Shown here in pieces: positions 1 to 64,000 of a DNA stretch of 64,000 nucleotides; the first letter of the stretch is position 1; each line of letters starts with the position of its first letter. The notes beneath the pieces were generated by a model. It did no database searches and was not told the origin of the DNA. It was given only the letters and a program-made list of their open reading frames with translations. The position numbers and the translations under genes were made by a program. This DNA is from Hydrogenophaga sp. NFH-34 (GTDB lineage: Bacteria > Pseudomonadota > Gammaproteobacteria > Burkholderiales > Burkholderiaceae_C): contig NZ_JACBGE010000003.1 in the NCBI RefSeq assembly GCF_021401345.1, positions 1-64,000 on the forward strand, read 5' to 3'.

Positions 1-41
1 CCGCTGTCGCGGACCTGCTTGTTGATCGGGGATAGTGTTCA

Positions 42-70
42 CGAGTCCACCAAGAGTTGAAGTGGACTCG
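42..70. other. Perfect 9-bp inverted repeat (hairpin), function unknown
   Basis: CGAGTCCAC at 42-50 pairs perfectly with GTGGACTCG at 62-70 around an 11-nt loop. It lies 48 bp beyond the stop of the minus-strand helicase gene and has no flanking T-run, so a terminator is possible but not clear. No coding region is supported in 1-117. It could also be the end of a mobile element extending left of the window. Confidence 0.35.
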
Positions 71-117
71 AGGCTCCTATGAACCGCCTCGGCTTTCAAG
101 ATGGGCTGACTGGACGC

Positions 118-2310
118 TCACGCCCGAACTGCATAGTCGATAAAACCAGGCACCCCCCCAGCATCAGAAAGCGCGGACAAATGCAGTACCGACATCGCTC
201 TGCTCGCACCCAAGTAAAAGAGCGAGAGTCCACGCCTCTTATCTCTCACTCCAACGGCCTCCCCACTAAATAAAACAGCATCACTCACATCAATTAGATA
301 CACCTCATCAAATTGAAGTCCAGCGACAAATTCAGGCATTGACAGGACAAATCTAACCCCTCGGCTAGGGATTAAAGTTATATCCTCCCTAGATTCAACC
401 GGAATAAATAGGTCGCGATGCTGCCCTGCCAGTAAATATCTCTTGAAGTTATCATAATCACAGGAAAGAACAGCAACAGAACGCCCACTTTTGCGCTTCT
501 TTGCACTTAGAGACGCCTCTGGGAAAATAGAATCATACTGGGATCTCAGATCATTAAACAGCCTCACATCAGGCACCGGACCTGAGGGCAACTTACTCTC
601 TTGACTGTAACTAGGCCAATCCTCTTGCAAATTTAGAGTTGGAGCAAATTCATCGACGGCACGAAGCAAGCTATTGATCTGCGGAGTATATCGAAACACC
701 TCATTAAGATCGAAATTCTCCATTCCATCAAGACCCCTTTGCCAAGACCTAAGTCCTTGCCCAACTCGTCGAACATCCTGTTTAGTATCTTCCGCCATCA
801 CCACAACGGGGCGCGAACTAGGATCTCGCTGCAAAGAGGTGATCAACATCCGCTCCATACGATTCAAAAGATGCAATTCATCAACAAAAATCACATCAAA
901 CCCAGAGACACCCCTAGTCAACTCCCAAGCATTTGAATCGAGAAATCGATCAAAATCCGAAACCAACTGGTCCATACTAATAGCTTCAGCCTCCCGCATC
1001 TCCTTACGGAATCTGGCATGAAGGTCAATCATAACCCTCCGTTCATCCATTGCTCCAAGCTGAAGTCGCCAAGCTTCGCGCGCAGCCTTCGAGATGTATT
1101 CGGTTCTTTTTTGTGCCGATCTTGCAACCCCTTCGGGCTCAAGAACACAAGCAAATTCGTTAAGAACTTCATATAGAAATTGAGCACCCCCCTCTCTCTG
1201 TGCAGCGGCCGCCTCCATCAGTTCGACAAACGCATTTGAGCAACCACCCTTGCGAGCAATCCAATCAGTTGCAACATAGTCCTTTACAACACTTTCAAGA
1301 AGCTCATACTGCATTTCCCTACCTTGACGACCATCAAGAGATAGAGGAACCACCCCCCTTAGCTCGGTACCAAGGGTGTCATATGCAAGTGAATATAGAG
1401 TCCCGATATATAGCAAAGAGCCGTCGCCAGCAATTTCTGATGTTTTTTCATCGCCAATCATTGTTCGGACCATCGACTGAACGACTTCAACTGTGGCTTG
1501 ACTATGAGTTAGAAATCCGTATCTTGTACTCCTCTTTGCAGCTTTATCTAACTCAAGTTGCCGCAGCGTCTTAACAACCATGGCAACGGTTTTTCCACTC
1601 CCTCCTGGCCCTCGAACACGGATACTTCTGCTCAACGGAAAGTCGACAAACTTGCGTTGGGTTTCCGTGAGCTTTGATTCATACCACACATCCAAAGAAG
1701 GCCCCAAACCCAAGGATCTATTCGTAGCCTCGAGATCGAACGCGCCATCATCAAACCCTCGGGGAATGTTTTTTGGCAGATCTTTCAAAACACCGGCAAG
1801 GCAACTCAGAATGGCTGTTTCAGGCGGGACCTTTGGCAATCGATCCATGAGGTCGACATCATCATCGATGACACCGTAAGAAACACCAATAATTTTCGCA
1901 AACTTCTTGCGATCAAACAGAACTCTTGCCCTCTCACCCTTAGCACGCGGACTCGACTGGATGCTAATTAAACTATCCGAATTAAAAGACCTCCAAAGCG
2001 AAGGAATTGAGGTTGATTGATCCACATTTGCTTGAACCAATCTCAACACTCTATTGAACGCCTCTACTTTCCTAGCAGCTGCCAATCCCTCGAACAGTCC
2101 GGAGTCAGTAAGAGCAAATGCAGCACAATACGACTCATTGACTGCCACAGCCTCATCTGGCGTCCACACAATTAACGACCCATCACCCATCCGGAAAGAT
2201 GGCAATGGAAGAAGGGAAGGCAATAGCGAATCAAACCACTCAGCCGGAGGCGGTCCATATATCTGAAAAAAACGACACGCTTCCAAAGTAACAAACGCAT
2301 ACTGAGTCAT
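118..2310 (-). CDS. Superfamily I DNA/RNA helicase-like ATPase (730 aa)
   Basis: A UvrD/Rep-type superfamily I helicase. The first ~230 residues match nothing I recognise. The helicase core starts with Walker A GPGGSGKT near residue 236 and Walker B/motif II VIFVDELHL near 473. A FRYTPQINSLL arginine motif lies near 540, and a motif VI-like FYLGASRAM near 700, just before the C-terminus. The ATG overlaps the stop of the preceding 279-aa gene (ATGA), so translation is probably coupled. Base composition is clearly AT-richer than the chromosome, a sign of recent transfer. The pairing with the unknown upstream protein and with a NERD helicase suggests a DNA-processing or antiphage role; that role is inference. 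Confidence 0.8.
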   Translation of the reverse strand: MTQYAFVTLEACRFFQIYGPPPAEWFDSLLPSLLPLPSFRMGDGSLIVWTPDEAVAVNESYCAAFALTDSGLFEGLAAARKVEAFNRVLRLVQANVDQSTSIPSLWRSFNSDSLISIQSSPRAKGERARVLFDRKKFAKIIGVSYGVIDDDVDLMDRLPKVPPETAILSCLAGVLKDLPKNIPRGFDDGAFDLEATNRSLGLGPSLDVWYESKLTETQRKFVDFPLSRSIRVRGPGGSGKTVAMVVKTLRQLELDKAAKRSTRYGFLTHSQATVEVVQSMVRTMIGDEKTSEIAGDGSLLYIGTLYSLAYDTLGTELRGVVPLSLDGRQGREMQYELLESVVKDYVATDWIARKGGCSNAFVELMEAAAAQREGGAQFLYEVLNEFACVLEPEGVARSAQKRTEYISKAAREAWRLQLGAMDERRVMIDLHARFRKEMREAEAISMDQLVSDFDRFLDSNAWELTRGVSGFDVIFVDELHLLNRMERMLITSLQRDPSSRPVVVMAEDTKQDVRRVGQGLRSWQRGLDGMENFDLNEVFRYTPQINSLLRAVDEFAPTLNLQEDWPSYSQESKLPSGPVPDVRLFNDLRSQYDSIFPEASLSAKKRKSGRSVAVLSCDYDNFKRYLLAGQHRDLFIPVESREDITLIPSRGVRFVLSMPEFVAGLQFDEVYLIDVSDAVLFSGEAVGVRDKRRGLSLFYLGASRAMSVLHLSALSDAGGVPGFIDYAVRA

Positions 2311-3146
2311 TTCAAAATCTCCATCATTGTTTTCACAATCGTTTCTTGCTCATCTTTAAAACTATCAGTCAAACCAATTCTAGCAAAGTAGTTTGTCATC
2401 TTCTGAATCAAAGACTGAAGCAAAACGGGACGGCAGGTTGCCACTGGAATAAACATCCCTACCTCCTTTGCATCGAAACTTAACTCCACTTTAGACATCA
2501 GTTTTAGCGATTTAAACGGAACCACATGACCAAGAGTTTCAAACTCTCCCGGCAGGGCAGGCAAAATGTAATGATCAACTCGCGTTGACAGCAATCTCGA
2601 TTGCAACTCTTTTTTAATTTTTTTGTTAATCCCATCTACTTTTCCAGAAAGCTGTAAATTATCGCACTTCAGCAGAAAATCGGAAAAATCAGTGGCACAG
2701 TCTACCGACGAAGACTCACGACGACTCAACCATTTCTTTATCGACTCAAGGAGATCTTTTTCATTCGAATGAATACCAGGCAAATCAATCGCCCATCTAG
2801 ATGAATCACCATTAAGAATCCATTCATTCAAAACCTCATCAGACACCGAAGCAAAATTGGGTTGCTTGGCGACTGCAATTTCACGAGCCGACTGTAAGAC
2901 TATCTTTTTAATTTCGATAAGAGCAGCGCCTCTTGCCGTATGGATTGCGAATTCCTCAATCGGAACAACATCAAGCACAAAGAACTCCTGATGTCCTTTT
3001 TCATCCGTAAGATCACAATCAGCACTAACGACCATTCTTCGATGCAGCTGGCTCTTCTCTTTTTTGCAAATGACTGTCCCTTGCCAAATAGTGGTTAGCT
3101 GTCCTCGATAAGGATCAATGCCAAACCTGTGTTTACGATCTTCCAC
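2307..3146 (-). CDS. Unrecognised 279-aa protein in helicase operon
   Basis: I do not recognise this family. The protein is soluble, with no signal peptide or membrane segment. An N-terminal stretch VVSADCDL (about residues 40-47) lies in a beta-rich segment, followed by a Lys/Arg-rich helical middle and a C-terminal part with hydrophobic strands. The start is GTG at 3146, preceded by a GGAAGG-type ribosome site. It begins 26 bp after the NERD-helicase stop, and its own stop overlaps the ATG of the next helicase gene by 4 bp. It shares the AT-rich composition of that helicase, so the two probably arrived as one unit. It may be the specificity or effector subunit of a helicase system; this is inferred from context only. 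Confidence 0.6.
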   Translation of the reverse strand: MEDRKHRFGIDPYRGQLTTIWQGTVICKKEKSQLHRRMVVSADCDLTDEKGHQEFFVLDVVPIEEFAIHTARGAALIEIKKIVLQSAREIAVAKQPNFASVSDEVLNEWILNGDSSRWAIDLPGIHSNEKDLLESIKKWLSRRESSSVDCATDFSDFLLKCDNLQLSGKVDGINKKIKKELQSRLLSTRVDHYILPALPGEFETLGHVVPFKSLKLMSKVELSFDAKEVGMFIPVATCRPVLLQSLIQKMTNYFARIGLTDSFKDEQETIVKTMMEILK

Positions 3147-3172
3147 AAAACAACCCTTCCTACTTAATGTCT

Positions 3173-5017
3173 TTAGTTCATGTTTGAGAGCTTGCTAGAG
3201 AAAGCTCCACCCCCTGCAAGACCAATCACCAACCGCTGCGTCGCCCGCGTTGCCCCCACATAGAACAGCCGCGCTTCCTCGCGCTCGTCTTCGCCCTCGG
3301 CGGGCATGCGCCCGGCGCCCACCAGCGCCACCACCGGGAACTCCAGCCCTTTGCTGACGTGCAGCGTCATCACCTTGATGCTGTCGTGCGCGGGGTCGAA
3401 CACGCTGGACGAGTTGCGGCGCAGCTGGTGCGGCAGCTTGCGTTTGCGCAGGAATTCGGCGCACATGTCCATTTCGCTGTGGTGGCGGCAGAGGATGGCC
3501 ATGTCGGCCCAGGCGTGGCCTTCGCGGTGGGCGGTGGCCAGCAGCTCGGCCACCTGGGCCACCTCTTCGCGCAGGGTGGGCAGACGCACGATGAGCGGCG
3601 CCTCGCCGTCGCGCCCGCAGCTCACGGGCTTGAGCAGGGGCACGCCGTCGTCGTCCTTGTCTTCGGCCGTGAGTAGATCAGCTGCAACAAGGCTCGCGGT
3701 CTGCAAGATTTGCCGCGTGTTGCGGTAGTTGATCTTGAGGATGGTGGTGCGCCCCTGCGCCTGTATGCCCACGCTCTTGAAGCTGAAGTTTTTGCTCTTC
3801 TGCGTGCGTTCGTAGATGCTCTGCGCGTCGTCGTACAGCACGAGCAGGCTGTTGGTGGCGGGGTCCACCATCTGCACCACCAGGCGCAGCCATTCGGGCG
3901 CGAAGTCGTGGCCTTCGTCGATGAGCACGGCCTGGTATTGGCCGCTGGGGATCTGGCGGCGGTCCACGCCGGTGATGACGCGCTGGACCATGTCGGCCAT
4001 CTTGTCGGTTACGGGCTGGTTGTTGTCGGGCAGGCTTTGCCCGTAGGCCACCAGCTGGTCGCGACACCATTTGTGGAAGTGCACGGCGTGCACGCGGTCG
4101 GCGATGCCTTTGGCGCCCATCACGCGGGCAATCTGCCGGGCCAGCGGTTCGTTGTAGCAGAGGATGAGGATGGGTTTGCTGGCCCCCTCTGCCTGTGACT
4201 TCTGCGCCTTGGCCAGGTGTTCGGCGCGGTAGCCCAGCAGCATGGTCTTGCCCGACCCGGCCACGCCGTGGATGACGCGGTGCCCATCGCCCAGGCTGCG
4301 GGCCAGCTGTTCCTGCTGCAGGTCCATCACGCGCATGATGCTGGGCAGTTCGGCGGCTTCGTCGCTGTCGTCAAACAGCTGGTCCTGCACCTGCACGCGC
4401 ACCTCGGGGAACATGATCCAGCGCACCCGGTCCATCTGCGGCAGCGACATGACGCCGCCCATCATGAAGGGGAACATGTCCCACAGCCGGCTTTGCAGCG
4501 CCTCGGGCTCCACCTGTTCGCCCATCTCGTCCTGGCAGATGACGCGGTGCGGTTCGATGGCGTGGGCGAGTTCGGCTTTGTCGAACTGCGCGCGGGTGAT
4601 GTTGGGCAGCACCACGCCGTAGCTCCACGGAAAGGCCAGCTTGCCCTGGTGCCGGCCTTCAGGCTGCACCAGCTGCGGGTCGCGCTCCAGCGCGTGGACC
4701 ACCTGGTGCGCGTACTGCCGGGCCTGCTCCAGCGGGTTGGGAATGGTCTTGGGGCCGAGCTCGCCGTGGATGTCCCAGGTCTGCTTGTTGGCCTGGATGA
4801 GAGTTGAGAGCCGGAAGTCCTTGACCTCCAGGATCAGGATGCCCCGGCGCGGGTGCATCACCACAAAGTCCGGGTGCTGGTGCTTGGGGCCGACGGCCAC
4901 GTCGTACCAGAGCAGGTAGTCGGCGTCGAGCTTCTGTTCAAGCCGCTCGGCGGTGCGGCGTTCGCCGGGCGTCATGCGTGCAACGCAACTGCCCAGGGCG
5001 GGTATCAGTGTGGCCAT
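3173..5017 (-). CDS. NERD-domain superfamily I helicase
   Basis: A 614-aa protein with an N-terminal NERD (nuclease-related) domain in about residues 15-120, including GILILEVKDF, the usual nuclease-fold core. A UvrD-like helicase follows: Walker A GVAGSGKT near 255, motif II VLIDEGHDF near 368, an INYRNTRQI arginine motif, motif V HVSKGLEFPVV near 558 and motif VI LFYVGATRA near 585. The start at MATLIPALG is chosen over an in-frame start 66 bp upstream, because the NERD fold begins immediately after it. GC content is like the host's, unlike the two genes downstream of it. A 71-bp piece of this gene (3292-3362) is repeated at 7123-7193. NERD helicases are widespread and thought to act in DNA processing or defence; the target here is unknown. 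Confidence 0.85.
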   Translation of the reverse strand: MATLIPALGSCVARMTPGERRTAERLEQKLDADYLLWYDVAVGPKHQHPDFVVMHPRRGILILEVKDFRLSTLIQANKQTWDIHGELGPKTIPNPLEQARQYAHQVVHALERDPQLVQPEGRHQGKLAFPWSYGVVLPNITRAQFDKAELAHAIEPHRVICQDEMGEQVEPEALQSRLWDMFPFMMGGVMSLPQMDRVRWIMFPEVRVQVQDQLFDDSDEAAELPSIMRVMDLQQEQLARSLGDGHRVIHGVAGSGKTMLLGYRAEHLAKAQKSQAEGASKPILILCYNEPLARQIARVMGAKGIADRVHAVHFHKWCRDQLVAYGQSLPDNNQPVTDKMADMVQRVITGVDRRQIPSGQYQAVLIDEGHDFAPEWLRLVVQMVDPATNSLLVLYDDAQSIYERTQKSKNFSFKSVGIQAQGRTTILKINYRNTRQILQTASLVAADLLTAEDKDDDGVPLLKPVSCGRDGEAPLIVRLPTLREEVAQVAELLATAHREGHAWADMAILCRHHSEMDMCAEFLRKRKLPHQLRRNSSSVFDPAHDSIKVMTLHVSKGLEFPVVALVGAGRMPAEGEDEREEARLFYVGATRATQRLVIGLAGGGAFSSKLSNMN

Positions 5018-5119
5018 CTGACTTGTGTGTATTTGTTTCCCTGGGCGGCATGATGCACCAACTCGCAGGAAACACAGCCGCACTCGCTGTCAACAGTGCC
5101 CATCGGTACACTCGCGCCC

Positions 5120-5428
5120 ATGCACCCCGCCATCACCCAACACCGCGCGTCCATCGCGGCCATCTGCCAGCGCTACGGCATCCGCCGGCTGGAGGTGTTT
5201 GGCTCGGCCGCGCGGGGCGACGACTTTGTGGCCGAGAGCAGCGACGCGGACTTTCTGGTGGAGTTCGCGGCGGACGCATCACCCGACCTTCGCAGCTTCT
5301 ACGGCGCCAAGGCAGAGCTTGAGCAGTTGCTGGGCCGGGGTGTGGACCTGGTAGAGCCGGGCGCGGTGCGCAACCCCTACGTGCTGGCCAGCATCAACCG
5401 CCACCGCGAGCCTGTGTATGCAGCGTGA
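5120..5428 (+). CDS. mntA: MNT-type nucleotidyltransferase antitoxin, copy A
   Basis: A minimal nucleotidyltransferase of 102 aa carrying the signature FGSAARG followed by SDADF, the two metal-binding aspartates of the family. In HEPN/MNT toxin-antitoxin pairs this enzyme adds AMP to the HEPN RNase and silences it. The start ATG sits 8 nt after a TACACT -10-like hexamer conserved in both copies, so the mRNA may be leaderless. The reading frame is intact. The following HEPN gene overlaps its stop but is damaged. Copy B at 7224-7532 differs at only three residues. Confidence 0.85.
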   Translation: MHPAITQHRASIAAICQRYGIRRLEVFGSAARGDDFVAESSDADFLVEFAADASPDLRSFYGAKAELEQLLGRGVDLVEPGAVRNPYVLASINRHREPVYAA

Positions 5429-5760
5429 CCCGCGCCTTCCTGTGAGATGTGCGCGAGGCGGCGCAAGCGATCCAGTCGTTCACGACGGGTCTGGACGTCA
5501 AGGGTTACGTCAGCAATGAGCTGGTGCAGGCGGCGGTCGAGCGCAAGTTCGAGGTGATCGGTGAAGCGCTCAACCAGTTGGCGAAGTTGGACTCTGCGAT
5601 GGCCGCCCGCATCCCGGACGTCCCGCAGATCGTGGCCTTTCGCAACCAGCTGATCCACGGGTACGCAACGGTCAACCCGGACACGGTGTGGAACATCGTG
5701 CAGTACGCGCTGCCGGGACTGCTGGCGGCGGTGCAGCGCTTGTTGGACGATTTGGCATAA
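5418..5760 (+). pseudogene. hepT: HEPN toxin (DUF86/HepT-like), copy A, 5' end broken
   Basis: Homologous to the HEPN reading frame at 7522, whose ATG overlaps the MNT stop. Here the first 10 codons carry a 2-nt deletion, and the Trp codon of the intact copy is TGA. Translation from the normal ATG (5418) therefore fails. From a GTG at 5449 an open frame of 103 aa remains, including the catalytic HEPN motif RNQLIHGY (R-x4-H) and the C-terminal helices. It might still be expressed from that GTG, but coupling to MNT is lost. HEPN toxins of this family are RNases kept inactive by MNT adenylylation. Confidence 0.7.
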
Positions 5761-5806
5761 GCGGGTGAGCCTTACCAGCGTACCTGCTGAGAGAGTCCGA
5801 ACAGGC

Positions 5807-5840
5807 CCAATAAATGTCAAGCATATTTGACATTTATTGG
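5807..5840. promoter_or_regulatory. Perfect 14-bp inverted repeat, candidate operator of the XRE-zeta cassette
   Basis: CCAATAAATGTCAA (5807-5820) and TTGACATTTATTGG (5827-5840) are exact reverse complements around GCATAT. The site is AT-rich in a GC-rich setting and ends 22 bp before the ATG of the XRE-family gene. Antitoxin regulators of this class usually bind such palindromes over their own promoter, and the right arm contains a consensus -35 TTGACA. Binding by the adjacent protein is inferred. Confidence 0.7.
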
Positions 5841-5862
5841 CTCCGGTGCTCCACTCCAGCCC

Positions 5863-6345
5863 ATGAACCTCGCAGACATCGGCCAACTCGTGCAAGCCCG
5901 CCGTGAGGCGCTGGGCCTTTCGCAGGCGCGGCTGGCGCGGCTGGCCGGGTTGTCGCGCGCGACCATCAACCAGCTGGAAAACGGCTCTCTGGTGGACCTC
6001 GGCGCGGCCAAGCTGTTGGCGCTGCTGAACCTGCTGGGCATGGATCTGGCCGCGCAGCAAAAGACGCCCCAAGTGCACGCGCTGGCCTTGCTGAGCCAGA
6101 CGGCCAGCGTGAGCTACAGGCAGGCGCTGTCGCCGGGCGCGCTGGCCGATGCGCTGGTGGCCGGTGACCTGCCCCCGGCGCTGGTGCCGCAGGTGGCGAC
6201 GCTGCTGGACGAAGCACCTTTGCCACTGATCGTGGCCGGTGTGGCGGAAGCGGCCGAACGCACCCACACGCCGCCCAAGACGCTCTGGAAGCACTTGGCG
6301 GCTTGGGCACAGGCGCTGCAGTCGCCACGGGCCGCCTGGTCATGA
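5863..6345 (+). CDS. XRE-family HTH regulator, putative antitoxin of zeta-like toxin
   Basis: A 160-aa protein with an N-terminal helix-turn-helix (about residues 5-60; core SQARLARLAGLSRATINQLE). The alpha-helical C-terminal half is unlike HipB, which is shorter. The start MNLADIG follows the 14-bp inverted repeat by 22 bp. The final codons overlap the ATG of the zeta-like kinase gene (ATGA), so the two are translationally coupled. The likely role is autorepression of the cassette, with the C-terminal region possibly neutralising the kinase. The order regulator-kinase is seen and the antitoxin role is inferred. Confidence 0.75.
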   Translation: MNLADIGQLVQARREALGLSQARLARLAGLSRATINQLENGSLVDLGAAKLLALLNLLGMDLAAQQKTPQVHALALLSQTASVSYRQALSPGALADALVAGDLPPALVPQVATLLDEAPLPLIVAGVAEAAERTHTPPKTLWKHLAAWAQALQSPRAAWS

Positions 6346-6962
6346 ATGGCAGCAAAGGTGTCATCGACATGAACCCGTCCAACCCACCCAAGAAGCCGAC
6401 CGTGGTGGTCATTGCCGGCCCGAACGGTGCCGGCAAGTCGACCGCTGCGCCGTTTTTGCTCAAGGGCGCCCTGGGCGTGTTGGAGTTCGTGAACGCCGAC
6501 CAGATCGCGGTGGGGCTGTCGGCGTATGCGCCTGAGACGGTGTCGTTCGAGGCGGGGCGCATCATGCTGCGGCGTTTGCACGAGCTGGCGCAATCGGGCA
6601 GCAGCTTCGCGTTCGAGAGCACGCTGTCGAGCCGCAGCTTCGCGAAGTTCCTGCGCGACTGCAAGGCCACCGACTATCAGGTGGTCTTGTTTTACGTGAC
6701 GCTGCCCACCTCCGATCTGGCGGTGCAACGGGTGGCACTTCGCGTGAAGCAAGGCGGGCACAACATTCCGACTGACGACATTCACCGCCGCTTCCGACGC
6801 AGCCTGAGCAACCTGTTCGAGCTGTATTTGCCGCTTTCTGATCGCTGGTCGGTGCTGGATAATGCGAGCGGTCGCCTGGAAACCATTGCGTCCGGAACAC
6901 CGCGCCGCACCTCTGTGAAAGACTCTGAAAAATGGCTTCTGCTTCGGTCCATCGCCCCATGA
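6342..6962 (+). CDS. Zeta-toxin-like P-loop kinase
   Basis: A 206-aa P-loop protein with Walker A AGPNGAGKST about 22 residues from the start, then an NADQIA segment, an FAFESTLSS segment and a basic C-terminal half (DIHRRFRRS). This layout fits the zeta-toxin/AAA_33 family, whose members phosphorylate UDP-N-acetylglucosamine or other small substrates. The ATG overlaps the upstream XRE stop. A second ATG nine codons in is an alternative start. Its own stop overlaps the ATG of a 53-aa gene, giving a three-gene coupled cassette. Toxicity is inferred from the family and from neighbours. Confidence 0.78.
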   Translation: MNGSKGVIDMNPSNPPKKPTVVVIAGPNGAGKSTAAPFLLKGALGVLEFVNADQIAVGLSAYAPETVSFEAGRIMLRRLHELAQSGSSFAFESTLSSRSFAKFLRDCKATDYQVVLFYVTLPTSDLAVQRVALRVKQGGHNIPTDDIHRRFRRSLSNLFELYLPLSDRWSVLDNASGRLETIASGTPRRTSVKDSEKWLLLRSIAP

Positions 6963-7120
6963 AATCCAAGCAAGCATCCCAGGCCACAAATGAGCAGGCG
7001 CGCATCGATGCAGCGCTCAAGCAAGCAGCTGCGCATGCACGCAAGCAACTGGCCGCACAGGGCCTGAAGTTGCCGACCCAAGGCTGGAAGCGCGGAACCA
7101 TCAGCAACCCCGTGGTCTGA
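6959..7120 (+). CDS. Small 53-aa basic helical protein coupled to zeta-like kinase
   Basis: A short lysine/alanine/glutamine-rich protein, predicted mainly helical (QARIDAALKQAAAHARKQLA), with a C-terminal tail GWKRGTISNP. Its ATG overlaps the kinase stop (ATGA), strongly suggesting co-translation. I do not recognise it. It could be the true antitoxin or an accessory partner of the kinase. A 71-bp fragment of the NERD-helicase gene starts 3 bp after its stop, so the cassette edge lies here. Confidence 0.6.
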   Translation: MKSKQASQATNEQARIDAALKQAAAHARKQLAAQGLKLPTQGWKRGTISNPVV

Positions 7121-7122
7121 CC

Positions 7123-7193
7123 CGCCCTCGGCGGGCATGCGCCCGGCGCCGACCAGCGCCACCACCGGGAACTCCAGCCCTTTGCTGACGTGC
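7123..7193. repeat. 71-bp duplicated fragment of the NERD-helicase gene
   Basis: Bases 7123-7193 match 3292-3362 in the same orientation with one mismatch that I can see. The source encodes helicase motif V (HVSKGLEFPVV) on the minus strand. The next ~13 bp contain TTGCGTTTGCG, also found at 3438-3448. The MNT copy B leader follows directly. This is a scar of duplication followed by deletion of about 1.7 kb. Confidence 0.85.
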
Positions 7194-7206
7194 CCTTGCG
7201 TTTGCG

Positions 7207-7701
7207 TCGGTACACTCGCGCCCATGCACCCCGCCATTGCCCAACACCGCGCGTCTATCGCGGCCATCTGCCAGCGCTACGGCATTCGCCGGCTGGAGGT
7301 GTTTGGCTCGGCCGCGCGGGGCGATGACTTTGTGGCCGAGACCAGCGACGCGGACTTTCTGGTCGAGTTCGCGGCCGACGCCCGGCCGGACCTGCGCAGC
7401 TTCTACGGCGCCAAGGCCGAGCTGGAGCAGTTGCTGGGCCGGGGTGTGGACCTGGTGGAACCCGGCGCGGTGCGTAACCCCTACGTGCTCGCCAGCATCA
7501 ACCGCCATCGCGAGCCCGTGTATGCAGCGTGACCCGCGAGTCTTCCTGTGGGATGTGCGCGAGGCGGCGCAGGCGATCCAGTCGTTCACGGCGGGTCTGG
7601 ACGTGAAGGGCTATGTCGGCAACGAGCTGGTGCAAGCGGCGGTGGAGCGCAAGTTCGAGGTGATCGGCGAGGCGCTCAACCAGTTGGCGAAGCTGGATGC
7701 G
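7207..7701. repeat. Duplicate of the MNT/HEPN segment 5103-5597
   Basis: From TCGGTACACT onward this segment tracks 5103-5597 with scattered substitutions and a 2-nt length difference inside the HEPN 5' end. Similarity stops in the HEPN gene after LAKLD, where an unrelated restriction-endonuclease tail begins. Together with the 71-bp repeat it makes a direct repeat flanking the XRE-zeta-53 aa cassette. Confidence 0.85.
7224..7532 (+). CDS. mntA: MNT-type nucleotidyltransferase antitoxin, copy B
   Basis: A 102-aa protein with the same FGSAARG and SDADF signature as copy A; the differences are at three positions near residues 6, 40 and 53. The frame and TACACT leader are intact. The stop codon overlaps the ATG of the HEPN reading frame by 11 bp, the normal arrangement of MNT/HEPN pairs. 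Because the partner here lacks its catalytic end, this gene may silence HEPN protein made elsewhere or be a leftover. Confidence 0.85.
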   Translation: MHPAIAQHRASIAAICQRYGIRRLEVFGSAARGDDFVAETSDADFLVEFAADARPDLRSFYGAKAELEQLLGRGVDLVEPGAVRNPYVLASINRHREPVYAA

Positions 7702-7767
7702 GCGCATGATCCTCAGCCGCACGCCCGAGCAGCAGGCCGCGCTGCTGGCGGTGGCCACGGAAGGTGA
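7522..7767 (+). pseudogene. hepT: HEPN toxin, copy B, C-terminally truncated
   Basis: The 5' end is intact (MQRDPRVFLWDVREAAQAI), overlapping the MNT stop. After LAKLDAA (about base 7700) the sequence leaves the HEPN homology and reads about 20 unrelated residues to a stop at 7767. The catalytic R-x4-H motif present in copy A is missing, so no RNase activity is expected. The damage is complementary to copy A, which keeps the motif but has a broken start. Confidence 0.75.
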
Positions 7768-7906
7768 CTACCGGCGCCCGACCTGCGCGAGCTGCGGCGT
7801 GAAGATGGTGGAACGCACGCCGAAGAACGGCGGCTCGGCATTCTGGGGTTGCGTGCATTCCCCGCGCTGCAGAGCGACGCTGTCGATGCGCTCTGCGCCC
7901 CCCTGA
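7697..7906 (+). pseudogene. C-terminal remnant of a restriction endonuclease with topoisomerase-type zinc finger
   Basis: The 69-aa frame contains SRTPEQQAALLAVATEGDY followed by CASCG and CVHSPRC, a four-cysteine topoisomerase-C4-like zinc ribbon. This is the usual C-terminal end of Mrr-type restriction endonucleases. The catalytic domain is absent: the upstream sequence is the truncated HEPN copy B, so the fragment was joined at a recombination point near 7700. It is open but probably not a functional gene. Confidence 0.65.
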
Positions 7907-8732
7907 CGCACCAGCACCAGCACCAGCACCAGCACCAGCACCAGCACCAGCCCCTGCGCCCATGCCTCGCCGCCCCCACCACCACGTTTACGTCATCGAG
8001 CTGCACCCGGACGTGCTGCAGGAACGCAGGTTCCGCCAGTGCAATCCGGGTTATGTCGAGGGCAAGCCGTGTGTGTACGTGGGCATGACGGGGCTCGACC
8101 CGGATGTGCGCTTTGACAAGCACAAGGCGGGCATCCAGGCCAACGCCTACGCCATGAAGTACGGCCTGCGGCTGCTGCCCGACCTGTACGAGGGCTTCAA
8201 CCCGATGAGCTATGAGGCGGCGCAGCAGCGCGAAATCGAGATCGGCATCGATCTGCGCTCGGCCGGGTTCGGGGTGTGGCAAGCGTGAGGGCGCGGCGCG
8301 TGCGTCCATCACCTCTTCTCTGAGCACGTAATCGTGGACCTGCGCGAAGCGGATGCTGCTGCGCTTCGCCGGTGCGACCGGGCTTTCCGGGCTGGTGCGT
8401 GCCCAAGAAGAACAGTTGTGGGTGTAACCCCAGGTTTCGTTGGCCTTGAGCAGGCTGTCGAGTTTGGCCACCTGCTCCGGGGTTAGCCGGTAGTAGCGGC
8501 TCGCGGCCGGCGTATCGCCATCCTCCATCCCGGTCCGGATATCGCTACCGTCTCCGTTGTCTTCCACGTTGGGATGTGCATCGGGCCAGAGACCGTAGCG
8601 GGTGGTTTTGCCGTCGCGGGTGACAGAGATCCAGGCATGCCCAGCGTCAAAGCCATAGGGATCACCAGTTTCGGGATCCATCTGCCCTTTACGAACGTTG
8701 CTATGAACGCCCAGGATGACGTCTTCTGACAT
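7713..8732 (-). CDS. Cys-His hydrolase-like protein; only the N-terminal ~145 residues look genuine
   Basis: The start ATG at 8732 has a strong GGGAGG ribosome site. The first ~145 residues (down to about 8296) look coding. GHAWISV (His) near residue 31 is followed by YGLWPDAHP and then HNCSSWAR (Cys) near 107. His before Cys suggests a circularly permuted NlpC/P60 (LRAT-like) hydrolase, a fold common among secreted peptidoglycan or lipid hydrolases. Beyond that the frame stays open only as antisense of the GIY-YIG-like gene and the CACCAG tract, giving an implausible Trp/Cys repeat. The natural C-terminus has probably been lost by rearrangement. Confidence 0.5.
   Translation of the reverse strand: MSEDVILGVHSNVRKGQMDPETGDPYGFDAGHAWISVTRDGKTTRYGLWPDAHPNVEDNGDGSDIRTGMEDGDTPAASRYYRLTPEQVAKLDSLLKANETWGYTHNCSSWARTSPESPVAPAKRSSIRFAQVHDYVLREEVMDARAAPSRLPHPEPGRAQIDADLDFALLRRLIAHRVEALVQVGQQPQAVLHGVGVGLDARLVLVKAHIRVEPRHAHVHTRLALDITRIALAEPAFLQHVRVQLDDVNVVVGAARHGRRGWCWCWCWCWCWCWCVRGAQSASTASLCSAGNARNPRMPSRRSSACVPPSSRRSSRRSGAGSHLPWPPPAARPAARACG
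7909..7950. repeat. (CACCAG)7 microsatellite
   Basis: Seven uninterrupted copies of CACCAG, 42 bp, lie between the endonuclease remnant and the GIY-YIG-like gene. A hexamer tract keeps frame when it changes length, so it could extend a coding region without breaking it, or alter spacing upstream of the next ATG at 7962. Confidence 0.95.
7962..8288 (+). CDS. GIY-YIG-like nuclease-fold protein
   Basis: A 108-aa protein with HVYVIEL near the N-terminus and VYVGMTGLDPDVRFDKHKAG around residues 38-57. This resembles the two strands and following helix of the GIY-YIG fold (here VYVI...VYVG, with an arginine after it). A glutamate in the last helix (QREIEIGIDL) could be the metal ligand. The function is unknown; small stand-alone members occur in mobile regions. 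The C-terminal part of the minus-strand frame 7713-8732 overlaps it completely and is probably not coding there. Confidence 0.6.
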   Translation: MPRRPHHHVYVIELHPDVLQERRFRQCNPGYVEGKPCVYVGMTGLDPDVRFDKHKAGIQANAYAMKYGLRLLPDLYEGFNPMSYEAAQQREIEIGIDLRSAGFGVWQA

Positions 8733-8772
8733 GGTTCCGACCTCCCCTCGAAACGGCTATCAACAATGACGT

Positions 8773-9216
8773 TCAGCGCGAAAGCGGTACCACTTCCAGC
8801 ACATCACCCTGCCCCTGGATCATCACGGTCTCGCCTTGGTAGGGCAGTACCACGCCGTAGGTAAAGCGGTCGGGCGAGCCTGGCACCGGCTGCGCCGGGC
8901 TCATGGCGGTGCAATGCGCGTTCACCAGACAGCTCTTGATCGTGACCCAGAGGGTTTTGCCATCGCTGCGGTAGTCCGCGCCCACGTACTTCTTCGCACT
9001 GGACACCAACGGGCGGAAACTCAGCCGCACCTGTGCGTCACCGGCAGGGCGGAGCTGGATATGCCAGGCCTGGACGAGAGAGGACGTGGTGTTGGTATTC
9101 ATGGCGTCCTTGGCGTTGGGGGTTCCGGAACAGGCCGTCCCGGTGAGCAGGAGCAGGCAAAAGGAAAGGCCACCGAGCCAACGTCGGCGAACCTGGGAAG
9201 AAAGATACGGTGTCAT
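8773..9216 (-). CDS. Small secreted lipoprotein, function unknown
   Basis: A 147-aa protein. The start at MTPYLSSQ is favoured by an AAGGAGG ribosome site 7 nt upstream; the frame stays open further upstream without support. The N-terminal arginine patch, hydrophobic core and LTGTAC form a lipoprotein signal with a cysteine near residue 29. The mature part is beta-rich, with two close cysteines (CLVNAHC) that may form a disulfide. I recognise no family. It is divergent from the holin-like gene, with 234 bp between the starts. Confidence 0.75.
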   Translation of the reverse strand: MTPYLSSQVRRRWLGGLSFCLLLLTGTACSGTPNAKDAMNTNTTSSLVQAWHIQLRPAGDAQVRLSFRPLVSSAKKYVGADYRSDGKTLWVTIKSCLVNAHCTAMSPAQPVPGSPDRFTYGVVLPYQGETVMIQGQGDVLEVVPLSR

Positions 9217-9450
9217 GGAACCTCCTTGATGCAATCCTGCGGCAGGAAGAGGGAGACCATGATGGCGAGTCAACGGCCCGGCAAATGCTCGCGGGTCGTG
9301 CCTTCTTGACCCTCCCCCGGGCATTTTTTGGCGGAGTATAGCCAGCCGCTGGCCGTATCCGCAGCGGCGTGGCGGTTTCAAGGGTAGATTCACTCTGTTC
9401 CGTTCGCCAAGTGCTGGCGAACACGCTTGCCACCATCCATCTGTCGCACC

Positions 9451-9858
9451 ATGCTCGCCAACCTCACCCCCTTCCTCCTCCACTGGGCCATCACCGCTTT
9501 CGCGCTGTGGGTGGCCAGCCATGTGTTCAAGGGGCTGCGTTTCGGCAGCACGGGTGCGCTGGTGGTGGCGGCCCTGCTGCTGGGGCTGGCCAATGCGGTG
9601 GTGCGGCCGCTGCTGGTGCTGCTCACGCTGCCGCTGACGCTGATCACCTTCGGGCTGTTCCTGCTGGTGATCAACGCGCTGGTGCTGATGCTGGTGGCCA
9701 AGCTGGTGAACGGTTTTCACCTCGACGGTTTCTGGACCGCGTTCTGGGCCAGCATCTTCATGGCGTTGCTGAGTCTGGTGCTGGGCGCTTTCGTGCTGGG
9801 CGGCACGCCCGAATTCACCATCCAGACAGACCCCGCGCCAGGGCAGCTCTGGTTGTGA
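9451..9858 (+). CDS. Phage holin family 4_2 (YvlD-like) membrane protein
   Basis: A 135-aa protein with four hydrophobic segments and the family pattern GLANAVVRPLLVLLTLPLTLITFGLF, then VINALVLMLVAKLV. These proteins are usually chromosomal membrane proteins of unknown role, despite the holin name. The start at MLANLTP is chosen because the helix begins right after it; a start eight codons upstream is possible. No phage genes are nearby. Confidence 0.85.
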   Translation: MLANLTPFLLHWAITAFALWVASHVFKGLRFGSTGALVVAALLLGLANAVVRPLLVLLTLPLTLITFGLFLLVINALVLMLVAKLVNGFHLDGFWTAFWASIFMALLSLVLGAFVLGGTPEFTIQTDPAPGQLWL

Positions 9859-9888
9859 GGGAGCGGCGGCGCAACCTGCGGGCGCGCC

Positions 9889-9993
9889 TCATTCCATCCA
9901 GTCGAACAGGTCGGTCAGCACACCGAACAGCCAGGCGGCAAAGCCTGCGGCCATGAGGGCGATGAGGGACATTGCCAACAGTGTCCAGGTCAT
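9889..9993 (-). CDS. 34-aa single-span membrane microprotein
   Basis: A short frame, MTWTLLAMS to LFDWME, with one membrane-spanning stretch (residues 4-27) and an acidic C-terminal tail. A GAGGAG ribosome site lies 7 nt before the ATG. No family is recognised. It is convergent with the holin-like gene and lies just downstream of the periplasmic protein gene at 10049, possibly in the same transcript. Confidence 0.5.
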   Translation of the reverse strand: MTWTLLAMSLIALMAAGFAAWLFGVLTDLFDWME

Positions 9994-10048
9994 GGAAGTC
10001 TCCTCGGGGTGAAAAGGGGTTGAAGGAATGCGGGGCGGCGCAGGCCAC

Positions 10049-10453
10049 TCAGCGCGGGGTTGTGGGGTCGGGGTCGATTTCGACTTCGATCTCGCGAATC
10101 ACGCCGCCACCTTCGACGCTGCCACTGGCCTGCCCTTCACCCTGGGCCATGCGCTCGCACAGGGCGCGGTCGATCACATCCTTGTGCACGGTGCAGCGCA
10201 GCAGCGCGTTGCGTTGCCACTGGGCGGCGTCGCCTTCCTGGCCGGTCAGGGTGCCGCGCAAGGCTTCCTGGCGGGCGGCGCCGGCGTCGCGCAGACAGGC
10301 GTGGCGGCTGTCGGGGTCGGCCACGCTGGCGCAGGCCTGCCGTTCGCGCTGGTAACGTGCATCGATACCGGCCCGGTCGCCGGCGGCCAGTGCGGAAGCC
10401 ATCGGCGCGGCCACCACCAGGGCGGCAATGAGGGGGGCGATTCTGGGGGTCAT
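10049..10453 (-). CDS. Exported hypothetical protein
   Basis: A 134-aa protein with a clear Sec signal (MTPRIAPLIAALVVAAPMASALAA, cleavage after ALA) and a GAGGAG ribosome site before the chosen ATG. The mature part is charged and helical, with four cysteines (CASV, HACLRD, RCTVHK, LCERM) that probably make two periplasmic disulfides, and it ends in an acidic tail. I recognise no family. It lies upstream of the 34-aa membrane protein on the same strand. Confidence 0.7.
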   Translation of the reverse strand: MTPRIAPLIAALVVAAPMASALAAGDRAGIDARYQRERQACASVADPDSRHACLRDAGAARQEALRGTLTGQEGDAAQWQRNALLRCTVHKDVIDRALCERMAQGEGQASGSVEGGGVIREIEVEIDPDPTTPR

Positions 10454-10600
10454 GGGATGCTCCTCTGAAGCGGGCCGCGAGGCCCTGGCCTGACATGGGT
10501 TCATGGTAGGCAGGCCCCCGGCGCGGCGGCATCCGACAGCGCCGCCACCGCATGTAGGACGGCCCCTACAGGCGCAGCGCCGTGGCAGGCAGTGTGCGCG

Positions 10601-11953
10601 TCAAAGGGGCAGCACGGCGTGCACGGTGGTGCCGCGCCCGGGCGCGGAGCGGATGCCCACGTCGCCGCCGCTGGCGCGGATGCGAAAGCGCATGCCCTGC
10701 AGGCCGTGCCCGCCCCGCCCGGCCACGGTCGAGGGGTCGAACCCCTGGCCGTCGTCTTCCACCGTCACCGTCACCTGCTCGCCCTCGCGCTGCAGCACCA
10801 CGCGCACCTGGCGGGCTTGCGCGTACTTGGCCACGTTGGTGAGCGCCTCCTGCACCAGGCGGTACACGGCGAGCGAACGTTCGGGAGACAGCACCACATC
10901 GTCAAGCTGGACGTCGACGGCCACTTCGGCACGCTGCGCAAACTCGGCGCACTGGATCTGCAGCGTGCGTTTGAGCCCCAGGTTCGACAGCGACGAAGGG
11001 CGCAGGTCCTCGATGATGCGCCGCTTGAGCGCGATGCCGGCGTCGAGCGATTCGCGCAGGTGTTCGACGAGTTGCTGCTTGGTGCCGGTCTCGTCCTGGA
11101 TGCGCTTGCGGATGCGCGCCAGGTCGAGCTTGGCCGCGGTGAGCAGCCCCCCCAGTTCGTCGTGCAGTTCGCGCGCCAGGCGGGCGCGCTCGTCTTCGCG
11201 CACGCGCTCCATGTGGCGCGCCAGCTCGATGGTTTCTTCGGTGCGGCGGCTGACCTCTTCGTCCAGCCGGTCGCGTTCGGCGTGCAGTTGCAGCATGTAG
11301 ACGCGGCGCTCACGTTCGCGGTGGCGGCTCAGGTGCATGAGCGCCACCGCACCCCCGATGCACAGCAGCACCAGCAGCCAGATGCCGGCGCGGCTCCACA
11401 GCAGCACGGAGCTGCGGCTGTGGTTGTAGGCGACCGAGCGGGCCGCTTCCTGCCGGATGATCTGGTCGGTCAGGTCGTTGAGCTGGGCCATCATCTCGCG
11501 CCCGAGGTCGGTGAGCGTGAGTTCGATCGCGCCATCGCGGTCGCCCGCGTCGAAGCGCTGCAGCACGGTCTGCATTTCCGAATGTTTGCGGCGGGCCAGT
11601 TCCACCAGTTGCAGCAGCGTGTCGCGCTGCTCGGGCACCTCGGCGGCCAGGTGCTCGGCGTTGCCCATCATCTGCAGCAGCGACCGCTCCTGCTCGTGGT
11701 AAGGCTTGAGATAGTCGGGCCGGCCAGTGAGCATGTAGCCGCGGCTGGCGCTCTCCATGGACAGCAGGGTGCGGCGCAGGCCGTCGACCACCATCTGGGT
11801 GCCGATGCTGGATTCGCGGTTGTCGCTGATGTCCTGGAGGCGGTAGAAGCCCGCTTCGCTGATCACCAGCACCATCACGGCCAGCGACACGGCCACCGGG
11901 CCGATGAAACGGCCCGACACCCACTTGGTCAAACGCTCCAGATTCAACGCCAT
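10601..11953 (-). CDS. NarL-type sensor histidine kinase with CHASE3-like sensor
   Basis: A 450-aa membrane kinase. The first transmembrane helix is at about 16-36. The periplasmic helical region with SASRGYMLTGRPDYL is typical of CHASE3 domains, and a second membrane helix is near 190-210. A coiled linker leads to the HisKA_3 box RELHDELGG (phospho-accepting His) and a HATPase_c domain with QEALTNVAKYA and DDGQGFD. It phosphorylates LuxR/NarL-type regulators. The divergent regulator gene at 11999 starts 45 bp away and is the obvious partner. The signal is unknown. Confidence 0.9.
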   Translation of the reverse strand: MALNLERLTKWVSGRFIGPVAVSLAVMVLVISEAGFYRLQDISDNRESSIGTQMVVDGLRRTLLSMESASRGYMLTGRPDYLKPYHEQERSLLQMMGNAEHLAAEVPEQRDTLLQLVELARRKHSEMQTVLQRFDAGDRDGAIELTLTDLGREMMAQLNDLTDQIIRQEAARSVAYNHSRSSVLLWSRAGIWLLVLLCIGGAVALMHLSRHRERERRVYMLQLHAERDRLDEEVSRRTEETIELARHMERVREDERARLARELHDELGGLLTAAKLDLARIRKRIQDETGTKQQLVEHLRESLDAGIALKRRIIEDLRPSSLSNLGLKRTLQIQCAEFAQRAEVAVDVQLDDVVLSPERSLAVYRLVQEALTNVAKYAQARQVRVVLQREGEQVTVTVEDDGQGFDPSTVAGRGGHGLQGMRFRIRASGGDVGIRSAPGRGTTVHAVLPL

Positions 11954-11998
11954 GCACCCCCCTTATACTGAATCGATCCGTTCACGCACCCGCACCCC

Positions 11999-12631
11999 AT
12001 GATCCGCATCGGCATCGTTGACGACCACACCATCGTTCGCACCGGCCTGAGCCAGTTCATCACCGAGCACGTGGATTTGCGCGTGGCCGCCGAAGGCGCC
12101 AACGGCAAGGACGCGCTCGAGATCGCCCGCAGCGGCGACGTCGACGTGCTGGTGATGGACCTGTCCATGCCGGACCAGAGCGGCGTGGACGCGCTGGCCG
12201 CCATCCGCGTGCGCTGCCCCGATCTGCCGGTGCTCATCCTCAGCGGTTTCCCCGAGACGCACTACGCCACCACGCTGCTGCGCCAGGGCGCCAGCGGCTA
12301 CCTCAACAAGGAGTGCGATCCGTCGGAGATCGTCACCGCCATCCGCACCGTGGCCCGCGGGCGGCGTTACATAACGCCCCAGGTGGCCGAGCTGCTGGCC
12401 GACGGGGTGCTGGGCAACGCCGAGAAGCTGCCGCACGAAAGCCTGAGCGAGCGTGAACTGCAGGTGTTCCTGCGCCTGGCCAAGGGCGAGACCGTCGGCC
12501 ACATCGCCGAACAGATGTTCCTCAGCGTCAAGACGGTAAGCACCTACCGGTCGCGCGTGCTGGAAAAGCTGGCGCTCGGCTCCAACAGCGACCTGACCTA
12601 CTACGCGCTCAAGAACGGCCTGATCCAGTGA
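11999..12631 (+). CDS. NarL/LuxR-family response regulator
   Basis: A 210-aa protein. The N-terminal receiver has the acidic pair DDH near the start, phospho-acceptor VMDLSMPD (Asp about 57) and a switch lysine in GYLNKECDP. The C-terminal LuxR HTH reads LSERELQVFLRLAKGETVGHIAEQMFLSVKTVSTYRSR. It is divergently transcribed from its likely kinase across a 45-bp gap, so both promoters are packed there. It is convergent with a stand-alone receiver at 12696. Confidence 0.92.
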   Translation: MIRIGIVDDHTIVRTGLSQFITEHVDLRVAAEGANGKDALEIARSGDVDVLVMDLSMPDQSGVDALAAIRVRCPDLPVLILSGFPETHYATTLLRQGASGYLNKECDPSEIVTAIRTVARGRRYITPQVAELLADGVLGNAEKLPHESLSERELQVFLRLAKGETVGHIAEQMFLSVKTVSTYRSRVLEKLALGSNSDLTYYALKNGLIQ

Positions 12632-12695
12632 CCGGGGCGGCGGTGGCCGCAGCGGTCGCGCGGCCATCGGCAAGTGCTGGGTCACCACCACCGGC

Positions 12696-13079
12696 TCAGT
12701 CGGTGGCCATGTCGTTGCAGTAGTCGACCAGCGCGTCGATGTCGCGCGACTTGTCGAACACCTGATCGGCGCCCAGCGCCAGGCACTCGGCACGGATGTC
12801 GGGTGTGGCGTAGTTGGTCAGCACCACGGGCCGGATCGGCCAGTCGTGCCGGGACACATGGCGCAGCACGTCGAGCCCGGAGCCGCCGCGCAGGAAGATG
12901 TCGACGATCACCAGATCGCACCGGCCTTCGTTCACCAGCGCTTCAAGCCGCTCCTGGGCCTCGGCCGCCGATTCCGCGTGGCCCACCACCTCGACCGGCG
13001 CCAGGTCTTCCAGGGCAGCAACGAGGTTGGCGCGGATCACCGCACTGTCCTCGACAAGAAAGGTTTTGAGTTTCGGCAT
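12696..13079 (-). CDS. Stand-alone receiver-domain response regulator
   Basis: A 127-aa CheY-like protein: LVEDSAVIR acidic pocket, VIVDIFLRGGSG phospho-acceptor Asp near 58, VVLTNYAT, and the lysine in VFDKSRD. There is no output domain, so it probably acts by protein contact or as a phosphate sink. It sits beside the NarL-type kinase/regulator pair and could be a third member of that circuit. The start at MPKLKTF is chosen because the first beta strand begins there. Confidence 0.85.
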   Translation of the reverse strand: MPKLKTFLVEDSAVIRANLVAALEDLAPVEVVGHAESAAEAQERLEALVNEGRCDLVIVDIFLRGGSGLDVLRHVSRHDWPIRPVVLTNYATPDIRAECLALGADQVFDKSRDIDALVDYCNDMATD

Positions 13080-13260
13080 CGCTGGGCTCGGATCGCCCAC
13101 CGACATCGCCTGGGCAACCGGCGGATTCGGGGGCGCGCCCATTCTAGGTGCGGAAGCCGGCAGCGCCTGTAGGACTTGTCTGACAGCGCGATGCACCGGC
13201 CCGGCCCCACCGGGCGCATGCAGCGCCGGGCGGAGCCCAGGCCGGCGGCGGTGCGCGGCC

Positions 13261-13587
13261 TCAGTTCTGCAGAATGATGTCGTTCTTGACATCCTTGACC
13301 CCGTGGATCGTGCGGGCCACGTCTTCGGCGCGGGCGCGTTCGCCGCCGCTCTTGGCAAAACCAGCCAGTTGCACCACGCCGTTGAGCGTTTCGACCTTGA
13401 TGGCCAAAGCGCTCACCGTCGGGTCTTCGGCGAACTTGGCTTTCACGCGGGTGGTGAGCGTGGCGTCGTCGATGTAGGCCCCCACGGTCTGCTGATCGCG
13501 GGCGACCGCGCAGCCGGCGGTGGTGACCACAGCGGCCACGGCGAGGGTGGCGGCCATGACGAGGCGGGAAGGTTGCAGCGTTTTCAT
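13261..13587 (-). CDS. BON-domain periplasmic lipoprotein
   Basis: A 108-aa protein. The signal peptide ends in TTAGC, a weak lipobox with Cys near 26. It is followed by a single BON domain (YIDDATLTTRVKAKFAEDPTVSA ... LNGVVQLAGFA ... GVKDVKNDIILQ). BON proteins (OsmY/Kbp type) bind membranes or are stress-induced. A start with ribosome site CAGGAG 6 nt upstream is preferred to the 19-codon-longer frame. It is the first gene after a 216-bp non-coding stretch. Confidence 0.85.
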   Translation of the reverse strand: MKTLQPSRLVMAATLAVAAVVTTAGCAVARDQQTVGAYIDDATLTTRVKAKFAEDPTVSALAIKVETLNGVVQLAGFAKSGGERARAEDVARTIHGVKDVKNDIILQN

Positions 13588-13803
13588 GGTGTTCTCCTGG
13601 GCTTTCGGTTCGTTGAAGGTCTGCCTCAGCGGCAGTGACTTCACTGTAGAAAACCCGGCCCGTGCGGCGTATCGGCCAGCAGCGCAACGCCGTGTCAGAC
13701 AGCGCTGACACGGCCGGCTTCAGAAACCTTTCAACCCCGGGGCGAATGGCCCCGCAGCATTCGCACAGAACGGGACATCAATGCGGGGCATCAGTGCGTA
13801 GCA

Positions 13804-14493
13804 TCAATGCGTGGCGCCAGCGGCCAGCCCGGGCGGCGCACCGTCCGGGACCGTGAGCGCACAACGCACCGCGATGCGCAGGCCACGCACCATGTCGTCC
13901 AGCGCCATGTGGGGCGCGCCCTGTTGCGGCAACCAGGGCACGTGAATAAACCCACCCGGGGTGTGGCGCAGCGCCGGCGTGCTGGCCAGCGCGTGCATGA
14001 GCCCGAAGAACACGTGGTTGCAGACAAAGGTGCCGGCCGTCTGCGACACCTCGGCCGGCAGCCCCGCCTGTTGCAGCGCGGTCAGCATGGCCTTGATCGG
14101 CAGCCCGCTGAAGTAGGCCGCTGGCGCCCCCGGCACCACGGGCCGGTCCACCGGCCGGGCGCCCGCGTTGTCGGCAATGGGCGCATCGTCCACGTTGATG
14201 GCCACACGCTCCAGCGACAGCGCGGCTCGGCCGCCAGCCTGACCCACAGCAATCACCAGCGCCGGCTGGTGGCGCTGCAACAATCCTTCAAGCACCTGCA
14301 CAGCCTCGCCAAACACCGTGGGCAACTGCGCCGCGACGACCCGGTGCCCGGCCACCTGCCGACCGTGCAAAGCGAGCACCACCTGCCAGCTCGGGTTGAT
14401 AGAGGCGCCAGCGAAGGGGGCGAAGCCGGTGAGCAGAACCTGCGGCTGTCGCGGCGACAGCGCAAGCATGGGCGAAGGTTCGCGAGCAGGCAT
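13804..14493 (-). CDS. pcp: Pyroglutamyl-peptidase I
   Basis: A 229-aa cysteine peptidase of family C15 that removes N-terminal pyroglutamate from peptides in the cytoplasm. The N-terminal VLLTGFAPFAG motif and the full catalytic set are visible: Glu in ALSLERVAIN, Cys in AGTFVCNHVFF and His in GGFIHVPWLP. The length is slightly above the usual ~215 because of an N-terminal extension; MLALSPRQ nine codons later is an alternative start. Confidence 0.92.
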   Translation of the reverse strand: MPAREPSPMLALSPRQPQVLLTGFAPFAGASINPSWQVVLALHGRQVAGHRVVAAQLPTVFGEAVQVLEGLLQRHQPALVIAVGQAGGRAALSLERVAINVDDAPIADNAGARPVDRPVVPGAPAAYFSGLPIKAMLTALQQAGLPAEVSQTAGTFVCNHVFFGLMHALASTPALRHTPGGFIHVPWLPQQGAPHMALDDMVRGLRIAVRCALTVPDGAPPGLAAGATH

Positions 14494-14671
14494 CGGGGCA
14501 CTGTAGCGCAGCCTCAAGCAAACCCTCCGGCGCCATCTCACACGCATATCGTCAACTTTTTCACCAAACCGACCGGCTCCATCGCCCGCTGGCTCCTCGG
14601 CCGATTACCCTTGCAGGGCGCAGGGTTGTACCACCCGCTGGCGCAGTCTTGAAACCCAGGGAGTGATGAAC

Positions 14672-15613
14672 ATGATGATGAAAGATGCCGGCCGGTTGGC
14701 CATGGCAGCCGGTGCTGCCGGCGTGTGGATGGTGCTTGCCGGGTGCGCTGCGGCGCCCACACTGACACCCCAAGCGCGAAACCACTACGACCAGACCCAG
14801 CAACAGGTGGCCCAGGCCGGGGCGGCCCTGCTGGTCGAAACCTGTCTGTACCGCCTGGAAGTGGGCACCAGCCACGTCTACCCCGCCTTGAGCGAAGCCG
14901 GCGCCACCCGCTTGGCCCAGGCCGTCTCGAAGACGTTGACCGAAAAGGGGGTGAAGGTGGTCTCGACCCAAACCCCGTTCGTCTGCTCCGTCCTGGAGCC
15001 GGACTACCTGCAGACCCTCACCCAGGTCGACAAGCCGGGCGGTGAACAGAAGCCCATCACCAGCTACCCGCTCAAAAACACGGGGACCGCCCTACCGGCC
15101 GATCAGGAAACCACCACGCTGGGACTGCTGAAAAAGCTGCGCGCGCTGGCCCCCACGCGCGATGTTGCTGCCGACACCGAGGTGAAGGCGATGGCGCTGG
15201 ACATCACCCCGGAAGAGGCAAGCGCGCTGGCCCGGCAATTCGGCGCCCCGTACCTGTGGGTCGTGGACATCCAGGAGCAAGACGTGTCCATGGGCCGCAG
15301 CATCAGCATGGTGGCCCTGACCTCTACCCTGACCCTTGGCCTCACGGGCGGCGCCTTTGCCTCCTGGAGCACCAACGAAGACGCCGTCGGCAACATGGTG
15401 GCGCTGATCGACCTGACCCGGCGTGAAGTGCTCTGGAAGAAGCAGTCCAGCGCGGTGGCACGGGGCCTGGTGGATTTCGAGCGACCGGTGGGCACCGAGG
15501 AACAGGCCCGCGTTGGCGCTGCGGTGCTGCTGCAGCCCTTCTACCCGCTGCCTGTGGCGGAAACAACCTCGGCCACGACACCGCCCCCGGCGGCCACCAC
15601 CGCCGCTAAGTAG
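14672..15613 (+). CDS. Large lipoprotein of unknown function
   Basis: About 313 aa with a lipoprotein signal (VWMVLAGCAAAP; lipobox LAGC). Several alternative starts cluster at 14663-14678; the AGGGAG ribosome site ending at 14662 best fits 14672. The mature region has a predicted alpha/beta core (APYLWVVDIQEQDVSMG, ALIDLTRREVLWKKQS), reminiscent of outer-membrane-linked TolB/CsgG-like accessory lipoproteins. It ends in a Pro/Thr-rich tail. No family assigned. It is convergent with the M14 peptidase gene and overlaps it by 8 bp. Confidence 0.75.
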   Translation: MMMKDAGRLAMAAGAAGVWMVLAGCAAAPTLTPQARNHYDQTQQQVAQAGAALLVETCLYRLEVGTSHVYPALSEAGATRLAQAVSKTLTEKGVKVVSTQTPFVCSVLEPDYLQTLTQVDKPGGEQKPITSYPLKNTGTALPADQETTTLGLLKKLRALAPTRDVAADTEVKAMALDITPEEASALARQFGAPYLWVVDIQEQDVSMGRSISMVALTSTLTLGLTGGAFASWSTNEDAVGNMVALIDLTRREVLWKKQSSAVARGLVDFERPVGTEEQARVGAAVLLQPFYPLPVAETTSATTPPPAATTAAK

Positions 15614-16571
15614 GCGCCTGGGCTGCGCCAGCGGCCTCGCCCGGCTGGCGCAGACGATCCGCGACCACAAAGCCCAGCACCGCCTGCACCGCCGCCGCCT
15701 GCGCGGCCACGCATTGTTCGGGCGTGGTCCGGGGGCTGTCGGGGTAGACCTCGGTGGTGGTGGCGTAGCGGGCGCCGGTCAGGCCCGCGCACAGCCCCAG
15801 GGCCGTGAACGGGTAGCGGATGACGCCGGGCGCCACCGCCGGTGAGCCGATGATTTCGCCGCGCGCGTCCGCAGGGGCGATGTGCGTCACCTGTGCCACC
15901 GCCTCGATGATCGCCTGCTGAAAGGCCGGCTGCGGGTTCGCGGCATCGTCCACCAGGTAGAACCCGTCAGGGATGCTGCCGGGCACAAAGGGCTGGCCAT
16001 CGCGGGCGGCCAGGGCCGGGCGGAATTCGCTCTCGTCGGTGTCGGTGGTTTCGTGCAGGTCGATGTGGGCGCTGAACTGCCCACGCCACGGTGCCACCAG
16101 CCGCATCAGCGCGGCCGCTTCCGGCGCCGGGCTGGGTTCGCGGAAGGCGCGGTTGGGGTCCACCGCGTCGGCATTCCAGCGCTGGATGCGTTCGTAGCCC
16201 CAGGGGCTGACGCAGGGCACCACCAGCAGGTTGACGCGGCCGGCCCAGGCCTCGGCCTGGTGGTCGAGGACATGCAGCGCGCCGCGCACCCCGCTGGTTT
16301 CGTAGCCGTGCACGCCACCAGTGACCAGCACGCCCGGCAAACCGGGTTGCCAGGTGCCGACGCGCACGGCCATCAGCGGGTACCGGTCGTCGCCCACCAC
16401 CAGCTCACCGTAGCGGAACGCGTCGAACGGCGCAGGCAGCCGCGCCAGCGGCGCGAGCACATCGTCGGCATGGCTGCGCTGGCGCACCTGGCGCGCACGC
16501 CAGCGGGCGATCTCGGCCGGCCCCCAGGGCTGGCCCGGGGTGCCAATGGAGTCGGCAAAGGGTGTGGGCAT
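15606..16571 (-). CDS. M14-family zinc carboxypeptidase / deacylase-like protein
   Basis: A 321-aa cytoplasmic protein with no signal peptide. Zinc ligands are seen in GGVHGYETSG (H-x-x-E) and in FSAHIDLHET, with a catalytic Glu candidate in TTEVYPD. It belongs to the M14 superfamily, succinylglutamate-desuccinylase-like branch, which cleaves C-terminal residues or amide bonds. The substrate is unknown. The start at MPTPFADS is favoured over a much longer frame that would overlap the divergent DUF2322 gene. Confidence 0.82.
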   Translation of the reverse strand: MPTPFADSIGTPGQPWGPAEIARWRARQVRQRSHADDVLAPLARLPAPFDAFRYGELVVGDDRYPLMAVRVGTWQPGLPGVLVTGGVHGYETSGVRGALHVLDHQAEAWAGRVNLLVVPCVSPWGYERIQRWNADAVDPNRAFREPSPAPEAAALMRLVAPWRGQFSAHIDLHETTDTDESEFRPALAARDGQPFVPGSIPDGFYLVDDAANPQPAFQQAIIEAVAQVTHIAPADARGEIIGSPAVAPGVIRYPFTALGLCAGLTGARYATTTEVYPDSPRTTPEQCVAAQAAAVQAVLGFVVADRLRQPGEAAGAAQAPT

Positions 16572-16674
16572 GGGTGGCACTGTAGCCCCACCGCCCAGGC
16601 GCGGCCGCCTGGACAGGGCGATCCGCGTGCCCGCAGTGTGGTGGCTGCCGCCCTCTGCGGGCGACAATCGGCGC

Positions 16675-16998
16675 ATGAATTTTGCCGAACGCCTCCAGTC
16701 CCTGCCCGCCGTCGACCACCTGGCGGCACTCGACCTGCTCAGCCCCGAGGGCACGGTGGTCGCCACCATCGAGAACAAGCCCGGCCAGGCCGGATCGCTG
16801 GCGGTGTACCACGCGCTGGCGGCCCAGCACGGCGGTGCCATCACGCCCGAGGCCGCGGCACGGGGCCTGCAGTGGTACGCCGAGCACACCGCCGACGCGC
16901 TGGCGCACCCAGGCAAGCACCCCAACATCGACCGCCTGCGCGTCTGGTCGCAAGGGGCGTTGACCCACGGCGTGCGCCTGCGCCCCCGCGCTGGATGA
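16675..16998 (+). CDS. DUF2322 family protein
   Basis: A 107-aa soluble protein matching the DUF2322 pattern: MNFAERLQSLPAVDHL, VATIENKPGQAGSLAVYHAL, and a C-terminal HPNIDRLR. No function is established for the family. The ATG at 16675 is chosen over an upstream in-frame start that would overlap the M14 peptidase promoter. A DOPA-dioxygenase-like gene follows 46 bp later and may share its transcript. Confidence 0.85.
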   Translation: MNFAERLQSLPAVDHLAALDLLSPEGTVVATIENKPGQAGSLAVYHALAAQHGGAITPEAAARGLQWYAEHTADALAHPGKHPNIDRLRVWSQGALTHGVRLRPRAG

Positions 16999-17044
16999 AA
17001 ACCCGTCGCTGGCACAGCGGGTGGGCCTGTGGGAACATGCAGCC

Positions 17045-17425
17045 ATGAGCACGCCCTCCACCCCGGACACCCTGCCCACCATCCACGGCTACCACGCCCA
17101 CGTCTATTTCAACGCCGAGACGCTTGCCCAGGCCCGGGCGCTGTGCGAAGCGGCTGCGGCGCGTTTCCCGCTGAAGATGGGGCGGGTGCATGAAAAGCCG
17201 GTGGGCCCGCACCCGGACTGGAGCTGCCAGCTCGCGTTCAAGGCCGCGCTGTTCGGCGAGGTGATTCCCTGGCTGGCGCTCAACCGCCGCGGGCTGGTGG
17301 TGTTCATCCACCCGATCACCGGGCAGGACCTGATCGATCACCGTGACCGCGCGCTGTGGATGGGTGCCGTGCGTCCGCTGGACCTGAGCGTGCTGCCCGA
17401 GACCTCGGTCGACTACGACCTCTGA
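17045..17425 (+). CDS. DOPA 4,5-dioxygenase family protein
   Basis: A 126-aa protein with the family signature: HAHVYFNAET near the N-terminus, MGRVHEKPVGPHPDWSCQLAF in the middle and VVFIHPITGQDLIDH near the end. Its three conserved His residues would bind iron. Fungal and plant members cleave the ring of DOPA; bacterial members are uncharacterised ring-cleavage-like enzymes. The start at MSTPSTPD is eight codons downstream of the longest frame, because the fold starts at IHGYHAH. Confidence 0.85.
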   Translation: MSTPSTPDTLPTIHGYHAHVYFNAETLAQARALCEAAAARFPLKMGRVHEKPVGPHPDWSCQLAFKAALFGEVIPWLALNRRGLVVFIHPITGQDLIDHRDRALWMGAVRPLDLSVLPETSVDYDL

Positions 17426-17462
17426 CCGGCATCCTCCCTGCGGTTCACCGACATCCCGGGCG

Positions 17463-18239
17463 TCAGGCCGGGGGCGCCGGGCCGGTCCCCTCCGCTTCGC
17501 CAGCCTCCGCCACGGGCACCCGCCCGGTGAGCGCGGCCAGCCGCGCGTGCGCGGAGGTATCGCGCGCCAGCCGGAGGTTGCGCCGGGCGCTCAGGTAGTG
17601 GTGGCTGAAGACGTCGAACCAGGCGTCGAGCAGCTCGGCCGCAGCGCCCTCGCCCGCCAGTTCGAGACACAGGGCCGCCACTTCGGCGGTGCAGAAATGG
17701 TCTTCCCGCGCCGAGCGCCGCAGGCGGTAGCGCGAGAGCTGGCCTGGCTGCAGGCTGAGCACCGGCAGGCCATCGAGGTAGGGGCTCTTGCGGAACATCT
17801 TGCGCGCTTCCGACCAGGTGCCGTCGAGCAGAACGAACAGCGGACGACGGCCTCCGGGTGCCTGAACCGGCACGGAAGCGACCACCCGCGCCGGTTCGAC
17901 AAACTCGCCGGGAAACACCACGTAGGGCTGCCACTGCGGGTCGACCAGCAGGGCCAGCAGCGCGGGATCGACCTGGGTGCGTTGCCAGGCAAAGGCCCAG
18001 GTGTCGGGCACCACGTCGGCGATCAGCCAGCCGGTGTTGCTGGGCTTGAGCATTTCGATGTCGCCCATGAGCAGACACACCCCGGCCCGCGCGGCCGCCC
18101 GCGGCTGCAGGTCGCACACGCACCAGGCGTGCGGCAGGCGGCAGCCACCGCAGCGCCCACCGGCGCCGCCACGGGCCACGAAGGGTTTGGAACTGGCGGC
18201 CAGGCGGGCGGCACGCAAACGGGCGACGGCGTGGCTCAT
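17463..18239 (-). CDS. tapT: DTW-domain tRNA-uridine aminocarboxypropyltransferase-like protein
   Basis: A 258-aa protein with a Cys cluster (GRCGGCRLPHAWCVCD, likely zinc-binding) followed by the DTW domain with the signature LLDGTWSEARKMFRKSPYL. TapT enzymes of this family use S-adenosylmethionine to make acp3U at position 47 of tRNA. The family match is strong; identity as TapT rather than a paralogue is inferred. The start at MSHAVARL is chosen close to the Cys cluster. The longer frame would run into the SelO promoter region. Confidence 0.8.
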   Translation of the reverse strand: MSHAVARLRAARLAASSKPFVARGGAGGRCGGCRLPHAWCVCDLQPRAAARAGVCLLMGDIEMLKPSNTGWLIADVVPDTWAFAWQRTQVDPALLALLVDPQWQPYVVFPGEFVEPARVVASVPVQAPGGRRPLFVLLDGTWSEARKMFRKSPYLDGLPVLSLQPGQLSRYRLRRSAREDHFCTAEVAALCLELAGEGAAAELLDAWFDVFSHHYLSARRNLRLARDTSAHARLAALTGRVPVAEAGEAEGTGPAPPA

Positions 18240-18420
18240 GCGGCAAAGAGGTTCATGGGCAGCGATGGGAGCGGCCGGCAAGGCCGCACAAAACCCGCCA
18301 TTGTTCCGCATCCGGCCGACCGCGCCTTGCCCCCACCCGGCGCTTGCCCGCGACGGCGACGGGGCTGCCGCAAAACCGGCACACTGACAGGCCCACCGCC
18401 TCCTGCTTTGTCTGCCCGCC

Positions 18421-19923
18421 GTGACCACGACCCCGCCGCTCTTCGCCTTCGACAACCGCTACGCCCGCGAGCTGGACGGGCTTTTCGCCCCCTGGCAACC
18501 GGCTGCCGTGCCCGCGCCACGCTGGCTGCGGCTGAACCACGCGCTGGCCGACGAGTTGGGACTGGACGCGCAAGCCCTGGCCTCGGACACAGGCTTGGCC
18601 GTGTTCGCTGGCAACCAGGTGCCCGACGGCGCGCAACCGCTGGCCCAGGCCTACGCCGGCCACCAGTTCGGCGGTTTTTCGCCCCAGCTTGGCGATGGCC
18701 GCGCCCTGCTGCTGGGCGAGGTGATCGACCGCCAGGGCCAACGCCGCGACATCGCGCTCAAAGGCTCGGGCCGCACGCCGTTTTCGCGCGGCGGTGACGG
18801 CAAGGCCGCCGTGGGCCCCGTGCTGCGCGAATACGTGATCAGCGAGGCCATGCACGCGCTCGGCCTGCCCACCACCCGCACACTGGCGGCCGTGGCCACG
18901 GGCGAGACCATCCGCCGCGACCGCGCGCTGCCCGGCGCCGTGCTCACCCGCGTGGCCGCCAGCCACATCCGCGTGGGCACCTTCCAGTTCTTCGCCGCGC
19001 GCCAGGACACCGACAAGCTGCGCCGCCTGGCCGACCACACCATCGCCCGCCACGACCCGGCGCTGGCCGGCCGCAGCGACCGCGACCTTCAACTGCTGCT
19101 CGCGGTGATCGACCGGCAAGCGCGGCTGGTGGCGCAGTGGATGGGCGTGGGCTTCATCCACGGCGTGATGAACACCGACAACACCACGGTCTCGGGCGAA
19201 ACCATCGATTACGGGCCCTGCGCCTTCCTCGAAGCCTACGACCCGGCCACCGTGTTCAGCTCCATCGACCACCACGGCCGCTACGCCTTCGGCAACCAGC
19301 CGGGCATCGCGCACTGGAACCTGGCCCGCCTGGCCGAGGCCCTGCTGCCGCTGCTGCCGGGCGACACCGATGCCGCCGTGGCGCAGTTGACCGAAGCGCT
19401 CGACACCTTCGGCACGCGCTTCGATGTGCACTGGCTGGCGGTGCACCGCGCCAAGCTCGGGCTGGAGGCCGGCGCCGACGACCGTGACCGCGACGATCAC
19501 GCCCTGGCCACCGACTACCTCGGCCTGCTGCAGCGCCACCGGGTCGACTTCACGCTCGGCTGGCGCCGGCTGTCCGATACCCTGCGCGGCCAGCCCGGCG
19601 CGCTGCAGGCGCTGTTCGGCCCGGCCGGCGCCGACGACCTCACGGTCTGGCTGGCGCACTGGCGCACGCGCCTGCAGCAGCAGGACACGGCGGACGACGC
19701 CGTCGCCGACCGCATGGACCGCCACAACCCGATCCACATTCCGCGCAACCACCTGGTCGAAGCCGCGCTCCAGGCGGCCACCGATGCGCAGGACCTGCAG
19801 CCCTTTGAACAACTGCTCGCCGCGGTCACCCATCCTTGGGACGAATCCGCGGCCGACGCCTTGTACGCGCGACCGGCCCGCCCCGAACAGCAGGCCGGCT
19901 ACCAGACGTTCTGCGGTACCTGA
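18421..19923 (+). CDS. selO: SelO family protein AMPylase (YdiU)
   Basis: A 500-aa pseudokinase-fold enzyme that transfers AMP to protein Ser/Thr/Tyr. Characteristic segments are FAGNQVPDGAQPLAQAYAGH, GSGRTPFSRGGDGKAAVGP (nucleotide loop), REYVISEAMHALGLPTTRTL, HGVMNTDN and DYGPCAFLE (metal-binding Asp). It ends in YQTFCGT with a C-terminal cysteine, as in bacterial SelO. The start is GTG at 18421 and gives the usual N-terminus. It is a stand-alone gene between divergent and convergent neighbours. Confidence 0.95.
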   Translation: MTTTPPLFAFDNRYARELDGLFAPWQPAAVPAPRWLRLNHALADELGLDAQALASDTGLAVFAGNQVPDGAQPLAQAYAGHQFGGFSPQLGDGRALLLGEVIDRQGQRRDIALKGSGRTPFSRGGDGKAAVGPVLREYVISEAMHALGLPTTRTLAAVATGETIRRDRALPGAVLTRVAASHIRVGTFQFFAARQDTDKLRRLADHTIARHDPALAGRSDRDLQLLLAVIDRQARLVAQWMGVGFIHGVMNTDNTTVSGETIDYGPCAFLEAYDPATVFSSIDHHGRYAFGNQPGIAHWNLARLAEALLPLLPGDTDAAVAQLTEALDTFGTRFDVHWLAVHRAKLGLEAGADDRDRDDHALATDYLGLLQRHRVDFTLGWRRLSDTLRGQPGALQALFGPAGADDLTVWLAHWRTRLQQQDTADDAVADRMDRHNPIHIPRNHLVEAALQAATDAQDLQPFEQLLAAVTHPWDESAADALYARPARPEQQAGYQTFCGT

Positions 19924-19954
19924 ACATCGCGGCCACGGCACCGCACGGTACAGC

Positions 19955-20191
19955 TCAGCCGGCGCCGGGGGCCGCCTCTTCACGCTCCGACGGCTCGTAC
20001 ACCAGCAGGTCGCCTGGCTGGCATTGCAGGTAGTCGCAGATGCTCGACAGGGTCTCGAACCGCACGCCCTTGACCTTGCCCTGCTTGAGCAGCGACAGGT
20101 TGGCTTCGGTAATACCGACATGCTCCGCCAGCTCGCGCGACTTGACCTTGCGCCGCGCGAGCATGACATCCAGTTGGACGACGATGGGCAT
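19955..20191 (-). CDS. YozG-like XRE-family HTH regulator
   Basis: A 78-aa small regulator: LDVMLARRKVKSRELAEHVGITEANLSLLKQGKVKGVRFETLSSICDYLQCQPGDLL is a complete HTH of the Cro/C1 YozG type. It starts 2 bp after the stop of the DUF2975 membrane protein gene, a pairing widespread in bacteria where the small HTH controls its membrane partner. The AT-rich palindrome upstream of the pair at 20819 is a candidate site. Confidence 0.88.
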   Translation of the reverse strand: MPIVVQLDVMLARRKVKSRELAEHVGITEANLSLLKQGKVKGVRFETLSSICDYLQCQPGDLLVYEPSEREEAAPGAG

Positions 20192-20193
20192 GC

Positions 20194-20784
20194 TCAGACA
20201 AAGCCCTGGTTCTCTTCGGCCAGCGCCTGGCCCTCACCGATCACGGCGGCCATCAGCCACACCAGCCCGGCAAAGAACAGCGTGAACACGTGGTCAGAGC
20301 CGATGCCGATGGCCAGATGCCGCTGGCCCAGCGGGTTGTTCCACGTCAGCACGACCGAGGCCACCACACCTGCCAGCAAAGCCCCCAGGGCCGCTGCGGC
20401 CACCCAGCCGGCAAAGCGGCGCAGACGGGCCGTGGCCTCGGCCGTGAACACCTGCCCCTGCGCAAAACGCGCGAAGCAGCGCTGCGCGTGCCACACCCCC
20501 ACCAGCAGCAACCCCAGTGGCACGGCCATGACCACGCCCCCGACCAGCCGCTGCCACGGTGCCAGAGAAGCCACCGAGGGAATCACCTGCGCCGGTAGCT
20601 GGCTCAACGCCAGCAACTGCGCATCGCTGGCCACCACCCAGTAAGCGGCAAAAGCGACCGGCAGCAACACCAGCAACGCCCGGCATGCCCACACCATCCC
20701 GTGGCTGATGCGGCGCACGCGCAGGGCCGGCCGAAAAGCGGCCGCGACCGGGGTTCGAGACGAAGAAGCGAGTGAGGGAGGCAT
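20194..20784 (-). CDS. DUF2975 membrane protein
   Basis: A 196-aa protein with four hydrophobic segments (about 36-60, 88-110, 130-155, 165-185) typical of DUF2975 proteins, followed directly by the HTH gene. The start MPPSLAS has a CAGGAG ribosome site; a start seven codons upstream is less likely. The function is unknown. It is probably an accessory to, or a regulated target of, the adjacent HTH protein. Confidence 0.82.
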   Translation of the reverse strand: MPPSLASSSRTPVAAAFRPALRVRRISHGMVWACRALLVLLPVAFAAYWVVASDAQLLALSQLPAQVIPSVASLAPWQRLVGGVVMAVPLGLLLVGVWHAQRCFARFAQGQVFTAEATARLRRFAGWVAAAALGALLAGVVASVVLTWNNPLGQRHLAIGIGSDHVFTLFFAGLVWLMAAVIGEGQALAEENQGFV

Positions 20785-20818
20785 GGCGGCTCCTGAAGAA
20801 AACATGAATATTGAAAAT

Positions 20819-20836
20819 ACAATAATATATTATTGT
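20819..20836. promoter_or_regulatory. 18-bp perfect AT-rich palindrome in a divergent promoter
   Basis: ACAATAATATATTATTGT is fully self-complementary. It lies between the divergent starts at 20784 (DUF2975) and 20872 (lipoprotein), inside a ~50-bp AT tract unlike anything around it. It is a likely operator or core promoter; binding by the neighbouring YozG-like HTH is inferred. Confidence 0.6.
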
Positions 20837-20871
20837 TTTAAATAAAAATTTTCTTGCAAGACAGGATCCAC

Positions 20872-21489
20872 ATGCCAACAACCTCTTCCGCACGCCGCAC
20901 CCTGCTGCTGGGCCTCTCTTCGGCCGCCCTCATGGCCGGCTGCAGCGGCATCCCCCTGCGCTCGCTGCCGCGGCTGGCCCGTCTCTCGAAACAGTTGCTG
21001 GACGCAGACCCGGCCGAATTCGGCATTGCGGTGCAACTCGATGTGCGCATGGCACCGCCCCCCCAGGCCCATCCCTGGCTGTTGCTCAAGCTCACGCCCC
21101 GCAAGGCAGGCAGCTTTGACCCGGTCGACGCTCGCCTGCCGCTGCGCGCCGGCCCTCCCACCGGCGGGCTGCAGGGGCTCGACCCCGCCCCACGGGGCCG
21201 CCGCTGGCTGATCTACAGCCTGCCACCCGAGACCCAGGCCGAGCTGCGCCGCGTACAGGCCCAGATCCGCCAGGCCCGGCCATCGCCCGGCGAAGATCGT
21301 GGCGGCTCCCTGAGCATCGGCATCGAACAGAACGACCTCGCCACCGCCATGGCCGATCCCGCCCTGGTGAACACCCCCTGGCAGACCTGGGTGCAGACAC
21401 ACCGCAGCGAAGGTTTTTTCATGCTCTGGGAAGGCACCCCCGCGCAATTGCTGGCACAAGCCCGGACCGCCCCGCCCACACCGCGCTGA
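20872..21489 (+). CDS. Lipoprotein with twin-arginine-like signal, unknown function
   Basis: A 205-aa protein. The N-terminus SSARRTLLLGLSSAALMAGC combines an RR pair with a lipobox (LMAGC), so Tat or Sec export followed by lipidation is expected. The mature part has no recognised domain; it is rich in Pro, Leu and Arg and includes GRRWLIYSLPPETQAELRR. The ATG at 20872 is chosen over a TTG 18 bp upstream because an ACAGGA ribosome site fits. It shares an AT-rich control region with the divergent DUF2975/HTH pair. Confidence 0.7.
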   Translation: MPTTSSARRTLLLGLSSAALMAGCSGIPLRSLPRLARLSKQLLDADPAEFGIAVQLDVRMAPPPQAHPWLLLKLTPRKAGSFDPVDARLPLRAGPPTGGLQGLDPAPRGRRWLIYSLPPETQAELRRVQAQIRQARPSPGEDRGGSLSIGIEQNDLATAMADPALVNTPWQTWVQTHRSEGFFMLWEGTPAQLLAQARTAPPTPR

Positions 21490-21584
21490 CCCGATTTTTT
21501 TCCGCTCGCCAGCGGCCGCCAATCCCCCATCGGACGGTAAACTCGCCCCCCATTCGATGCATTGAATTCGAGGGTGAAATCGCA

Positions 21585-21983
21585 ATGAGGAAGCCGTCTC
21601 CTCATGGCCATCGACGCCGAATCGCCGGCGTCGTCATCATTTGGGTGGCCATGGGCATTTACTGGGCATATTGGGTGCGGCAACAGCCTTGGCAGGCCGA
21701 TGTTTTCGCCTCATCGCTGGCGCCCGATGCCGGCGAACACGCCGTGCCCCGCGAGGTCCGGGCCATGAAGGCCCTGGCTCAGCGGCACCCGGCACCGGCC
21801 TATCGCCTTGATCAGGCATTTGTCGAACATCCCCTGATTTTTCAGCGCGCCACCGAATTTCTTTATTCCTTCAGAATTGCCCGCCATTCCCCCTGGCTAT
21901 TGGCGCCCGATACCCATTCACCGGCGAATTGCCGCCTGATCGATCAACAACAGAATGTGGCGCTGTATGAATGCCCGCGCTGA
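21585..21983 (+). CDS. Single-span membrane protein opening the glycan operon
   Basis: A 132-aa protein with a basic N-terminus, one membrane helix at about 12-30 (IAGVVIIWVAMGIYWAYWV) and a soluble remainder with two cysteines. No family is recognised. The next gene's ATG lies 17 bp before this stop, so they are co-translated. The position suggests an accessory role in lipid-linked sugar transfer; this is inference. Confidence 0.65.
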   Translation: MRKPSPHGHRRRIAGVVIIWVAMGIYWAYWVRQQPWQADVFASSLAPDAGEHAVPREVRAMKALAQRHPAPAYRLDQAFVEHPLIFQRATEFLYSFRIARHSPWLLAPDTHSPANCRLIDQQQNVALYECPR

Positions 21984-23174
21984 AATCCGGCGCGGGGGTT
22001 TCTGGTTGGCGGCCTTGCTCCTGGCGATCCCGCTGATCAATCTGGCGGCGTGGCACGTCGGCGCGTTTCTCAATCCGCTGATCCCCGCCGCGCTGTGGCT
22101 GGTTGCCCTGGGCTACGCCGCCCGCCATGCCCACACCCTCTGGCCTTTGCTGCTGGTATTGCCCGCTTTCGGGATCTTGCTGCTGGGACACCCCGTCGTC
22201 GACTGGGACGCGCGATCGATCTGGTTCTTCCACGCCAAACGCATCTTTCTCGATGGCTCCGCGACCGCGCCCCTGGACAACTACGCCGCCTGGAGCCACA
22301 ACGACTACCCGGTTCTGGTGCCGGCGATGGCCGCTTCGTTCGCGCGCGGGCTGCGGCACTGGAACGAAATCTTTCCGAAGCTGGCCATCTTCGCCACCAC
22401 CGCACCGGTGCTGCTGCTCATGGGGCTGCTGCTCAGGAATGCCCTGGCCTGGGGCCTGTGGTTCACGGCGGTGCTGGCACTCGCCGGCCCCTTGCTGATC
22501 AATGGCTACGTCGACGCGCTGACCGGGCTGTATTTCGGCGCCGCGCTCGCGGTGGCGGCCCATTTGCAAACGCCGGATGTGCCCCCGGCCCAACGGCCGG
22601 TGTTCACTTGGCTGCTGGCGCTCCTGATCGCCGCCCTGACGCTGACCAAGAACGAAGGCCTGCCCGCAGCAGGCCTGGTGGCGCTGATGGCCTTCACCGG
22701 CCCGCGCTGGCGACGCGTGCTCGCGGCCTGCGCCGCCGGTTTCCTGGTCTACCTGCTGCTGTGGAAGCTGCACGTCTGGCAAGCCCGGATCGGCAACGAC
22801 CTGTTCGTCCGGAGTCCGCTGCAGCAGGCACTGGAGCGGCTGCGGGACGGGACTTCGGCCCCCCTGATCCTGGCCCAGTTCCTCCGCCACAGCGCGCCGT
22901 TCCTGATGGCGGCACTGGCGCTGGCCTGGTTCGGCCGGCAGCAGCGCCCTGTGCTGGGGGGCGCGCTGGTGGTGCTCGGCTACGCGGCGCTGCTGTTCGG
23001 CGTCTACCTCATGACCCCGCACAACCTCGACTGGCACCTGGGCACCAGCGTGTCCCGGACGCTGCTGGTGGTCAACCTGGCGCTGGTGACATTCCTGGCC
23101 TGGGCGCTCACACACTGGCGCGCAGCCCCGGCCGTCGCCACCCCTTCCCTGTCCCGCCTGACGGAGCCCACCGC

Positions 23175-23178
<4 letters not shown>
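21967..23178 (+). CDS. Multi-spanning GT-C-like glycosyltransferase
   Basis: A 403-aa protein with roughly ten hydrophobic segments. The first large loop carries [16 protein letters not shown]. An acidic motif there, followed by aromatic residues, is how GT-C glycosyltransferases (PMT/ArnT type) place their catalytic Asp in the first external loop. A later TLTKNEGLP segment is also typical of this group. It would transfer a sugar from a polyprenyl-phosphate donor on the periplasmic face, fitting the downstream DPM-type enzyme and GtrA. The specific family is not assigned. The stop overlaps the TTG start of the next gene. Confidence 0.65.
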
Positions 23179-24127
<949 letters not shown>

Positions 24128-24131
<4 letters not shown>

Positions 24132-25099
24132 TCCCCGCCGACCGTACCCTGATCGTCGTCACGCCGGTCTTCGAAGACCGCGAGGCCAGCGCCCGGCTGT
24201 TCCAGGAGTTGGCCGCCCAGTTCCCGCAAGGCCTGTTCGTGCTCGCCGTGGACGATGGTTCCGTGCGCCAGCCGCTGGACATTGACAGCCTGCGCGCGGC
24301 CGGCGTGCAGGGGGCGGTGCTGCGCCTGCGGCGCAACGTCGGCCACCAGCGGGCCATCGCCATCGGCCTGGCCCATGCCTGCGAATCGCTGCAAGATCAC
24401 CAGCGCGTGGTCGTGATGGATTCCGACGGCGAAGACCTGCCCGCCACCATGCCCGCGCTGCTGCAGGGCCTGGACGACGCCGAGGTCGACGTGGTGGTGG
24501 CGCAGCGCAAGCGCCGCGTCGAAACCCTGCGTTTCAAGGCCTTCTACGCCATCTACAAGCGCTTTTTCCGCCTGATGACCGGCCGGCCGATCGCGTTCGG
24601 CAACTTCATGGCGCTCAAGGCCGCCGCCGCGCGGCGCCTGGTGGCCATGCAGGAGCTGTCGATCCACGTGGCCGGTGCGGTGCTGGGTTCGCGCCTGCGC
24701 ACCCGGGCCTGCCCGCTCGACCGCGGCCCGCGCTACGCCGGGCAGTCCAAGATGAATTTCGTGGGTCTGGTGCTGCACGGTTTCAAGGGCCTGATGGTGT
24801 TCGCCGAAGACGTGCTGGTGCGGGTGGGCATCGCCTGCGGGCTGATCGCCGGGGCCGCGCTGGCCGGCATCGTGGCCGCGGTGTTGCTCAAGCTGGCCGG
24901 CTACTCCACGCCGGGCTGGTTCTCGGTCGCGCTCGGGCTGCTGGTGCTGATGCTGCTGCAGACCGGCGCCCTGGCCCTCATGACGCTGATGCTCACCGGC
25001 GTGGTGCGGGGCGGCACCGTCACCACCGCCATCGGCTACCGCGACTTCGTTGCCGCCGTCATTCCCACGCACCCGGCCGATGACGCTGATCGCGCCTGA
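24128..25099 (+). CDS. Family 2 glycosyltransferase, polyprenyl-phosphate sugar synthase type
   Basis: A 323-aa protein. The GT-A catalytic domain has VDDGS near residue 42, VVMDSDGED near 96-104 (DxD metal site) and an FGNFMALK acceptor segment. Two membrane helices occupy about 240-300. This architecture (DPM1/GtrB/ArnC) charges polyprenyl phosphate with a sugar from a nucleotide donor at the cytoplasmic membrane. Together with GtrA it would flip and deliver the sugar. It overlaps its neighbours on both sides by 4 and 20 bp. Confidence 0.88.
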
Positions 25100-25466
25100 A
25101 CTGCTGCGCTTCGTGGCCAACGGGGTGCTCGCCACCACCGTGCACTATGCGGTGCTCAGCATCGGCCTGAAGGTGCTGGGCCTGCCGTCGGCGGCCCTGG
25201 CCAACATGCTGGGCGCGGTGTTCGGCATCGGCGCCTCGTTCCTGGGCAACCGCTATTTCGTGTTCCGGCAGGCCCAGGGCACGCTGGCGGGCCAGTTCCT
25301 GCGCTTCTCCGGTCTGTACGGTGCCATCGCCCTGCTGCATGGCCTGGTGCTGCTGCTGTGGACCGACTGGCAGGGCTGGGACTACCGCCTCGGCTTCGTG
25401 CTCGCCACCGGCCTGCAGGTGACACTGAGCTACCTCGGCAACAAATTTCTGGTGTTCAAGACATGA
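25080..25466 (+). CDS. GtrA family membrane protein
   Basis: A 128-aa protein with four membrane helices and the GtrA pattern: LLRFVANGVLATTVHYAVL, GASFLGNRYFVFR and a C-terminal SYLGNKFLVF. GtrA proteins are thought to flip polyprenyl-phosphate-linked sugars across the membrane. The start lies 20 bp inside the end of the glycosyltransferase gene and the stop overlaps the next ATG, so it is firmly part of this operon. Confidence 0.9.
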   Translation: MTLIAPELLRFVANGVLATTVHYAVLSIGLKVLGLPSAALANMLGAVFGIGASFLGNRYFVFRQAQGTLAGQFLRFSGLYGAIALLHGLVLLLWTDWQGWDYRLGFVLATGLQVTLSYLGNKFLVFKT

Positions 25467-26110
25467 AACTGATCCAGTCGCTGGCCGCCTCGGTGCTGTT
25501 CGTCGCGCTGCTGGTGCTCACCTACGCGGTGCACATCCGCTTCTTCCGCGTCGACGTGGTGTTTTACGCCGCCCTGGGCGACGCCGTGATCGCGGCCGCG
25601 GCCACCGCGCTGTTCCTGATGACCAGTCTGTTCCGGCGCCTGGGTGGTTTCGAGAAATGGCTGCTGTTCGTCATCTGGCTGCTCGCCGGCTATGCCGCCG
25701 CGATCTCGGTGCCCACGGTGATCGACCGCTCGCTCTCCTTCTACATCCTGGAAAAACTGCAGCAGCGCGGGGGCGGCATCCGCCAGGACGCCTTCGCCCA
25801 GGTATTCACACAGGAATACGTGAAGGAACACCGCCTGGTGGACGTGCGCCTGACCGAACAACTGGCCTCGGGCACCATCGACATCCGCGACGGCTGCGTG
25901 CAGCTCACCCCCAAAGGGGAGCGGCTCGCGCACTTCAGCCGCTATTTCCGTGCGCACTGGCTGCCGCACCAGCGGCTGCTGATGGGGCAGTACGCGGACG
26001 ACCTGACCGACCCCTTCCGCCACAGCGAAGCCATCACCGACTACCGCTGTCAGGCACGCCCTGAGGTTCCGGCGAACCGCGCTGACGGCGCTGCCGGGAG
26101 CGGTGGATAG
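25463..26110 (+). CDS. Membrane-anchored hypothetical protein of glycan operon
   Basis: A 215-aa protein with three hydrophobic helices (about 5-25, 35-55, 65-87) followed by a soluble C-terminal half of ~125 residues. The soluble half contains SLSFYILEKLQQRGGGIRQDAF and RLTEQLASGTIDIRDGCVQLT, which resembles a winged-helix-like fold (an inference). No family is recognised. The ATG overlaps the GtrA stop (ATGA). The last ~20 residues are low complexity. Confidence 0.7.
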   Translation: MKLIQSLAASVLFVALLVLTYAVHIRFFRVDVVFYAALGDAVIAAAATALFLMTSLFRRLGGFEKWLLFVIWLLAGYAAAISVPTVIDRSLSFYILEKLQQRGGGIRQDAFAQVFTQEYVKEHRLVDVRLTEQLASGTIDIRDGCVQLTPKGERLAHFSRYFRAHWLPHQRLLMGQYADDLTDPFRHSEAITDYRCQARPEVPANRADGAAGSGG

Positions 26111-26179
26111 ACCGGACCGCTTTCGAAGCGCCCCCACTGCCCGCGTTGGCCTTCTCTCCTGGCGTCTGGCCCCTTTTGC

Positions 26180-26776
26180 ATGACCGAGATCCCCGTCCCC
26201 CATCTGCCCCACATGGAGCCCGAAGGGCTGGCACGCTTCCAGACGGCGTTGGCCCAGAGCCGCTGTTACCTGGAGTTCGGCAGCGGCGGCAGCACCGTCC
26301 TGGCCTGCCGGACACCGGGCCTGAACCACATCGTGACGGTCGAGACCGACCCGGCCTGGCTGCAGCGCGTGCAGCAGGCCACCGACGGCAGCCCCTGCGA
26401 CCGCTCTCTCCTGCATTGCGACCTCGGTCCGGTAGGCCCCTGGGGAACCCCGCTCAGCCGCGACCACGCGGCCGATTTCTGGCGCTACCCGACCCTGCCC
26501 TGGCAGACCGCCCGCGCACGCGGCCTGCACCCCGATCTGGTGCTGATCGACGGGCGCTTCCGCGTCGCCTGCTTCCTGCATTCGCTCATCAGCGCCGACG
26601 CAGGCACCACCGTGCTCTTCGACGACTACTTCGACCGCGCCCACTACGCGGTGGCCGAAAAGTTCTGCCAGCCCTGCGAACGCCACGGCCGCCTCGCCGT
26701 CTTCCGGGTCGATGCCCCCGCGAGCGGTCCCCTGATCACGGAAACCCTGCTCGAATACAGCACCGTCTGGCACTGA
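26180..26776 (+). CDS. Class I methyltransferase-like protein
   Basis: A 198-aa protein with a Rossmann-like core. YLEFGSGGSTVLA at about 30-42 is a typical SAM-binding glycine loop, IVTVETDPAWL supplies the ribose-binding acid, and DLVLIDGRFRVACF and VLFDDYFDR follow. It is close to methyltransferases of small secreted or sugar substrates and is sometimes found in polysaccharide loci. It starts 69 bp after the previous gene and closes the operon. Confidence 0.75.
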   Translation: MTEIPVPHLPHMEPEGLARFQTALAQSRCYLEFGSGGSTVLACRTPGLNHIVTVETDPAWLQRVQQATDGSPCDRSLLHCDLGPVGPWGTPLSRDHAADFWRYPTLPWQTARARGLHPDLVLIDGRFRVACFLHSLISADAGTTVLFDDYFDRAHYAVAEKFCQPCERHGRLAVFRVDAPASGPLITETLLEYSTVWH

Positions 26777-26884
26777 GCGGGCGGGAACGGCTCTTGCATG
26801 GCCCCGCACCGGGCGCACGGCGGCAGGCGTGTCGGAGCCGGTGCCACCGCCTGGCGTTCGGTCGGATCGAAAATGTACCCGTCA

Positions 26885-26899
26885 TGTAACTTAATTACA
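26885..26899. promoter_or_regulatory. HexR-like operator upstream of zwf
   Basis: TGTAACTTAATTACA is an inverted repeat (TGTAA-N5-TTACA) that differs at one position from the HexR consensus TGTARTWWWAYTACA known from proteobacteria. The symmetric arms extend to ATGTAA/TTACAT. It ends 27 bp before the zwf start, where a repressor would block transcription. HexR senses KDPG and controls exactly these sugar genes. No hexR gene is in the window. Confidence 0.7.
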
Positions 26900-26926
26900 T
26901 TAAACTCGGCCACCAAGAGGTAACCC

Positions 26927-28411
26927 GTGCGCACCCAGTCCCCCCATTCCCCTGCCACCCTGCCCGACAACCCGCTGGACCTGGTGATCTTCGGCGGGGT
27001 CGGCGACCTTTCCGTGCGCAAGCTGCTGCCCGCGCTGTACATGGCGCACCTGCACAACAACCTGCCCGAGCAGACCCACATCCACGCCCTGGGCCGCCAG
27101 GGCTGGGACCGGGCCGCCTTTCTCCACTTCATCCAGGAGAAGGTGCCGGCTTTCATCGAGCCCAAGGCCTACAACGACCAGACCTGGGCGACCTTCCTGC
27201 GCCGCCTGACCTACCTCTGCATCGACGCCACCGAACCCGGCGACTTCCCCGAGCTGCGGGCCCATCTGCAGCCCGGCTCCGACCGGGTGTACTACCTGGC
27301 CACCGCGCCCAGCCTGTTCGTGGGCATCTGCGCCAACCTGCACGGGGCCGAACTGATCGACGAACGCTCGCGCGTGGTGCTGGAAAAACCGCTCGGACAC
27401 GACCTGGCCTCGGCACGCCAGATCAACGACGACGTGGGCCAGTACTTCGAAGAACACCAGGTCTTCCGCATCGACCACTACCTGGGCAAGGAAACGGTGC
27501 AGAACCTCATGGTGCTGCGCTTCGGCAACAGCATCTTCGAGCCGCTGTGGCGCGCGCCCACCATCAAGAGCGTGCAGATCACCGTGGCCGAAAGCGTGGG
27601 TGTGGGCAGCCGTGCTGGCTTCTACGACGGTACCGGCGCCATGCGCGACATGGTGCAGAACCACCTGCTGCAGCTGCTGTGCATCGTGGCCATGGAGCCC
27701 CCGGTATCGCTCGACCCGGATGCGGTGCGCGACGAAAAGCTCAAGGTGCTGCGCTCCCTGCGGCCCATGCTCGCCGCCGACGTGGCCCGCGACACGGTGC
27801 GCGGCCAGTACACCGCCGGTGCCTCGGCCGGCGAGGTGGCCATCGGCTACCTGCAGGAAGAGAACATTCCGCCCGAAAGCACGACCGAAACCTTCGTCGC
27901 GCTCAAGGCCTACATCAACAACTGGCGTTGGGCCAACGTGCCGATCTTCCTGCGCACCGGCAAACGCCTGGCCGAGAGGCGCTCAGAAATCATCATCGAG
28001 TTCGCCGACCAGCCCTTCTCCATCTTCAACGAGTCGCCGCACAAGTCGGTCAACCGCCTGCAGATCCGCCTGCAGCCGGAGGAAAGCATCCAGCTGCAGC
28101 TGATGGCCAAGGAGCCGGGCAGCGGCATGCGGCTGCGGCCCGTGGGCCTGAACCTCGACCTGCAGTCGGCCTTCACCGAACGCCGCGCCGAAGCCTACGA
28201 GCGGCTGCTGATCGACGTCATCAAGGGCCGGCTGACACACTTCATGCGGCGCGACGAACTGGAAGCGGCCTGGGCCTGGGTCGAACCCATCATCCAAGGC
28301 TGGGAACAGCTGGGCGACAAGCCCAAGCCCTACACCGCCGGCAGTTGGGGGCCCGCCGCCTCGTCGGCGCTGATGGCGCGCGAAGGGTCTTCGTGGGTGG
28401 AAGAATCATGA
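26927..28411 (+). CDS. zwf: Glucose-6-phosphate 1-dehydrogenase
   Basis: A 494-aa enzyme that oxidises glucose-6-phosphate to 6-phosphogluconolactone with NAD(P), the entry to the Entner-Doudoroff and pentose-phosphate routes. The nucleotide loop is seen as FGGVGDLSVRKLLPALY and the active-site signature as RIDHYLGKE with catalytic His. The loop has GGVGDL where GASGDL is usual. The start is GTG at 26927 with an AAGAGG ribosome site. It is first in a same-strand series zwf-pgl-edd-eda-pgi. Confidence 0.97.
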   Translation: MRTQSPHSPATLPDNPLDLVIFGGVGDLSVRKLLPALYMAHLHNNLPEQTHIHALGRQGWDRAAFLHFIQEKVPAFIEPKAYNDQTWATFLRRLTYLCIDATEPGDFPELRAHLQPGSDRVYYLATAPSLFVGICANLHGAELIDERSRVVLEKPLGHDLASARQINDDVGQYFEEHQVFRIDHYLGKETVQNLMVLRFGNSIFEPLWRAPTIKSVQITVAESVGVGSRAGFYDGTGAMRDMVQNHLLQLLCIVAMEPPVSLDPDAVRDEKLKVLRSLRPMLAADVARDTVRGQYTAGASAGEVAIGYLQEENIPPESTTETFVALKAYINNWRWANVPIFLRTGKRLAERRSEIIIEFADQPFSIFNESPHKSVNRLQIRLQPEESIQLQLMAKEPGSGMRLRPVGLNLDLQSAFTERRAEAYERLLIDVIKGRLTHFMRRDELEAAWAWVEPIIQGWEQLGDKPKPYTAGSWGPAASSALMAREGSSWVEES

Positions 28412-28496
28412 CCACCCCCGTCGCTTGCTCGCTGCGCGTAGCCGCATCCCCCCTCAAGGGGGCACACCTGTGGCCCGGCAAAGCCGGTTCCACGGT
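28412..28496. repeat. Intergenic palindromic element, copy 1
   Basis: It contains CCCCCTCAAGGGGG followed ~15 bp later by GGCCCGGCAAAGCCGG and TTCC. The same two-part structure recurs at 52233-52305, and reversed at 53341-53412. It fills nearly all of the gap between zwf and pgl and can form two hairpins, so it may act as an attenuator or RNA-processing site. Confidence 0.75.
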
Positions 28497-28512
28497 GTTC
28501 TGACACAAAGCC

Positions 28513-29220
28513 ATGGACATGTCATCGTCTGCCGTCTCCGAAATCCCCAACGCCACATCGGCGGCCATTGCCGCGCACATCGCCGACGCGCTGCGGGCTG
28601 CCATCGCCGAACGCGGGCAGGCCAGCCTGGCGGTGTCGGGCGGCAAATCGCCGATTCCGGTGTTCGAGGCCCTGCGCGGGCAGGAGCTGGACTGGTCCCG
28701 CGTGACCGTGGTGCTGGTGGACGAACGGGTGGTCCCGCACGGCCACGCCGACAGCAACACCGGACTGGTGCAGCGCCACCTGTTGCAGGGAGCGGCCGCC
28801 CAGGCGCGGTTCCTGCCGTTCTTCGGTGAAGTCACGCCGCAACTGACCGCGGTCGTGCTCGACGCGCTGGTCGACGACGCCACCGCCCGGATCGACACCC
28901 TGCCCTGGCCGCTGGACGTGGCCCTGCTCGGCATGGGCGAAGACGGGCACACCGCGTCGCTGTTTCCTGGCGCTGCCGGCTTCGCCCGCGCGATGGCCAC
29001 CGACAAGCAGTTGGCCTGGGTGGTGCCCGACACCGCGCCCCACGCGCGCCTGACCTTCACCCTTCACGCCCTGCTGAGTGCGCGCGAACTGCTGCTGGCG
29101 CTGGCTGGCGAAACCAAGTACGCGGTGTACCGCCGCGCCCGCGAACAGGCCGACGTGGCGCTGCCGGTGTCGCTGGTGCTGAACCAGGACCGCACTCCGG
29201 TCTGCGTCTGGCTGGGCTGA
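28513..29220 (+). CDS. pgl: 6-phosphogluconolactonase
   Basis: A 235-aa protein that hydrolyses 6-phosphogluconolactone to 6-phosphogluconate, directly following zwf. SugarP-isomerase-like motifs are visible: [16 protein letters not shown] near 37-52, [11 protein letters not shown] near 65-75, and [16 protein letters not shown] near 136-151. A second in-frame ATG two codons in is an equally good start. It is separated from zwf by a palindromic repeat element. Confidence 0.95.
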
Positions 29221-29286
29221 GCCCGCCCACGAGCACCCGCGTCCGCAAGCCCCGCTGCCCTGGCGCCCCACCCCTGAAAGCCCCCG

Positions 29287-31122
<1,836 letters not shown>

Positions 31123-31145
31123 TCTCTTTTCAGGAACCCCGCCCC

Positions 31146-31787
31146 ATGACCACCACCTGCTTCACCCGCCCCGCGTTCACCTCCCGCGTCGTGCCCGTCA
31201 TCGTGCTCCAGGACCCGGCCCATGCCGTGCCGCTGGCGCACGCGCTGCTCGAAGGGGGCATCGACGTGGTCGAGATCACCCTGCGCTCCGGCGCTGCGCT
31301 GAAAGCCATCGAAGCCGTGGCCAAGGCCGTACCCGACATGCACACCGGCGCCGGCACCGTCACCCGCGTGGCCGAGGTGCAGCAGGTGATCGACGCCGGC
31401 GCCACCTTCGCGCTCTCGCCCGGCGCCACGGACGCGCTGGTGGCCGCCGTCGAAGCGGCCCGGCTGCCCTTCATTCCCGGCGTGATGACGCCCGGCGAAG
31501 TCATGCACCGGCGCGAACAGGGCTTCTCGCTGATGAAGCTGTTCCCGGCGCAGCAGGCCGGCGGCCTGGGCATGCTCAAGGCCCTGGGTGCGCCCCTTCC
31601 CGACGTGATGTTCTGCCCCACCGGCGGTGTCAGCCCCGACAACCTGAAAGACTTCCTGGCACTGCCCAACGTGGCCATGGCCGGTGGCTCCTGGCTCACA
31701 CCCGCCGACGCGCTGGCCGCAGGCGACTGGAAACGCATCACGCGCCTAGCCCGCGAAGCCACCGACATCGCCGCGACGCTGGCCTGA
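31146..31787 (+). CDS. eda: KDPG aldolase (2-keto-3-deoxy-6-phosphogluconate aldolase)
   Basis: A 213-aa class I aldolase that splits KDPG into pyruvate and glyceraldehyde-3-phosphate, and usually also acts on 4-hydroxy-2-oxoglutarate. The TIM-barrel features are VVEITLRSGAAL (catalytic Glu), GAGTVTR, SPGATDAL, PFIPGVMTPGEV and the Schiff-base Lys in LMKLFPAQQAGG. It is co-directional with edd at a 23-bp gap, so almost certainly one operon. Confidence 0.97.
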   Translation: MTTTCFTRPAFTSRVVPVIVLQDPAHAVPLAHALLEGGIDVVEITLRSGAALKAIEAVAKAVPDMHTGAGTVTRVAEVQQVIDAGATFALSPGATDALVAAVEAARLPFIPGVMTPGEVMHRREQGFSLMKLFPAQQAGGLGMLKALGAPLPDVMFCPTGGVSPDNLKDFLALPNVAMAGGSWLTPADALAAGDWKRITRLAREATDIAATLA

Positions 31788-31864
31788 GCACCCGCCTCAC
31801 CACCTTCGCCCTTGCGGCGCGGCCCCCGCCGCGTGCGACACTTGCCGGACTACCGATTCCGCCC

Positions 31865-33463
31865 ATGAACGCGCCCGTCCCGTCCCCGACCACCCTGCCC
31901 GCGTGGCAGCAACTCGCCCAACTGGCCGCGGCCCCGCAGCCGCACCTGCGCGAGCGCCTGGCCCAGCCCGGCCGCGCGGCGCTGCAGGCCGCCGCCGAAG
32001 GCACCGGCATCCGCATCGACTTCACGCGCCAGGCCTTTGACGAGGCCATCTGGTCCGCCCTGACCACCCTCGCCCGCGAAGCCGGCGTGGAAAGCCAGCG
32101 CGACGCCATGTTTGCCGGCCAGGCCATCAACACCAGCGAGCAGCGCGCGGTGCTGCACGTGGCCCTGCGCGGCACGCCTTGCGCCAAGGGCGATGCCGCC
32201 CCCTGGGGCACCGAGATCCAGGGCCTGGTGCAACGCGAACTGAACCGCGTGTGCGAGTTCGCCGACTGCGTGCGCGCCGGCGACCTGAAAAGCAGCACCG
32301 GCGCCGCCTTCACCGACGTGGTGAACATCGGCATCGGCGGCTCCGACCTCGGCCCGCGCATGGCGGCCGACGCGCTGGCGCCGCTGTGCAGCGACGGCCA
32401 GACCGGACTGCGGGTGCACTTCGTCAGCAACCCCGATGCCTGGGCGGTCTATCACACGCTGCGCGGCCTGGACCCGGCCACCACGCTGCTGATCGTCGCG
32501 AGCAAGACCTTCACCACCCAGGAAACCATGACCAACGCCGCCACCGCGCGGCGCTGGCTGGACGACGGTGGCATCACCGGCGCGGCGCAGAGCGCGCACC
32601 TGGTGGCCATCACCGCCGCGCCCCGGAAATCGGCCGCCGCCGGCTATCCCGAAGCGCACACCTTCACCTTCTGGGACTGGGTCGGCGGCCGCTATTCCGT
32701 CTGGTCCGCGCTGGGGCTGCCGCTGGCCCTGGCCATCGGATCCAGCGCCTTCCGCGAATTCCTGGCCGGTGGCCAGGCCATGGACGCGCATTTCCGCAGC
32801 GCTCCGCTGGCAACCAACCTGCCCGCCATCCTGGCTCTGAGCGGCATCTGGAACCGCAACTTCCTCCACTGCCCGACGCAACTGCTCGCGTGTTACCCCA
32901 GCCGCCTGGTCCGTTTTGCGCCCTTCGTGCAGCAGATGGACATGGAAAGCAACGGCAAGCGCGTGCGCAAGAACGGCCAGCCCTGTGACAGCGGCACCGG
33001 CCCCATCCTCTGGGGTGGACTGGGCATCGACGGCCAGCACGCCTACTTCCAGTTGCTGCACCAGGGCACGCACCGCGTGCCGGTGGAGTTCATTGGCGTG
33101 GAAACTGAAGACACGCCCTTGCCGCTGGCCGCCGAACACCACCGCGTGGTCAACCTCAACCTGCGCGCGCAGTCGCAGGCACTGGCCGTGGGCCGCGACG
33201 AAGCCGCTACGCTGCAGGCCCTGATCGCCGAAGGCCAAGACCCCGAACAGGCCGCCGAGTTTGTGAGCCAGCGCAGCTTCCCCGGCAACGTGCCCAACAG
33301 CGTGATCTGGCTCGATGCCCTGACCCCACACCGCCTGGGAGCGCTGATCGCGCTGTACGAACACAAGGTGTTCGTACAGGCGGCCATCTGGGGCATCAAC
33401 GCCTACGACCAGTGGGGCGTGGAGCTGGGCAAGACCATGGCCAAAGCCATGGAAAACGGGTAA
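31865..33463 (+). CDS. pgi: Glucose-6-phosphate isomerase
   Basis: A 532-aa protein that interconverts glucose-6-P and fructose-6-P, allowing triose phosphates to be recycled into the Entner-Doudoroff route. PGI signatures are [61 protein letters not shown] and the C-terminal [14 protein letters not shown]. The start MNAPVPSP at 31865 gives a typical N-terminus. It is 77 bp after eda on the same strand. Confidence 0.96.
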
Positions 33464-33465
33464 TG

Positions 33466-33660
33466 GCCCCCACGCGCCACCGCTGCGCGGGTTGCTGCCC
33501 CCCGAGGGGGCTGACCTGGCTCGGGAGCGGCCCTTCGCTGCGGTCGTCGGCCCCCACGCGCCACCGCTGCGCGGGTTGCTGCCCCCCGGAGCTGACCTGG
33601 CTCGGGAACGGCCCTTCGCGGCGGTCGTCGGCCCCCACGCGCCACCGCCGCACGGGCAGC
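33466..33660. repeat. Tandem direct repeat, 84 bp + 81 bp + partial third unit
   Basis: Units begin with GCCCCCACGCGCCACCGCTG at 33466, 33550 and 33631 (the third with substitutions, stopping near 33660). Unit 2 lacks the CCGAGGGGG part of unit 1. They follow directly after the pgi stop. There is no credible gene between pgi and mgsA (33464-33758). Confidence 0.9.
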
Positions 33661-33672
33661 GGACGCCGCACA

Positions 33673-33711
33673 CCCGTCATGCCCGCGCACGCGGGCATCC
33701 AGAAGCGGGGA
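33673..33711. repeat. REP-type palindrome
   Basis: TGCCCGCG (33680-33687) and CGCGGGCA (33690-33697) form a perfect 8-bp stem around CA inside a CGTCATGCCC...GGGCATCCAG context. This is the common proteobacterial REP element type. It lies 47 bp upstream of the mgsA start. Confidence 0.8.
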
Positions 33712-33758
33712 AGTGGCGCGCACCACGCCCGGCACCGCACCCCACCCGGACTGACACC

Positions 33759-34139
33759 ATGAAGATCGCCCTCATCGCGCACGACCACAAGAAAGACGAC
33801 ATGGTGGCCCTGGCCACCGCGTTCGCCCCGCTGCTGCGACAGCACACCCTGGTGGGCACCGGCACCACTGGCGGCCGGTTGCAGGCCGAAGCCGGGTTGC
33901 CGGTCGAGTGCCTGCTCAGCGGCCCCCTGGGCGGTGACCTGCAGATCGGCGCCCGCCTGGCGATGGGCGAGGTGAATCTGGTCATCTTCCTGCGCGACCC
34001 CATGACCGCCCAGCCGCACGAGCCGGACATCAACGCCCTGGTGCGGGCCTGCGATGTGCACAACGTGCCGTGCGCCACCAACGTGGCGTCCGCGCGGATC
34101 CTGTTGCAGCACCTGGCGGCCACCGGCAGCCGCGCTTGA
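33759..34139 (+). CDS. mgsA: Methylglyoxal synthase
   Basis: A 126-aa protein that converts dihydroxyacetone phosphate to methylglyoxal and phosphate, a relief valve for sugar-phosphate overload. Conserved segments are [46 protein letters not shown] (catalytic Asp) and PCATNVASA. The position after pgi fits that overflow role. The ATG at 33759 starts the first beta strand; the longer upstream frame is only repeat sequence. Confidence 0.95.
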
Positions 34140-34182
34140 AGCAGCGGAACCGCCCTGACCACTTGCCCCGGAGCCAGCCGCC

Positions 34183-34668
34183 ATGAGCCGTCCCATCCGC
34201 GTCCTGTTCGTCTGCATGGGCAACATCTGCCGCAGCCCGACGGCCCACGGGGTGTTCCGCCAGCAGGTGCAGGCGGCGGGTCTGACCGGTCGTATCGCGG
34301 TGGTGTCGGCCGGCACACACGGCTACCACGTCGGCGCCGAACCCGATGAACGCAGCCAGCAGCATGCGGCGCGCCGAGGCTACGACCTGTCGGACCTGCG
34401 CGCCAGCCACCTGGGTGCCGACGACTGCGTCGCCGCCGACCACGTGCTGGTGATGGACGAGGCCAATCTGCGCGACGCACTGCACGTGTGCCCGCCCGAA
34501 CACGCCCACAAGCTGCGTTTGCTGGCTTCGCACGCGCGGACGCTGAAAGCGCGCGAGGTGCCCGACCCGTACTACGGCGGTGCGGCGGGTTTCGAGCGGG
34601 TGCTCGACCTCATCGAAGACAGCTGCGCCGGCCTGCTGGACGCGCTGCGCCGCGAGCACGGGCTCTGA
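34183..34668 (+). CDS. Low-molecular-weight protein-tyrosine phosphatase
   Basis: A 161-aa protein with an N-terminal P-loop CMGNICRSP (C-x5-R, catalytic Cys about 12) and the general-acid Asp in VPDPYYGG near 127. It dephosphorylates phosphotyrosine or aryl phosphates. No tyrosine kinase is visible next to it, so the substrate is unknown. It follows mgsA after 43 bp and is convergent with the next gene. Confidence 0.95.
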   Translation: MSRPIRVLFVCMGNICRSPTAHGVFRQQVQAAGLTGRIAVVSAGTHGYHVGAEPDERSQQHAARRGYDLSDLRASHLGADDCVAADHVLVMDEANLRDALHVCPPEHAHKLRLLASHARTLKAREVPDPYYGGAAGFERVLDLIEDSCAGLLDALRREHGL

Positions 34669-34701
34669 AAGCGCGGCGCGGCCGCCGCGCGGTGGCCGTG
34701 T

Positions 34702-36066
34702 TCAGCCGTTGAGCACGCGCAGTTGCTGCGCGATGATGTCGTGATCGAGCCAGAGCACCGGGCCCGACGGCGCGGCCGAGGCGTTGAACATCAGCGGGCC
34801 GGTGGCCTCGATCACGCGGGTGCTCAGCAAGTCGGTGATGAGCGCGCTGCGGTCCTTGTGCAGGCCGGTGATGGTGTCGGACGCCCCGATCATCAGGTCG
34901 GCCAGGCCCTGGCTGTTGGGCATGGGCCAGGCGGCGAAGTTGCCGTAAGCCTGCATCACGTCGCTGGCGTAGAAGTCGGCAATGGTCTGCATCACCGTCT
35001 CAATGCTGGCCGGGTCGGTCAGCAGTTCGCGGCAGGCGTCCCACTGCGACTCGGTCCAGGCGCCCGGGGCTTCCCGGCGCAGCGCGCGCAGCAGCGAAAA
35101 CAGCGGCAGCTCCACGCCCACGAAGATGTCCGACGAATTGGTACGGATCTCCGGGCAGTTGTAGACGGTGGCGCGGATGCCGCGCGCCCAGGCGTCCTGC
35201 GCGATGCGCTCCAGGCGCATCTTGGCGTAGCCCTGGGTGTAGTTGCTGTAGGTCTGCCAGCGGTATTCGTCGCCGATGAGCACGCGCGTGCCGTGGTAGC
35301 CGTAGGCCGAATAACACACCTGCCCGCCGGTGCGCTCCATGCGCTCGCGGATCGCCGCGCTGCCGTCGATGAGATGGCCGAAAGTGTTGGCCGACACTTC
35401 GTCAAAGTTCTGCAGGATCAGCTTGCCCAGGTCGCTGTCGAGCAGTTCCTGGGACGACTGGTGGCGGTCGCCACGGCCCTTGTAGACGCGGTTGGCGATG
35501 GCCAGAAACACCTTGGCCTTGGGAATGCCGCCGGCCATGGTGTGGGCAAAAAACACCTTGGCGCCGTCGGGAATCAGGCCGTCGAGCGTGGCCATCACCT
35601 GCGCCACCGAGGCCTTGAAGCGGTTCACACCGACCTCGCGGCAGCGCGCAATGTGGTCCCAGTCCAGCTTGTCTTCGGTCCAGGTCTTGATCGACAGCGC
35701 GCCCAGCAACTCGGTCGGCGTGGGGGTGCCGGCCGGCGCATCCATGTCGAAACCGGCCATCAGCGGCACGTTGATGATGCGGCCACCCAGGTTGGCTTCT
35801 GCCGCAGCCAGCTCTTCACCGGTCAGCGGGCGCAGGCTGCCGTCGGCCTCGCGGCGACCAACGGTCACGCCGATGATGGTCATGCCGGCCTGGCGGGCCT
35901 CGGCCACCAAGCCGTTGGCGTAACCGCGGCCGAACAGTTCGCCGAACAGCACGAACACATCGCCGGCGCGGAACTGGTGGGGCTGGGGGAGTTGGGTCAG
36001 GGGAATGGGACCGTTCACGGTGTCTAACTCGCTGTTGTTATCGGTGTCCGACAGGGGCTGGCGCAC
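34702..36066 (-). CDS. Putative enoyl-ACP reductase of the FabMG-like family
   Basis: A 454-aa soluble protein. The N-terminal Rossmann-like segment FVLFGELFGRGYANGLVAEA is followed by VTVGRR. Later come VFFAHTMAGG, YSAYGYHGTRVLIGDEYRWQTYSNYTQGYAKMRLE (a Tyr/Lys-rich catalytic-looking stretch) and a C-terminal helical domain. From memory of the family this resembles FabMG-type enoyl-ACP reductases, which are larger than FabI. I hold that assignment loosely; an NAD(P)-dependent dehydrogenase-like role is the safer statement. Confidence 0.5.
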   Translation of the reverse strand: MRQPLSDTDNNSELDTVNGPIPLTQLPQPHQFRAGDVFVLFGELFGRGYANGLVAEARQAGMTIIGVTVGRREADGSLRPLTGEELAAAEANLGGRIINVPLMAGFDMDAPAGTPTPTELLGALSIKTWTEDKLDWDHIARCREVGVNRFKASVAQVMATLDGLIPDGAKVFFAHTMAGGIPKAKVFLAIANRVYKGRGDRHQSSQELLDSDLGKLILQNFDEVSANTFGHLIDGSAAIRERMERTGGQVCYSAYGYHGTRVLIGDEYRWQTYSNYTQGYAKMRLERIAQDAWARGIRATVYNCPEIRTNSSDIFVGVELPLFSLLRALRREAPGAWTESQWDACRELLTDPASIETVMQTIADFYASDVMQAYGNFAAWPMPNSQGLADLMIGASDTITGLHKDRSALITDLLSTRVIEATGPLMFNASAAPSGPVLWLDHDIIAQQLRVLNG

Positions 36067-36108
36067 GGCGCCAAACCGCGTACTCTAACGGAGCCGGGCC
36101 GGCCACGC

Positions 36109-36828
36109 TCAGCCGCCGGCCGCCAGCAAGGCCTTGGCGGCCTCGATGCGCAGGGCCATCGGCACCGAGGCATCGTTCATCACGGCCAGCAGAAACGGCC
36201 TCGGCCCGGTGTGTTCACCCAGGGCGGCCGGGCCGTCCGTAGCGTTCGCAACCGGTGCCACCCGCGGAGCTTCGGCCACCATCGACAGCAGCGGCGCCCA
36301 TTGCCCGGGCTGCAGCGGCGCCAGCCGGGCCAGCACGTCGGCCTGGGCGTCCGCACCGGGCGGCAGGTCGAGTGCCGCCTCGTCCCCGAACACAGCCGCC
36401 AGATCGGGCGCCACAAAGGCCGACCAGCGCTCGCCATCGGGCATGGCGCGGGGCACGGGCGGCGCGTGCTCGACCGCCGGGGCCGCTCCTTGCGGCCACA
36501 GGCCCAGGCGACCCGGGGGCACTTCGGGCAGGTAGCGCTGCACCAGCGCGTGCAACAGGGCCCGGCCCTGCGCCGGCGCCACCGGTTGTGCGAGCGAGAA
36601 CCAGAGCTGGTAGCCGTCGCGCCCGTTGACCGCGATGGCCGGAGCGGGCCAGTCCAGATCGGCCTGCACCCCGCGCCACAGCGCGCCGATCAGCGACCAG
36701 TCGGCCGGCCGCGCGAGTTCGAGCACCAGGGCACGCACCTGCCCTTGCGCACCCACCAGGTCGGCCCCATCGGCCGCGCCGCCGGGCACGGCGTACAGGC
36801 GCTGCCATTCTTGCGTGTATCGATCCAT
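36109..36828 (-). CDS. Hypothetical protein with a primase-like motif
   Basis: A 239-aa protein. VNGRDGYQLWFSLAQPVAPAQGRALLHAL near residues 75-103 resembles the S-G-x-G-x-H-x-W strand of archaeo-eukaryotic-type primases, but with Gln instead of His. I could not find the acidic pair that catalyses priming. The C-terminal third is low-complexity helical. The function is unknown. It starts 108 bp from the TRAP operon's end and shares its direction, but a terminator lies between. Confidence 0.65.
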   Translation of the reverse strand: MDRYTQEWQRLYAVPGGAADGADLVGAQGQVRALVLELARPADWSLIGALWRGVQADLDWPAPAIAVNGRDGYQLWFSLAQPVAPAQGRALLHALVQRYLPEVPPGRLGLWPQGAAPAVEHAPPVPRAMPDGERWSAFVAPDLAAVFGDEAALDLPPGADAQADVLARLAPLQPGQWAPLLSMVAEAPRVAPVANATDGPAALGEHTGPRPFLLAVMNDASVPMALRIEAAKALLAAGG

Positions 36829-36877
36829 GCCGCGATGGTAGCGAGCCCCTGGCGCCGCCGCGCCCCCGCCATCCCCG

Positions 36878-36903
36878 AAAAAGCCGGCCCCGGAGGGCCG
36901 GCT
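36878..36903 (-). terminator. Rho-independent terminator of the gluconate TRAP operon
   Basis: AGCCGGCCC (36882-36890) and GGGCCGGCT (36895-36903) form a perfect 9-bp stem with a CGGA loop. Read on the minus strand the stem is followed by a run of T (complement of AAAAA at 36878-36882). It lies 33 bp after the dctP stop. Confidence 0.85.
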
Positions 36904-36936
36904 GGGCGGTGAGGGCGTGCGGTCGAGCCCGCCAAG

Positions 36937-37953
36937 TCAGTGGCCGCGGGCCTGCGCCACGGCGGCCTGCACCTCTTTCCACAGGCCTTCACCCACCTGG
37001 GCGGCAATGCCGGCGTTCACCGCAGTGAGCTTGTCGCGCATGCGGGCGGCTTCGGCGGGCGGCAGCTCGTTGACCTGCATGCCCTTGCCCTTCAGGTCGG
37101 CCAGCGCCTTGGCCCCTTCGGCGCGCGTGTCCTGGCGCTCGAAGTCGCGGCTCTTGACGGCCGCATCCTGCAGCACCTTCTTCTCGGCAGCGCTCAGGCC
37201 GTCCCACCACTTCTTGCTCACGGTCACGATCCAGGGGCTGTAGACGTGGTTGGTCACCGTCAGGTATTTCTGCACCTCGTAGAACTTGGACGACACGATG
37301 GTGTTGTAGGGGTTCTCCTGGCCGTCGACGGTCTTGGTCTCCAGCGCGGTGAACAGTTCGGAGAACGGCAGCGGCACGGCATTGGCGCCCAGGGTCTTGA
37401 AGCTGTTGAGGAACACGTCGTTCTGCATCACGCGCAGCTTGATGCCGTCCAGGTCTTCCAGCTTGGCCACCGGGCGCTTGTTGTTGGTGAGGTTGCGGAA
37501 GCCGTTTTCCCAGTACACCAAGCCCACCAGCCCCTTTTCCTGCAGCTTGTCCATCACTTTCTGGCCCACGGGGCCGTCGAGCACGGCGTCCGCTTCCTTG
37601 GCGTTGTTGAACAGGAAGGGGGTGTCCCAGATCGCCATTTCCTTGGTGATGCCCACCAGGGTGGCGGTGGAGCCGACCATCATTTCCTGCGCGCCACCGA
37701 TGAGCGCCTGCTGCATCTGCGTGTCCGGTCCCAGCGCGGCCGCACCCACGGCGCGCACGCGCATCTTGCCGCCGGAGGCCTTTTCCACCTCTTCGGCGAA
37801 CAGCTTGACGGCGCGGCCCTGGTTGGACTGCTCGTTCAGGCCGTAGCCGAAGCGGATCAGGCGGGGCTTGATGTCCTGCGCCAGCGCGGCAAAGGGCGCG
37901 GCCAGGGCGGCCACGGCAGCGGCGGCCAGTACGGTGCGACGGATCACTTTCAT
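36937..37953 (-). CDS. dctP: TRAP transporter substrate-binding protein, probably gluconate
   Basis: A 338-aa periplasmic binding protein of the DctP family. The Sec signal MKVIRRTVLAAAAVAALAAPFAALA is cleaved near 25. DctP landmarks are GLNEQSNQGRAVKLFAEEVEKASGGKM, LRVMQNDVF with the carboxylate-binding arginine, and TKTVDGQENPYNTIVSSKFYE. It is the last gene of gntK-dctQ-dctM-dctP. Because gntK heads the operon, gluconate or a related aldonate is the likely ligand. A start further upstream is excluded because it would run through dctM. Confidence 0.92.
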   Translation of the reverse strand: MKVIRRTVLAAAAVAALAAPFAALAQDIKPRLIRFGYGLNEQSNQGRAVKLFAEEVEKASGGKMRVRAVGAAALGPDTQMQQALIGGAQEMMVGSTATLVGITKEMAIWDTPFLFNNAKEADAVLDGPVGQKVMDKLQEKGLVGLVYWENGFRNLTNNKRPVAKLEDLDGIKLRVMQNDVFLNSFKTLGANAVPLPFSELFTALETKTVDGQENPYNTIVSSKFYEVQKYLTVTNHVYSPWIVTVSKKWWDGLSAAEKKVLQDAAVKSRDFERQDTRAEGAKALADLKGKGMQVNELPPAEAARMRDKLTAVNAGIAAQVGEGLWKEVQAAVAQARGH

Positions 37954-37994
37954 GCGAATGTCTCCAGAAGAGGATGGGGAGCGGAGGAAAAGCC

Positions 37995-39287
37995 TCAGCG
38001 CAGCCACGCGACGGGCGCGATGACGATCTGCGGAAAGGCGACGAAAACCAGCAGGATGGCCAGATACACGACCAGGAACGGGTTGACCCCGCGGATCACC
38101 TCGTCGAGGCGCAGGCGGCCGACGCCGGCCACAACGTTGAGCACCGTGCCCACGGGCGGTGTGATCAGGCCGATGGTGCCGTTGAGCACGAACATCAGGC
38201 CGAAATAGACCGGGTCGATGCCCGCCTTGACGGCGATGGGCAGCATGACCGGCGCAAAGATCAGGATGGTGGGCGTGAGGTCCAGCGCGGTGCCGACCAC
38301 CACCAGCAACAGCATCATCACCAGCATGAGCAGCTTGGGGCTTTCGGTCAGGTCGCCCAGCCAGCCGGTCAGCACCGTGGGCAGGTCGGCCAGCGTGACC
38401 ATGTAGCTGGCCACCTGCGCGCCGGCGCACAGGAACATCACGATGGCGGTGGTCTTGGCGGCCCGCGACAGCACGCCGTGCAGTTGCACCAGCGTCATTT
38501 CGCGGTGCACCAGGGTCGCGATCACCAGCGCGTAGAAGGCGGCCACCACGGCCGCTTCGGTGGGCGTGAACACCCCCGTCTTCATGCCCCCGATGATGAT
38601 GACCGGCATCAGCAGGGCCCAGAAGGCCTTGGCCGTGGCCCGCAGGCGACCGGCCAGTGGCATGGGCGGGTCCTGCCGCACCGTCAGGCGCCGGCACTCG
38701 ACCTTCCAGGCGATCACCAGGCCCAGGCCCATGATGACGCCCGGCACGATGCCGGCCAGGAACAGTTGCGAGATCGAGGTGTTGGTGGTCACCCCGTAAA
38801 TCACCAGCGGCATCGACGGCGGGATGATGGGCGCGATGATGCCGCCGGCGGCCATCAGGCCCGCCGAGCGGCCCATGGGATAGCCGTGCGACTTCATCAT
38901 GGGCAGCAGGATGGTGGCCAGCGCCGCCGTGTCGGCCAGGGCCGAACCGCTCATGCTGGCCATCAGCATGGCCGCACCGATGGTCACGAATCCCAGGCCA
39001 CCCTGGATGTGGCCGACCCAGGCGCGCGCCATCTCGATGATGCGGCGGCTGATGCCGCCCGCGTTCATCAACTCACCGGCCAGGATGAAGAAGGGCACGG
39101 CCAGCAGCGGAAAGCTGTCGACCCCGGCCACCAGGTTCTGCGCCAGCAGTTGGGTGTCCCAGAACCCGAGCACCCAGGCCATGCCGGCCCCGGTGAGCAC
39201 CAGGGCAAAGGCCATGGGCACACCGATACCCATGAACACCACCATGCCCAGGCAGAAGACGATGAAGGCTTGTGCTTCCAGTGTCAT
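37995..39287 (-). CDS. dctM: TRAP transporter large permease DctM
   Basis: A 430-aa integral membrane protein with about 12 membrane segments. DctM signatures are VPFFILAGELMNAGGISRRII, MASMSGSALADTAALATILLPMM and PIIPPSMPLVIYGVTTNTS, with a matching second half (TPPVGTVLNV). It moves the substrate delivered by DctP, driven by the sodium or proton gradient. It starts 6 bp after the dctQ stop and is followed by dctP 41 bp later. Confidence 0.95.
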   Translation of the reverse strand: MTLEAQAFIVFCLGMVVFMGIGVPMAFALVLTGAGMAWVLGFWDTQLLAQNLVAGVDSFPLLAVPFFILAGELMNAGGISRRIIEMARAWVGHIQGGLGFVTIGAAMLMASMSGSALADTAALATILLPMMKSHGYPMGRSAGLMAAGGIIAPIIPPSMPLVIYGVTTNTSISQLFLAGIVPGVIMGLGLVIAWKVECRRLTVRQDPPMPLAGRLRATAKAFWALLMPVIIIGGMKTGVFTPTEAAVVAAFYALVIATLVHREMTLVQLHGVLSRAAKTTAIVMFLCAGAQVASYMVTLADLPTVLTGWLGDLTESPKLLMLVMMLLLVVVGTALDLTPTILIFAPVMLPIAVKAGIDPVYFGLMFVLNGTIGLITPPVGTVLNVVAGVGRLRLDEVIRGVNPFLVVYLAILLVFVAFPQIVIAPVAWLR

Positions 39288-39293
39288 GGCCGT

Positions 39294-39785
39294 TCACTCC
39301 ACCTCGGCTTCGTGGCCGAAATCGGGCAGACGCCCACGCAACAGGTTCCCCAACGCCATTACCCCGATGGCCGCGGTGCTCAGCAGCGCCGGCAACGGCA
39401 GCAGCGCGGTCGGGTACTTCAGGATCACGCTGTGGCTGTCCAGCCCCACCACCACCTGCTGCCAGGCCCCCCAGGCCACGAACCCGCAGGCCAGCAGCAC
39501 CAGCGCGTGGATCAGCCGCGCCAGCACCGGCATGAAAACCCGATGGCGGAGCGGCCGCAGCAAGGCGGTGAAGGCCATGTGCTCGCCCCGGGCGTAGGCC
39601 GCCGTGGCACCGATGAACACCATCCACACGAACAGCAGGCGCGACAGCTCCTCGCTGGCGGCCACACCACTGCCGAAGCCATAACGCAACACGACATTGA
39701 GGAACACGGCCAGCGCCATGACCGCCAGGCAGGCGGCCATGGCATGGCTGGCCAGGGACTGGAATCGGGAAACAGGTTGGTCCAT
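39294..39785 (-). CDS. dctQ: TRAP transporter small permease DctQ
   Basis: A 163-aa protein with four membrane helices and the DctQ pattern (MALAVFLNVVLRYGFG, LSRLLFVWMVFIGATAAYARGEHMAF). It anchors and stabilises DctM. It begins 3 bp after the gntK stop and ends 6 bp before dctM, which shows a single transcript. Confidence 0.93.
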   Translation of the reverse strand: MDQPVSRFQSLASHAMAACLAVMALAVFLNVVLRYGFGSGVAASEELSRLLFVWMVFIGATAAYARGEHMAFTALLRPLRHRVFMPVLARLIHALVLLACGFVAWGAWQQVVVGLDSHSVILKYPTALLPLPALLSTAAIGVMALGNLLRGRLPDFGHEAEVE

Positions 39786-39788
39786 GGC

Positions 39789-40310
39789 TCAGGCCTCCAC
39801 CCGCTCGCCGGCCAGCCAGCGGGTCACGGTCAGGGTCAGCGCGTCCAGCGGCTGCGTCGCATCCACGCGCAGCACGCCGGGCTCGCCGCTCGGGTCTTCC
39901 AGGGTCTGGAACTGGCTGTCCACCAGGCTGACCGGAAAAAGGTGTGCGGTGCGCGCGGCCACACGCTCGCGGGACTGTTCGGGCGTCAGGGTCAGAAAGG
40001 CGAACCGCAGATCCGGCACCGCCTGGCGCAAGCGATCACGGTAGCGCTGTCTCAACGCCGAACAGGTCAGCACCATGCCGCGCGGATGGGCCGCGAACTG
40101 CGCAGCCAGCCGGTCCAGCCAGCCTTCGCGGTCGGCATCGGTCAGCGCCTGGCCGGCCCGCATCTTGGCCACGCTCTCGGGCGCATGGAAATCGTCGCCC
40201 TCGATCAGGGGCAGCGCCAGTCCGGCAGACAGCCGCTGCCCCAGGCTGGACTTGCCACAACCGGCCACACCCATGACCACGAGGTGCACAGGATTGGGTG
40301 ATATCGACAT
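39789..40310 (-). CDS. gntK: Gluconokinase
   Basis: A 173-aa P-loop kinase that phosphorylates gluconate to 6-phosphogluconate, the substrate of edd. GVAGCGKSSLGQRL near 15-28 is the Walker A region. DDFHAPESVAKM, LTDADREGWL, VLTCSALRQRYRD and VSLVDSQFQTLEDP are typical of GntK. The chosen ATG (40310) lies next to an operator at 40312-40328; a TTG at 40328 would place the operator inside the gene. It heads the TRAP operon. Confidence 0.95.
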   Translation of the reverse strand: MSISPNPVHLVVMGVAGCGKSSLGQRLSAGLALPLIEGDDFHAPESVAKMRAGQALTDADREGWLDRLAAQFAAHPRGMVLTCSALRQRYRDRLRQAVPDLRFAFLTLTPEQSRERVAARTAHLFPVSLVDSQFQTLEDPSGEPGVLRVDATQPLDALTLTVTRWLAGERVEA

Positions 40311-40311
40311 A

Positions 40312-40328
40312 TTGGTAGCGCTATCCAA
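40312..40328. promoter_or_regulatory. GntR/LacI-type operator, proximal to gntK
   Basis: TTGGTAGCGCTATCCAA contains the self-complementary core TAGCGCTA with near-symmetric arms, as expected for a LacI-family operator. The 14-bp part TGGTAGCGCTATCC is repeated exactly at 40418-40431. It abuts the gntK start, so binding would block initiation. Confidence 0.8.
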
Positions 40329-40417
40329 ACAACATCAAAAAAATGCCCCATCGTTGCGGGCCCATTTTTTTGTTCCTTCAAGGGATACAACCGGCGGCCC
40401 AGCTTGTGCGATGAAAC

Positions 40418-40431
40418 TGGTAGCGCTATCC
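40418..40431. promoter_or_regulatory. GntR/LacI-type operator, proximal to gntR
   Basis: An exact second copy of TGGTAGCGCTATCC, 38 bp before the regulator's start codon. The centre-to-centre distance from the first copy is 105-106 bp, about ten helical turns, which would suit looping by a dimer-of-dimers and joint control of both divergent units. Confidence 0.8.
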
Positions 40432-40468
40432 TACCGACAGTCTTTCACCCAGTCATACGGGAAAACCC

Positions 40469-41488
40469 TTGAGCAACACCGAACGCCGCCGCCGTCACAG
40501 CGGCCGGACCACCCTGGCCGACGTGGCCCGCGAAGCCGGCGTGAGCCCGATCACCGCCTCGCGCGCGCTGCGTGGCGAGCGCGGCGTGGCGGCCGAGCTG
40601 GCCGACCGCGTGCGCCAGGCCGCCGAGTCACTGGGCTACGTGCCCGACCCGGCGGCGCGCGCCCTGGCGTCGCAGCGCAGCCATCAGGTTGCGATCCTGG
40701 TGCCGCTGCTGTCCAACGCCCTGTTTGTCGACGTGCTGGAAGCGGTGCAGTCCACGCTCTGGCCCCACGGTTACCAGACGCTGATCGGGGTCACCCACTA
40801 CCGCCCCGACGAAGAAGAGCAACTGCTGCGCACCTACCTGGCCCACCGGCCCGCCGGCCTGCTGCTCACCGGCTTCGACCGCACCGAGGCCGCGCGCCGC
40901 CTCATCGGCCACGTGCCCTGCGTGCACCTGATGGAGCTGGCGCGCGCGCCGGGCGTGTACTGCGCCGGTTTCTCGCAGCAGGACGCTGGCGAAGCCATCA
41001 CCCGCCATCTGCTCGACCGCGGCCGGCGGCGCATCGCCTTCGTGGCCGCGCAGCTCGACCCTCGCACGATGCAGCGCGCCGAGGGCTACCGCCGCACCCT
41101 CCGGCAGGCGGGCCTGTACGACCCGCGGCTGGAGCGCCTGAGTCCGGAGCCCTCGTCGATGCGGCTGGGCGGTGAACTGTTCGCCGAACTGCTGCAGCAA
41201 CACCCGGACTGCGACGCCATCTTTTTCTGCAACGACGACCTGGCGCAGGGTGGCCTGCTCACCGCCCTGAGGCTGGGCGTGGCGGTGCCGGGGCGCGTGG
41301 CGGTGGCCGGTTTCAACGACCTGTCGGGCAGCGACCAGATGCTGCCGCCCCTGACCACGGTGCGCACGCCGCGGCGCGCCATGGGCGAAGCCGCGGCCCG
41401 CATGCTGCTGAGCCTGATGCGCGGTGAAACGCCCGCCACCACGGCGCTGGACCTGGGTTTCGAACTCACGGTGCGCGAAAGCACCTGA
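40469..41488 (+). CDS. gntR: LacI-family gluconate operon regulator
   Basis: A 339-aa repressor. The LacI-type HTH and hinge helix are at the N-terminus (TTLADVAREAGVSPITASRAL, then YVPDPAARALASQRS). A periplasmic-binding-like effector domain follows (VAILVPLLSNALFVDVLEAV, DAIFFCNDDLAQGGL, VPGRVAVAGFNDL). The start is TTG at 40469. It is divergent from gntK with two matching operators between; gluconate or 6-phosphogluconate is the likely inducer. Confidence 0.92.
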   Translation: MSNTERRRRHSGRTTLADVAREAGVSPITASRALRGERGVAAELADRVRQAAESLGYVPDPAARALASQRSHQVAILVPLLSNALFVDVLEAVQSTLWPHGYQTLIGVTHYRPDEEEQLLRTYLAHRPAGLLLTGFDRTEAARRLIGHVPCVHLMELARAPGVYCAGFSQQDAGEAITRHLLDRGRRRIAFVAAQLDPRTMQRAEGYRRTLRQAGLYDPRLERLSPEPSSMRLGGELFAELLQQHPDCDAIFFCNDDLAQGGLLTALRLGVAVPGRVAVAGFNDLSGSDQMLPPLTTVRTPRRAMGEAAARMLLSLMRGETPATTALDLGFELTVREST

Positions 41489-41510
41489 GGGCGGTGCCCA
41501 GGGCGATCGG

Positions 41511-42251
41511 TCAGGGCAGCAACCAACCCGACAGCGCCTGCCCGACGGGCGCGTGCCAGCCCTCCCACGCGAAGTAGCCCAGCACGGCGAGCAACAGCCA
41601 GGCGGCCAGCCAGCGCCGGTCGTTCGGCACGAGGTCCGGCCCCCGGCCTTCGACGCGGCCGTTGAGCATGGGCCGCGCCAGGTTGCTGCCACGCAGCAGG
41701 CTCAGTCCGGCCAGCAACGCCAGGTGCGCAAACACCGCCATCAGCATGGCCTCAGCCAAAAATTCGTGCAGCTCTTCCAGCCAGTGTCCGCCCCAGTCGT
41801 TGTAGGTGGCGTAGCCGCTGAGCGCGACCGGCAGGGCCAGCAGCAGCAAGGCCCCCATGACCAGGGCCATCAGCAGGTTCTGGCCCTGCCGCATCGCACC
41901 CGTGGCGAACGCGCGCTGGTGCCACGCCGCCATCAGCGAGCGCCCCCAGGCGGGCGTGCCAGCCAGCCGGCGCCAGAGCAGGCCCAGGCGCGCATGGCGG
42001 GGGCCGATCGTGCCGTACAGCACGCGGAACACCAGCAAGCCTGCCAGGGCGTAGCCCAGCGTCACGTGCACCCGTCGCCAGTGCTCGCTGTCGGCCGTGA
42101 GGTAGGCGCCCAGAAAACACAGTGCGAACAGGGCATGGAACAGGCGCGTGGGCGCATCGGTCACGCGGCGGGTGGGTGCGGCAGCACGCGGCGCCGCGGT
42201 CGGTGCCGGCGCGCCGGCCAAGGTGTCGGATGAAGGGGTGTGCATCGCCAT
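41511..42251 (-). CDS. Cytochrome b561-type membrane protein of the SHP/DHC cluster
   Basis: A 246-aa protein with a Pro/Ala-rich N-terminal extension, then TDAPTRLFHALFALCFLGAYL, WRRVHVTLGYALAGLLVFRVLYG and later LEELHEFLAEAMLMAVFAHLALL. The paired histidines in four membrane helices are the usual bis-His heme ligands of Ni/Fe-hydrogenase-type cytochrome b. The last of three minus-strand genes shp-dhc-cytb, it starts 7 bp after the dhc stop. It would pass electrons between the quinone pool and the diheme cytochrome. Confidence 0.88.
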   Translation of the reverse strand: MAMHTPSSDTLAGAPAPTAAPRAAAPTRRVTDAPTRLFHALFALCFLGAYLTADSEHWRRVHVTLGYALAGLLVFRVLYGTIGPRHARLGLLWRRLAGTPAWGRSLMAAWHQRAFATGAMRQGQNLLMALVMGALLLLALPVALSGYATYNDWGGHWLEELHEFLAEAMLMAVFAHLALLAGLSLLRGSNLARPMLNGRVEGRGPDLVPNDRRWLAAWLLLAVLGYFAWEGWHAPVGQALSGWLLP

Positions 42252-42258
42252 TCGCCTT

Positions 42259-42774
42259 TCAGTCGCGCCACGCACGGCGCTGGCCGTCACTCAGGCCGGC
42301 GGGCATGCGCAGGAAGTCTTCGTCGTAGTCACCCCGGTCGGCGCGCGTGTGGCAGGCCCCGCAGTTCGCCGCACTGCCCACACTGGGCAGGCGCCACACG
42401 GCAGGCGCGACCTCGTCGTGTTTGCGTAGAAACCAGCGCGAACGGGTGATGCGGTCCTCCGGCGGCGCCTCGGCCACCCGGCGGTGGCTGCCGGCATGGG
42501 CCTGCAGCCAACCACCGATCTGCTTCACCGCGGCTTCGTCAAGCGCAGCGTCGGTGCCGTAGTGCCGGTCCAGGCCTGCCATGACACGCTGCCACGAGGC
42601 AGCGGGCAACATGCCAGGCGGATACGCGGTGTGGCAGGCCGCGCACTCCTGCACATAGGCCGGCGGCATGCCCGGCGGCCAGCCGCGTGGGCCGTCGGCG
42701 TGCGCTGACGCCACCAACAGCACGGTCCCGGCAGCGGTCAGCAGCGCGGTGCGGAAAAACGGGTCAGTCACCAT
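42259..42774 (-). CDS. dhc: Diheme cytochrome c (DHC-like)
   Basis: A 171-aa periplasmic protein with a signal peptide ending SAHADG. Two c-heme sites are visible: CAACH near residue 44 and CGACH near 139. Spacing and neighbours match the diheme cytochrome DHC that partners SHP in Rhodobacter and relatives. It lies 27 bp after shp and 7 bp before the cytochrome b gene. Confidence 0.9.
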   Translation of the reverse strand: MVTDPFFRTALLTAAGTVLLVASAHADGPRGWPPGMPPAYVQECAACHTAYPPGMLPAASWQRVMAGLDRHYGTDAALDEAAVKQIGGWLQAHAGSHRRVAEAPPEDRITRSRWFLRKHDEVAPAVWRLPSVGSAANCGACHTRADRGDYDEDFLRMPAGLSDGQRRAWRD

Positions 42775-42801
42775 GAGGGGCTCCCAGATTGCGTGGCGCC
42801 A

Positions 42802-43215
42802 TCAGCGCAGGGTGTAGAGATAGGCCAGCACATCGGCCTTCTCGGCCGCGCTGCATTCGCGGGACAGCACATCCTTGCAATTGCGGCGCAGCCACTTGTC
42901 CACCTTGGCCGTTTCGGTGAAGGCCTTGGCGTTGAACGCCGGTGCCAGCGGCGCGATGGACTTGGCCGTGCTGGCGTGGCGGCCTGTGCCGGTGGGTGGC
43001 ATACCGTGGCACGAGGCACACGACCATTCACCGCCATGCCGGCGGTCAAAGAAAACCTGGCCCCGTGCCGGGTCGCCCCCCGCACCTGCCTGCACACTCC
43101 AGCGAATCAGTTGGTCGGCGGCGGTGGTGTCACCCGCCTGTGCCCAAGGCGCACCCAGCGCAGCGGATGCGGCCACAATCAGCCCGGCGATGCGGGCTCT
43201 TGTCGGAAATGGCAT
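42802..43215 (-). CDS. shp: SHP-type cytochrome c (DUF1924)
   Basis: A 137-aa protein with signal peptide (cleaved after AQA), heme motif CASCH near 68, then GTGRHASTAKSIAPLAPAFN and KWLRRNCKDVLSREC. The RRNC-x-DVL stretch is the hallmark of sphaeroides heme protein, in which the Asn is a labile heme ligand that opens to bind oxygen or nitric oxide. The start has a CAGGAG ribosome site. It is first gene of shp-dhc-cytb and divergent from PepSY-regulator-kinase. A physiological partner beyond DHC is unknown. Confidence 0.88.
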   Translation of the reverse strand: MPFPTRARIAGLIVAASAALGAPWAQAGDTTAADQLIRWSVQAGAGGDPARGQVFFDRRHGGEWSCASCHGMPPTGTGRHASTAKSIAPLAPAFNAKAFTETAKVDKWLRRNCKDVLSRECSAAEKADVLAYLYTLR

Positions 43216-43229
43216 GACATAACTCCTGA

Positions 43230-43290
43230 TGAAAGCCCCTGAAGGCGGTGGAAGGCATTCTTGAAAACCCTGCTTGAACCCGTGCTGAAG
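43230..43290. promoter_or_regulatory. Cluster of TGAA-type direct repeats between divergent shp and PepSY operons
   Basis: TGAA or GGAA occurs at 43230, 43240, 43250, 43262, 43275 and 43286, i.e. every 10-13 bp. It includes exact CTTGAA copies at 43260 and 43273 and GAARGC copies at 43231 and 43241. OmpR-type regulators bind such helically phased direct repeats. Binding by the adjacent regulator is inferred. Confidence 0.4.
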
Positions 43291-43334
43291 CCCGCATTCA
43301 TCTGCCATTCAGGGCCGTCAACGACAATGGCCGC

Positions 43335-43700
43335 ATGCCCGCGTCACCCCCTGCCCACCGCACCCCGCCCCGGCGGCGCCGGCTGCCGGCGGTGCTGATC
43401 GCGGTGGCGGCCCTGGTGCTGCCACCGGCCTGGGCCGACCGCGACGACCACGAACGTGCCCGCCAGGCGGTGACCGCGGGCGAGGTGCTGCCGCTGCGCA
43501 CCGTGCTCGAACGCCTCGAACGCGACCACCCCGGTCAGGTGCTGGAGGTCGAACTGGACCGCGAGGACGGCCGCTGGGTGTATGAGATCAAGCTGCTGCA
43601 GACCAATGGCCAGTTGCTCAAGCTGGAAATCGACGCCCGCACCGCCGAGACCCTGCGCAGCAAGCAGCGCGAAGACCGCGGCCGCCACAACCACCGCTGA
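43335..43700 (+). CDS. PepSY-domain periplasmic protein
   Basis: A 121-aa protein with a basic N-terminus and signal peptide (cleaved after AWA), followed by one PepSY domain: RQAVTAGEVLPLRTVLERLERDHPGQVLEVELDREDG, WVYEIKLLQTNGQLLKLEIDA. PepSY proteins next to OmpR-type two-component genes are common and may modulate the kinase. It precedes the response regulator by 10 bp. Confidence 0.88.
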   Translation: MPASPPAHRTPPRRRRLPAVLIAVAALVLPPAWADRDDHERARQAVTAGEVLPLRTVLERLERDHPGQVLEVELDREDGRWVYEIKLLQTNGQLLKLEIDARTAETLRSKQREDRGRHNHR

Positions 43701-43710
43701 GAGAGCCGCC

Positions 43711-44394
43711 ATGCGCCTGTTGCTGGTCGAAGACGAACCGACACTGCGTGCCCAGGTGGGTGCGGCGCTGACCGACGCCGGTTATGCCGTGGACAGCGCC
43801 GACAACGGCCGCGATGCCCACCACCTGGGGCACACCGAAACCTACGACGCGGTGGTGCTCGACCTCGGCCTGCCGGTGCTCGACGGCCTGACCGTGCTGC
43901 GCCGCTGGCGCGACGAAGGCGGCACCATGCCCGTGCTCATCCTTACCGCACGCGACAACTGGCACGAGAAGGTGGCGGGCATCGACGCCGGTGCCGACGA
44001 CTACCTCACCAAACCCTTTCACATGGAAGAGCTGCTGGCCCGCGTGCGAGCGCTGATCCGCCGCGCCCATGGCCAGGCTTCGCCCGTGCTGCAATGCGGC
44101 GCGCTGGCCCTGGACACACGCAGCGGCCGCGTCACGGTGGACGGCGTGGCGGTGACCCTCACCGGCCACGAATACCGGGTGCTGGACTACCTGATGCACC
44201 GGCCCGGACAGGTCGTCTCGCGCACCGAGCTGACCGAACACATCTATGCCCAGGACCACGACCGCGACTCCAACACGATCGAAGTTTTCGTGGCCCGCCT
44301 GCGGCGCAAGCTGCCCGCCGACTGCATCGAAACCGTGCGCGGTATGGGCTACCGCCTGACCACCGACAGCCCTCTCCAGCCGTCGATGACATGA
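43711..44394 (+). CDS. OmpR-family response regulator
   Basis: A 227-aa protein. The receiver has VEDEPTLR, phospho-acceptor VLDLGLPVLDG (Asp about 51), and the KPFHMEELLAR lysine. The winged helix at the C-terminus has EYRVLDYLMHRPGQVVSRTELTEHIY and SNTIEVFVARLRRKL. It is closest to PhoP/QseB-type regulators. The stop overlaps the kinase ATG. It probably controls its own operon and the divergent shp-dhc-cytb genes. Confidence 0.93.
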   Translation: MRLLLVEDEPTLRAQVGAALTDAGYAVDSADNGRDAHHLGHTETYDAVVLDLGLPVLDGLTVLRRWRDEGGTMPVLILTARDNWHEKVAGIDAGADDYLTKPFHMEELLARVRALIRRAHGQASPVLQCGALALDTRSGRVTVDGVAVTLTGHEYRVLDYLMHRPGQVVSRTELTEHIYAQDHDRDSNTIEVFVARLRRKLPADCIETVRGMGYRLTTDSPLQPSMT

Positions 44395-45824
44395 CGGGCG
44401 CCCCGCCCCGCCCCACCCCTCGCTGGCGCAGTTCGCTGCGCTGGCGCCTGCTGGCCGCGACGCTGGCAGCGCTCGCCGTGGCGCTCACGCTCGCCGGCCT
44501 GATGCTCGCCAGCCTGTTCCGCGAGCACGTGATGAGCCAGTTTGAAAACGCGCTGCGCCGGCAGCTCGATCAACTCACCGCCCAGCTGGAATTCGACGCC
44601 AGCGGCCAGCCCCAGATCGATACGCAGACGCTGACCGACCCCCGCTGGCAGCGGCCCTTCGGCGGGCTGTACTGGCAGATCGACCGCCTGGCACCCGCCG
44701 CCGATGGCATCCGGCCGGCCGTGCTGCGTTCGCGATCCTTGTGGGACACCACGCTGCAGATGCCGGACGACGCGGTCGCCGACGGCGTGGTGCATGTGCA
44801 CGAGGGACACGGTCCCCGCAGCGTTCCGGTGCTGATGCTGGAGCGTTCGCTGTCGGTGGCCGAGCAGCCAGGCACCCGCTGGCGGCTCGTGGTGGCATCA
44901 GAAACCCAGGAGGCACACGAGGCCGTGGCCCGCTTCAACAGCGTGCTGGCCGCCTCGCTCGGCCTGCTCGGGGCCCTGCTGGCCATCGCCGCCCTGGCCC
45001 AGGTGAGCATGGGCCTGGCCCCGCTGCGCGCCCTGCAGACCGCACTCAAACGCGTACGGGAAGGGCAGGACACCCGCCTGCACGGCGACTTTGCGGCCGA
45101 GATCCAGCCCCTGATCGACGACTTCAACGGCGTGCTGGACCGCAACGCCGAAATTGTGGCCAGGGCCCGCACCCAGGCCGGCAATCTGGCGCACGCGCTC
45201 AAAACGCCCTTGACCGTGCTGTCGCAGGCCGCCAGCCAGCAGGGCAACGAGGCCTCTGCTCCGCTGGCGCGGCTGGTGCAGGAGCAGACCGACACCGTGC
45301 GGCGCCAGGTCGACTGGCACCTCGCACGCGCCCGCGCAGCCGGCGCCCAGCGCCTGCCCGGCCTGCGCACCCCGCTGGCGCCCACCGTGGCGGGGCTCGT
45401 CCGGGTGATGCAGCGCGTGCATGCCGACCGGGACCTTTCCATCGACATGGTCGGTATTCCGCCCACCCTGAGCTTTGCCGGGGAAGAGCAGGACCTGCAG
45501 GAAATGCTGGGCAACCTGCTGGACAACGCCTGCAAATGGGCCCGGCACACCGTTCGCATCCAGGCACAGAAACACGCCCCCATGCCGGGTTCGAACGGCC
45601 CTGGCCTGCAACTGGAGGTGGTGGACGATGGTCCGGGGATTGCACCCGACGTCCGCCAGGCGGTACTGGCACGCGGTGCCCGTCTGGACGAGTCGATGGC
45701 CGGCTCCGGCCTGGGCCTGGCCATTGTCGACGAACTGGCCCGGCTTTACGGGGGCCGGCTGGCCCTGGAGACGGCGCCCGGCGGCGGCTTGCTGGCACGC
45801 CTGACGCTGCCTGCAGCCGCCTGA
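44391..45824 (+). CDS. PhoQ/QseC-type sensor histidine kinase
   Basis: A 477-aa protein. Two membrane helices (about 20-42 and 180-202) enclose a ~135-residue periplasmic sensor. HAMP follows, then the H-box NLAHALKTPLTVL (Ala-Leu-Lys variant seen in PhoQ-like kinases), the N-box LLDNACKWA, and G-boxes DDGPGI and GSGLGLAI. The signal is unknown. The coupled PepSY protein and the opposite heme operon suggest redox, metal or NO cues; that is inference. Confidence 0.92.
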   Translation: MTGAPPRPTPRWRSSLRWRLLAATLAALAVALTLAGLMLASLFREHVMSQFENALRRQLDQLTAQLEFDASGQPQIDTQTLTDPRWQRPFGGLYWQIDRLAPAADGIRPAVLRSRSLWDTTLQMPDDAVADGVVHVHEGHGPRSVPVLMLERSLSVAEQPGTRWRLVVASETQEAHEAVARFNSVLAASLGLLGALLAIAALAQVSMGLAPLRALQTALKRVREGQDTRLHGDFAAEIQPLIDDFNGVLDRNAEIVARARTQAGNLAHALKTPLTVLSQAASQQGNEASAPLARLVQEQTDTVRRQVDWHLARARAAGAQRLPGLRTPLAPTVAGLVRVMQRVHADRDLSIDMVGIPPTLSFAGEEQDLQEMLGNLLDNACKWARHTVRIQAQKHAPMPGSNGPGLQLEVVDDGPGIAPDVRQAVLARGARLDESMAGSGLGLAIVDELARLYGGRLALETAPGGGLLARLTLPAAA

Positions 45825-45827
45825 CCC

Positions 45828-46508
45828 TCAGGCGGCCGGCAAAGCGGCTGGCTCGGCCTGCTCGACACGGCGCCGGTACACCCGGATCGACCAGGAGTGC
45901 CCGCCATGATTCACAGCGCGCGACGCTTCCAGCAAGGCGTAGTGACCATCCAGCTCACGCCAGATCTTGCGCGACTTCAGCATGTCGAACATCGACACGA
46001 TGAACACACCGCCGGGCTTGAGAAAGGCCTCGTAGCGCTGCACCGCCTTCAACGGATCGGTCAGGTAGTAGAGCACCTCGTTGAAGATGATCACGTCGCT
46101 GGGTTCGGGCGGCTCAAAGACCTCGATATCGGCAGCCACAAAGCGGCTCTTGCCATCGGCCGGCATCTGCTGGGCCTTGCCGATGGCCTCGCTCGAAAGG
46201 TCGACCCCGTCGTAGCGGGCATAGGTATCGGGATTGAGGTGCAGCTTCAGAATGCCCTCTCCGCACCCCAGGTCCAGCACCGGCCCCCCCTGGGTGAAGC
46301 GATGGCTGAAGCTGACGATCGTTCCGTAGCGCGCCAGTTCGCTGGATCGGTACAGGTAGTTCCAGTGCCCCTGTCCGTAGGCCACATCCCAGTCCGTCAC
46401 GCTGTGGCGTTGTACCTCGTAGGGCAGGAGCGCCACCACCGATTCGGGCATGTAAGCGGCCAAGGTGCATTTGGCCAGTCGTTTCCAGCGCTTCAGAGCA
46501 ATCGACAT
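45828..46508 (-). CDS. NodS-like class I SAM methyltransferase
   Basis: A 226-aa soluble protein. The SAM-binding motif VLDLGCGEGILKLHL lies near 76-90, then YDGVDLSSEAIGKA, VAADIEVFEP, DVIIFNEVLYYL and LKPGGVFIVSMFD. This matches NodS/UbiE-type methyltransferases. The substrate is unknown. It is convergent with the kinase gene, 3 bp apart. Confidence 0.85.
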   Translation of the reverse strand: MSIALKRWKRLAKCTLAAYMPESVVALLPYEVQRHSVTDWDVAYGQGHWNYLYRSSELARYGTIVSFSHRFTQGGPVLDLGCGEGILKLHLNPDTYARYDGVDLSSEAIGKAQQMPADGKSRFVAADIEVFEPPEPSDVIIFNEVLYYLTDPLKAVQRYEAFLKPGGVFIVSMFDMLKSRKIWRELDGHYALLEASRAVNHGGHSWSIRVYRRRVEQAEPAALPAA

Positions 46509-46767
46509 TCCGTACCGTGTCAGCGTGTGTTGTTCACGGCTGCCGCCATGTGGCCGGCAACCCCCCGCCCTCCCTCCAGAGGCTGGCGTATTGTGGCACC
46601 ACGCTTACGGGCACTTAATTAAACACAACGGATTTGGCGGCGATGCAACGACCAGACTTGACAGGCTGACCCGGCACTCGGGTGCAAAAACGGGACAGTG
46701 CCCCGCTCCAGCCAGCCGTCCTCTTTGTGTTTTTTTGACCGGCCTGCAAAAGTCCCGAAAAACACGC

Positions 46768-46773
46768 TATAAT
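46768..46773 (+). promoter_or_regulatory. -10 promoter element of tRNA-Lys
   Basis: A perfect TATAAT ends 12 bp before the mature tRNA 5' end. The -35 region is weak: CTGCAA lies at the right spacing, and a better TTGACC at 46735 is too far away. GC-rich bases follow the -10, as in stringently controlled stable-RNA promoters. Confidence 0.7.
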
Positions 46774-46785
46774 TCAAGGCTCGAC

Positions 46786-46861
46786 GGGTTCTTAGCTCAG
46801 TTGGTAGAGCAGCGGACTCTTAATCCGTAGGTCGTAGGTTCGAATCCTACAGGACCCACCA
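46786..46861 (+). tRNA. tRNA-Lys (anticodon CTT)
   Basis: 76 nt including encoded CCA. The acceptor stem GGGTTCT pairs with AGGACCC. The D-arm region is TAGCTCAGTTGGTAGAGC, the anticodon loop CTCTTAA has CTT at 46819-46821, and the T-arm has GTTCGAATC. A hairpin terminator follows within 10 bp. Confidence 0.98.
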
Positions 46862-46867
46862 AAATGC

Positions 46868-46898
46868 AAGGCCTGCAGTCTCCGGACTGCAGGCCTTT
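46868..46898 (+). terminator. Rho-independent terminator after tRNA-Lys
   Basis: AAGGCCTGCAGTC and GACTGCAGGCCTT form a perfect 13-bp stem with a TCCG loop, followed by a short T stretch. It starts 7 bp after the tRNA and isolates it from the PBP gene downstream. Confidence 0.9.
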
Positions 46899-46994
46899 CG
46901 TCTATGGCGCTCGAGGGTCTTGGTTTACAGGCCGTTACAGACCGCCTGGCGCCACCGCCCACACGCTTCACACACGCACCGGACAATCCCGGCC

Positions 46995-49283
46995 ATGTCT
47001 TCCAAGCTCTCGCGACGCGCGCTGCTCGCCCTGCTACCAGCAGGCTGGGCTGCGGGCATGGCGCTGTCCCCGGCGCCTGCGCATGCGGCCCTGGTGGACC
47101 TGCCGCCGATCGACCGGATCGTCCACTACACCCCCAAGCTGCCCCTGCAAGTCCTCACCGCCGACGGTGAGGAAATCGCGCAGTTCGGCACCGAGCGCCG
47201 CATCTATGTTCCGCTGACCCGGATTCCCCAGCGCCTGCAGGACGCGGTCCTGGCGGTCGAGGACGCGCGCTTCCGCGAACACAGCGGGGTTGACCCGAAG
47301 GGCATTGCCCGGGCCGTGGTCGCCGCCCTGACCGGCGGGCGGCGCCAGGGCGCTTCGACGATCACCCAGCAGTTGGTGCGCACCATGCTGCTGACGCACG
47401 AATTCAGCATCGAGCGCAAGACCAAGGAAATCCTGCTGGCACTGCAGGTCGAGGACGAACTTTCCAAAGATCGCATCCTGGAGATCTATCTCAACGAGAT
47501 CTTCCTCGGACAGCGTGCCTACGGGTTTGCCGCTGCCGCACAAACCTATTTCGGCAAGTCGCTCGACCAGTTGTCGCTGGCCGAAACCGCCTTGCTCGCC
47601 GGTCTGCCGCAGAACCCCTACTACGCCAACCCGGTGGCCAACTTCGACCGCGCCGTGGCCCGTCAGCGCGTGGTGCTGCAACGCATGCGCACCGTCGGCG
47701 TCATCGACGACGCCCAACTGGCGGCCGCCAAAGCCGAAAAGCTGGTGATTCGCCCACGCAACCAGCGCAGTGTCGAGGCCCCTCACGTGGCAGAGATGGC
47801 GCGCCGCACGGTGGTCGAGCGCTTCGGCACGGAAGCCTATTCCAGCGGCATCCGCGTCTACACCGCCTTGCGCGCCGAGGATCAGCGCGCCGCGCATGCG
47901 GCGGTACAGCGTGGCGTCCTGGCCCAGGATCGCCGGGCACCCTGGCGCGGCCCCGAGGCACAGGAAACCCTGGCGGCTGGCGGCGGTGCCGAACTGGAGC
48001 GCGCGGCGGCCGAGGCGCTCAAGGATCACCGCGACGACGAAGTGCTGCGCGTGGCCATCGTGCTCTCGGCATCGACCCGCGAGGCCCGGGTGCAACTGGC
48101 CACCGGCGAGCAACTGCGCATCACCGGCGAAGGCTTGCGCGCCGCCCAGGCCGGGCTCGCAGCCAAGGCCAAGGAGGCCTTGCGCATCCGCCGGGGCTCG
48201 GTGGTGCGGGTCGTGCAGGAGGGCAAGACCTGGCGCCTGACGCAATGGCCTGAAGCCGAAGCGGCCCTGGTCGCGATGGACACCCGCACCGGCCGCGTGC
48301 GCGCCCTGGTCGGCGGATTCGACTTCAGCCGCCAGCCCTTCAACCACGCGACCCAGAGCTGGCGCCAGCCAGGCTCGGCCTTCAAACCCCTCCTGTACTC
48401 GGCGGCACTGGAAGAGCGCGTCATGCCCGCCACCCTGGTCGACGACCTGCCCTTCACCGCGGCGAACGGCTGGAGCCCGAACAATTCCGGAGGCACCATG
48501 GCAGGCGGTCCGATCTCGGTGCGCGAGGCACTGGCCCGCTCCAGCAACCTGGTGAGCGTGCGCGTGCTGCAGCACACCGGCACGCACCGAGCGCGCGATT
48601 GGGTCACCCGCTTTGGCATCGATGCCTCGCGCCAGCCGGACAACCTCACGCTGGCCCTGGGCACCGGCCTCGTGACGCCGATGCAGCTGACGCGCGCCTA
48701 TGCCACGTTCGCCAACGGGGGCTGGCTGGTCGACCCCGTGGTGGTGGAAAAAATCACCGACGCCCAGGGCAAGGTGCTGTTCGAAGCACCGCCGCCGCCC
48801 GCCCTCAACGAGGAGACCCGCGCGATACCGGCCCGCAACGCCTTTGTCATGAACAGCCTGCTGGCCGATGTGACCCGTGTCGGCACCGCCGCGCGCGTCC
48901 AGGCCACCCTGCAACGGCCGGACCTGCACGGCAAGACCGGCACCACCAACGATGTGGTCGATGCCTGGTTCGCCGGCTACCAGCCGTCGCTCGCCACCGT
49001 GGTCTGGATGGGCTACGACAAACCGCGCAGCCTGGGCGATCACGAATCCGGTGGCCGTCTGGCGATGCCGATCTGGCTCGACTACATGGGCACCGCACTG
49101 AAGGGCGTTCCGGTGGTCCCGGAGCCCGCCCCGCCGGCCGGGGTGGTCCGGTCCGAAACCGACTGGCTCTATGCCGAATGGCAACAAGGCGGTGCGGTGG
49201 CCGACATCACCGATGCCGGAGGCACCCAGTACGCAGGGCCGCCGACGCTGCTGGAACACCTGAAAGACTGGTTCCGGCCCTGA
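46995..49283 (+). CDS. PBP1A-family bifunctional peptidoglycan synthase with Tat-like signal
   Basis: A 762-aa class A penicillin-binding protein. The GT51 glycosyltransferase at about 60-230 has VEDARFREHSGVD (catalytic Glu), GASTITQQLVR, RKTKEILLAL and KDRILEIYLNEIFLG. The transpeptidase has the SxxK active site in PGSAFKP near 460, SSN near 515 and GKTGTTNDVVD near 650. The N-terminus LSRRALLALLPAGWAAGMAL ending AHA looks like a twin-arginine or cleavable signal, not the usual uncleaved anchor. It is shorter than E. coli MrcA and is a stand-alone gene closed by a terminator. Confidence 0.9.
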   Translation: MSSKLSRRALLALLPAGWAAGMALSPAPAHAALVDLPPIDRIVHYTPKLPLQVLTADGEEIAQFGTERRIYVPLTRIPQRLQDAVLAVEDARFREHSGVDPKGIARAVVAALTGGRRQGASTITQQLVRTMLLTHEFSIERKTKEILLALQVEDELSKDRILEIYLNEIFLGQRAYGFAAAAQTYFGKSLDQLSLAETALLAGLPQNPYYANPVANFDRAVARQRVVLQRMRTVGVIDDAQLAAAKAEKLVIRPRNQRSVEAPHVAEMARRTVVERFGTEAYSSGIRVYTALRAEDQRAAHAAVQRGVLAQDRRAPWRGPEAQETLAAGGGAELERAAAEALKDHRDDEVLRVAIVLSASTREARVQLATGEQLRITGEGLRAAQAGLAAKAKEALRIRRGSVVRVVQEGKTWRLTQWPEAEAALVAMDTRTGRVRALVGGFDFSRQPFNHATQSWRQPGSAFKPLLYSAALEERVMPATLVDDLPFTAANGWSPNNSGGTMAGGPISVREALARSSNLVSVRVLQHTGTHRARDWVTRFGIDASRQPDNLTLALGTGLVTPMQLTRAYATFANGGWLVDPVVVEKITDAQGKVLFEAPPPPALNEETRAIPARNAFVMNSLLADVTRVGTAARVQATLQRPDLHGKTGTTNDVVDAWFAGYQPSLATVVWMGYDKPRSLGDHESGGRLAMPIWLDYMGTALKGVPVVPEPAPPAGVVRSETDWLYAEWQQGGAVADITDAGGTQYAGPPTLLEHLKDWFRP

Positions 49284-49286
49284 CAA

Positions 49287-49313
49287 AAAAAGCCGACCTC
49301 AGGTCGGCTTTTT
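49287..49313. terminator. Bidirectional rho-independent terminator
   Basis: AAAAAGCCGACC (49287-49298) and GGTCGGCTTTTT (49302-49313) form a perfect 12-bp stem with a TCA loop, with T-runs on both strands. It serves the PBP gene on the plus strand and the oxidoreductase gene on the minus strand (stop at 49346). Confidence 0.92.
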
Positions 49314-49345
49314 GGGTGTGATTGCCAGTCGTCCGGTCGCGCTTC

Positions 49346-50326
49346 TCACGCCCCGCAGATCCGGGCCTTGGCTTCGGCATATTCGCGCCGGAAGCGTGCC
49401 ACCAGATCCCCCGCAGGGACCACCTCGCGAATCGCGCCGATGCCCTGGCCACAACCCCAGATGTCGCGCCAGGCCTTGGCCGAATTGGAGCCTTCGCCGG
49501 TGGCGAAATTCATCTTGCTCGGGTCGCTTTCAGGCAGGTTTTCAGGGTCCATGCCGGCATTGCGGATGCTGCCCTTGAGGTAGTTGCCATGCACGCCGGT
49601 GTAGAAGTTGCTGTAGACGATGTCGTCCGAGTTGCACTCGGTGATCATCTGTTTGTAGCCATCCACGGCACGCGCCTCGTCGGTGGCGATGAAGGCCGAA
49701 CCGATGTAGGCAAAGTCGGCACCCATGGCCTGCGCCGCCAGAATGGCACCGCCCGATGCGATGGAGCCCGACAGCGCCACGGGCCCATCAAACCACTCGC
49801 GTATCTCCTGGATCATGGCGAACGGGCTCTTGACGCTGGCGTGCCCTCCCGCGCCTGCAGCCACCGGAATCAGGCCGTCCGCGCCCTTCTCGATCGCCTT
49901 GTGCGCGAACACGTTGTTGATCACGTCGTGCATGACCACGCCACCCCAGGCGTGTACAGCCTGGTTCACGTCTTCTCGCGCCCCCAGACTGGTGATGATC
50001 ACCGGCACCTTGTACTTGGCGCACAGTTCCATGTCGTGGTCCAGGCGATCGTTGCTCTTGTGCACGATCTGGTTGATCGCGAACGGGGCCGCCTTGTTGT
50101 CGGGGTTCGCCTTGTCGTGCGCCGCCAGCGCTTCGGTGATCTCGGCCAGCCACTCGTCCAGCTGCGAGGCGGGGCGCGCATTGAGCGCGGGCATGGAGCC
50201 GACCACCCCGGCCTTGCACTGGGCAATGACCAGCTTGGGGTTGCTGATGATGAACAGCGGCGAGCCGATCACCGGGAACGGCAGGTTCTGCAGCACCGGG
50301 GGCAGGTAGCGTTGGCGGGGGGTCAT
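49346..50326 (-). CDS. Nitronate monooxygenase / NAD(P)H-dependent flavin oxidoreductase
   Basis: A 326-aa FMN enzyme of the 2-nitropropane dioxygenase family. The TIM-barrel landmarks are FPVIGSPLFIISNPKLVIAQCKAGVVGSMPALNARP, VPVIITSLGA, DGLIPVAAGAGGH, PVALSGSIASGGAI and GADFAYIGSAFIATDE. Such enzymes oxidise nitronates or reduce quinones and enoyl-type substrates. The physiological substrate here is unknown; fatty-acid-linked genes lie upstream. The start at MTPRQRYL follows a CCAGGAGA ribosome site. Confidence 0.88.
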   Translation of the reverse strand: MTPRQRYLPPVLQNLPFPVIGSPLFIISNPKLVIAQCKAGVVGSMPALNARPASQLDEWLAEITEALAAHDKANPDNKAAPFAINQIVHKSNDRLDHDMELCAKYKVPVIITSLGAREDVNQAVHAWGGVVMHDVINNVFAHKAIEKGADGLIPVAAGAGGHASVKSPFAMIQEIREWFDGPVALSGSIASGGAILAAQAMGADFAYIGSAFIATDEARAVDGYKQMITECNSDDIVYSNFYTGVHGNYLKGSIRNAGMDPENLPESDPSKMNFATGEGSNSAKAWRDIWGCGQGIGAIREVVPAGDLVARFRREYAEAKARICGA

Positions 50327-50428
50327 GTCGTCTCCTGGATTGAAAGTTGCCATCGATTCTGGGCGAGCGCCACCCGCCGGCCTGTCGATGCGGGGACAGG
50401 CCGGTGGTGACAGAGCACAAGCAAAAAC

Positions 50429-52219
50429 TTAGAAGGCTTCGGCCGGCAAAGCGGTCGCGGCGTCAGCGCCTTCGACCACCGCGTCGCGCACACCCGGGGC
50501 GCGGCTGAGAATGTGGTCGGCATAAAACCGGGCGGTGATCACCTTGGCCTGCATGAAGCCGGCATCGTTGCCGGCTGCCGCCTGGGCTTGCGCCACCAGC
50601 AGCGCGCGCGCCAGTTGCCAGCCGGCCATGAGGTTGCCGGCCAGCAGCAGGTAAGGCACGCTGCCGGCAAAGGCGGCGTTGGGGTTGGCCTTGGTGTTGG
50701 CGGCGATGAAGTCCACCACATCGATGAACGCGAGCCGCGCGGCTTTCAGGCGCTTGGCCACGGCCAGCGCATCGGCGCTACCGTCCGCGGCCAGCTCGGC
50801 TTCGGTCTTTTCGATCTGTGCCGCAATGGCCTTGGCGGTGGCACCACCGTCGCGTGCGGTCTTGCGGCCCACCAGGTCGTTGGCCTGGATGGCGGTCGTG
50901 CCTTCGTAGATGGTCAGAATCTTGGCGTCGCGGTAATACTGCGCGGCGCCCGTCTCTTCGATGAAGCCCATGCCGCCGTGCACCTGCACCCCCAGGCTGG
51001 TGACCTCCAGGCTCATCTCGGTGCTGTAGCCCTTGACCAGCGGCACCAGGAATTCGTAGAAGGTGGCGTTCTGTTTGCGCACCTCGACGTCCGGGTGGTG
51101 GTGCGCCGCGTCGTAGGCCGCTGCGGCCACACTGGCCATCGCACGGCAACCTTCGGTGGCGGCGCGCATGGTCATGAGCATGCGTTTGACGTCCGCATGG
51201 TGGATGATGGGCGCGGCGGTGGTGAAGCTGCCGTCGACCGGGCGGCTCTGCACGCGATCCTTGGCATAGCCGACGGCCTTCTGGTAGGCACGCTCGGAGA
51301 TCGCGATGCCCTGCACACCCACCGCGTAGCGAGCCGCGTTCATCATGATGAACATGTATTCGAGGCCACGGTTCTCTTCGCCAACCAGATAGCCGACAGC
51401 GCCGCCGTGGTCGCCGTACTGCAGCACCGCGGTGGGCGAGGCCTTGATGCCCATCTTGTGCTCGATCGACACGCAATGCACATCGTTGCGTGCGCCCAGC
51501 GAGCCGTCGGCGTTGACCATGAACTTGGGCACTACGAACAGGCTGATGCCCTTCACGCCCTCCGGCGCACCCTGCACCCGGGCCAGCACCAGATGGACGA
51601 TGTTGTCGGCCATGTCGTGCTCACCGTAGGTGATGAAGATCTTGGTGCCGAAAATCTTGTAGGTGCCATCGGGCAGCGGCTCGGCGCGCGTGCGCACCGC
51701 CGCCAGGTCCGAACCGGCCTGCGGCTCGGTCAGGTTCATGGTGCCGGTCCACTCGCCGCTGATCAGCTTTTCCAGGTAGGTCGCCTTGAGGTCGTCGCTG
51801 GCAGCGGTGAGCAAGGCCTCGATGGCCCCATCGGTCAGCAGCGGACACAGCGCGAAACTCATGTTGGCGCTGTTGAGGATCTCGCCACAAGCCGCACCGA
51901 TGGTCTTGGGCAACCCCTGGCCGCCAAAATCCACCGGATGCTGCAGCCCCTGCCAGCCACCCTCGGCGTACTGCTTGTAGGCCGCCTTGAAACCGGGCGT
52001 CGTCGTGACCTGGCCGTCTTTCCAGAACGACGGGTTCTTGTCGCCTTCGAAGTTCAGCGGCGCAATCACCCCTTCATTGAGCTTGGCGCACTCCTCCAGC
52101 ACCGCCTGGGCAGTCTCCAGGCCGGCCTCCTCGAAGCCCGGCAACTGCGCGACCTGGTCGATGCGGGCCAGATGCTGAATGTTGAACAGCATGTCTTTGA
52201 GGGGGGCGACGTAGCTCAT
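50429..52219 (-). CDS. Acyl-CoA dehydrogenase, long form with C-terminal extension
   Basis: A 596-aa FAD enzyme. Beyond the ordinary ~380-aa core it has an N-terminal extension (LKDMLFNIQHL) and a C-terminal extra domain, as in FadE/DmdC-like dehydrogenases. The core shows NLTEPQAGSDLAAVRTRAEP, KIFITYGEHDMADNIVHLVLAR and VHGGMGFIEETGAAQYYRDAKILTIYEGTTAIQANDL with the Glu region. It introduces a double bond into acyl-CoA and hands electrons to ETF, encoded just upstream. The start has a CCAGGAGA ribosome site. Confidence 0.93.
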   Translation of the reverse strand: MSYVAPLKDMLFNIQHLARIDQVAQLPGFEEAGLETAQAVLEECAKLNEGVIAPLNFEGDKNPSFWKDGQVTTTPGFKAAYKQYAEGGWQGLQHPVDFGGQGLPKTIGAACGEILNSANMSFALCPLLTDGAIEALLTAASDDLKATYLEKLISGEWTGTMNLTEPQAGSDLAAVRTRAEPLPDGTYKIFGTKIFITYGEHDMADNIVHLVLARVQGAPEGVKGISLFVVPKFMVNADGSLGARNDVHCVSIEHKMGIKASPTAVLQYGDHGGAVGYLVGEENRGLEYMFIMMNAARYAVGVQGIAISERAYQKAVGYAKDRVQSRPVDGSFTTAAPIIHHADVKRMLMTMRAATEGCRAMASVAAAAYDAAHHHPDVEVRKQNATFYEFLVPLVKGYSTEMSLEVTSLGVQVHGGMGFIEETGAAQYYRDAKILTIYEGTTAIQANDLVGRKTARDGGATAKAIAAQIEKTEAELAADGSADALAVAKRLKAARLAFIDVVDFIAANTKANPNAAFAGSVPYLLLAGNLMAGWQLARALLVAQAQAAAGNDAGFMQAKVITARFYADHILSRAPGVRDAVVEGADAATALPAEAF

Positions 52220-52232
52220 GAGGTCTCCTGGA

Positions 52233-52305
52233 ACACCCCCGCGCCGCTTGCGCGTCACCCCCTCTAGGGGGCACAGCCAACGGCCCGGCAAAGCCGGTTC
52301 CGTGG
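52233..52305. repeat. Intergenic palindromic element, copy 2
   Basis: It has CCCCCTCTAGGGGG, then GGCCCGGCAAAGCCGGTTCC, nearly identical to copy 1 after zwf. It lies between the etfA stop and the acyl-CoA dehydrogenase start and may form two hairpins in that mRNA. Confidence 0.8.
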
Positions 52306-52355
52306 CTGTCGCTGGATCGGGGCCTTGGCTCCAGCGTTGTGGTTGAAGGGAATGC

Positions 52356-53285
52356 TTAGAGTTTGGAGACCAATTCCGGCACAGCGGAGAACAGGTCTGC
52401 CTCCAGGCCGTAGTCGGCGACGCTGAAGATCGGGGCTTCGGGGTCCTTGTTGATCGCCACGATCACCTTCGAATCCTTCATCCCGGCCAGATGCTGGATC
52501 GCCCCAGAGATGCCCGCGGCGATGTACAACTGCGGCGCCACGATCTTGCCCGTCTGGCCCACCTGCAGATCGTTGGGCGCGTAGCCCGCGTCCACCGCCG
52601 CACGGCTGGCACCGATGGCCGCGCCCAGCTTGTCGGCCAGCGGCGTCATCACTTCCTGGAACTTCTCGCTGCTGCCCAGGGCCCGGCCACCGCTGACGAT
52701 GATCTTGGCCGCCGTCAGCTCGGGCCGGTCGCTCTTGGCGATCTCGCTGCCCACGTAGCTGCTCTTGCCGTTGCCGGCTGCGGCCGCGACGGTTTCCACC
52801 GCCGCACTGCCACCCTGGCCCGCGGCGTCAAAGCCGGTGGTGCGCACGGTGATGACCTTGGTGGCGTCGCTGCTTTGCACGGTGGCGATGGCGTTGCCGG
52901 CGTAGATCGGGCGCTCGAAGGTATCGGCGCTGATGACTTTGGTGATGTCGCTGATCTGGGCGACGTCGAGCTTGGCGGCCACGCGCGGGGCCACGTTCTT
53001 GCCACCGGCGGTGGCCGGGAACAGGATGTGGCTGTAGTTACCGGCGATGGCCAGCACCTGGGCGGCGACGTTCTCGGCCAGGCCGTGGGCGAAGCCTTCA
53101 CCGTCGGCGTGGATGACTTTGGCGACACCGGCGATCTGGGCCGCTTGTGCTGCGGCAGCACCGGCGTTGGCGCCGGCCACCAGCACGTGCACCTCAGCGC
53201 CACAGGCCGCGGCGGCGGTGACGGTGTTGAGCGTGGCGCCCTTGATCGTTTGGTTGTCGTGTTCGGCAATGACGAGTGCGGTCAT
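52356..53285 (-). CDS. etfA: Electron transfer flavoprotein alpha subunit
   Basis: A 309-aa protein; the alpha subunit carries FAD. The C-terminal FAD-binding domain has [60 protein letters not shown] and [27 protein letters not shown], the family signature. With EtfB it accepts electrons from acyl-CoA dehydrogenases and passes them to ETF-quinone oxidoreductase. It lies between etfB and the acyl-CoA dehydrogenase, same strand. Confidence 0.96.
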
Positions 53286-53340
53286 GACGTGAATTCCTTG
53301 AAATCAGATACGGATCGAGCAAAAGGTCTTTGACGAGGCG

Positions 53341-53412
53341 CCCGTGGAGCCGGCTTCGCCGGGTCACCAGGCGCGCCCCCTGGGGGGTGACGCCGCAGGC
53401 GGCGCGGGGGGG
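53341..53412. repeat. Intergenic palindromic element, copy 3 (inverted)
   Basis: The reverse complement reads like copies 1 and 2: CCCCCCAGGGGG, then CCCGGCGAAGCCGG and CTCC. It lies between etfB and etfA, immediately after the etfB stop codon. Confidence 0.75.
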
Positions 53413-54168
53413 TCAGATCACTTTCGCTTCGTTCTTGAGCTTGTCCACCAGCGTGGCGACATCGGGCACCTTGATGCCGGCGCCGCGCTTCGGGGGTTCG
53501 GTCACCTTCAAGGTCTTCAGGCGCGGAGCAACGTCCACCCCCAGGTCTTCGGGTTTGACCGTCTCCAGGGGCTTCTTCTTGGCCTTCATGATGTTGGGCA
53601 GCGTCACGTAGCGCGGCTCGTTCAGGCGCAGGTCGGTGGTCACCACCGCCGGCAGCGTGATTTCCAGGGTTTCCAGGCCGCCGTCGATTTCGCGCGTGAC
53701 CTGGGCTTTGTCGCCAGCGACTTCGACCTTGGAGGCGAAGGTAGCCTGGGGCAGGTCCGCCAGCGCCGCCAGCATCTGGCCGGTCTGGTTGGCGTCGTCG
53801 TCAATGGCTTGCTTGCCCAGGATCACCAGGCCGGGCTGTTCCTTGTCGACCAGGGCCTTGAGCAGCTTGGCCACCGCCAGGGGTTGCAGGTCAAGCTCGG
53901 CCGGGGTCTCGACCAGAATCGCGCGGTCGGCACCGATGGCCATGGCCGTGCGCAGCGTCTCCTGGCACTGGGCCACGCCGCAGGAGACGGCGATCACTTC
54001 CGTGGCCACGCCTTTTTCTTTCAGGCGCACCGCCTCTTCCACCGCGATCTCGTCGAACGGGTTCATGCTCATCTTCACGTTGGCGATGTCCACGCCGCTG
54101 CCGTCACTCTTGACGCGCACTTTCACGTTGTAGTCCACCACGCGTTTGACGGGGACGATGACCTTCAT
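53413..54168 (-). CDS. etfB: Electron transfer flavoprotein beta subunit
   Basis: A 251-aa protein with the AMP-binding beta-subunit fold. [20 protein letters not shown] at the start and [21 protein letters not shown] are typical. [28 protein letters not shown] and [28 protein letters not shown] are the ETF-beta signature. It is first gene of the minus-strand series etfB-etfA-acyl-CoA dehydrogenase. Confidence 0.96.
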
Positions 54169-54498
54169 GTTGACTTGCTCCTGTTTCGATACTGGTTGTG
54201 GCGATGCCTGTGGCACCGGCGAATTGACGTGCGCGTCAACACCGATTGTAGGGGGACCGACTGCCGCACCTCGGAGAAACCGGCTACTTTCGCGGGAGAA
54301 AATAGAACGATCGTGCTTTTTTCCGATTATAAGAGACAAGTGGCCCGCGTGATTGCGTTCAGTGGCCGACCAGTGCGCCGCCTCGATGGCATAACCCGGC
54401 ACACCCTGAGTCCGTAAGTCTGGCGCCAGTCACGGCGCTTCTGATCCGGTACGCCGATTGCTTGCACCGCCCGGCTTCCGCCTCCTACCCCTCCCTCC
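54169..54498. other. 330-bp intergenic region between divergent etfB and TRAP permease
   Basis: I see no convincing gene here. On the minus strand a perfect TATAAT (complement of 54327-54332) sits in a short AT-rich stretch and could be the -10 of etfBA, giving a leader of about 150 nt. No good -35 is seen. No ribosome site is obvious for the plus-strand permease, whose promoter is not clear. Confidence 0.45.
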
Positions 54499-56271
54499 AT
54501 GCTCTACCCCCTTGACCGATGGCTGCGCTGGTCATCCGGCCTGTTGTCCGCCACCGCCCTGTTCACCTTCCTGTGCCTGACACTGTTCGACGCAGCGGGG
54601 CGCAGGGGGTTGGGTGCACCGTTCCCGGGAGCCGCTGAACTGGGTGCCCTGCTGATGGTGCTGGTGGTGTTCTCGGCCTTGCCACTGGTGTCGGTGCATG
54701 GTGAGCCCATCACCGCCCCACACATCCGCCTGCCCATCTGGCTGCGCCCCGTGATGGACCGGCTGGTCCACCTCGCCAGCGCCGTCACCTTCGCGGCCCT
54801 GGCCGTCCTCCTGGTCCGCCAGACCCCTTTGCCAATGGAACCAGCGCTCCCTCTTCAGCTCGCCTTGACACCGCTGACCCGGTTCATGGCCGGCTGGCTG
54901 CTGCTGACCGCCGGGGTCCACGCCGTGCGGATGTTCTGCCGCCCCTGCGCGCCCGTTGCCCGATGCGGCCAACGGCCCTGCACCATGAGTCTCGCCCTCT
55001 CGGGATGGCTGACCCTGCTGCTGCTCAGCCGCTGCGGGGTGCCCGTGGCCATGGCCATGGTGATGACCGGGGTGGCAGGCCTGGCGCTGATCACGCCCGG
55101 GGCGCTGCCGGAGCAGATCGGTCTGGTGCTGATGGGCACGTCACTGAATCCCTTGATCGCCGCCATCGCGCTGTTCAGCCTCATGGGACATCTGTGTCAA
55201 CGAGCGGGACTGGCCGACGACCTGTACGCCGCCATCGCTGGCCGTCTGGGCCACCGGCCCGGCGGCCTCGCCCTGGCCGGCGTTCTCGCCTCGGGGGCTT
55301 TCGGTGGTCTCTGCGGGTCTTCCATGACCACCGCCCTCGCCACCTCGGCGACCGCCTATCCCCGGATGCAGGCCGAGGGCTATCGCGAGAGCCTGGCCAC
55401 TGGCGCCCTGGCATCGGGCAGCGCCATCGCCAGCCTGTGGCCGCCTTCATCGACCCTGCTGCTTTACGCCCTGGTCACCGGCACATCCCCCTACGCGCTG
55501 TTCACGGCGGCGCTCGTGCCTGGCCTGCTGGCGCTGGCGGGCCTGTGTGTCACGGTAGTGATCCTCGTCTGGCGCGACCCTTCCGCTGGGCCAGCACTGC
55601 CCGGCCTGCCGGCCACGTTGGCGCAGACCATGCGGTCATTGCTGACGCCGCTGGTCCTGCTCGTGCTGCCCATGGGCGGCCTGCTCAGCCGCACGTTCAG
55701 CCCGGTCGAAGCGGCGGCACTGGGCGCGGCGGCAGCGCTGCTGCTGGCCTCCTGGCGGAGGCGCATGACGCCGCGGGGGCTCATGGAGTGCCTGCTGGAA
55801 AGCGTGCAGACCACGGCCGTGCTCTTCACCTTCGCGGTGGGCAGCCTGTGGCTGATGGCGTTTCTGGCCGCCACCGGCCTGCCCGACTGGCTGGCCGACA
55901 CCGTGTCGGCAGCCGCCAGCCCGACGGCGGCGGCCTTGCTGGTGGCCTTGCTGACCGCATTCGCCCTGTGCTGGCTGCGCCATCCCCTGGCCGAAGCTCT
56001 GGCCGGTCTGGGCCTGCTGGTCCCTGCGATGACCGCTGCCGGCGCTCACCCGGTCTGGCTGGGCGTGCTGTTCGCCACCTGGGTGGCCTTGGGTTCGGTC
56101 CTCTCGCCGGGTCGCCCGGTTCCGGCAGTGCTGCAGCGCCGATGGCCGGGCATGAGCCAGGTCGCCTTGCAACAGGGCCTGCGGCCTTTTGCCCTGTCCC
56201 TGGCCCTGCTGGGTTTCTGGCTGCTGGCCTGCCCATGGCTCGCGCTGTACCTGCCAGCCCTGCGGGCGTGA
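54499..56271 (+). CDS. Fused TRAP transporter permease (DctQ-DctM)
   Basis: A 590-aa protein. About 150 N-terminal residues with four helices correspond to DctQ. A short cysteine-containing linker leads to a DctM-like half with GVPVAMAMVMTGVAGLALI, GAFGGLCGSSMTTALATSATAYPRM, LASGSAIASLWPPSSTLLLYAL and TFSPVEAAALGA. Small and large permeases are normally separate or fused like this. No substrate-binding protein lies nearby, so the substrate cannot be guessed. Confidence 0.85.
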   Translation: MLYPLDRWLRWSSGLLSATALFTFLCLTLFDAAGRRGLGAPFPGAAELGALLMVLVVFSALPLVSVHGEPITAPHIRLPIWLRPVMDRLVHLASAVTFAALAVLLVRQTPLPMEPALPLQLALTPLTRFMAGWLLLTAGVHAVRMFCRPCAPVARCGQRPCTMSLALSGWLTLLLLSRCGVPVAMAMVMTGVAGLALITPGALPEQIGLVLMGTSLNPLIAAIALFSLMGHLCQRAGLADDLYAAIAGRLGHRPGGLALAGVLASGAFGGLCGSSMTTALATSATAYPRMQAEGYRESLATGALASGSAIASLWPPSSTLLLYALVTGTSPYALFTAALVPGLLALAGLCVTVVILVWRDPSAGPALPGLPATLAQTMRSLLTPLVLLVLPMGGLLSRTFSPVEAAALGAAAALLLASWRRRMTPRGLMECLLESVQTTAVLFTFAVGSLWLMAFLAATGLPDWLADTVSAAASPTAAALLVALLTAFALCWLRHPLAEALAGLGLLVPAMTAAGAHPVWLGVLFATWVALGSVLSPGRPVPAVLQRRWPGMSQVALQQGLRPFALSLALLGFWLLACPWLALYLPALRA

Positions 56272-56274
56272 AGC

Positions 56275-57588
56275 TCAGCCAGGTCGCGCCGGCGCGTCAA
56301 TCACCTTGGTCGTCACCACGCGCTGCGGGTACGGAATGTCGATGCCGTGTTCGCGGAACGCGGCCAGGATGGCAAGGTTGATGCCCGAGCGCAGGCCGAG
56401 CTGGCCGTTTTCGGGGTCGGCCATCCAGTACCCCAGCGTGAACTCCAGGCCATCGGCGCCGAAAGCCGACAGCGCTGCGCTCGGCCCGGGGTCGCGCAGC
56501 ACGCGCGGCTGGCTCAGCGCAGCCTCGACCAGCAGGCGCCGCACCAGGTCGACATCGCTGTCGTAGCCCACCGAAACCACGGTGGACTGCCACACGCGCG
56601 GGTCGGCCAGCGAGAGGTTTTCGACCCGGTTGGTGATCAGCATTTCGTTCGGCACGATGGCTTCGCGCCCCGAGCCGGAGCGCACCAGGGTGTAGCGCGT
56701 CTTGATGTCGGTGATACGGCCTTCGAAATCGCTGACCCGCACGTTGTCGCCAATCCGCATGCTGCGCTCGGCCAGGATCACGAAGCCGCTGACGTAGTTG
56801 GCGGCCAAGCGCTGCAGCCCAAGGCCGATACCGACCCCCAGCGCCCCGCCGAACACCGACAGCGCCGTCAGATCGATACCGACCGCCGACAACGCAATGA
56901 TCAGCCCCATGAACAGCAGCAACGCCCGCGTCGCGTTGCTCAGCGCCTTGCGCAGCGAGAGGTCACCACCCACCGCCGTGCGCAGCAGCCGCGCCTCGAT
57001 GACCGAAGACAGCCACAGCGCCAGGATCAGCACGCCGCTGGCGGTCACCACCCCTTCCACCAGGGTTCGCAGACTGATGGTGCTGGTGCCGAGCTTCCAG
57101 GTGATCTGCTCCATTTCTTCCAGCACCAGCGGCAACAGCCCGCTGACCCAGAGCACCATCGAGCCCCAGGCCATCCAGGACAGGGTGCGCTCGAGCACCC
57201 GCACCCAGGGCGCGGCCGGATAGGCCAGTTGCAGCACCTTGACCCCCACGCGGATGATCACCAGCGAAACCAGCACGGGCATCGCGACCCGGAACACCGC
57301 CAGCGGCAGGTGGGCGATGAGGGCCGCGCGGGCCATGTAGCCGAAGAGCAGCCAGAGCATCGGGAACAGCGCGCCGTCCACGATGCGGCGCCCGAACAGC
57401 ACGGAATTGCGGCTTTCCCGCTCGGACAGGGCGCCGCGCAGCACGCGCGCGAGCCCCCAGGCAAGCAGCGCGCAAACCGCCAGCGCAGCCAGTTCGATCA
57501 GCACCGTGGGTTGTCCAAAGGCCAGCAACCAGCCCTGCAGGTCGTCGATGGGGCGCGGTGCCAGCATGGGCGAATCGGTCATGGGCAT
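56275..57588 (-). CDS. MscS-family mechanosensitive channel
   Basis: A 437-aa membrane protein with several N-terminal helices, then the MscS core: LSVFGGALGVGIGLGLQRLAANYVSGFVILAERSMRIGDNVRV (pore helix Gly/Ala zipper and beta domain), GRITDIKTRYTLVRSGSGREAIVPNEMLI, and a C-terminal alpha/beta domain ending PYPQRVVTT. It releases solutes on hypo-osmotic shock. The length puts it in the mid-sized YbdG/YnaI-like group. Confidence 0.93.
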   Translation of the reverse strand: MPMTDSPMLAPRPIDDLQGWLLAFGQPTVLIELAALAVCALLAWGLARVLRGALSERESRNSVLFGRRIVDGALFPMLWLLFGYMARAALIAHLPLAVFRVAMPVLVSLVIIRVGVKVLQLAYPAAPWVRVLERTLSWMAWGSMVLWVSGLLPLVLEEMEQITWKLGTSTISLRTLVEGVVTASGVLILALWLSSVIEARLLRTAVGGDLSLRKALSNATRALLLFMGLIIALSAVGIDLTALSVFGGALGVGIGLGLQRLAANYVSGFVILAERSMRIGDNVRVSDFEGRITDIKTRYTLVRSGSGREAIVPNEMLITNRVENLSLADPRVWQSTVVSVGYDSDVDLVRRLLVEAALSQPRVLRDPGPSAALSAFGADGLEFTLGYWMADPENGQLGLRSGINLAILAAFREHGIDIPYPQRVVTTKVIDAPARPG

Positions 57589-57596
57589 GGGCGTTC

Positions 57597-58376
57597 TCAG
57601 GATTTCCAGGCCGGCGCGCGCTTGTCGATGAAGGCCTGCACACCTTCCTGCGCCACGGCGTGCATCATGTTGCAGGCCATGGTCTGACCCGCGAGTTGGT
57701 AGGCCGACTCCAGGCCGGTTTCAAGCTGGCGGTAGAACAGCCCCTTGCCCATGGCCAGGGCCTCACGCGGCTTGCCCAGCAGGCGGACCACCAGCCGTTC
57801 CACTTCCGCCGCCAGATCATCGGCCGCCACCACGCGGTTGACCAGGCCGCGCTCCCGGGCCTGCTCGGCACTGATGAAGTCGCCCGTGAGCAGCATTTCC
57901 ATCGCCTGTTTGGTGCCCATGTTGCGCGACAGTGCCACCCCGGGCGTGGCGCAGAACAGGCCCACGTCGATGCCGTTCACGCCAAACGTGGCACCATCGG
58001 CCGCGACCGCGAGATCGCATTGCGCCACCAGTTGGCAGCCGGCCGCGGTGGCCAGCGCATGGACCTGCGCGATCACGGGCACTTCCAGCTTGCGGATCGT
58101 CAGCATCAGGCGCGAACAGGTGGCAAACAGGGCTTGGTAATAGGCCAGTTCGGGCCGAGCCCGCATCTCCTTGAGGTCGTGCCCGGCACAGAAAGCACGG
58201 CCACTGGCGGCCAGTACCACGGCCCGCGCCTGCGGATCGGCCGCCACCGCGTCCAGCGCCCGCTGCAGCGCTGCCATCATGGCCTCGGACAGGGCGTTGA
58301 AGGCACGCGGGTTGTTCAGGGTCAGGGTGTGCACGCCCCGCGAATCGCGGGTGTGCAGCAGGATGTCGTCGTTCAT
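57597..58376 (-). CDS. Enoyl-CoA hydratase/isomerase-family protein lacking both catalytic glutamates
   Basis: A 259-aa crotonase-fold protein. The oxyanion-hole segments GRAFCAGHDLKEM and ALATAAGCQLVAQCDLAVA are present. However, the residue equal to catalytic Glu144 of hydratase is Gln (GCQL), and that of Glu164 is Ile (VNGIDVG). It therefore resembles the ECHDC3 group, not a true hydratase, and the reaction is unknown. ATG 58376 is preferred to a GTG five codons upstream. It follows MscS on the same strand. Confidence 0.85.
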   Translation of the reverse strand: MNDDILLHTRDSRGVHTLTLNNPRAFNALSEAMMAALQRALDAVAADPQARAVVLAASGRAFCAGHDLKEMRARPELAYYQALFATCSRLMLTIRKLEVPVIAQVHALATAAGCQLVAQCDLAVAADGATFGVNGIDVGLFCATPGVALSRNMGTKQAMEMLLTGDFISAEQARERGLVNRVVAADDLAAEVERLVVRLLGKPREALAMGKGLFYRQLETGLESAYQLAGQTMACNMMHAVAQEGVQAFIDKRAPAWKS

Positions 58377-58428
58377 GCGTTCGGTTTCCACGGCAGACAG
58401 AGAAACGGCGCCCGATGCCCGCCGGCGC

Positions 58429-59382
58429 TCAGACTCCGGCCAGCACCCGCAGGTGGGCCTCGACGCTGCGCGCCAGCGCGCTCAGCGAATAGCCACCCTC
58501 CAGGCAACTGACGATGCGCCCTCCGGCATGGCGGCGCGCCACCTCCATCAGCCGCTCGGTGATCCAGATGTAGTCGTTCTCGACCAGGCCCAGTTGGCCC
58601 ATGTCGTCTTCGCGGTGCGCGTCGAAGCCCGCGCTGATGAACAGCATCTGGGGCCGGTGGGCATCCAGGCGCGACAACCACATCATGTCGATCAGCTCCC
58701 GGATCTCCATGCCCCGGGTGTAGGCCGGCACCGGCAGGTTCACCAGGTTGGGCGCGTTCGAGTGCTCGCATTCCGGGTAGAACGGGTGCTGGTAGAAGCT
58801 GCACATGAGGATGCGATCGTCGCCGGCCACGATGTCTTCGGTGCCGTTGCCATGGTGCACATCGAAGTCGATGATGGCCACGCGCTTGAGGCCGTGCCGC
58901 TCCAGCGCGTACTTGGCCGCCACCGCCACGTTGTTGACGAAGCAGAAGCCCATCGCCTTGTCGCGCATGGCATGGTGGCCGGGCGGCCGGACGGCGCAGA
59001 AGGCGTTGGCCAGTTCGCCGGCGATCACCGCGTCGGTGGCATCGATGGCGGCACCCGCTGACGCCAGGATGGCGTTCCAGGAATGCACGTTGACCGAGGT
59101 GTCGGTATCGATGTGCGCATGCGGAGGCCCCCCGGCATTGATGTCCGCCTTCAACGCTTCACACAACCCGCGCAAGGCCGCCAGATGCATGCGCCCGTGC
59201 GCCAGTTCCAGGTCGGCCAGCGGCGCTGGCGTGGCCTCACGGCGCTCCAGCGCGGCGTCCAGCCCGGTGATGAGGATGCGGTCTTCGATGGCGTCCAGCC
59301 GCTGGGGGCATTCCGGGTGACCGGCCCCCATCTCATGACGCCAGCAATCCTTGTGGGTGTAGTAGCCCGTTGCTTGTCCCAT
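58429..59382 (-). CDS. Class II histone-deacetylase-family amidohydrolase
   Basis: A 317-aa zinc enzyme of the deacetylase / acetylpolyamine amidohydrolase superfamily. Active-site segments are CAVRPPGHHAMRDKAMGFCF (His pair), AIIDFDVHHGNGTEDI (Asp-His zinc ligands), FISAGFDAHREDDMGQ (Asp ligand) and CLEGGYSLSALARS. Bacterial members deacetylate small amines or proteins; the substrate here is unknown. The start MGQATGYY is chosen because the family begins there. It is divergent from moxR. Confidence 0.93.
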   Translation of the reverse strand: MGQATGYYTHKDCWRHEMGAGHPECPQRLDAIEDRILITGLDAALERREATPAPLADLELAHGRMHLAALRGLCEALKADINAGGPPHAHIDTDTSVNVHSWNAILASAGAAIDATDAVIAGELANAFCAVRPPGHHAMRDKAMGFCFVNNVAVAAKYALERHGLKRVAIIDFDVHHGNGTEDIVAGDDRILMCSFYQHPFYPECEHSNAPNLVNLPVPAYTRGMEIRELIDMMWLSRLDAHRPQMLFISAGFDAHREDDMGQLGLVENDYIWITERLMEVARRHAGGRIVSCLEGGYSLSALARSVEAHLRVLAGV

Positions 59383-59409
59383 GGTCGTTTTCAGGTAAGG
59401 TTGGCAGCC

Positions 59410-60326
<917 letters not shown>

Positions 60327-60330
<4 letters not shown>

Positions 60331-61307
60331 AGCTGCCCCGGCCTGCCTGGCGGGCGCGCCTGCGCGCCTGGTTCCACGAACGCCTGCCGCGTACCGACAC
60401 GCTGACGCTGACGCAGCGCAAGGTCTACATCCTGCCCACCCGGGCCGGCGGCATGCTGGCCCTGACGCTGGTGCTGCTGCTGATCGGCAGCATCAACTAC
60501 CAGCTCAACCTGGGCTACCTGCTGACCTTCCTGCTGGCCGGCTGCGCCGCCGTCGCCATGCACGTGACCCACAGCAACCTGCGCGGACTGACCCTGCACC
60601 TGCAACCGCCCGCCGCGGTGCACGCCGGCCAGGCGGCGCTGCTGGACATCCGCCTGACCAACGACCGCCGCAGCCCGCGCCCCGGCATCGCGCTGGGCGT
60701 GAGCGACGACGCCACCCGCGACCATTGGGCCTGGATCGACGTGCCGGCCCAGGGCAGCGCCCAGCTCCAGGTGGCCTGGCCCACCCCCGCACGCGGCTGG
60801 CAGCCGCTGCCGGCCCTGACCGCGATCACCCTGTTTCCCCTCGGCACTTTCCGCGTCTGGACGGTCTGGCGGCCGGCGTCGCCCGTGCTCGTCTACCCGG
60901 CGCCCGAAGCCCATCCCCCGCCATTGCCACCCAGCCTGCCCCAGCCCGGCCAGAGTGGCAGCACCCACGCCCAGCCGGCCGGCGAATTCGACGGCGTGCG
61001 GGCCTACCGGCGTGGCGACCCGCTGAAAACCGTGGTCTGGAAAAAAGCCGCCCAGTCGTTTGCGGCCGGCCGCAACGACCTCGTCAGCCGCGACGCCCAG
61101 ACCAGCCAGCAGCACCAGCTGTGGCTGGACAGCGAGCAGTGCGGCGCGGCCGGTCTCGAAGCCCGCCTCTCGCGCCTGACCGCCTGGGTGCTGCTGGCCG
61201 ACCGCCTGGGGCTGGACTACGGCCTGCGCATCCCCGGCCGGGAAATCCCCCCAGGCCAGGGCACCCCCCACCGCAACCGTTGCCTGGAGGCGCTGGCGCT
61301 GTGCTGA
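60327..61307 (+). CDS. DUF58 domain protein
   Basis: A 326-aa protein. Two hydrophobic helices near 34-75 are followed by a beta-rich region and the DUF58 motif GEFDGVRAYRRGDPLKTVVWKKAAQ near 215-240. This is a vWA-like fold that goes with MoxR ATPases. The start is GTG at 60327, overlapping the moxR stop. It overlaps the next gene by 7 bp. The function is unsettled; it may be a periplasm- or membrane-linked partner of MoxR. Confidence 0.92.
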
Positions 61308-63304
61308 AACTGCTTCCCCGCGACACCCGGGATACGCTTTTCATCCTGGCCGTCATCGGCTGGATCGTTCTCATGCAGGTGCCCCACCTGCCCTGGTGGA
61401 CCTCCACCATTGCCGCCGGCGTGCTGGTCTGGCGCGCGGTACTGACCTGGTACCAGCGCCCCCTGCCACGCTGGACCTGGCGCGTCTTGTTGCTCGCACT
61501 GATTCTGGGCGCGACCTGGTGGACGCACCGCACACTTCTGGGGCGCGATGCCGGCGTCACGCTGATCGTGACCCTGCTGGCGCTCAAGACGCTGGAACTG
61601 CGCGCCCGCCGCGACGCCTTCGTCGTCTTCTTCCTGGGCTTCTTCACGCTGCTGACGCACTTCTTCTACTCGCAGTCGTTGCTCACAGCGGCAGGCATCC
61701 TCATCGCCCTGCTCGGTCTGCTGACGGCCCTGGTCAATGCGCACCTGCCGGTGGGCCGTCCGCCGCTGTGGCAATCGGCCCGCACGGCCGGCGGCATGGC
61801 GCTGCTCGGCGCCCCGATCATGCTCGTGCTGTTCCTGCTGTTTCCGCGCATGGCACCACTCTGGGGCATGCCGAACGACGCCATGACGGGGCGCAGCGGC
61901 CTGTCGGGCGAGATGCGGGTCGGCGAGGTCGCCAGCCTGGCGCTCAACGACGACATCGCCTTCCGCATCCGCTTTGACGGCCGGCCGCCCCCCCAGCAGG
62001 CGCTCTATTTCCGCGGCCCGGTGCTCAGCGACTTCGACGGCCAACGCTGGCGCGCGCTGCGCATGCCCTTCCCGGCCCGAACCCCGGCCGCCGCCGATCT
62101 GCAGGTCAGCGGCCCGCCCGTGCGTTACGAGGTGACGCTCGAACCCCACCAGCGCCCCTGGCTGTTCGTGCTGGAGGCCACGCCCGAAGCCCCCACCCTG
62201 GAAGGCGACCAGGCCCGCATGCTGCACAGCCTGCAATGGGTCACCGAACGCCCCGTCATGGAACGGCTGCGCTACCGGGCAGAAAGCTACCCCGATTTCC
62301 GCCACGGCCCCCTGCAGGCCAGCTTAGGGCTGCAAGCCTTTGTCGAGCTGCCTCCCGGCTACAACCCGCGCACCCTGGCCTGGGCCCAGACGCTGCGCGA
62401 ACAAGTGGGCAAGGGCCCCGACTTCAGCCGCCGCGCCGTGGCCGCCGTGATGGACCACCTGCGCACGGGCGGCTACACCTACACCCTGGAACCGGGGGTT
62501 TACGGCACCCACACGGCCGATGAATTCTGGTTCGACCGCAAGGCCGGCTTCTGCGAGCACATCGCCTCCAGCTTCGTGATCCTGATGCGCGCGCTGGACA
62601 TTCCGGCCCGCATCGTCACGGGCTACCAGGGCGGCGAGATCAACACCGTGGACGGCTACTTCACGGTGCGCCAGCGCGATGCCCATGCCTGGGCCGAGGT
62701 CTGGGAATCCGGCCGCGGCTGGGTGCGCGTGGACCCGACCAGCGCGGTCGCGCCCGGTCGCACCGGCAGCTTCGACCGCCTGCTGGCCCCCGAAAACGCC
62801 TTCACTGGCGCGCTGCGCAGTCTCAACCCCACCCTGGCCGCCCAGTGGCGCAACATGTGGGAAGCGGTCAACAACCGCTGGAACCAGTGGGTGCTCAACT
62901 ACACCCAGGGCCGCCAGCTCGACCTGCTGCGCCAGCTCGGCTTCAAGACCCCGAACTGGCAGGATCTCGTGACGGTGCTCGCCGGCCTGCTGGTGCTGGT
63001 GTCGCTGGCCGGCGCCGGCTGGCAGCTCTGGGAACGCCAGCAGCATGACCCCTGGCTGCGCCTGCTGCGCCAACTGCGCCAGCGCCTGCAGCGGCTCGGG
63101 CTGGACACGGCCGACCACATGCCCCCGCGCACCATCGCCCAACTGGTGGCGCGGCATTTTGGCGACACCGATTTCAGCCGCAGCGTGACGCAATGGCTGA
63201 TGCGCCTGGAGGCCTTGCGCTATGCCCCGCAGAGCGCGGACTCGCTCGGTACACTGCGCCAGGCCTACCGCCAGATCGTCTGGCCTTCCCAGGCCCCCGA
63301 CTGA
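61301..63304 (+). CDS. Membrane transglutaminase-like protein (TgpA family, DUF3488/DUF4129)
   Basis: A 667-aa protein with six N-terminal membrane helices (DUF3488), a periplasmic transglutaminase core, one helix near 555-575 and a C-terminal cytoplasmic tail. The catalytic triad region is seen in WFDRKAGFCEHIASSF (Cys), DAHAWAEVW (His) and WVRVDPTSAV (Asp). TgpA is essential in Pseudomonas aeruginosa; its substrate is not established. The start is GTG at 61301. It is the third gene of the moxR operon and touches mltB. Confidence 0.92.
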   Translation: MLKLLPRDTRDTLFILAVIGWIVLMQVPHLPWWTSTIAAGVLVWRAVLTWYQRPLPRWTWRVLLLALILGATWWTHRTLLGRDAGVTLIVTLLALKTLELRARRDAFVVFFLGFFTLLTHFFYSQSLLTAAGILIALLGLLTALVNAHLPVGRPPLWQSARTAGGMALLGAPIMLVLFLLFPRMAPLWGMPNDAMTGRSGLSGEMRVGEVASLALNDDIAFRIRFDGRPPPQQALYFRGPVLSDFDGQRWRALRMPFPARTPAAADLQVSGPPVRYEVTLEPHQRPWLFVLEATPEAPTLEGDQARMLHSLQWVTERPVMERLRYRAESYPDFRHGPLQASLGLQAFVELPPGYNPRTLAWAQTLREQVGKGPDFSRRAVAAVMDHLRTGGYTYTLEPGVYGTHTADEFWFDRKAGFCEHIASSFVILMRALDIPARIVTGYQGGEINTVDGYFTVRQRDAHAWAEVWESGRGWVRVDPTSAVAPGRTGSFDRLLAPENAFTGALRSLNPTLAAQWRNMWEAVNNRWNQWVLNYTQGRQLDLLRQLGFKTPNWQDLVTVLAGLLVLVSLAGAGWQLWERQQHDPWLRLLRQLRQRLQRLGLDTADHMPPRTIAQLVARHFGDTDFSRSVTQWLMRLEALRYAPQSADSLGTLRQAYRQIVWPSQAPD

Positions 63305-64000
63305 TGCCAACCCTGTCCGCTTCCCTGCCCCCCTTTCCCGCCTGGCGGCCGGCCCAGGCCGGCCTGCTGGCCCTGCTGCTGACGCTCACCGGTCACACTT
63401 CGCAGGCGCAGACGCCGCGCGGCAGCGCCGGCAAGACGCCGGTGGCCGCGACCTTCACCTACGACCACCACGAAGCCGCCATGGCCTTCGCGGACGACCT
63501 GGCCCAGCGACGCGGCCTGGACCCTGCCTGGGTGCGGGCGCAGATCGGCACCGCGCAGCGCCTGCCCGGTGCGATCCGCCTGGTGCAGCCGGCGCCCGGC
63601 GGCACGTCCAAGAACTGGGCCGCCTACCGGGCGCGCTTCATCGAACCGGTGCGCCTGCGCGCGGGCCAGGCCTTCTGGCTCGCACACCGCGAAACCCTGG
63701 CACGGGCCGAGCAGACCTATGGCGTACCCGCCAGCCTGATCGTCGGCGTGATCGGTGTCGAATCGCTCTACGGCCAGCACACCGGCACCTTCCGCGTGAT
63801 CGACGCGCTCACCACCCTGGCCTTCGACTTCCCGCCCCAGCACCCGCGCGCTGCGGCGCGGACCGAATTTTTCCGCAGCGAGCTGGAGCAGTTCCTGAGT
63901 CTGACCCAGCGCACGGGCATGGACCCGCAGGCCCTGCTCGGCAGCTACGCAGGGGCCATGGGCTGGCCGCAGTTCATGCCCAGCAGCTGGGCGCGCTACG
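63304..64000 (+). CDS. mltB: Lytic murein transglycosylase B, 3' end cut by window
   Basis: The ATG overlaps the transglutaminase stop (TGATG). The first 232 residues are present. A signal peptide ends near SQAQ, and the lytic transglycosylase fold follows, with GVIGVESLYGQHTG (catalytic Glu region) and SYAGAMGWPQFMPSSWARY at the window edge. MltB cleaves peptidoglycan to 1,6-anhydromuropeptides. It seems to be co-transcribed with moxR-DUF58-transglutaminase. Confidence 0.9.
   Translation, partial: MPTLSASLPPFPAWRPAQAGLLALLLTLTGHTSQAQTPRGSAGKTPVAATFTYDHHEAAMAFADDLAQRRGLDPAWVRAQIGTAQRLPGAIRLVQPAPGGTSKNWAAYRARFIEPVRLRAGQAFWLAHRETLARAEQTYGVPASLIVGVIGVESLYGQHTGTFRVIDALTTLAFDFPPQHPRAAARTEFFRSELEQFLSLTQRTGMDPQALLGSYAGAMGWPQFMPSSWARY

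Follow-up and report, generated by a model that had tools for sequence, protein, structure and literature searches.

A two-gene helicase module, probably of defence function, beside a NERD helicase gene in Hydrogenophaga

At one end of a contig of Hydrogenophaga sp. NFH-34, two different helicase genes and the gene of a 279-aa protein lie on one strand. The original prediction was that all three act together, and the question raised by this locus is which of them do so and to what end. The window, i.e., the whole 64,000-nucleotide stretch that was analysed, comes from a contig of 278 kb, of which it takes up the first 64 kb, beginning at the contig end. The features concerned are as follows.

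1..121, no strand: insertion sequence end and contig end; 100% copies at five other places in the genome, element ORFs on contig C51
118..2310, minus: SF1A (UvrD/Rep-like) helicase, second gene of the pair; 730 aa; Pfam UvrD-helicase E 1.1e-6
2307..3146, minus: 279-aa partner protein, first gene of the pair, GTG start; unnamed family
3147..3221, minus: low-GC (43%) stretch which, by its GC and the homology break at 3222, arrived with the pair
3173..5083, minus: NERD-UvrD helicase; 636 aa; Pfam NERD 8.2e-13, UvrD_C 8.6e-26; start more likely at 5017
5096..5760, plus: MntA/HepT-like toxin-antitoxin genes, neighbours; Pfam NTP_transf_2 and HepT-like; NCBIfam MntA/HepT below cut-off
5827..6962, plus: HTH gene and Zeta-toxin-like gene, neighbours; Pfam HTH_3 and Zeta_toxin; NCBIfam couple_hipB below cut-off

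The ORFs and Pfam domains confirmed the predicted arrangement of two helicases and a 279-aa protein without a Pfam match, all on the minus strand. The 4-bp overlap between the last two genes was borne out by their coordinates (118-2310 and 2307-3146). The toxin-antitoxin border was also recovered, as the MntA/HepT-like genes followed by the HTH and Zeta-toxin-like genes. The GC content of the pair is 46% versus 66% for the NERD gene from base 3222, and the surroundings are likewise at 66%. The stretch from 3147 to 3221 encodes the last 15 residues and the stop codon of the NERD ORF, and the 279-aa gene probably has its ribosome-binding site here.

A multi-copy insertion sequence, which we take to be of the IS66 family, cuts the 3′ end of the helicase gene 118-2310. 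The end of this element supplies the stop codon, and the window helicase therefore ends six residues short of its 93%-identical relative (P0022).

Pairing of the 279-aa protein with the helicase

The 279-aa gene and the helicase gene 118-2310 are close to certain to form one unit. Both genes were found together in all 17 loci readable on both sides, the window included. The other loci were reached through the partner (Acidovorax MAG L002, L004, L012, L064 and L065), through the helicase (L006-L011, six of 87 plasmid records; L049, one of 92 records; viral contigs L043 and L044; Klebsiella phage L047) or through E. coli DNA (L050, one of 113 records). Near copies occur among the 17 (L011/L049/L050 and L044/L047), and L045, which meets a contig end, and L041 stand outside the count. 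Four of the loci are damaged: the helicase of L007 is split over two ORFs, an IS5 sits between the two genes of L049, the partner of L065 is fragmented, and the fourth is the window. The neighbours of the 279-aa protein in other genomes, when tabulated, revealed repeated pairing with the helicase, several times in defence or mobile settings, which the original prediction had named as support for a system; the outcome it had named as contrary, homologues mostly away from helicases, did not turn up.

Searches of approximately 5.8 billion proteins returned 17, then 21, relatives of the 279-aa protein. Twelve of the 21 have a longest contig of exactly the same length as that of a helicase; for five the contig is shorter than 3 kb, and four have no counterpart among the helicase relatives listed. 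The helicase has at least 98 relatives among the 7993 candidates scored, which were those sharing the most words. Identity to the window's copy falls to approximately 15% for partners and 17% for helicases. Partner and helicase distances correlate, with an r of 0.882 over 23 pairs, of 0.959 over the 13 close pairs and of 0.901 over the 10 distant loci; L007, L047, L049, L050 and L065 were excluded because they are damaged or nearly identical to others.

The helicase and its partner

The helicase comprises an N-terminal domain of approximately 200 aa followed by the helicase core. The features of the SF1A UvrD/Rep group are present, namely Walker A, the DE of motif II, and motifs III-VI with their Q and R residues, and the ATPase motifs are intact. 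Motif II reads DExH in 12 of 12 helicases read, with the H retained in 63 of the 64 sequences of alignment A5. By its matches the protein is Rep/UvrD-like; the N-terminal 200 aa are nearly uncovered, as two of the 50 matches listed begin before residue 195.

The 279-aa protein has no Pfam match at E 0.1 and no PADLOC or NCBIfam match; with the cut-off relaxed to E 1, the Pfam rows for this protein and 17 close relatives were at chance level, 0.024 being the lowest E. Across 26 partner sequences (alignment A7), the residues Q22 G23, A42, C44 D45, Q248 and G258 are invariant, the last two belonging to a C-terminal Q-x5-F-x-R-[IV]-G motif in which F254, R256 and I257 are near-invariant. The predicted structure, modelled on 22 sequences with a pLDDT of 77, is a MazF/CcdB-like barrel with a helical insert of approximately 120 aa. 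In a plain Foldseek search with this model, two unrelated low-probability rows ranked above MazF, which came third (E 0.57). The partner alignment shows no apparent conservation of a MazF-type arginine: at position 37, 10 of the 26 sequences have R, 5 have K, 10 have G and 1 has F, with an uncertain register relative to MazF. The catalytic residues of the toxin are not recognisable in the partner.

Profile comparisons did not bear out homology to MazF. The comparison of the partner profile with a single MazF gave no support, and hhalign against 25 MazF/PemK sequences returned probabilities of 1.2 (local) and 1.5 (global), with 0.1 and 0.5 for the reversed control. The partners scanned had no Pfam PemK match. 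Searches of PDB sequences gave no match at E 1 with alignment A1, a single row below 1 with alignment A7 (MED15, E 0.29) and two OspA rows with the L044 partner (E 0.35 and 0.45), all three rows being judged chance. The viral structure library held no match at E 0.001, the best being an unnamed 246-aa protein at E 6.5e-3.

The preferred reading, with a probability of roughly 0.6, is that the two genes make up a horizontally moving module for defence against phages (or mobile elements), in which the helicase engages DNA and the partner acts as effector or adaptor. Its computed support consists of constant adjacency, co-divergence, intact ATPase motifs and placement at defence hotspots. The helicase would be an ATP-driven DNA translocase with an N-terminal domain of its own, engaging abnormal or replicating phage DNA. 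The partner, through its modelled barrel and helical insert, may bind the helicase and, once the latter is engaged, would serve as effector or, failing that, as adaptor.

The division into a helicase that is the DNA sensor or motor and a partner that is the barrel effector is the preferred mechanism, though less likely than not. If the barrel is the effector, a toxin-like fold would be wired to a helicase sensor. The missing MazF profile link, the weak Foldseek value, the basis of the model (22 sequences, pLDDT 77) and the lack of an apparent MazF-type arginine are counterpoints to a barrel effector. Doubtful, at this stage, is the fullest version, in which a DNA-sensing SF1 helicase would control a MazF/CcdB-fold effector that has a new QG/CD active site in place of the classic one, in addition to the helical insert, and belongs to a larger unnamed 'QGDI...SCDL' superfamily used by several bacterial conflict systems.

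Not far behind the effector assignment is an account which keeps the same two-gene defence module and makes the partner a DNA-binding or loading adaptor. Its barrel would be a scaffold without toxic or enzymatic activity, and the helicase would do the work. The odds of this account overlap with those of the preferred reading. The lack of an apparent conserved MazF-like catalytic arginine and the strong co-divergence of partner and helicase are consistent with it, and the C-terminal motif suits a binding surface. The invariant C44-D45 and Q22-G23, however, taken together, fit an active or ligand site better than a scaffold. A distant 179-aa protein (L041, genome G899), related to the C-terminal part of the partner with a probability of 95.9, also argues against an adaptor, as it stands without a helicase in the 1.7 kb read, one side of which is a contig end.

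Distribution and resemblance to known systems

Some copies of the pair reside on conjugative plasmids, others on viral contigs and one in a phage. In the Klebsiella P2-like phage ST16-OXA48phi5.4 it is flanked by the portal and replication genes, an interval which PMC9122126 describes as a cos-proximal hotspot for anti-phage systems. Viral contig L044 shares this layout, its coordinates differing only slightly, and on L043 the pair sits between a lambda P gene and a ninB gene. In L012 the pair lies 1.2 kb behind a type I restriction enzyme gene (E 9.4e-172), and the interval contains a single ORF without a match. On three plasmids it is near genes annotated as ThiF and multiubiquitin, and the two ThiF proteins examined gave weak E1-E2 matches. 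Against a defence role, the pair of L002 has gyrB and a polymerase beta gene as neighbours and nothing recognisable as a defence gene beside it, and none was recognised among the annotated neighbours of L010; these neighbourhood scans leave out L004 and L064.

The distribution is sparse. In E. coli the pair was found in 113 of 5426 genomes, always plasmid-borne and with coverage of at least 80% in 109. The phylum sample yielded four of 398 genomes, the window's own included, or two of 398 with a narrower profile. Two of 399 genomes are positive in the order sample, and the two positives among 369 in the class sample are the window's own genome and the distant 179-aa protein. GC is lower in the pair than in its flanks in 13 of 14 loci. 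Phage records searched with the window's own two proteins gave none. Plasmid records searched with the 279-aa protein alone also gave none, the helicase being the only one of the two proteins to reach the distant clades. The viral contigs were likewise found through the helicase, partner profiles having returned none, and one further viral-contig search returned solely the contig of L044.

Judged from gene context, the pair is likely to be a defence unit, since it occurs at defence hotspots of two kinds and is carried by mobile elements. A two-gene module is thereby added in several proteobacterial genera, E. coli plasmids and a temperate phage, and the E. coli plasmid and Klebsiella phage versions are directly testable in E. 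coli.

A gene that serves the replication of its own element would likewise be expected on plasmids and prophages. It is nonetheless improbable that the pair, instead of acting in defence, assists mobile elements in replication or repair and has also spread to chromosomes. The conjugative plasmid, viral contig and phage locations and the Rep/UvrD-like helicase would suit such a helper; against it, the pair occupies an accessory, exchangeable locus in the P2-like phage, occurs sporadically (three of the 397 genomes in the phylum sample besides the window's own) and lies at or near defence genes in the window and L012.

Two known systems are close to the defence module in plan. Helicase + DUF2290 is, according to Rousset et al. 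2022 (PMC9122126), a two-gene system from phage and satellite hotspots that inhibits T7. It too consists of an ATP-dependent helicase and a protein of unknown role. The partner here, in contrast, has no Pfam DUF2290 match, whether in the window protein and 17 relatives (E 1), seven more (E 1) or two more (E 0.1). Gabija (GajA + GajB) similarly pairs an SF1A helicase with another protein, and weak GajB profile matches were obtained. Unlike in Gabija, no GajA-type nuclease (OLD/TOPRIM) was recognised as partner, the window partner and seven relatives having no match in Pfam or PADLOC. The helicases here also have DExH in motif II where PMC10781630 gives DEXQD for GajB, and carry the extra N-terminal domain of approximately 200 aa. 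PADLOC C3a187, a NERD+UvrD candidate, matches the neighbouring gene 3173-5083 and not the pair.

By sequence, membership of DUF2290, Gabija and PemK was rejected after their defining features had been examined; the pair resembles Helicase + DUF2290 and Gabija in plan without the features examined. It has no model in the copies of Pfam, NCBIfam and PADLOC (2023 version of the defence library) that were used. No description of the pair was found in a literature search that left out most subscription papers and preprints, as well as post-2023 defence libraries, so that a description elsewhere is possible. The pair is probably a bacterial defence system without prior description.

The antitoxins of MazF and CcdB are short DNA-binding proteins. 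The partner shares with the MazF/PemK/CcdB group the barrel fold of its model, and differs in the helical insert, the lack of a PemK match or sequence-profile link, the conserved CD motif and the absence of a recognisable MazF active site. A toxin-antitoxin-like addiction module, with a MazF/CcdB-fold toxin restrained by the helicase, would agree with that fold and with the plasmid and phage locations. It is slightly less probable still than a replication helper, as a 730-aa ATPase is unlike such antitoxins and toxin catalytic residues are not recognisable. An infection-triggered version of the addiction module would be the defence module preferred here.

The neighbouring NERD helicase gene

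The NERD helicase matches PADLOC C3a187 with an E of 2.4e-163. Its start is more likely at 5017, an inner ATG that the original prediction had adopted, than at 5083, because the C3a187 alignment begins at residue 23 of 3173-5083, as does the ORF of the relative L037.

The NERD gene is present in 31 of 60 genus genomes (own genome and fragments counted). The 279-aa gene was found in the window's own genome only, among 60 relatives searched, 36 of them genus members; 24 of the 60 genomes in the NERD count lay outside that search. Residues 1-240 of the NERD protein have no match at E 1e-3 in any of the 16 other pair loci. A three-gene system including the NERD helicase is therefore rejected as very improbable, despite the shared strand and the 26 bp from NERD stop to 279-aa start, given the absence of the NERD region from 16 of 16 pair loci, the commonness of its gene in the genus where the 279-aa gene is not common, the other DNA behind it in the six genomes opened, and a GC of 66% against 46% for the pair. 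What stood of the predicted joint action is the conserved 279-aa/helicase unit with its several defence and mobile settings; the NERD helicase drops out of it.

On comparative grounds the NERD helicase would instead be an older resident, unrelated to the pair, whose 3′ end served as its landing site. DNA homology to six relatives ends at base 3222 in all six, within the last codons of the NERD gene, and the six have different DNA beyond the break. The pair is one more cargo of a hotspot at the NERD 3′ end, a new practical place to look for defence genes in the genus. In four relatives tested with PADLOC (L034, L035, L037 and L039, with L036 and L038 left out), five of nine proteins behind the NERD gene matched, at least one in each. 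The next gene is RT_UG19 in L037 and PDC-S06 in L039. A type II methyltransferase and DpdB follow the NERD gene of L034 at 1.1 kb and 2.5 kb, and PD-Lambda-2_C lies 3 kb behind that of L035, past a stretch in which the NERD 3′ end is partly repeated. Both L034 and L035 open with similar ORFs behind the NERD gene, which are presumably NYN-like.

The NERD-UvrD helicase gene and its 3′ end

The region of the NERD-UvrD helicase gene, which neighbours the pair of SF1A helicase and 279-aa partner protein, shares DNA homology with six relatives (L034, L035, L036, L037, L038 and L039), and in all six the homology ends at the same base, 3222 of the window. In the four relatives tested, the genes behind the NERD 3′ end match different defence profiles: a type II methyltransferase together with DpdB in L034, PD-Lambda-2_C in L035, RT_UG19 in L037 and PDC-S06 in L039. 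The 3′ end is also present nearby as partial copies in L035, L036 and L038. Within the genus, the 3′ end of this gene appears to be a hotspot for cargo.

The window itself contains a duplicated 71-bp piece of the NERD 3′ region (98.6% identity to 3292-3362), followed 13 bp later by a second mntA/hepT-like stretch (7207-7697; 92% to 5103-5591). The whole segment, 7123-7697, is a recombination scar. A low-complexity tandem repeat at ~7850-7960 lies within ORFs and is translated as GAGAGA or WCWCWC runs.

The contig end

Window positions 1-121 are the end of a multi-copy insertion sequence, presumably of the IS66 family, which interrupts the helicase gene of the pair. Five more copies of this end occur elsewhere in the genome at 100% identity, and the element accounts for the break of the contig at the window start.

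Other loci of the pair and its relatives

Second gene group close to the pair in plasmids of Agrobacterium (two cases), and a locus with a distant relative of the partner
L006 12658-16059: multiubiquitin, ThiF, DUF6527, UvrD helicase
L008 928-4329: multiubiquitin, ThiF, DUF6527, UvrD helicase
L041 92-1707, one strand: TIGR04255 protein, 102-aa ORF, 179-aa protein

In the L008 group the UvrD helicase is 1133 aa long and hits RTasHel, a DRT-associated profile, at E 1.5e-72.

The 179-aa protein of L041 carries ‘QQGDIL...TQSCDL’ motifs and is a smaller relative of the 279-aa family, whose long helical insert it apparently lacks. Together they possibly form a broad unnamed superfamily.

A degraded pair, with the partner in pieces, is found at L065 (3635-8548), close to an ORF that we take to be integrase-like.
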